Source of the DNA: a virus
IMG/VR virus record: IMGVR_UViG_3300005747_000188
Span: 1 to 24,472 of that record
Direction: 5' to 3' (one strand)
Length of the DNA: 24,472 bases
In this document: piece after piece, positions 1-24,472 of the stretch
Layout of the letters: every line of letters begins with the position of its first letter
Numbering within the stretch: position 1 is the stretch's first letter
Position numbers and translations under genes: made by a program
The notes under the pieces: model-generated
What the model saw: only the letters and a program-made list of their open reading frames with translations
Databases searched by the model: none
What the model was told of the DNA's origin: nothing

Positions 1-1337
1 TTTATATGGTCTTTATCGTAACTATTGAAACCAGATGTTGAAAGCGATTCTGTTTGAAGATTTGTTACTAACTCATCATCTTCATTATAATCATGGACTG
101 TAAAATGTCCTGTTGATGTGTTAGCTTTTACTCCAAATGTTAATCCATCCATTCCATATCTATTTTTCATCACATGAAACCTACCAGTGCCATTTACTTT
201 ATCTTTTGCCTTTCTAGACAGTGAGAGACAAAAATCAGTTATCATAATCTTATCATAAGATCCTGCTGCCTTGTCTCCTTCAATGACATCATCTTTTGCA
301 CCTGCTCTATTCACTTGAGAAACTGACCAAATTGGCACTTTTAATTCTCTAGCAAGTCCTTTAGTGCTTGTATAAATATCATCTATTTCTCCCTTACGAT
401 CAGTTGTTTTCTTTCTTGTTCCTAAAAGATCAACATAATCTATAATTATTAAATCAGGTTTAATATCTAGATCTTGACATTTTCTAATATGCGATTCTAA
501 TGTATGAATAGTTGCTTTACCCATTGGGAATTCTTTAATAACTAATTTACCTGGTATTTTTGGTATTATTTCCTCTACTTTATCTTTATGTTGTACTATA
601 TTATTTACTGGTATTTGTGTAAAAAAGGCATCATATCTTCTACCTACATAATCTTCACCTAATTCTAAAGTGTAATGTAAAACATTATAACCTGCCCTAA
701 CGGCAAATCCCCCTAGTGCTACTAAAGACCAACTTTTCCCCCCACCTGGATTTCCAAATATTAAACCAAAATCTCCACTACCTAAACCTCCTTGTAGTAA
801 TTCATTTATTCTATCCCAAGGTGTTGGTATTGGATTTCTTGTATCTTCTCTATATCTGGTTTCAATATCTAAATTATATTCATGACCTATATTTTTATCA
901 TTTCCTGCCCTTAGAGCATTTTCTACTAATAATTTTATAGATTCATAATCCCCAGCTTTTAATAAATCTACTGAAGATAATAATGCTTTTTTTAATTGTT
1001 GGTTCTTACAAAATGCTGAGAATTCTTCTTGTACATATTTTAAATCCTCATCACTAGCTATATATGCTTCTCTAAGTTGTTCCTTAATAGAAATTTGTAG
1101 TACTTCATTTTCTACTTTTTTAACTTCAACTTTTAAAATATCTAATGATGGTGTTGTATGATATTTGTCATAATATTTTATTATTTCTTTTATAATCCAT
1201 TTATGAGCTTGATTATTAAAATCCTCCTCATTTAAAATATCATATACATTTGTTAAAAATTCTTTATGGGTTAATAAAGAAGATAAAACCTTGATTTGAA
1301 ATCCTTTTCCGTATTCCTCTATTGATTTTAATGTCAT
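1..1337 (-). CDS. Replicative DNA helicase, DnaB/T4 gp41-like (3'-truncated by window edge)
   Basis: This is my own translation of the open frame running from an ATG at 1337 to the window edge, at least 445 residues with no stop, so the C-terminus is missing. The protein is a RecA-fold hexameric helicase that would unwind the phage replication fork. Residues 1-150 form the helical N-terminal domain. Walker A is GNPGGGKS at 195-202, Walker B is DLIIIDY at 295-301 after a hydrophobic strand, and SVSQVNR at 338-344 fits the DnaB-family H4 region. An Arg/Lys-rich C-terminal part (KNRYG near 391) fits DNA or nucleotide contact. It starts 5 bases after the stop of the upstream RNase H gene, so it is probably co-transcribed and translationally coupled. 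The leader AATAAGTTAT carries no Shine-Dalgarno. DnaB/gp41 family assignment is firm; gp41 orthology rests on the neighbouring T4-type genes. Confidence 0.93.
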   Translation of the reverse strand, partial: MTLKSIEEYGKGFQIKVLSSLLTHKEFLTNVYDILNEEDFNNQAHKWIIKEIIKYYDKYHTTPSLDILKVEVKKVENEVLQISIKEQLREAYIASDEDLKYVQEEFSAFCKNQQLKKALLSSVDLLKAGDYESIKLLVENALRAGNDKNIGHEYNLDIETRYREDTRNPIPTPWDRINELLQGGLGSGDFGLIFGNPGGGKSWSLVALGGFAVRAGYNVLHYTLELGEDYVGRRYDAFFTQIPVNNIVQHKDKVEEIIPKIPGKLVIKEFPMGKATIHTLESHIRKCQDLDIKPDLIIIDYVDLLGTRKKTTDRKGEIDDIYTSTKGLARELKVPIWSVSQVNRAGAKDDVIEGDKAAGSYDKIMITDFCLSLSRKAKDKVNGTGRFHVMKNRYGMDGLTFGVKANTSTGHFTVHDYNEDDELVTNLQTESLSTSGFNSYDKDHI

Positions 1338-1342
1338 ATAAC

Positions 1343-2374
1343 TTATTTATTTATAACTAATTTTTTGAAAACATCTTCTAACCAAAAATCTAAATTTCTG
1401 ATCATTCCACCTAATTTGTCTTCATTATATAATGCTGTGAACTGCTCAGGAATATAATTTAAATCTTTAGATTCTACAATCCTATCTAGATATTCCTTAT
1501 CATTTTTTCCTAACATTGGATTACTTAAATCCATTACTTTATAATTTTTTTCTAATTCTTCTACTCCTTGAATTACTCTAGCATATACTACATGATCTTT
1601 GAATTTCTTTTCACATATATCAAAAATATCATCAAAAGTTAAAATTCTTTCTGTTAATTCAGGGAATTTTTTAAATAAACCTTTTTCACCTAATCCCTTA
1701 ACTCCTTTAATTTTATCTGAATTATCACCTAAAAGTGTTTTATAAAGAATAAAATTTTGAGCAGGCATATTATATTTTTCTTTTATAACATCTTCAGTAT
1801 AATATTTTTTCTCAATTGGTCTATAAACTATAACATTTTTGGAAACCAATTGAAGAAAATCTTTATCACTAGATATTATAAATACTTTATCATCTTGGTG
1901 ATTTGGTAATTTATCACTTAAATACGCGATAATATCATCCGCTTCTGCTTTATCTAAAGATAATGTTTTAACTGGTAGAGTTTTTAGGTAATGTATTACT
2001 CTTACTATTTGGTCTACTTTAGAATCATCTTCATCATCTAAATTTTCAAATACTTCCCAATTAGTAATTCGTTGTAAATTTCTCCCTGATTTATATTCAG
2101 GGAGTAAATTTTTTCTATTTGCTGTTGAGCCTGCTCCATCAAAAACTACATAGACTTGATCTGGTTGAGTTTGACGAATCATAGCTCCTAATGATCTAAA
2201 GAATCCACCTAAACCTCCTATATGAACTCCATCTGGATTAACCATATTAAGCATTGCAAAGTTTCTAAAAAATAAATTTAATCCATCTATTAATAATATT
2301 CTATTACCTTCAGACAGACTCTTATCATTCTCCTGAGTATCACCCAGGAGTTCAAGTAATTCTTTCTTTTTCAT
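1343..2374 (-). CDS. rnh: T4 RNase H-like 5'-3' exonuclease / flap endonuclease
   Basis: This 343-residue protein belongs to the FEN/5'-3' exonuclease family, which removes RNA primers and flaps during lagging-strand synthesis. The metal-binding acidic residues appear in the expected order: D30 in LLIDGLN, D79 in VVFDGAGS, E144/D146/D147 in KAEADDI, D170 and D172 in SSDKDF, and D217/D220 in LLGDNSD. The helix-three-turn-helix DNA clamp follows directly (GVKGLGEKG, about 224-232). Length is close to T4 RNase H (about 305 residues) plus a short N-terminal extension. It lies 5 bases after uvsX and 5 bases before the helicase, in a replication operon. No Shine-Dalgarno precedes the start. The family is certain; the symbol is inferred from T4-type gene content. 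Confidence 0.9.
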   Translation of the reverse strand: MKKKELLELLGDTQENDKSLSEGNRILLIDGLNLFFRNFAMLNMVNPDGVHIGGLGGFFRSLGAMIRQTQPDQVYVVFDGAGSTANRKNLLPEYKSGRNLQRITNWEVFENLDDEDDSKVDQIVRVIHYLKTLPVKTLSLDKAEADDIIAYLSDKLPNHQDDKVFIISSDKDFLQLVSKNVIVYRPIEKKYYTEDVIKEKYNMPAQNFILYKTLLGDNSDKIKGVKGLGEKGLFKKFPELTERILTFDDIFDICEKKFKDHVVYARVIQGVEELEKNYKVMDLSNPMLGKNDKEYLDRIVESKDLNYIPEQFTALYNEDKLGGMIRNLDFWLEDVFKKLVINK

Positions 2375-2379
2375 AATTT

Positions 2380-3456
2380 TTATTGTGGTTCTTCTATATA
2401 AGAGGTAATATCATTATAATCTTGTTCCTCTTCTACAATTTGAAAATCAGTTCCACCCAAAATATCTTTCCAAGCTTTCCCATTTTCATCTTTATAGTTT
2501 TTTAATTCTTTATCATTATCATTGATAAACCCATGAGGTGTCATAACTATTCTACCTCTAGTTGTAACTCCATTAATGTGATTTTTATCAATTTGAAGAT
2601 TAACACGTTTAGCAAATTCTACCTGTTTACCATCTTTAATTGCTTTGATTTTAGATGTTCCTGCATTTGAAATATTACCAAATGTGACTACAAATGTTGA
2701 ATCAAACCACATTGCAAATCCTCCTTTATTCATTAATTTAGGTTTACCCATTGGTGATTCTGCTTTTGCTGTCCATACTTTATTAATACAAACTAATGTA
2801 TTAGTATGAGGTGATGATTCTTTTCTTGATAATGTAATTCTTTGATTAACATTATTTCCAAACTGAGTAGACATTGCACCCGCATTCCATTCGTTGTTGT
2901 TTTTATTTGATTTTATAGACATTTCACAAGGTACTGATCCTATTGAATCCCATAAGAATAATAAATCATATGGTAAATTACCTTTTTTCTGTTCATCTAT
3001 TAAATCTAAAATAAACCCAGCTACATCTTCTATAGAATTTATTGTTTCTCTATCAACATAGACAAATTCACCTTCATAATTTACAATTTCTCCAGTTTCT
3101 TCATCTACTACTTCTTTAACATCTAACCCCATTTGTTGAGCATGTTCCCAATTCCATTTCATCTCAGTAATAATGAAAACAGGTAATATTCCTCTCTTTT
3201 GAGCTGAAACTGCTGCTTCTAATAATGCTGTTGTTTTACCTGTATCTGAGTGGCCTCTAAGTAAAACAATATGACCCATAGGAATACCTGGAATAGATGT
3301 AACATCTTGAAATGCTTGTGATAGTGGAATCCATGATTGATCTTTAAACTTAACGTTTTGTCTAAGTCCCTTCTTTTCTTTGAAGGAACTTAAATCAAAC
3401 TTGGATTTTATTTCAGCAGAGACTGCTTCATGTAATGATTTTTTAACTCTAGGCAT
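2380..3456 (-). CDS. uvsX: UvsX-like RecA-family recombinase
   Basis: This 358-residue ATP-dependent strand-exchange protein would drive recombination-dependent replication and repair. Walker A is GHSDTGKT at 68-75, placed after a short N-terminal segment as in UvsX. The Walker B strand is LLFLWD ending at D170, followed by SIGSVP, as in RecA-fold recombinases. The segment MSTQFGNNVNQR just downstream fits the region of the DNA-binding loop. The C-terminus is acidic (IVEEEQDYND). It sits between gp32 and RNase H with gaps of 11 and 5 bases, matching functional coupling in T4, where gp32 and UvsX act together on single-stranded DNA. The start has an AAAGTTAT leader and no Shine-Dalgarno. Confidence 0.93.
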   Translation of the reverse strand: MPRVKKSLHEAVSAEIKSKFDLSSFKEKKGLRQNVKFKDQSWIPLSQAFQDVTSIPGIPMGHIVLLRGHSDTGKTTALLEAAVSAQKRGILPVFIITEMKWNWEHAQQMGLDVKEVVDEETGEIVNYEGEFVYVDRETINSIEDVAGFILDLIDEQKKGNLPYDLLFLWDSIGSVPCEMSIKSNKNNNEWNAGAMSTQFGNNVNQRITLSRKESSPHTNTLVCINKVWTAKAESPMGKPKLMNKGGFAMWFDSTFVVTFGNISNAGTSKIKAIKDGKQVEFAKRVNLQIDKNHINGVTTRGRIVMTPHGFINDNDKELKNYKDENGKAWKDILGGTDFQIVEEEQDYNDITSYIEEPQ

Positions 3457-3467
3457 ATAACTTTAAT

Positions 3468-4310
3468 TTAAAATGGTAAATCATCCTCAAATAAATCATC
3501 AAATTCATCTGATTTTGCTTTCTTAGGTGAACCTTGTGTTGCTAAACTAAATGCTTTTTTAGGTTCTTGTTTTGTTTCATTTTTAATATCACTATCAAAT
3601 TCAGATGCTGGTTCAGATACTATTGAATCCTCACTACCTTCATTTCCTGATATGAAATTTTGTAATTCATCTTTTAACTTATCATAAGTGTATTTATATC
3701 TTTCTTCTAGTAATTGTGGTTGATTCTCTAACCATGTATTTACTTGATTAGCATCTTCACTCAAGGGTGTTTGTTTTGGTTTTGGTCTTAAACTAAGAGC
3801 AAATCCTGGTCTATCAACTACCTTAGAGGCGTTAACAACAAAATCAAATCCTTCAGCTACATCTGTAAAATCACCATAATCCTCATCATCAGCAATTGAT
3901 AATAATTCCATATAGATAGTTTTACTAAATTCAAATAAACGAACACCTTTATCTTCTTCTCCTCTAACTATAACAGGAGCAAATACTCTCAATTTTGGAT
4001 CTAACTTTTTAGCTAGTCTCCAATTTTCAGAATCACTTGTTGTTCTTAATTTTTTAGTAAAATCAACAATTGGATCTTGTTCCCCCCAATTAGATAATGC
4101 AACAATTGGATATTTTCCAATACCATAATGCATATATATTTCTTGAAATGGGTTGTTTTTATTTATTAATGATGGGACAAATCTAATTTGAAATTTTCCC
4201 TCTTGTCTTGGTTTCCAATAAACTAATGTGTAGTCTTTTTTCTCACCTGTTTTTGGTTTGGCATCCTGATTTAAAGATGACAAACGATTCTTAATCGCGT
4301 TTAAATCCAT
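3468..4310 (-). CDS. T4 gp32-like single-stranded DNA-binding protein
   Basis: This 280-residue protein coats single-stranded DNA and coordinates the replisome. The N-terminal block (LNAIKNRLSSLNQ) resembles the gp32 cooperativity domain. The core DYTLVYWKPRQEGKFQIRF, followed by IYMHYGIGKYPIVAL, is the start of the gp32 OB-fold. A linker of about 65 residues rich in Ser, Glu and Lys leads to an acidic tail ending FEDDLPF. Two features are odd. There is no cysteine anywhere, so the zinc site of T4 gp32 (His plus three Cys) cannot form. The last residues match the bacterial SSB tip (DDDIPF type) rather than the T4 tail as I recall it. The gene lies just upstream of uvsX (11-base gap). Family assignment is strong from fold pattern plus position. 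Confidence 0.88.
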   Translation of the reverse strand: MDLNAIKNRLSSLNQDAKPKTGEKKDYTLVYWKPRQEGKFQIRFVPSLINKNNPFQEIYMHYGIGKYPIVALSNWGEQDPIVDFTKKLRTTSDSENWRLAKKLDPKLRVFAPVIVRGEEDKGVRLFEFSKTIYMELLSIADDEDYGDFTDVAEGFDFVVNASKVVDRPGFALSLRPKPKQTPLSEDANQVNTWLENQPQLLEERYKYTYDKLKDELQNFISGNEGSEDSIVSEPASEFDSDIKNETKQEPKKAFSLATQGSPKKAKSDEFDDLFEDDLPF

Positions 4311-4340
4311 ACTTATAACTTTTTTTAATAATAATAATAC

Positions 4341-4353
4341 CTAAATATAATGA
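4341..4353 (-). promoter_or_regulatory. TCATTATATTTAG element before gp32
   Basis: Coding-strand 13-mer lying 30 bases before the gp32 ATG, just after the intercistronic hairpin. An identical copy precedes the polymerase gene. It shares the ATATTTA core with the late-region sites. Confidence 0.5.
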
Positions 4354-4354
4354 G

Positions 4355-4375
4355 AGTTTGACTGAAGGCCAAACT
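4355..4375 (-). other. Intercistronic hairpin between the hypothetical gene and gp32
   Basis: On the minus strand AGTTTGGC pairs with GTCAAACT over 8 bp (one G-T) around loop CTTCA. It lies 5 bases after the upstream stop. It has no T-run, so it is more likely an RNA stability or processing element than a terminator. It resembles the hairpin at 16696-16714. Confidence 0.5.
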
Positions 4376-4380
4376 ATGAT

Positions 4381-4842
4381 CTATGAGAGATCAATTATAT
4401 CGTGAATCTTGGTGTTGAGTTGTTTTAAATCTCCATGTTGGGTAAGTAAAACACAGTTTCTATAGTGTTGCCAATTGATTGGGAACTTGGTGTCAACTAC
4501 ACCACCGTTAAGTTTTTTGATTAGCTCATTTAGAGCATTTATAGTATACAAGGTATTTGTTTCTTTCTTCCTATGTACTAAAATTGTATTAGATGGAATT
4601 TCACTTACATTACCTTGATCAACATTATAAGTAATTACATACTCATCGTTGCTTTTGATATAAAGAACAAACATTTTATTATACATTATACTGTATGTTG
4701 TTGAAAGTTCTTTGACTTTAGACTCAATCTCCTCGGATTTTACAAAAGTGCAAAATAATTTATTGTTCAAATCTCCTAAATTTATAAAGTTATCGTTGTC
4801 ATATTCTATGGTATAAATATCAAGAGTTTGTTCAAAAGTCAT
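4381..4842 (-). CDS. Hypothetical protein downstream of the DNA polymerase
   Basis: I do not recognise this protein. With the ATG at 4842 it has 153 residues. That start overlaps the polymerase stop by 11 bases (ATGACTTTTGA), a normal coupled arrangement. An ATG at 4854 or a TTG at 4887 would lengthen it, but they overlap the polymerase more and gain no Shine-Dalgarno. The sequence mixes strand-rich hydrophobic stretches (YSIMYNKMFVLYIKS) with acidic segments, and has no signal peptide, membrane helix or recognisable catalytic motif. It lies between the polymerase and gp32, so a replication accessory role (clamp, loader or polymerase partner) is possible. That is a guess from position only. 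A hairpin follows its stop codon at 4355-4375. Confidence 0.7.
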   Translation of the reverse strand: MTFEQTLDIYTIEYDNDNFINLGDLNNKLFCTFVKSEEIESKVKELSTTYSIMYNKMFVLYIKSNDEYVITYNVDQGNVSEIPSNTILVHRKKETNTLYTINALNELIKKLNGGVVDTKFPINWQHYRNCVLLTQHGDLKQLNTKIHDIIDLS

Positions 4843-6088
4843 AACTGATTCCATGTGTAATTTTTGTTTTAAGTTTATTTTTTTCAAATACGTTTAATAT
4901 GCGCTCTAGTGTATGTTCTTCAGTATCTTCAAAATCTAATAAGAAAGCGTCATATGTGTATAATACTAATTTTGTTTTTTGATTTTTTAAAATTTTAATT
5001 ATGTCCCATAATATAGTAACGTTTTTTGCTGTTTCCAAATTTTGAAGGAGATAATTAAATAGTTTTTGGGGGCGCATATTCTCTAACTTAGATTTCTCAA
5101 ATTTATAATTAGATATAGGACATTCTATAAAACCTTTAGTTTGAAAATCATTCCATAAATTATCTACAAATTTTTGGATTTTTTGAAAAAATTCAAGATC
5201 CCTATACTGCTCAAATACGCCGCCATAAAGCTGCTTGAACGTAAGTTCTTTAGATTTTTTATAATCCACCCTATACATTTGTGCAAAGGATTCATGAATA
5301 TCATCAGTATCAAACTTATAATCAATAAGATAACTTGCAAGGGTAGGATGATAAGCAGAAATATCAATTTCAATAAATTTATCATTCCTCGGTATGAAAG
5401 ATTTTCTACATCCATTTTCTTTATTTAATGCTGCAAAGTTAACCCCACCAAATCTATTTGATGGTCTTGTTGTTGTTGTTCTGTAATTATATTGTGTGTA
5501 TACTGTACTTCCCCAATCTTGATTGAAGTGTTCTTTGAATAGTTCTGGTGATACTTGTATACCACTCCTTTCGATGGAGTTGAAAACCAAGGGTACTTGG
5601 TTGTTGTAAAACTGGTTGATTGGTTCATTTATATATTGTTTTAGATTGTTATAATTTTTTTCACATGTTTCATAATGCTTTACTACAGGTATAAGTCGGT
5701 TTATATCTGTTTTATTTGGGTTTCTTTGGTTTAAAAATTGGTGAGCTTTTGTAGTCTCCATTTCATACTCCGGTGATAATAATGATATATCATCAACGTT
5801 TTTATGTAAGTAAAAATGTAAGAATTCCTTTTTCCCCCAAACGTGCAACTTATCATAGCTATCAATTAATTCCTTAATATTATCGTTGTTTAAATGCATA
5901 GTTTCACTATGATTTATAGATAAAATAAAACCTTTGCTTGATTCTAAAGGTCTTAAATAAATTAAACTTGTTAAAGTTTTAACAGGATGAGTCTCATAAG
6001 AATAAGGAATTACTTCAATGTAAGCTTCTTTATAACCTTTATTATAGAACTCTTTTAACTGTTCATTATTTTCTATCAGCCAAAACAT
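4832..6088 (-). CDS. Compact family A DNA polymerase (degenerate exonuclease domain, thumb apparently absent)
   Basis: This 418-residue protein is a family A (Pol I/T7 type) DNA polymerase. Key positions line up with E. coli Pol I: motif A D242 in IDISAYHP (D705), DIH at 263-265, motif B K280-x3-F284-x3-Y288 followed by GG (K758, F762, Y766), N345-x3-Q349 (N845, Q849), and motif C D380 in YTYDAF (D882). In motif C the usual His-Asp-Glu is Tyr-Asp-Ala. The palm-entry motif SIERSGIQV (171-179) is only about 30 residues from the TTTRPS block, where Pol I has over 100, so the thumb seems missing. Residues 1-165 resemble a 3'-5' exonuclease fold without its DxE motif (IEVIP instead). T4 itself uses a family B enzyme. 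The ATG at 6088 has no Shine-Dalgarno. Family A membership is well supported; activity is unknown. Confidence 0.85.
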   Translation of the reverse strand: MFWLIENNEQLKEFYNKGYKEAYIEVIPYSYETHPVKTLTSLIYLRPLESSKGFILSINHSETMHLNNDNIKELIDSYDKLHVWGKKEFLHFYLHKNVDDISLLSPEYEMETTKAHQFLNQRNPNKTDINRLIPVVKHYETCEKNYNNLKQYINEPINQFYNNQVPLVFNSIERSGIQVSPELFKEHFNQDWGSTVYTQYNYRTTTTRPSNRFGGVNFAALNKENGCRKSFIPRNDKFIEIDISAYHPTLASYLIDYKFDTDDIHESFAQMYRVDYKKSKELTFKQLYGGVFEQYRDLEFFQKIQKFVDNLWNDFQTKGFIECPISNYKFEKSKLENMRPQKLFNYLLQNLETAKNVTILWDIIKILKNQKTKLVLYTYDAFLLDFEDTEEHTLERILNVFEKNKLKTKITHGISYDF

Positions 6089-6092
6089 TTGG

Positions 6093-6105
6093 CTAAATAT
6101 AATGA
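6093..6105 (-). promoter_or_regulatory. TCATTATATTTAG element before the DNA polymerase
   Basis: Second identical copy of the 13-mer, ending 4 bases before the polymerase ATG in the 33-base gap that separates the structural and replication blocks. Confidence 0.5.
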
Positions 6106-6121
6106 TTTAATTCTAAGAAGC

Positions 6122-6709
6122 CTAATTAAGTTTAAGGTAGTCAACAAAACCTAACCATTGGTTGTTTTTTTCTATTAGAGTTGCTGATTTGGTATTTGCT
6201 ATGGTAGAAGTGGTTGAATATATCATAGATAAACTGTCATATAATTGCCATAGAATGGTAGGGTCTTGTGATCTTAATTTATTAAAAGTATTACTACTTA
6301 TTTCTATATAAATGAATTCATTGGTTTTTTTAGCAAAATATTTAACATATGATCCATTTACAATATCTTGAGGTGTTGGTGAAGTTGTAGAATAAGTAGG
6401 TGGTAATTGAATTGGTGAATCTTGAGGAGTGTTTATTTGTTTTGAATAAGTAGATTTACTAACACTACCAAATCTAAGATCTTGAGTATATAAATCTTGA
6501 TTTGGGTTTTCTTTTTGGTTTTTTTCAGATTGAAGATCATCTGATAGTATTAATTCTACTAAATTAGCATAATTTGGTGTTTCACCCGCATAATATTTTC
6601 CACTATAGGTTTCAAAATATATACCATAATAAGGAATTTTAGAATCCTTATAGACTAAATCTCCATTACTATTTAAACCTGTTTTTATTTTATTTTTTGG
6701 GAAATACAT
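6122..6709 (-). CDS. Hypothetical phage protein, probably virion-associated
   Basis: I cannot place this 195-residue protein in a named family. The N-terminal 55 residues are rich in Tyr and Gly (YFPKNKIKTGL, then YYGIYFETYSGKYYAGETP), a pattern I associate with small structural proteins in marine phage genomes. That is recollection, not a search result. A Pro/Thr/Ser-rich linker (about 95-115) leads to a C-terminal region with TILWQLYDSLSMIY. There is no signal peptide or clear membrane helix. It starts 5 bases after the stop of the hub gene and is the last gene of the structural block before replication genes begin, which favours a tail or baseplate role. Confidence 0.65.
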   Translation of the reverse strand: MYFPKNKIKTGLNSNGDLVYKDSKIPYYGIYFETYSGKYYAGETPNYANLVELILSDDLQSEKNQKENPNQDLYTQDLRFGSVSKSTYSKQINTPQDSPIQLPPTYSTTSPTPQDIVNGSYVKYFAKKTNEFIYIEISSNTFNKLRSQDPTILWQLYDSLSMIYSTTSTIANTKSATLIEKNNQWLGFVDYLKLN

Positions 6710-6714
6710 TTCTA

Positions 6715-9700
6715 TTATAATATGTTAACTTTACTATAAATAATTCTTCTTATATCTACTAGAGTATTTGGATTATACCATCTTTTATTATAATCATCAT
6801 TAATACCACTTTTACTTTCATCGTAATAGCTAGAAGTATTTAATCCTCCTGTTTCTAAAACTTTCAAATCAAAATCTAAAGCATTCTTTGATTGTTTTTG
6901 GTTTTTTATACCTTTAAATTTTGATACATTAGATCCAAAAGCACTATAAAGACTACTACGAATTTTATTAAAATCTACTTCAGATGGATTAAAGTGAACT
7001 GGGTCATATCCAGTTGAATAAGTTCCACCCCAACTCATTTTTTCTTCTAATGCTATTTTTACTAATGGAAGTTTTTCCCATTTTTCTCTTGAACTTTTTA
7101 AACCATATGTAGTTCCAGTTTCTAAATCAATTACAGTCATATCTATAGCTATACCTAGATTATGATTTGAACTTCCAGGGTATGCTGTACTTCTAGCTGG
7201 TGATGATGTATATTTAGGATTAAGTTGTTTTCTATAAAATTGAGATGATCTTGTAAATGATCTAAAAGTAGCATTAACTTTATATCCATATCCTGTAGTT
7301 TCATTCACTAACCTATTTAAAAATTTTCTATATCTTTCTTCTATTTGAGGATGTAAACATCCTACTATTTGGTCTACTGTTATTTTTCCACGTTTTGGGC
7401 CCGGGATATTCTGTAAGTGACCATTTGTGTCATTATTAATAAAATAACTAGGTTGGTTTCCATTTTTAAACTCAGGAGTATATGATTCAGATAGTATTTT
7501 TTGTGATACTGGTAGTTCTAACAATTTAGATGTATTTATGTTTGCTCCATCTTTTTTATCATCAATAATTTTTGTAGCTTGTGTCTCTAAAGATGTTTCC
7601 CATTTATTATTAGATAATTTATGGTTAACTTTAGTAATTATAAAGTCTAGAGTCTCTGGGTAGTTTGAGGGTAAAAATCTAGTGTCTACATTTAATCTAT
7701 TATAAATTTTTATACCACTTATCCCTTCCATATCAATTTTAAGGTTAAAAGGTAGAAATCCTACTGAACTTTCTAATGATCCTGTTTTTGAAGATTCTGC
7801 TTGTGCGTAATTAAAATAATCACTAATGATTGCAGGGTTGTTTTTTTCATAAATTTCATTAAAACTACCATCTTTTGATAATCCTAAAGTTTTAAATTGA
7901 TCCTCTTCACTACTATATCTAATAAAACTTTGGTATCTTTTAATCACTAGTTCATTTTGAGATTTTAAAGAAGCATAATTGTAAGCACTCACACCACCAT
8001 CCACTAATTCTGGTTTTATTCTATCTTCAATTCCTTCATTCCATCTTGAGAAAGCAGTTGCTTCTATTCCTGGGATTGATCCATTTGCTGTTGCCCCTAT
8101 AGTAATCATAGAAGCGTAATTTTTACTAATAGTTGTATTCAACCCTATATTATGGATAAAATTTGATGTGTTATTTTTTGGATTATAACCATATATTTCT
8201 AATGTTGTTGGTTCTGAGGGAGTAAAATTAGGGTAAACTTTATTTTTAAAATCATTTAATAGTGAACTTGCTATTTCTTTTATACCTGGTATTGGAGTTT
8301 GATCTATTATTTTTATAGTATTGGTGGTATGATCTATAACAGGTTCTAGATTATTTACATTTCCTAAACATAAATTTATTTCATCACATATATTTTTTAA
8401 GAAATCAAATAAAACAGTCTCACCTGTTTTTCCTGATAGTTTCTGTAGTAAAGATTGAATAAATTCAAAATTTAAATATACATTCATAGGTCTACCATAT
8501 TTAAATTTTCCATCACTACTATAGCCTATAAAGTAATCTATTCCTTCAAACATTTTATTTGTTCCAATATTTTGACCTCTAATATTAAGAAATTCATCAT
8601 TTCTAATAATACAAGATTTTATGTTTGAAGAAATCATAGTATCAATAGCATAACAAATATTTGAATTAGTATCTGTATCTATCTTTAATAATGGAACTTT
8701 ACTTGTAGATTTATTAGATGGTAAAATAGTAGGTATTATAGCTTCTTCAATAAAATCTAAAAAAACTTTGAATTTGACAAAAAATTTATATCTCCCAGTT
8801 CCATCTAAATTAAATTCACCAGAACCACCTACTGATTTTTTAAATTTATCTAGAACAAAAAAATCAACAGTACTTAGTTTTGAAGAAGTATTTATTTTAT
8901 TGTAGTGGGGAAAACCAACAAGCTTATTCCAATTTTTAATTATACCTTTTCTCCATTCAGAAGTAAGACTTGAGGCCTGTTGAGCATTTAAACCTGCTGT
9001 TATCTCAGGATCCATTTTTTTAGTTGTTACATCATAAGGATTTAAAATTTTTCCTATTTTTAAAGGAAGTGTAGGACCATTTACTTGTATTGGGCCAAAT
9101 ACTTCTCCTGGGGATTGTTGTTTTATAGGATCATTATTAAAATCTGTTTGTTCATATAAATCTGCTGATGCTTCTGTAATACCTGTGTAGTATTTTCTAA
9201 CTCTGTAGAACCAAGAATGAATTCTATCTTTGTTTTTTTCGTATTCTAATTCTACAGCATATGATGAAAAAGTAGGATCATCTGAGAATTGGTTATCATT
9301 TGCACCTCCTGCAGCATTTACTTTTTTAAAGTATGTAAAAACTAATTGTTCAAACACTTCAAAACCACCATATAAGTTATTAAATAACACTTTTTGCGCT
9401 CTTATTTTATCATAATTTGATTCAAAAGCTGGGTCTGATAATGAATTTGTTAATTTGTTTGGGTCATAAATTTCATCCTCAGGATTATTTGTAAAAGCAT
9501 ATTCTGAGAATTCCTTTAATTTTCTTTTTGAAGCGAATGCTTCTATTGGAGAATATAACCCATAGGTATCGTTATAATTAGAAAATATATCTTTATTAGA
9601 ACCATATATATATTGAAGAGATGGAATATCAGTTCTTCTCCTTTTTGAAAAAATACCTTGTAATTTTATATCAGGTGGGATAGAACCATCATCTAATTTA

Positions 9701-10995
9701 AAAGCTGGGTTGTTTAAATCTTTTATTGAGAACCCTTCATTTGCGTAAGGATTCATTATATTACCATCTAAGTCTTTTTGGTATTTATTTGAGCCTCCAA
9801 ATACCCCTTGAAACATTGTTATAATGGCAAATTTGATAGCAGGATTTTTATATTTATTTATATTTTCTTGGGCTAATAACTCTTGTTCTTCTGATCTTCC
9901 TACTCCAGTCACACTTAATCTTCCTGATGAGTCATTAGGTGTGCCTGTGTATTCTACATCTGTCAGTATAGCATTTAAAGCCTGATTAGTAGTAGATGCT
10001 ACTGTATAAGTTGTTGTTTGTTCATTACCACTTATACTTTTATCCCACCAATCTCTTAATCTAGTTTTAAATTCAGGGTATAATATATAAAAGTTATCTA
10101 TATTATCGATTTCTTTATTCCTAAATTGTGCTAATACTGCTTGCCTATCAGCATACTCTAATTCATTACCTATTTGTTTAAGTGGTGGTAAATTTATTTT
10201 TAATGATTCTATTACACTACCAATACTCATAATATCTAGATCAATATCATAAGTTCCGTCTGCTGCAAACGTCCATGAAAAATTAGATATTGTACCCAAT
10301 ATACCATCATAATTTCCTCGATTTTCTCTTCTTTTATCCTCTATTTTTTCTAAAAGTTCATAATAATTATCATCTTTTTTAAAGAAATCAGTATCAATTA
10401 AAGTAGGGGACATTGGGGTTAAAGTATCACTTCCAGGTTTGATGTTTTCTCCAGAATCCCAAAAATGACTATTTCCAAATTCTAATAATACTGTATGGCC
10501 TAGTCTTAGGTATAAAACATCTATGATATCAAATTGTTGCCTATTATAGGCTTTTAATTTAACTCTTGATTTTTTAATAGAACCTCTATTTAAATCTTGA
10601 CTATCTATACTAACAATCCCAGGCATTGGAACTATACCAAATTCAGTTCCACCTAATGAAGGATCATTACTATAAGTTCCATTAATGTTATTATACCCTG
10701 TTCTTTGATTATCTTCAGAACCAGCTTTATTAATTCCGTTAAATAAAACATTATTTAATGCTAATTCTTTTCCTGGTGATGTATTATTGACTATAGAACT
10801 TTTGTATTGATTTTTAAGTAAATTTAGTCTTTCTTGAGTTAAAGATACCCCAGAGGCTAATTTAACCCATGCTAATGTAGAATTAAGATAAGTAATTTCT
10901 TCAGCTGTACGTTCTATTTTACCATGAAGTTTTTGTCTTTTGTCGATCTGGAGATCTACATAATCCTCAAATGGTTCTCCTATTATATTTCCCAT
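6715..10995 (-). CDS. Large baseplate hub protein with C-terminal M15 peptidoglycan endopeptidase
   Basis: This 1426-residue protein is the largest gene here. Its C-terminal part carries a metallopeptidase M15 domain of the L-alanyl-D-glutamate/D-Ala-D-Ala type at about 1215-1345. The signature SNHNLGIAID is at 1276-1285, with zinc ligands H1278 and D1285, and WGG followed by YDPVHF gives D1331 and zinc ligand H1334. It would cut host peptidoglycan as the tail penetrates. The preceding 1200 residues contain no family I recognise with confidence. The position after tape measure and LysM genes is where tail systems encode the hub (gp27 or XkdQ type). T4 puts a glycosidase lysozyme in gp5; here an endopeptidase seems to take that role. 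About 80 residues follow the M15 domain. The start lies 6 bases after the LysM gene. Confidence 0.82.
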   Translation of the reverse strand: MGNIIGEPFEDYVDLQIDKRQKLHGKIERTAEEITYLNSTLAWVKLASGVSLTQERLNLLKNQYKSSIVNNTSPGKELALNNVLFNGINKAGSEDNQRTGYNNINGTYSNDPSLGGTEFGIVPMPGIVSIDSQDLNRGSIKKSRVKLKAYNRQQFDIIDVLYLRLGHTVLLEFGNSHFWDSGENIKPGSDTLTPMSPTLIDTDFFKKDDNYYELLEKIEDKRRENRGNYDGILGTISNFSWTFAADGTYDIDLDIMSIGSVIESLKINLPPLKQIGNELEYADRQAVLAQFRNKEIDNIDNFYILYPEFKTRLRDWWDKSISGNEQTTTYTVASTTNQALNAILTDVEYTGTPNDSSGRLSVTGVGRSEEQELLAQENINKYKNPAIKFAIITMFQGVFGGSNKYQKDLDGNIMNPYANEGFSIKDLNNPAFKLDDGSIPPDIKLQGIFSKRRRTDIPSLQYIYGSNKDIFSNYNDTYGLYSPIEAFASKRKLKEFSEYAFTNNPEDEIYDPNKLTNSLSDPAFESNYDKIRAQKVLFNNLYGGFEVFEQLVFTYFKKVNAAGGANDNQFSDDPTFSSYAVELEYEKNKDRIHSWFYRVRKYYTGITEASADLYEQTDFNNDPIKQQSPGEVFGPIQVNGPTLPLKIGKILNPYDVTTKKMDPEITAGLNAQQASSLTSEWRKGIIKNWNKLVGFPHYNKINTSSKLSTVDFFVLDKFKKSVGGSGEFNLDGTGRYKFFVKFKVFLDFIEEAIIPTILPSNKSTSKVPLLKIDTDTNSNICYAIDTMISSNIKSCIIRNDEFLNIRGQNIGTNKMFEGIDYFIGYSSDGKFKYGRPMNVYLNFEFIQSLLQKLSGKTGETVLFDFLKNICDEINLCLGNVNNLEPVIDHTTNTIKIIDQTPIPGIKEIASSLLNDFKNKVYPNFTPSEPTTLEIYGYNPKNNTSNFIHNIGLNTTISKNYASMITIGATANGSIPGIEATAFSRWNEGIEDRIKPELVDGGVSAYNYASLKSQNELVIKRYQSFIRYSSEEDQFKTLGLSKDGSFNEIYEKNNPAIISDYFNYAQAESSKTGSLESSVGFLPFNLKIDMEGISGIKIYNRLNVDTRFLPSNYPETLDFIITKVNHKLSNNKWETSLETQATKIIDDKKDGANINTSKLLELPVSQKILSESYTPEFKNGNQPSYFINNDTNGHLQNIPGPKRGKITVDQIVGCLHPQIEERYRKFLNRLVNETTGYGYKVNATFRSFTRSSQFYRKQLNPKYTSSPARSTAYPGSSNHNLGIAIDMTVIDLETGTTYGLKSSREKWEKLPLVKIALEEKMSWGGTYSTGYDPVHFNPSEVDFNKIRSSLYSAFGSNVSKFKGIKNQKQSKNALDFDLKVLETGGLNTSSYYDESKSGINDDYNKRWYNPNTLVDIRRIIYSKVNIL

Positions 10996-11001
10996 AACTC
11001 A

Positions 11002-11301
11002 TTATCTATTTATAACTTCATATTCAGCTAGAATAGGTGTTGGATTAGGTGGTATTCTAATTTGAGAACCTACTTCAGGTGTTAATGAATTTTGTTTTAA
11101 TGCACCATTTGCTATTGAGATAATCCACCAAAGTGAAGAATCTTGATAATATTGTTGTGCCAAAGTATCAAACCTATCCCCTATTGTTGTATAAACATAT
11201 ATGTCTGTAGATGATCTTGGAATCTCAGGATAACGAACATTTCTATACATTCTTTTCCCATCTGGAGATTTTATTATTGGTATGTTATTATAACGTGGCA
11301 T
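11002..11301 (-). CDS. LysM-domain baseplate protein (gp53-like)
   Basis: This 99-residue protein is mostly one LysM module, from about residue 31 to 92. The domain shows YVYTTIGDRFDTLAQQYY, then WWIISIANG, and closes with GSQIRIPPNP. LysM folds occur in T4 gp53 (baseplate wedge) and in the XkdP-type proteins next to the hub of other contractile tails. It would sit in the baseplate rather than act as an enzyme. The ATG shares its A with the TAA stop of the upstream gene (TAATG), a sign of translational coupling, and the hub gene starts 6 bases after its own stop. The LysM call is strong; equivalence to gp53 rests on size and position. Confidence 0.82.
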   Translation of the reverse strand: MPRYNNIPIIKSPDGKRMYRNVRYPEIPRSSTDIYVYTTIGDRFDTLAQQYYQDSSLWWIISIANGALKQNSLTPEVGSQIRIPPNPTPILAEYEVINR

Positions 11302-13163
11302 TAATCTTTATTATATGAATCATAATCTATATTGGTTTTATCCCCACCATTAGCTAAAGATAAATATCTTTCAGGGCCATATATATTTTCATCTTGCAAT
11401 GTTGCTGCTTTACTTTCATCCATCCCTCCAGTACCATTATTTAATTTTTGTTTAGCTGGTCTAAATCTATGAATTGGTGTGAATGTAAATCCTGTTACTT
11501 TACATATCATAGGCATTTCTTTAACACTAGGGTCTCTAAATTTAATTCCACCCACATCACCACTATCTCTATCAAGATTTGGTATTCCTATCTCCCATGG
11601 AGATTCTTGTGGAACATCTAATGTTATTGATTTTATAAAACCTGGTAGTTCATAACACCATCCTCCTAATGTTAGTTGGACTAAGGGCCCAGCCATATAT
11701 CCAGCATCTGTATAATCAGGTGCTAAATTTGAAACTAAAAAATTTAATTTTCTATACATTATCATCATTTCCTCTCTTGATTGAGCAGCTACTGTGAAAG
11801 ATAAATTAATATCTCTGGTAAAACTATCGTATTTGTAAAAGTTTTCACCCCTTCCCATATACTTTTGAGAGTTCCAAGCGGCATTATATGAATCAGAGAA
11901 TGAATCTATAAATGCTCTAAAATTTATATAATCTTTTTCTTCAGGATTTGAATTATTTATTGCCCCTATTCTAAATTTAACTAAATCATTTTCAGCTATT
12001 GAATTTGATAAACCATTAGCTGTAGTTTTATATATAGGTAATGCATTTATTCTATCAACTGCTCCTATAGAGTTACCAGCACTATCTAATTTACCTTGAG
12101 AGTAATCTATAACATTTCCTCTTTGTCCTGGTGATGTATAATTAATTCTTGAAGATTTAGGACCATCTATTGTTTTATTTTCTGCTGGGTTATAATTTGG
12201 AGCTAGACCCATTACAGTAGATACCCCATTTGCATCCTTTAATTTTTCTCTTCTAAAATCTTGAAGGGTATGATTTTTAAATATAACATAAGGTTTATTT
12301 GATTCTGGAATTTGAACTCCTGATGGGAAGCCTATATTACCATTGTATAATTTAAAATTACTATTTCCTGTTGTGATAGGAACACCTAAAGGATTTGTAC
12401 CTATTTTAATATTAGTTCCTCCTATTCCTGCTAATGAATTAGGACCACCACCATATGATAAAATTTCTGAGTCTAATTGGGAAATTTGGTTATCTTTTTT
12501 ATAATTTTTTGACCATGGAGATTGGTTTCTTTTTACTTCATTTAATTGAATTAATCTATTATTAGGTATTTGTTGGCTTTGATTTACAGCAGTTGAAAAT
12601 TCATTTAAATAATAAAATTCATCTTCATTATTAATAATATTTCCTATATCTAAAGTACCTATCCCACTAGCATTTATAAAACCTTGATTTTCTTTAATTT
12701 GTTCTCCAATAGCATCTAAATAAGTATTAGGTCCTCTAAATGGTATTAAGCCTTGTTTTGGAATATGTCCACCTTCTAGATTTATACCAGCTTGTGCTAA
12801 AGTAGTTAATGGAGTATAAACACCTTCATTTAATCCTACCCCACTAGCTTGTGTTCTAACAGATATTCTAGATAGTAAATTTTGTTTAACTACAAATAAA
12901 TTTCCTCTTGGTGAGTTTTTATCATTAAAAAATTTAGATAACCTTAATAAATCTGTAGCTGTGTCTTTAGGACCGTTAACTCCACCTCTTAATAAAAAAT
13001 CTTCGGTTGATATAAAATTTCCTGGAATTGGGTCTAATGTTCCTGGAATTGGTGTTGTAGTGAATGGTTGTCCACTATTTCCACCACCTGGTCTATCTGA
13101 GGATGGAGCAGAACCAAACTTAAGAGACTTAAGATCAGTTGTTAAATCTAGTAAAGAACCCAT
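11301..13163 (-). CDS. Baseplate or tail-tube junction structural protein
   Basis: This 620-residue protein has a low-complexity N-terminal half rich in Gly, Asn, Pro and Ser. The more ordered C-terminal half runs from about 390 to 590. That half contains FRAFIDSFSDSYNAAWNS, KYMGRGENFYKYDSFTRDI and EEMMIMYRKLNFLVSNLAP, followed by PLVQLTLGGWCYELPGFI. The pattern (tube-like strands, then a helix, then a conserved strand pair) fits proteins that start or cap the tail tube, such as T4 gp48 and gp54. The match is by pattern and gene order, not by a firm motif. It lies between the tape measure gene and the LysM and hub genes. No signal peptide is visible. A role as another baseplate protein is equally possible. 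Confidence 0.72.
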   Translation of the reverse strand: MGSLLDLTTDLKSLKFGSAPSSDRPGGGNSGQPFTTTPIPGTLDPIPGNFISTEDFLLRGGVNGPKDTATDLLRLSKFFNDKNSPRGNLFVVKQNLLSRISVRTQASGVGLNEGVYTPLTTLAQAGINLEGGHIPKQGLIPFRGPNTYLDAIGEQIKENQGFINASGIGTLDIGNIINNEDEFYYLNEFSTAVNQSQQIPNNRLIQLNEVKRNQSPWSKNYKKDNQISQLDSEILSYGGGPNSLAGIGGTNIKIGTNPLGVPITTGNSNFKLYNGNIGFPSGVQIPESNKPYVIFKNHTLQDFRREKLKDANGVSTVMGLAPNYNPAENKTIDGPKSSRINYTSPGQRGNVIDYSQGKLDSAGNSIGAVDRINALPIYKTTANGLSNSIAENDLVKFRIGAINNSNPEEKDYINFRAFIDSFSDSYNAAWNSQKYMGRGENFYKYDSFTRDINLSFTVAAQSREEMMIMYRKLNFLVSNLAPDYTDAGYMAGPLVQLTLGGWCYELPGFIKSITLDVPQESPWEIGIPNLDRDSGDVGGIKFRDPSVKEMPMICKVTGFTFTPIHRFRPAKQKLNNGTGGMDESKAATLQDENIYGPERYLSLANGGDKTNIDYDSYNKD

Positions 13164-13174
13164 TTAAAATTATA

Positions 13175-13414
13175 TTATATATTTCCTATCCCCTCAACTG
13201 GTGCAGTTGAATCATAAGCATTAGTTGGTTTTTTTCCGTTTAAATCTAATGTCGATGGTTGTGGTTTTTTGGGTATGTGTGGTGTACCATTGATAGAATA
13301 AGTATCTTGTAATTTTGATTGTTGAGTTGCTCCTATTGGTGTTGGAGGTGTTGCTCCATTAGCTTTAGATAATGGTGAACCTGTACCTGTAGTTAATTTG
13401 TCTAATAATCCCAT
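13175..13414 (-). CDS. Small Pro/Thr/Gly-rich hypothetical tail protein
   Basis: This 79-residue protein begins MGLLDKLTTGTGSP and is rich in Pro, Thr, Gly and Ser throughout (ATPPTPIGATQQS, HIPKKPQPS), so it is probably extended or disordered. I do not recognise it and see no motif. The initial MG followed by a short hydrophobic stretch resembles the start of the next gene product (MGSLLDLTTDL), so the two may share a short N-terminal assembly signal or an old duplication. It lies between the tape measure gene and the 620-residue protein, gaps 39 and 11 bases, and has a TATAAATAT-class site before its start. Coding is supported by codon use and packing. Confidence 0.6.
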   Translation of the reverse strand: MGLLDKLTTGTGSPLSKANGATPPTPIGATQQSKLQDTYSINGTPHIPKKPQPSTLDLNGKKPTNAYDSTAPVEGIGNI

Positions 13415-13437
13415 AATATTGTTATTTTGATGTTTGT

Positions 13438-13446
13438 TATAAATAT
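13438..13446 (-). promoter_or_regulatory. ATATTTATA site before the 79-residue gene
   Basis: Coding strand ATATTTATAACAAA; ends 23 bases before the start codon and begins 7 bases after the tape measure stop side gap. Part of the ten-site family described in the findings. Confidence 0.5.
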
Positions 13447-13453
13447 GTTAAAG

Positions 13454-15619
13454 TTATGAAACTGATGTGTTAAAAACTTGTTGGTTATTTAACTGTTGTT
13501 GTTCATAAGCAACCCCAGGTATAGCATTGACAGTTAAATTAGTATCTTTTTTAGCTATGGCCTCAGTGTTTTTATTTCCTTTTTCAAATAAAGCTATTAA
13601 TTTATCAAATTTTCCTTCTATTTCTGGTTTTGTTCTTCCAGGCATTGGTGCTGAGGCTGTTATGGTATCATCTCCAGATGTTCGATACATATCTCCTTTA
13701 TTTGATACAATTAGATGACCATTTCCTGTTAAACCCATATCATTTACATTTCTCATATTCATAGCTGATGATTGTGCTTGCGATTCCATTGAAGACATTG
13801 CTGACCCTACTGCTGCTACTATTGCAATCAAACCTATACCTAAGGTGAGTGCACCTGCTGTAGTCATTGCTGCCGCAGCACTTGCTGAGTTAAGGGCTAC
13901 CATTGTTCCTAATTGGGCTATCATTCTTCCTAAACTCATAGCACCTAAACTATACATGATTGTTTTCATTGTGCCTGCACTACTTACAGCATTTGCTAAA
14001 CCATCTATAAAAGTTCCAAAAGGACCTTCCATCATGCTTCCTATAGCTTCTTGAATTTTAATTACTGCTGATTCAAATTTTGCTGCTGCTGATTCTTGCT
14101 CGTATTGTGCTAATAACTGTTTTCCTAACTCACTACTATTAAGTTTATCTAATTCACCTCGTTCTTTTAATTGTTCTATACTTGTTGCTCCTAATCTTGC
14201 TAAAATTTCTCTTTTTTGAACTGATTGAATTAATTCATTTCTTTCCATCCCCATAGCAGATGCTAAGGCTTCTTGTTGAATGACATTCATTCTAGAAAGT
14301 TCAGCTGTTCCTCCTACTTGTTTAGCTAATTCTGCTGCTGCCTCTGTATTTTTGCCTTGTAAAGCTAATAACCTTGCTTTTTCTAAATTTAGATCTTTAC
14401 CTGTTAGTAGTTCTGCCTCTAATTCTTTTGAAATGGATTGTTCAAAATCTAACAATTGAGAAGCCATTTTACCCGCTTGGTCTAAAGTTAAACCTAATTC
14501 TTTCATATTAACAACCTGTTTGGCTATTAATTTATTGTTAAAACCATAAGCAGCTTGTAAACCTGCATTTGCTTTTGCTACCTCTGCAAATACCTCATTT
14601 AGATTAACTGCTATACCTGTCTCTTTTTGAAGTTGAGCAGCTTGCTTAGCTATTTCCTCTTTTGCTTTTTTAGCAGATTTACCTGTGAAGATTTGATTTT
14701 CAGCTAATTTGCCAGCTTCTGAAGCTGATAAGCCCATCTGTTTGGTAAGAAAAGATTGGGTTTTTGTTATATCACTATTTAACTTATTAGCTACCCCTAA
14801 ATGGTTAGATAATTCAATTGTTGCTTCTATTAGGCTCTTTTGATTTAAATAAGCTTTTCCGCTATTCATAGATATTTCTATGAATTCCTTGTTTATTTCT
14901 CTTGCCTCATCTTTAGATATTTGTAAGGATTTAGCTAATTCTGTCGTTCTTTTATCAGCTGCAAATAATGATGCTGTTAATAATGTAAATATTCCTTTTA
15001 ATGTGACTAATTCAGTTGCACCTTTAGCCATAGACATAGCAAAACTATCTCCTGATTCTGCTGATTTTCTTGCTGCTGCCGCTGCGTTATTAAAAGCTTT
15101 TCCTACTACAGGGCCTATTCCAGGTATTGTATTTAAAGCTGTTGCTATATTTTCAAATCCTTTACCTCTTTTGTTAATTTTATCTGTAGATTTTGTTACT
15201 TCATTAAAATTATCAGATACTTCTTTAGATTTTTCTTCTACATCACTCATTAAACCATTAACCTTAGCAATAGCTACAGCTTCTGATTTGGAGGCATTAG
15301 CTATTCTATCGTTTAATGTAGCTTGAACTGCTTTGTTTTTTGCTAATAAACCTTCAAATCTTAATTTGGCGGATTGAGCTTTTTTATCATTTTTAAGATC
15401 TTTAGATTTTATATTTGCTAAATATTCAGCACTTCTATTTAACTTCTTAGCATTTGATTCAGCTACTTCAACTAAGTCAGCTATATCTTTTTCTTCCTTA
15501 GCAACACCCTTTAATGCTTGTTGGATAGCATTTAAAGTAGATTGGAACTCTACTGAGGATTTGTTTATTTCTTCTAGGATTTGTTTACTATTACCTAAAT
15601 CATCGGATAATTGTGCCAT
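13454..15619 (-). CDS. Tail tape measure protein
   Basis: This 721-residue protein has the classic tape measure layout. The first 160 residues are coiled coil (LEEINKSSVEFQSTLNAIQQ, then long Lys/Glu/Ala helices). A long Ala-rich helical body follows, with motifs such as SAKKAKEEIAKQAAQLQKE. Hydrophobic membrane-type segments lie around 560-580 and at about 585-610 (LTLGIGLIAIVAAVG). The C-terminal tail is polar and Gln/Asn-rich. It would set tail length inside the tube and may help DNA cross the inner membrane. It is longer than T4 gp29 (590 residues). The gene follows the gp26-like gene and its out-of-frame partner, the usual place for a tape measure after tail assembly chaperones. Confidence 0.82.
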   Translation of the reverse strand: MAQLSDDLGNSKQILEEINKSSVEFQSTLNAIQQALKGVAKEEKDIADLVEVAESNAKKLNRSAEYLANIKSKDLKNDKKAQSAKLRFEGLLAKNKAVQATLNDRIANASKSEAVAIAKVNGLMSDVEEKSKEVSDNFNEVTKSTDKINKRGKGFENIATALNTIPGIGPVVGKAFNNAAAAARKSAESGDSFAMSMAKGATELVTLKGIFTLLTASLFAADKRTTELAKSLQISKDEAREINKEFIEISMNSGKAYLNQKSLIEATIELSNHLGVANKLNSDITKTQSFLTKQMGLSASEAGKLAENQIFTGKSAKKAKEEIAKQAAQLQKETGIAVNLNEVFAEVAKANAGLQAAYGFNNKLIAKQVVNMKELGLTLDQAGKMASQLLDFEQSISKELEAELLTGKDLNLEKARLLALQGKNTEAAAELAKQVGGTAELSRMNVIQQEALASAMGMERNELIQSVQKREILARLGATSIEQLKERGELDKLNSSELGKQLLAQYEQESAAAKFESAVIKIQEAIGSMMEGPFGTFIDGLANAVSSAGTMKTIMYSLGAMSLGRMIAQLGTMVALNSASAAAAMTTAGALTLGIGLIAIVAAVGSAMSSMESQAQSSAMNMRNVNDMGLTGNGHLIVSNKGDMYRTSGDDTITASAPMPGRTKPEIEGKFDKLIALFEKGNKNTEAIAKKDTNLTVNAIPGVAYEQQQLNNQQVFNTSVS

Positions 15620-15634
15620 CTATAGTATATTTGT

Positions 15635-15643
15635 TATAAATAT
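15635..15643 (-). promoter_or_regulatory. ATATTTATA site before the tape measure gene
   Basis: Coding strand ATATTTATAACAAA, directly abutting the TAG stop of the upstream frame and 15 bases before the tape measure ATG. Shares ACAAA after the core with the sites at 13438 and 23488. Confidence 0.5.
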
Positions 15644-15946
15644 CTACTTATATGAAGATTTCGATGGAACTTTAAAGTTAGGTGGAGAAACTTTACCATT
15701 CTTAGGAATGGCAGTTCTTTGGTTACTGTTTTTAGATTGAGCCTTTTCATGTTGTTCATTTTCTTTTTTGTAAAATTCATTTATTTCATGAAAAGTAAAT
15801 TTTCTTAACCATATAGGCATGTTATAAACTGTTTCCCAATTGTATCCTCCATTACCATGAAATATTATTTCATGAATTTGTTTAAATAAACTCCTTCTAA
15901 ATTTAGGAACCTCTTTAGAAGTCAGGCCAAAAAAAGTTGAGACCAA
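15644..15946 (-). CDS. Downstream half of a probable tail assembly chaperone pair (TTG start or frameshift product)
   Basis: This 100-codon reading frame overlaps the end of the gp26-like gene by 32 bases in the +1 frame. It has no ATG until codon 43; the only upstream candidate start is a TTG at 15946 with no ribosome binding site. The conserved-looking part (GGYNWETVYNMPIWLRKF, then HEINEFYKKE) extends upstream of codon 43, so the overlap region must be translated. That suggests it is made as an extension of the upstream protein by ribosomal frameshifting, like lambda gpG-GT. The tail is Lys/Ser/Pro-rich. It ends 24 bases before the tape measure ATG. The product, alone or fused, probably guides tape measure assembly. 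An ordinary TTG start is the alternative. Confidence 0.65.
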   Translation of the reverse strand: MVSTFFGLTSKEVPKFRRSLFKQIHEIIFHGNGGYNWETVYNMPIWLRKFTFHEINEFYKKENEQHEKAQSKNSNQRTAIPKNGKVSPPNFKVPSKSSYK

Positions 15947-16643
15947 TTGGGAGGGGTTCTCTATTTTCTCTAGTTGAGGGAAAAAAAGTCAGATCTATGT
16001 CTGGTTGGAATTTTTGTATATGATTTCTTAACGCTCTTGAATCTTGAGCTAACATATATTTGTCAACAAATTCCCGTATTGATTTAGGCTCAGAATCTCC
16101 CCCTACAGATGTTATTATATGTTTCAATCTTGTAGAAACTGTGGATGAATTTTCTTTTGATAATTTCTTTAAACCCTCTAATTCTCTATTGATATTTTGT
16201 TCATCTTTATGAGTTAGAATTTTAAATGTAATTTCAGTATCTGTTGAAGGTAATGTAAAATTAAAATTATTTATACCCTTTGTAAATTCAATTTCATTCA
16301 ATTTTTTATTATCTAAAGTAGTTAAATCCACTGATATTTCTTCTCCATCATAAATGAAATCATAATTTTTACCGTATCCTAAAATACGTGCAGCTACCAT
16401 AACTGCGTTTTTATCACCTATGATTAAATCATTATAATTAATATCTGATATTATTAGTGATTGGAGTAATTTGTCTATTACTATTCCTTTTTCAATATAT
16501 GATTGGTTTGAAAGGATATCTTCTTCCTTTGCGGTCATATATTTCATTTCTATTTTCCCACTTGATAATGGGTTATCTTCAGGATAAATTAAACCTTTAG
16601 ATGGAAGTTCTACCATTTCAGTAGGTAACTTAAAATCTGCCAT
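15915..16643 (-). CDS. T4 gp26-like baseplate/tail assembly protein
   Basis: This 242-residue protein matches the pattern I associate with the T4 baseplate (gp26-type) family. The start is MADFKLPTEMVELPSKGLIY followed by LSSGKIEMKYMTAKEEDIL and then KGIVIDKLLQSLI. The second half is helical and polar, with EQNINRELEGLKKLSKE in the middle. In many phages, proteins of this kind encoded just before the tape measure gene act as tail assembly chaperones; in T4, gp26 is assigned to the baseplate hub pathway. The stop overlaps a further frame that continues to the tape measure gene. A TATAAATAT-class site lies 29 bases before the start. Family assignment is by recalled pattern; the chaperone role is inferred from position. 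Confidence 0.78.
   Translation of the reverse strand: MADFKLPTEMVELPSKGLIYPEDNPLSSGKIEMKYMTAKEEDILSNQSYIEKGIVIDKLLQSLIISDINYNDLIIGDKNAVMVAARILGYGKNYDFIYDGEEISVDLTTLDNKKLNEIEFTKGINNFNFTLPSTDTEITFKILTHKDEQNINRELEGLKKLSKENSSTVSTRLKHIITSVGGDSEPKSIREFVDKYMLAQDSRALRNHIQKFQPDIDLTFFPSTRENREPLPIGLNFFWPDF
15927..15938 (-). promoter_or_regulatory. Candidate +1/-2 ribosomal frameshift site
   Basis: On the coding strand this reads AACTTTTTTTGG, with frame-0 codons AAC TTT TTT TGG, five codons before the gp26-like stop. Moving to the +1 (equivalently -2) frame on the seven-T run gives GGC CTG and continues into the downstream 100-codon frame. A -1 shift instead reaches TGA at once. The fusion would be about 332 residues (238 plus 94). 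A -2 shift has been reported for tail assembly genes of phage Mu, so the direction is not unprecedented. No test of pausing elements was possible. Confidence 0.45.
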
Positions 16644-16672
16644 AATCTTTTATTTATTAATAACTTGTTTAA

Positions 16673-16681
16673 TATAAATAT
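16673..16681 (-). promoter_or_regulatory. ATATTTATA site before the gp26-like gene
   Basis: Located just beyond the HNH terminator T-run and 29 bases before the gp26-like ATG, a plausible place to restart transcription after the endonuclease gene. Confidence 0.55.
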
Positions 16682-16684
16682 GAA

Positions 16685-16714
16685 TATAAAAAAGAAGTTT
16701 GACTAAACCAAACT
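16685..16714 (-). terminator. Terminator-like hairpin after the HNH gene
   Basis: The minus strand reads AGTTTGGT, TTA, AGTCAAACT-type pairing (about 8 bp with two G-T pairs), followed by TCTTTTTTATA. The stem begins inside the last codons of the HNH gene. The same outer stem is found at 4355-4375. Confidence 0.6.
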
Positions 16715-17182
16715 ATCCTTTTTTTTTCTGTTTTCTTCTACACTTAAGGGTTGTGTATTAGTGTAATGAAATGACCCTCCTTTATTTAAAGGAATAATAT
16801 GATCAATTTCCCAATACTCCCCATAATTTTCCCAACTCATATTTTCATCAAATTTACTTTCTAAATATTCTGAGTATTGACTAAAGGTGCAATCTAAGTG
16901 TTTAATTGTAGATATCATAAAGTTTATTCCTTTTTTTATTTCCTTAGATATTTGTGTTCTTTGTTTTTGAGTCATTTTCTTCTCAGGATTGTTTTCAAAG
17001 AAATTTTTTTTATACTCATTGATTCTTTTTTTATTTTTTTGATAATATTCCTTTTGGTATGATTTATTCTTTTCTTGTCTAGTTGCTCTATATGCTTTAG
17101 AGTATTTTGATTTTTTAGATTTATTTTTTTGATAATATTCTTTATCTTTTGCTTTTTGTTCTTCTGTTGATTTATATTCCAT
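16703..17182 (-). CDS. HNH homing endonuclease
   Basis: This 159-residue protein ends in an HNH nuclease motif: WEIDHIIPLNKGG at 124-136 with D127 and H128, then N142 in YTNTQPL and N151 in EENRKKK. It would make a DNA cut and probably spreads itself to related phage genomes. The N-terminal 75 residues are extremely Lys/Tyr/Gln-rich, with the repeated phrase EYYQKNK and the related KAYRATRQEKN, resembling the short basic DNA-binding repeats in phage HNH enzymes. It is inserted between the tail tube gene and the gp26-like gene, flanked by a terminator on each side, as expected for a mobile gene. There is no zinc-binding Cys pair. The ATG at 17182 lies 3 bases after a TATAAATAT-class site. Confidence 0.88.
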   Translation of the reverse strand: MEYKSTEEQKAKDKEYYQKNKSKKSKYSKAYRATRQEKNKSYQKEYYQKNKKRINEYKKNFFENNPEKKMTQKQRTQISKEIKKGINFMISTIKHLDCTFSQYSEYLESKFDENMSWENYGEYWEIDHIIPLNKGGSFHYTNTQPLSVEENRKKKDSLV

Positions 17183-17185
17183 GTG

Positions 17186-17194
17186 TATAAATAT
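17186..17194 (-). promoter_or_regulatory. ATATTTATA site before the HNH gene
   Basis: Follows the tail tube terminator and ends 3 bases before the HNH ATG, too close for an ordinary sense promoter that starts downstream of its core. Confidence 0.45.
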
Positions 17195-17200
17195 AGATAC

Positions 17201-17229
17201 AAAAAGGGAGCTTGAAAACCAAGCTCCCT
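17201..17229 (-). terminator. Intrinsic terminator after the tail tube gene
   Basis: The minus strand carries AGGGAGCTTG pairing with CAAGCTCCCT (10 bp) around a 5-base loop, followed by five T. It starts 27 bases after the tail tube stop and lies before the HNH start, separating the sheath-tube unit from the endonuclease. Confidence 0.9.
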
Positions 17230-17255
17230 CTCTAGAAATATTTGTTTCTTTTATT

Positions 17256-17744
17256 TTAGAAATTCAGTACTGCGTAATCTAATCCTAATGTTAATTCGAT
17301 TTGTTTAGCTTCATTTTCTGTATCCCAGTTGTAATCACCGAAAGTAGCTTCTTTAATAAATGCTCCTTTTAGTATCCATTCTGAAACGATATCACCTACA
17401 GGTCCTAATACATTTACTGTAAGATCTTTTTTATAAAAATCTGAATAACCATCTCTACCTGTTACTGATTCATGTCCTAAACGAACCCATTCCATAACGG
17501 CTTGAGCACCTGATGGAGTAATTGGATCAAATAAAGTCATGGTAACATCATTCCATACTGATTTACCCTTAACTTTTCTAAGGATGTTGATGTGGTTTAA
17601 TATAACTTCACCTTGTGTTAATGAAATTGCGCTTATCCCCTTAATAATAAAGCTTGGTATACCATCCATATAAAGGATGAATCTGTTAGCTTGCTTCGGT
17701 TCAAACGCGGTGAAGAATATTTCGTTAGGATCTAGTACTGACAT
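17256..17744 (-). CDS. Tail tube protein (gp19-like)
   Basis: This 162-residue protein has the size and pattern of the T4 gp19 tail tube subunit (163 residues). The conserved phrases are FEPKQANRFILYMDGIPSFI, followed by LNHINILRKVKGKSVW, VTMTLFDPITPSGAQAVMEW and the C-terminal IELTLGLDYAVLNF. Hexamers of it stack to form the inner tube through which DNA passes. It directly follows the sheath gene (46-base gap), the order found in T4 (18 then 19). A strong intrinsic terminator follows it at 17201-17229, so this is probably the end of the sheath-tube transcript. The start has a TATAAATAT-class site 22 bases upstream. Confidence 0.93.
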   Translation of the reverse strand: MSVLDPNEIFFTAFEPKQANRFILYMDGIPSFIIKGISAISLTQGEVILNHINILRKVKGKSVWNDVTMTLFDPITPSGAQAVMEWVRLGHESVTGRDGYSDFYKKDLTVNVLGPVGDIVSEWILKGAFIKEATFGDYNWDTENEAKQIELTLGLDYAVLNF

Positions 17745-17766
17745 TGTGTTTTAATTTATTTTCAAT

Positions 17767-17775
17767 TATAAATAT
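17767..17775 (-). promoter_or_regulatory. ATATTTATA site before the tail tube gene
   Basis: Lies in the 46-base sheath-tube gap, 22 bases before the tube ATG. The spacing is identical to that at the sheath gene. Confidence 0.55.
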
Positions 17776-17790
17776 TTGATTTCTTAATTT

Positions 17791-19872
17791 TTATGCTGGG
17801 AAAGTTGCTCCAGTTGGTAATATGTTAAAATCTAGGTAGATAAATTCAGCTGTTTTAGTTGGTTGAATATAAATTTGACCTATCATTTGGTTTCTATCAA
17901 TAACATCTGGTGTGTTATTTGAATCATCCATTACAACTTTAAAAGCATATAATCCTTGTCTTTGTTGAACACTTGCTAAATATGGGTTAACTTGTGTTAA
18001 GAAGTTATTTCTTGTTGCTATTGTGTTTTGTTCAAATACTAAGTTATCAGCGATTTGAGAAATGTATGATTTTAATTCAATTAATAATCTTCTAACATTT
18101 ACTCTATCTAATGCTGATGCTGCTGTTTGTAATGTTTTCTGACCAAATACTACTACACCTGCATTAGGGAATGTAGCAATTGGATTTACATTAGCTTGGT
18201 ATAAAGTATCTCTATTACCATTTGTTAATTTTCTTTCTGCTCTTAACACAGTTGACATTCCACCTCTGTTTAGACCTGCTGGTGCAAACCAAGCTTCTCC
18301 TGCTCTATCATTAAAGGCAAATACACCTGGCATCATACATGAAGCTGGTACCCAAACTTGAGATCCTAAATCTGGATCAATTGTTTGAACCCATGGCCAA
18401 TATGTTGCTGCGTATGAAGAATCTACTGATGATGCTGCACTTACTACCGCATTAATTTCTGAGTTGTAATTTCTTAAATCTATTATAGATAAATTATCTC
18501 CTCTTTGTTGAGAAGTATCTACCATTGTAGTTAATGGAGCTGAGTGGCTTTGTTTTGTTAAACCTGGTGCTACTATTAAATTATATTGGTATTCATCTTG
18601 ATTAGCTAATAAATTAAGTGAAGTTGTATAATTATCTGCTACTAATCCTTGAGTAACTGTTCCTATATTTTCATAGAAATTTCCGGCTGTTGTAGCAAAT
18701 GGAGTACCTTCAGCAGCTCCCATTGTACCTGATGCAGCTACTGGGATTGATGATGTATATTGTGATTTTGCATTCCCTGCGTTATCAAAATAATTTAATG
18801 TTTTTGATGCTACTGATTTTACTCTTACGTATCTACTTAATGTATTATAAGTTCCTTCATTTTTAACATAATACTGACCATTGTCAGATGTAACTGTTTG
18901 TTTTGAATTTCCTATTACTTTTTCAATATAGTTTGTAGCATTTGGATCTAATGATAAATTAGGCCAAGTCTCTAATACTGTTTTAGAAGTTGTAATATCA
19001 TCACCTCTTCTAATTAATAAACTAAATGTACCTGATGCTGTGTTTGGAGAAACAATTTCCCATCTTACATTATCTCTTGTACCATTAGCTAAATCACCTG
19101 AAGCACCTTGAGTACCTGAGCTATTCTGATCAGCTCCTTCTGAAAGTGTTTCTAAAGTAAATGCTGTATCATTAGTTCCATTTACGCCACCTGTGAAAGT
19201 CACTATACTACCCATAGTACCTGCTAAAGCATCATATATAGATCCAGAACTTAATATCCATGAATTTGAATCTGCAGCGTTGGTTCCTGTATATGATGAA
19301 GTTATGTGAACATCACCCCCAGATGTTGATGCTGAAAAATATACTGAGGCACTAGCGTTAATTTCTTGTACTAATCCATTTATTCCTCCATTATAACCAT
19401 ATATATTAACTCCTGGAAAATCACCTCCAGAACCTGATATAAAATATATAGTAGAAGTTCCTAAATTTACTCCAATACCTTGATCTGATGCTGAGATTGC
19501 TGAGGCATATGTAAAGGATGCAGATGCTGGAACTCCTGCTGATGCTATGTCTGAATTTGCAATATTAGAACTAGTTGCACTAGTGTAAGAACCGCTAACT
19601 ACTCTAGTTACTAATAATGAATCACCTCCTTGTTGAAAATAATTATATGCTGCTATTGAAGTGAAGTAAGTGTATTCTGCACTTCCACTTTCTACTACAG
19701 CTCCGAATCTGTTTTGGTAGTCACTATATGTAGTAACTAATGTTGGGATGCCTACTGGACCTTTAACTGTTGGACCTAATATAGCTGCGCCAGCTTGTAT
19801 AGGTTGTGCTTGAAGGAATGAATTGTCATTCTCGTTAGCTAATACACCTGGTGATAATAATACTTCTGCCAT
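17791..19872 (-). CDS. Contractile tail sheath protein (gp18-like)
   Basis: This 693-residue protein is the contractile sheath. The N-terminus MAEVLLSPGVLANENDNSFL, followed by GPTVKGPVGIPTLV and YSDYQNRFG, is characteristic of T4 gp18-type sheaths. The conserved C-terminal domain is clear: VRRLLIELKSYI, FEQNTIATRNNFLTQVNPYL and GQIYIQPTKTAEFIYLDFNI. The region from about 100 to 260 is a Ser/Gly/Thr-rich insertion with strand-rich character, probably a surface-exposed domain of the kind that varies between sheaths. Length is close to T4 gp18 (659 residues). It leads the sheath-tube pair. The start has a TATAAATAT-class site 22 bases upstream and no Shine-Dalgarno. Confidence 0.95.
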   Translation of the reverse strand: MAEVLLSPGVLANENDNSFLQAQPIQAGAAILGPTVKGPVGIPTLVTTYSDYQNRFGAVVESGSAEYTYFTSIAAYNYFQQGGDSLLVTRVVSGSYTSATSSNIANSDIASAGVPASASFTYASAISASDQGIGVNLGTSTIYFISGSGGDFPGVNIYGYNGGINGLVQEINASASVYFSASTSGGDVHITSSYTGTNAADSNSWILSSGSIYDALAGTMGSIVTFTGGVNGTNDTAFTLETLSEGADQNSSGTQGASGDLANGTRDNVRWEIVSPNTASGTFSLLIRRGDDITTSKTVLETWPNLSLDPNATNYIEKVIGNSKQTVTSDNGQYYVKNEGTYNTLSRYVRVKSVASKTLNYFDNAGNAKSQYTSSIPVAASGTMGAAEGTPFATTAGNFYENIGTVTQGLVADNYTTSLNLLANQDEYQYNLIVAPGLTKQSHSAPLTTMVDTSQQRGDNLSIIDLRNYNSEINAVVSAASSVDSSYAATYWPWVQTIDPDLGSQVWVPASCMMPGVFAFNDRAGEAWFAPAGLNRGGMSTVLRAERKLTNGNRDTLYQANVNPIATFPNAGVVVFGQKTLQTAASALDRVNVRRLLIELKSYISQIADNLVFEQNTIATRNNFLTQVNPYLASVQQRQGLYAFKVVMDDSNNTPDVIDRNQMIGQIYIQPTKTAEFIYLDFNILPTGATFPA

Positions 19873-19894
19873 TTTCTACAAAATTAATTTTGTT

Positions 19895-19903
19895 TATAAA
19901 TAT
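19895..19903 (-). promoter_or_regulatory. ATATTTATA site before the tail sheath gene
   Basis: Coding strand ATATTTATAAACAAAATT, 22 bases before the sheath ATG in a 54-base gap. Confidence 0.55.
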
Positions 19904-19926
19904 TGTAGAGGTTCTTAAAAGTGCAG

Positions 19927-20175
19927 TTAAGATTTAATAAATTCACCACTCTCTAAATTTATGGTTCCTTCACCATATTTTTGTTTAAGTTGGTTGCCTA
20001 CTTCTGTCTGCTTGCTTTCAAAACTCTCTATGTTCTGTTTTAAGTTTTGTTTAAACTTTTCTAAGGTACTTATTTGGTATTCTATTTGTCCCAATTGAAG
20101 TACGAAATCGTTTTGTTGTTTTTGTAACGAAGCTAAATTATCTAGCTCTTCTTGTGATAAAACTGTTTTTTCCAT
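19927..20175 (-). CDS. Small coiled-coil protein upstream of the tail sheath
   Basis: This 82-residue protein is almost entirely one amphipathic coiled coil: heptad-like Leu/Ile/Phe spacing in LDNLASLQKQQNDFVLQLGQ and ISTLEKFKQNLKQNIESF. It ends with a short folded-looking tail, YGEGTINLESGEF. I do not recognise a family. It has no membrane segment and no cysteine. Its only Met is the start codon, so the ATG at 20175 is fixed, with a TATAAATAT-class site just 3 bases upstream. It is isolated by a terminator-like structure on its upstream side and precedes the sheath gene by 54 bases, which suggests a tail or neck accessory or assembly protein. Confidence 0.75.
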   Translation of the reverse strand: MEKTVLSQEELDNLASLQKQQNDFVLQLGQIEYQISTLEKFKQNLKQNIESFESKQTEVGNQLKQKYGEGTINLESGEFIKS

Positions 20176-20178
20176 GAT

Positions 20179-20187
20179 TATAAATAT
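20179..20187 (-). promoter_or_regulatory. ATATTTATA site before the coiled-coil gene
   Basis: Three bases before the only possible start codon of the 82-residue protein, and downstream of the LamG terminator-like structure. Confidence 0.45.
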
Positions 20188-20239
20188 TAAATGTTTATGT
20201 TAAAATATATAAAAATTTAAGGAAAATCAAATTATTTTT

Positions 20240-20311
20240 AAAAGGAGCTAAGGGAGGTGAGTATATTATCTTTTTTATTTGAAAAATAAATCCCCCCAAA
20301 GCTACTCTTTT
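20240..20311 (-). terminator. Imperfect long hairpin after the LamG gene
   Basis: Starting at the LamG stop codon, AAAAG, AGCT and a G-run pair with CTTTT, AGCT and CCTCCC further on, with mismatches. An inner 6-bp stem (TTATTT/AAATAA) closes on TTC. It is followed by TTTTAAAAATAATTTG. It may be a terminator or a structured leader of the next gene. The 134-base gap holds no gene I can support. Confidence 0.4.
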
Positions 20312-21125
20312 AATCTCCCATCCTATACCATGATGTTGGTGATGTAGGTAATGTATTTAAATCTAATGATTGGGATGTACCTATTGGTAAACTTCCACTA
20401 TATATAGTTCCAATAATGGATGATTCTAAAGCATGGTCAAATATTGCTACTTCATCTATTAGTCCTGTAAAATTATAATTAACTCCACTATATGATGTTT
20501 CTCCTATTTTAGCTTGAGGAGTATCAATATTTCCTTTCCAGGTTCCATTAGTAGATAAAGTTTCTTCTTCTCCATTCACATATATTGCTGTTGTAGAAGG
20601 TGTTCCATCTTTTATTACAACTATATGATACCAAGTATCTAATGAAAGTGAAGTTGATCCTTTAACATTATCATTATTTGCAATTGAAGATTGAATTGTA
20701 TCTTCCCATAGTGATATGCTTATGTAATCTGATGTTGATTCATTTGGTACTATTGTTAAAATACCACCATCATTACTTTGAGATTCAGAGTCTCTTTTTA
20801 TCCAAAATGAAACTGATTGTGATCCTGTTCCTTCTAAAGATGGTCCTAAATTAAAAACAGTATCATTACCGTTAAAAACCATAGAGTAATTATTAGATAT
20901 TGGGGTTGGATTATAAATGATTATCTCTTCCTTAATAAAGTCACCATCATCATCTATAGTAACCCTATACCTTTTTCCTGAAGGAGAATTTAGGATAATC
21001 CCTTTAGTTGAATCTGTTATTTCTATGTCTTGTTCTATGGTTGGTTCTAATTTAGCATCTATTTCAGTTTTTAATTCGCTGAATCTTTGCGCTAAAAAAT
21101 ATCCCAACTCTGATAATATACTCAT
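20310..21125 (-). CDS. LamG/concanavalin-like domain virion surface protein
   Basis: This 271-residue protein is probably a receptor-binding or decorating virion protein. Residues 1-20 (MSILSELGYFLAQRF) carry the N-terminal signature shared with two downstream neighbours. Residues 44-62 contain LNSPSGKRYRVTIDDDGDF, a short strand motif common in phage tail proteins. From about 80 to 235 lies a LamG-type jelly roll: YSMVFNG, SVSFWIKRD, DTWYHIVVIKDG, AIYVNGEEE, and FTGLIDEVAIFDHAL. That last block is the hallmark of this fold, which binds glycans or proteins. The C-terminus ends in SPTSWYRMGD. An intrinsic-terminator-like structure follows its stop codon. Catalysis is not expected. The exact position in the virion is unknown. 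Confidence 0.85.
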   Translation of the reverse strand: MSILSELGYFLAQRFSELKTEIDAKLEPTIEQDIEITDSTKGIILNSPSGKRYRVTIDDDGDFIKEEIIIYNPTPISNNYSMVFNGNDTVFNLGPSLEGTGSQSVSFWIKRDSESQSNDGGILTIVPNESTSDYISISLWEDTIQSSIANNDNVKGSTSLSLDTWYHIVVIKDGTPSTTAIYVNGEEETLSTNGTWKGNIDTPQAKIGETSYSGVNYNFTGLIDEVAIFDHALESSIIGTIYSGSLPIGTSQSLDLNTLPTSPTSWYRMGD

Positions 21126-21155
21126 ATGACCTGTTTGGTAAAAACATTAATATGG

Positions 21156-21164
21156 TATAAATAT
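21156..21164 (-). promoter_or_regulatory. ATATTTATA site before the LamG gene
   Basis: Sits between the strong terminator (21178-21206) and the LamG ATG, 30 bases upstream of that start. This is the best positional case for promoter function. Confidence 0.6.
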
Positions 21165-21177
21165 GATAAAAAAAATG

Positions 21178-21206
21178 AAAAAAAAAAGGGGAACCAAAGT
21201 TCCCCT
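21178..21206 (-). terminator. Intrinsic terminator after the 149-residue gene
   Basis: On the minus strand, AGGGGAAC and GTTCCCCT pair perfectly over 8 bp around a 4-base TTTG loop, followed by a run of ten T. It starts 54 bases after the stop of the 149-residue gene and ends before the LamG start, so the LamG gene needs its own promoter or read-through. Confidence 0.9.
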
Positions 21207-21218
21207 ATTTAATTATTA

Positions 21219-21236
21219 TATAGTTAAAAAACTATA
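21219..21236 (-). other. Perfect inverted repeat upstream of the terminator
   Basis: TATAGTT and AACTATA are separated by four bases, 13 bases upstream of the strong terminator in the direction of transcription. It has no T-run of its own. It may protect the 3' end of the message or be a remnant of a second terminator. Confidence 0.4.
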
Positions 21237-21259
21237 ATTTAATTATATGTTAGTTATGA

Positions 21260-21709
21260 TTATGCGTAAGCTTCTGTAATTTGTTCCAATGCTGCTATTA
21301 CTGTAGCATCATCAAATCCAAAATGTGCTTCTCTTTCTGCTGCTATTGTAGATAATTCTTCATTGTAATCTGCAATTGAAGCATTTAATTCTGCACCTTC
21401 TTCAGCAAGTTTTTCATCCAATTCTTTAAATACATTGAAAATATTATCATCTGATAATAAATTTTTAATGTTCTCTCCTTCAGTTACTAAAGCAGCTGAG
21501 TATTTACCAAATGCTTTGTCCATTGTTTCAAATGATTTGTTCATCTCCTCATTTATCAATGATACATCTTCACTATATTCTCCAGGAAGATAAACATTTG
21601 TTTGATTATTAAAATTTTCTCCAACTTCCCACATTTTTTTATCATCTGATTGTTTGTTAAATTCAAATTTAGTACGGACTGCTAATCCTATTTCTTGTAA
21701 TATGCTCAT
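21260..21709 (-). CDS. Helical virion-type protein with shared N-terminal docking signature
   Basis: This 149-residue protein starts MSILQEIGLAVRTKF, the same signature as the LamG protein downstream. It continues as an acidic, Ala/Glu-rich helical protein with long amphipathic helices (EELSTIAAEREAHFG, then DDATVIAALEQITEAYA at the end). I recognise no family and see no enzyme motif. The shared N-terminus suggests that it docks to the same structure as its neighbours. It lies 34 bases after the stop of the 146-residue gene and is followed by a strong terminator, so it probably ends a transcript. The leader is A-rich and contains no Shine-Dalgarno or TATAAATAT site. Confidence 0.72.
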   Translation of the reverse strand: MSILQEIGLAVRTKFEFNKQSDDKKMWEVGENFNNQTNVYLPGEYSEDVSLINEEMNKSFETMDKAFGKYSAALVTEGENIKNLLSDDNIFNVFKELDEKLAEEGAELNASIADYNEELSTIAAEREAHFGFDDATVIAALEQITEAYA

Positions 21710-21743
21710 TTTATTATTTTTTTAATTGTTTATATTTTATTTC

Positions 21744-22184
21744 TTATGCTCCTGTGAATCCTTCTGTAAAATCAGATAATTCTCCTACTTTAGTTACATA
21801 TGCATCATATCTAGCATCTGCAGTACTTATTGCAGCTGCTAAATCAGAATTATATTTTTCATTATATGCTGAAATAGCATCACCTGCTTCTTTAAGAGAG
21901 GAAACTGGTAAACCGTCACTTGCAACTTGTAAGTCTTGTAGAACACTATTATATCCTCCTTCTAGGTCAGTCATATGTTGTTGGTATTTAAATGTTGACA
22001 GTGATGTATAGTTTCCATCTAATGCAACCATATTTGCTGTGTGTTCTGCATCTAATTGAGCGAAAGTCTCTGTATATATTCTTTCTTTTTCAGCTACGTC
22101 TGCTTTATGTGCTGCTTTGTCTTCTTGAGCATGGCTACTAATTCTTTCTGCTATTAGTGCTATTATTTGGTCATTTGCTGGCAT
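21744..22184 (-). CDS. Helical Ala-rich hypothetical protein between paralogous-looking genes
   Basis: This 146-residue protein is nearly all helix, with Ala, Glu, Asp and Lys in coiled-coil-like spacing (AQEDKAAHKADVAEKERIY, then AQLDAEHTANMVALDGNY). Unlike its two neighbours it lacks the I-L-x-E-[IL]-G start and opens MPANDQIIALIAERI, which could be a diverged form of the same short helix. Size and composition match the flanking 149- and 141-residue proteins, so the three may form a set. I recognise no family, signal peptide or membrane segment. Gaps to its neighbours are 39 and 34 bases. Coding is well supported; function is unknown. Confidence 0.68.
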   Translation of the reverse strand: MPANDQIIALIAERISSHAQEDKAAHKADVAEKERIYTETFAQLDAEHTANMVALDGNYTSLSTFKYQQHMTDLEGGYNSVLQDLQVASDGLPVSSLKEAGDAISAYNEKYNSDLAAAISTADARYDAYVTKVGELSDFTEGFTGA

Positions 22185-22223
22185 TTTGTATATTTTTTAT
22201 TGTTATTAATTATTTTATTTGGA

Positions 22224-22649
22224 TTATCCTACATATGAGTCCCATCCTCCTAGGAAACTTTCATAGTTTCCTTCTAAAGCGATTCTTGTTTCCCATCTTG
22301 ATACTTTTGCTACTTGAGAAGTCTCTAATGCTGAATCTAATTCTTCATCAGCTGCAACAAATGCATTTGCTATAGCTATAAGACCAGTATCAGCGTCATC
22401 TACTATTACTGAGTGTAAATTTGCTTTAGCTTGAACGATAAAATCTACCATTTCTGCTCCATGAGCACTTTCATCAGCAGTTATTTTATTAATGAATGCT
22501 TGATACTGTGCAACAGCGCTATCATCATTTTCACTTACTTTTTCACCTATTAGAGCTGTAAGAGCATCTCTATCTGCTTGTTTTTCAGCTGTGATTGTAT
22601 CATTGAGCTCTCTTACGGAAGTACCGATTTCTTTTAAAATGTTAATCAT
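22224..22649 (-). CDS. Helical virion-type protein with shared N-terminal docking signature (second small copy)
   Basis: This 141-residue protein begins MINILKEIGTSVREL, matching the signature of the 149-residue and LamG proteins. It then continues as an acidic, Ala/Asp-rich helical protein (ADRDALTALIGEKVSEN, AIANAFVAADEELDSALE). The C-terminus changes to an aromatic, Gly-rich end (YESFLGGWDSYVG). I recognise no family. At the nucleotide level the starts of the three genes differ at many positions, so the protein signature is kept by selection or comes from an old duplication. The gene is preceded by a 216-base intergenic region with a hairpin and direct repeats, probably its control region. 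Confidence 0.72.
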   Translation of the reverse strand: MINILKEIGTSVRELNDTITAEKQADRDALTALIGEKVSENDDSAVAQYQAFINKITADESAHGAEMVDFIVQAKANLHSVIVDDADTGLIAIANAFVAADEELDSALETSQVAKVSRWETRIALEGNYESFLGGWDSYVG

Positions 22650-22706
22650 TATTAGTTAATTTAAATTATTATTATTATTAAAAATATGTAACTTAATGTG
22701 GAAACT

Positions 22707-22728
22707 AGTTACACAGAAATGTGTAACT
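22707..22728. other. Perfect 9-bp inverted repeat with four-base loop
   Basis: AGTTACACA and TGTGTAACT flank GAAA on the plus strand (TTTC on the minus). The right arm belongs to the direct repeat TGTAACTTAAT, whose other copy (22687-22697) could compete for the left arm. No T-run follows on the minus strand, so an operator or alternating RNA structure is likelier than a terminator. Confidence 0.5.
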
Positions 22729-22760
22729 TAATTGAATGTACTTTATAATTTATGTACGAT

Positions 22761-22769
22761 TATAAATAT
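22761..22769 (-). promoter_or_regulatory. ATATTTATA site before the 141-residue gene
   Basis: Lies 111 bases from the start codon, upstream of the hairpin and direct repeat, so a transcript from here would carry those elements in its leader. Confidence 0.5.
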
Positions 22770-22865
22770 GAAAAAATATAAGAAAGATGCAAAAAAAGTT
22801 AAAAAAATTAAAAACAAGTTTTGTATTCTATATTAATAAAATATTTAGAATTTTATGGTAGAATG

Positions 22866-23483
22866 TTAATCATCATCAAATAAACCTAATAAACCTGCTT
22901 CAAAATCTGCTAAATCTCCTTCATCTAAGTCACCTTGTCTTTCCCATTTAGTATCATCAAATTCTGATGTAGATGTATGTTCTTCTATACAATTATATAA
23001 TCTTTTATCAGGTCCTATAATATCATCTTCTAAATTGTAGTATGTATTTGATGTCCAATCTGTCATACCTGATGTATAACCCATAGCTTTTTCTTGTAAT
23101 ACATTTATTCTTACTTTTATTTCTTGAGTAGAATTTCCTAATTGGTTGGTGATTTCTATACATTCAAATGTAAGATAATTTACATTTCCCGCTGAGAATT
23201 TTCCTGAGTTTTCTAGTATTACAAATTGAGTGTTACCAGCTAGAAAATTTTGGTTTACTTCTTCTAATTCATATCCATCTATTTTTATACCCGCTGTTGA
23301 GGTATATAATCTAATATGACATACTTTACCAGGTTTTAATTTTAAAAGACCAGCTAAATGTTTTTCATTACCATTAAATTTATTTTTATGGTCTGAGTTT
23401 TGTTTGTCTAAAACTCTAAAGTCTATAGACCTATCTTGGAAAATTACTTGAGTTTCTTCTTTTATTTGATTTGGATGATACAT
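22866..23483 (-). CDS. Virion protein with C-terminal CBM5/12-like carbohydrate-binding module
   Basis: This 205-residue protein has a strand-rich N-terminal domain (about 1-135) of unknown family. A small module at about 143-185 follows, matching chitin-binding type 3 (CBM5/12) spacing: W143, YY at 148-149, IIGPDKRLYNCIEEHTS, and W180. Such modules bind polysaccharides. The C-terminal 20 residues are acidic (DLDEGDLADFEAGLLGLFDDD-type run). Next to a fibre gene, it is probably a tail or surface protein that contacts host or environmental glycans. Its start lies 4 bases after a TATAAATAT-class site and 12 bases after the fibre stop. No second Met is near the start, so the ATG at 23483 is firm. 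Confidence 0.75.
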   Translation of the reverse strand: MYHPNQIKEETQVIFQDRSIDFRVLDKQNSDHKNKFNGNEKHLAGLLKLKPGKVCHIRLYTSTAGIKIDGYELEEVNQNFLAGNTQFVILENSGKFSAGNVNYLTFECIEITNQLGNSTQEIKVRINVLQEKAMGYTSGMTDWTSNTYYNLEDDIIGPDKRLYNCIEEHTSTSEFDDTKWERQGDLDEGDLADFEAGLLGLFDDD

Positions 23484-23487
23484 TTGT

Positions 23488-23496
23488 TATAAATAT
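23488..23496 (-). promoter_or_regulatory. ATATTTATA site before the CBM-type gene
   Basis: Overlaps the last base of the fibre stop codon and ends 4 bases before the ATG of the 205-residue protein. Confidence 0.45.
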
Positions 23497-24472
23497 TAGA
23501 AGATAAACCAACCATCACTACCATTACTAACAGTGGAAATTGATTCATATTGTATGTCTAAATCTGTGTATGTTGTGGCTCCATCTATTGTATCAGCCCC
23601 TTGTCTTTGAAGAGTAACTGTATTTGCTCCTGCGGCTTGTGTTAATTTAAATTTAATTTCTCTACCTGGGTATGTAGCTGCATCTGGCATGTTTATTGTA
23701 ACATCTCCTCCTGAAGGGTCTATTAATACAAATTGTTGTGTTCCTGTTAATGTGTAAGGTGAATCTGTATTAGATATAGAAACTGTACCTGTATTTAAAA
23801 GTGAGCCTGAAAGTGTAACAGTTTTTAATAATAGCTCTCCTGTTTCTAATGAACCAGAAATTATATGATTATCTCCATTTCCAATTCTAAGTTGGTTTGC
23901 CATAGAAGCTGCACCTAAACTACCAGATCCTATAATAATATTATTATCTCCTGTTGTTGATTTCCCCGCTGCATAACCTAATAATACATTGTAATCTCCT
24001 GCATCAGAACCCGCATCATATCCTATAGCTACAGTACCTGTACCTCCCGTGGAGGAATGTCCTATGGCTATAGTACTCTCTTTAGCATATGTACTTCCTC
24101 CAATTGCTATACCATATGAAGTATTTGTAGTATTTGCACCTGATCCAATTGCTATATTATAACTTTGACCATCATTATCAGCAGCATTACCCATTGCTAT
24201 GTTGAAAGCTCCCGCGGCAATTGCATTTCTACCTATAACAACATTAGTATCTGAAGAATTAGTTGCTCCTTCTCCTAATGTAAATGAACCTGTTTCTGCT
24301 ATACTAAAAACAGTTCCTCCTGATGCTTTAAACTCTACACTAGAACCTGAAACTAATAATGATCCTGTTATTTGAGCATCTCCTGTGAATGGGAAAGTGG
24401 ATGGTAAATTTGTTAATTGAGAACCATCACCTACAAATGAACCACTAAATGTTGAACCTGAGATTGCTGTTG
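23496..24472 (-). CDS. Tail fibre protein with YadA-like head repeats (5'-truncated by window edge)
   Basis: The frame is open from the window edge to the stop at 23496 (at least 325 codons), so the true start lies outside. An internal ATG at 24194 should not be taken as the start, because repeats continue upstream of it. The upstream part contains GDGSQLTNLP, a motif common in phage fibres. A run of about eight 13-16-residue repeats follows (IAIGSGA, IAIGHSS, VAIGYDAG, VLLGYAAG), as in trimeric adhesin heads (YadA/Hia type). The C-terminal 90 residues have a fibre-tip pattern: VTINMPDAATYPGREI, then a final DGWFIF. The protein is probably a trimeric fibre that helps recognise the host. Confidence 0.85.
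   Translation of the reverse strand, partial: TAISGSTFSGSFVGDGSQLTNLPSTFPFTGDAQITGSLLVSGSSVEFKASGGTVFSIAETGSFTLGEGATNSSDTNVVIGRNAIAAGAFNIAMGNAADNDGQSYNIAIGSGANTTNTSYGIAIGGSTYAKESTIAIGHSSTGGTGTVAIGYDAGSDAGDYNVLLGYAAGKSTTGDNNIIIGSGSLGAASMANQLRIGNGDNHIISGSLETGELLLKTVTLSGSLLNTGTVSISNTDSPYTLTGTQQFVLIDPSGGDVTINMPDAATYPGREIKFKLTQAAGANTVTLQRQGADTIDGATTYTDLDIQYESISTVSNGSDGWFIF
23877..24242 (-). repeat. YadA-like head repeats within the fibre gene
   Basis: About eight tandem units of 13-16 codons, each beginning with two or three hydrophobic residues and Gly ([VI]-[AL]-[IL]-G). They start VVIGRNA, IAMGNAA, IAIGSGA, IAIGGST, IAIGHSS, VAIGYDA, VLLGYAA and IIIGSGS. The pattern fits a left-handed beta-roll trimer. 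Units differ enough that this is protein-level repetition rather than recent DNA duplication. Confidence 0.8.

Follow-up and report, generated by a model that had tools for sequence, protein, structure and literature searches.

A 418-aa open reading frame (ORF) on a virus fragment of 24,472 nt (the window) encodes a family A DNA polymerase fold that is under purifying selection. The protein belongs to divPolA1, a thumb-truncated family described in 14 phages by Yutin et al. 2024 (Virol J 21:200, PMC11348598). It forms a near-obligate gene pair with a small protein, orf157, inside a replication module of SSB, RecA, FEN and DnaB genes. It is probably an accessory polymerase of low processivity, acting in gap filling or recombination alongside a separate replicase.

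Family A assignment and relatives

The polymerase ORF was uninterrupted. A tblastn search of phage records matched gp001 of Flavobacterium phage immuto (35.2% identity over residues 1-414, 99% of the protein; E 4e-72), which is annotated as 'DNA polymerase family A'. Further matches were found in an uncultured 484 kb phage and in Microcystis phage Mel-JY01. Scans of IMG/VR returned hundreds of relatives, and in one scan at least 590 of 600 candidate stretches coded for a divPolA1 relative. An alignment set of 128 non-redundant members was assembled with identities of 27-78% to the window protein.

The window polymerase by itself had no Pfam match at E ≤ 10, and PF00136 (family B) was absent from its Pfam scan. 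A direct search of the single sequence against the PDB gave nothing useful; a family profile was needed, and this matched E. coli Klenow at 2.3e-9. The immuto homologue scored above the cut-off for DNA_pol_A, PF00476 (42.7 vs 34.3 bits). The family A identity originally predicted was thus supported by the Klenow profile match and by fold matches to Pol I, though the window sequence alone lacks a Pfam hit. The dN/dS of the polymerase was 0.08-0.13. Chance, frameshift and missing sequence were excluded because the 128 relatives share the same architecture, including the thumb gap, and because of this dN/dS range.

The divPolA1 family is characterised by a truncated thumb, retained palm catalytic residues and the loss of all exonuclease aspartates, with replication genes downstream; the same genome also has a regular polymerase, from family A, B or C (Yutin et al. 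2024, PMC11348598). The immuto phages MW353175-MW353177 are named there among the carriers. The window protein, from a different viral fragment, has immuto homology, a truncated thumb, intact palm residues, lost exonuclease aspartates and a downstream replication block. It was assigned to divPolA1 because it shows every trait of the family that could be tested, and the novelty implied by the original prediction was therefore not sustained.

Table 1. Polymerase features, partner gene and replication genes in the window (positions in nt)
Feature	Position	Strand	Basis
divPolA1, thumb-truncated and exonuclease-dead family A DNA polymerase, 418 aa	4832..6088	-	ORF, model, profile alignments
N-terminal exonuclease-like domain, residues 1-130, no conserved acidic triad	5699..6088	-	Bst Pol I structural alignment, conservation
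Thumb remnant, residues 176-208 (G of palm-entry motif to R208 = R668)	5465..5563	-	Model, Klenow profile alignment, 128-member alignment
Motif A DISAYHPTL, residues 242-250; D242 = D705, H247 at E710 steric-gate position	5339..5365	-	Klenow profile and 128-member alignments
Motif B (O helix) KELTFKQLYGG, residues 280-290	5219..5251	-	Klenow profile and 128-member alignments
QKLFNYLLQNLE, residues 341-352, R841 to Q849 region, E352 invariant	5033..5068	-	Klenow profile and 128-member alignments
Motif C YTYDAFLLD, residues 377-385; D380 = D882, E883 replaced by A/S	4934..4960	-	Klenow profile and 128-member alignments
orf195, conserved upstream neighbour	6122..6709	-	207/224 eligible loci
orf157, conserved partner, HRKKxxNTLYTINALN motif	4381..4854	-	Gene order, homologue searches, dN/dS
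gp32-like single-stranded DNA binding protein	3468..4310	-	
UvsX/RecA-like recombinase	2380..3456	-	
5'-3' exonuclease (FEN / Pol I N-domain type)	1343..2374	-	
DnaB-like replicative helicase, runs off window	3..1337	-	

Predicted structure

The AlphaFold2 model of the polymerase (pLDDT 94.9, pTM 0.91) showed a Klenow-like fold. The top PDB matches were Pol I enzymes of family A (Foldseek E 9.1e-18). The best VIA-align result placed model residues 1-418 onto residues 300-874 of Bst Pol I (Z 26.4, rmsd 3.6, 393 residues).

G176 of the palm-entry motif lies 32 residues from R208, the equivalent of R668, and this distance was 20-38 residues across the 128 members. The Klenow profile alignment jumped by approximately 100 residues at the thumb (profile 165-197 aligned to chain 200-232, and profile 181 onward to chain 304 onward). 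Model residues 181-188 formed one short helix, and most of the stretch from there to the strand at 210-213 was loop; no thumb is therefore built from other sequence. No thumb helices were found in the model. With 32 residues in place of the thumb and a model without thumb helices, the protein is a thumb-truncated variant and not an ordinary Pol I. A hidden thumb was ruled out on the same model and on the gap common to the 128 relatives.

The N-terminal domain of the model aligned with the exonuclease domain of Pol I. E6, E62 and D100 were its only conserved acidic columns in the 128-member alignment and therefore do not make up an exonuclease triad. The original prediction had proposed approximately 30 residues between the palm-entry motif and the TTTRPS block, no Pol I thumb, and an exonuclease-like N-terminus without an active site. 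It had also called for a structure prediction and comparison with Pol I. The measured spacing, the acidic columns and the confident Pol I-type fold agree with it on each point.

The second thumbless family, divPolA2 (barbavirus type), is similar in having a family A palm, no ordinary thumb and no exonuclease, and in occurring beside a PolB. It differs in its N-terminal globular domain, which is unlike known domains, whereas the window N-terminus aligns with the Pol I exonuclease domain. Its gene neighbourhoods are variable while that of divPolA1 is constant.

Active site

In the Klenow profile alignment D242, K280, F284, Y288, N345, Q349 and D380 corresponded to D705, K758, F762, Y766, N845, Q849 and D882 of Pol I, and Q341 to R841. 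The seven equivalences had been predicted and were recovered in both the profile and the 128-member alignments, as were the predicted Tyr-Asp-Ala of motif C and the Gln at the R841 position. The equivalents of R668, D705, K758, Y766, Q849 and D882 were invariant (128/128 members). In Pol I, D705 and D882 hold the catalytic metals.

Other positions around the nucleotide site were replaced throughout the family. The E710 position was His in 128/128 members and the E883 position Ser or Ala in 128/128. Tyr occupied the H881 position in 127/128 and the R754 position in 120/128. Most members had Gln, Asn or Ala at the R841 position, and an invariant Glu (E352) was found at that of A852. The invariant His and the loss of R754, H881 and E883 were overlooked in the original prediction. 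Because the changes are uniform across the family, the altered set suggests remodelling of the site, not its decay. The window protein resembles the large fragment of E. coli or Bst Pol I in its exonuclease-like domain, palm, fingers and the seven equivalent residues, and differs from it in the absence of about 90-100 thumb residues and in the replacement of E710, R754, R841, H881 and E883.

Gene order and the conserved partner orf157

A T4-type replication cluster had been proposed for the window, and its components (gp32-like SSB, UvsX/RecA-like recombinase, FEN and DnaB) were all found. orf157 was located downstream of divPolA1 in 237 of 244 eligible loci. It was followed in eligible loci by SSB (188/201), RecA-like (156/165), FEN (126/135) and helicase (93/103) genes, and orf195 was located upstream. 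When orf157 was used as the seed, divPolA1 was present in 56/56 loci with enough upstream sequence, a sample of the loci nearest the window rather than a broad one. Clear homologues of the polymerase and orf157 co-occurred in the same six annotated phage records, and in immuto the orf157 homologue is gp002.

The first 23 nt of orf157 overlap the end of the polymerase gene, an arrangement suggestive of translational coupling. The dN/dS of orf157 was 0.014-0.058 in three usable pairs, indicating stronger purifying selection than on the polymerase in those pairs; pairs with two further loci (L008 and L023) were left out, as differing start codons had misaligned them. orf157 matched no PHROG family and had no consistent Pfam match. 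Its fold search gave no Foldseek match with E ≤ 0.001, and the best VIA-align result (Z 6.8 over 64 residues) was to a common arrangement. A known thumb, clamp or RegA-like fold was rejected on these results. Any role given to orf157 is a guess because it has no recognisable fold relative.

Additional polymerases and primases in related genomes

A second polymerase was sought in 26 large relative records because the window record is a 24 kb fragment in which its own would not be visible. One was found in 22/26, of family B in 16 and a long family A in six, and in 11/11 of the records of 125 kb or more. PolB and long PolA were never found together (0/26). Neither was detected in four of the 26 contigs (51, 69, 70 and 120 kb), which may be fragments. 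Eight records, these four among them, were searched for a family C polymerase, and none had one. The intact PolB of relatives carried an exonuclease domain, and in the immuto group the long PolA retained a DTETTGL-type (DxE) exonuclease motif where read. In the nearest large relatives the second polymerase was of the T4 gp43 type (phrog_262), a family B enzyme, including split forms; the window polymerase differs from it in family.

DnaG homologues were found in 7/12 records tested: G001 (the nearest large relative), G002, G008, G009, immuto, Mel-JY01 and LR756508. All Toprim_4 matches were below the cut-off. A role for divPolA1 as a stand-in for a missing primase was rejected as not needed where a DnaG homologue was found.

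Three of the nearer large relatives (L049, L293+L295 and L294) had a PolB gene split between motif B and motif C, while more distant relatives had it intact. The two parts in L049 (475-2268 and 2531-3496) encode 597 and 321 aa. The second half begins with a conserved 'MKHxEDxPW...YVDTDS'. The gap holds differing small genes, including an ORF in L295 that looks cytidylyltransferase-like by eye. A conserved ORF of approximately 241-244 aa directly after PolB (L047:3129-3863, L048:3135-3860 and L295:2214-2936) has the look of a gp45-type sliding clamp by eye; it matched no Pfam or PHROG family named sliding clamp. Three relatives (L314, L316 and L318) were in MAG contigs labelled Flavobacteriales, Winogradskyella and Flavobacteriaceae, a hint of Bacteroidota hosts, and one more distant relative was in a MAG labelled Rickettsiaceae.

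Proposed role

The original prediction offered two options, an accessory polymerase beside one encoded elsewhere or a minimal replicase. The second polymerase in 22 of the 26 large relatives favours the first and disfavours the second. divPolA1 is a Pol I-type polymerase of which palm, fingers and an inactivated exonuclease-like domain remain, and it is likely to be catalytically active. Since it would hold DNA only loosely, it would add few nucleotides each time it binds. Like bacterial Pol I, it may fill short gaps or extend FEN-processed ends and recombination intermediates, in concert with SSB, RecA, FEN and orf157, and genome replication would be left to the second polymerase. orf157 could be a tether or regulator of divPolA1 and may make up in trans for the grip that the polymerase has lost. 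The Pol I fold, invariant catalytic residues, second polymerase, gene order and purifying selection point to this accessory role. Against it, the replaced E710, R754, R841, H881 and E883 may mean that catalysis is altered or absent, and the conserved operon position fits core replication equally well. Searches of the literature gave no measurement of divPolA1 enzymatic activity. On activity and on involvement in replication, Yutin et al. 2024 (PMC11348598) take the same position.

A doubtful variant is a two-subunit polymerase in which orf157 would give the primer-template grip and the replaced site, with His at the E710 gate, would give an unusual substrate choice.

That divPolA1 is instead the principal replicase or one of two equals, with processivity supplied by the gp32-like SSB, helicase and orf157 and the 'regular' polymerase as the auxiliary, is unlikely. 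The constant replication block contains divPolA1 and not the second polymerase, and Yutin et al. 2024 (PMC11348598) observe that the gene surroundings of the regular polymerases vary. The regular polymerase also switches family between relatives while divPolA1 stays. However, an enzyme that cannot proofread, has no thumb and has a changed nucleotide site would be poorly suited to copying 155-190 kb, and the co-resident PolB or long PolA has an exonuclease domain or motif.

Relaxed sugar selection is less probable still. E710 is the sugar gate of Pol I, and E710A in Klenow relaxes the exclusion of ribonucleotides. The His found in all 128 members, changed as a set with R754, H881 and E883, could accordingly admit ribonucleotides and yield RNA or mixed primers or transcripts, and the possibility of an RNA polymerase role has been raised for divPolA2 (Yutin et al. 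2024, PMC11348598). However, a bulky His could itself act as a steric gate, the F762 and Y766 equivalents are retained, and primase is not missing from the seven records with DnaG. Last, divPolA1 might lack catalysis and serve as a polymerase-like scaffold or regulator, binding primer-template and orf157. This would fit the lost thumb, exonuclease and R754, R841, H881 and E883 positions, but is very unlikely because such a protein would have no need of D242, D380, K280, Y288, Q349 and R208, all unchanged across the 128 sequences at identities as low as 27%.

The thumb of right-hand polymerases is usually thought necessary for holding primer-template DNA. A widespread phage family that lacks it, and that nearly always has another polymerase at its side, provides a natural test case for palm and fingers on their own. 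The near-obligate pairing makes orf157 a concrete candidate for replacement of the missing grip, and the His that all members have at the sugar gate is a concrete residue for testing. In the literature searched divPolA1 was named only in two versions of Yutin et al., and nothing on the family was found under thumbless or E710-ribonucleotide topics. The orf157 partner and the consistently altered nucleotide site around intact D705, D882, K758 and Y766 go beyond the text of Yutin et al. 2024 (PMC11348598), which does not discuss the His at the E710 position or the orf157 pairing; its neighbourhood figure may show orf157.

Other features of the window

Upstream of orf195 a 1426-aa protein (window 6715-10995) has, at residues 1214-1336 and so close to the C-terminal end, a VanY / M15 peptidase domain. 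An HNH-endonuclease-like ORF (16703-17182; sub-threshold Pfam match) adjoins the tail tube and sheath genes and is a possible homing endonuclease. The ORF running off the right end (23496-24470) contains repeated 'AIG' motifs which, by eye, resemble trimeric adhesin or tail-fibre repeats.
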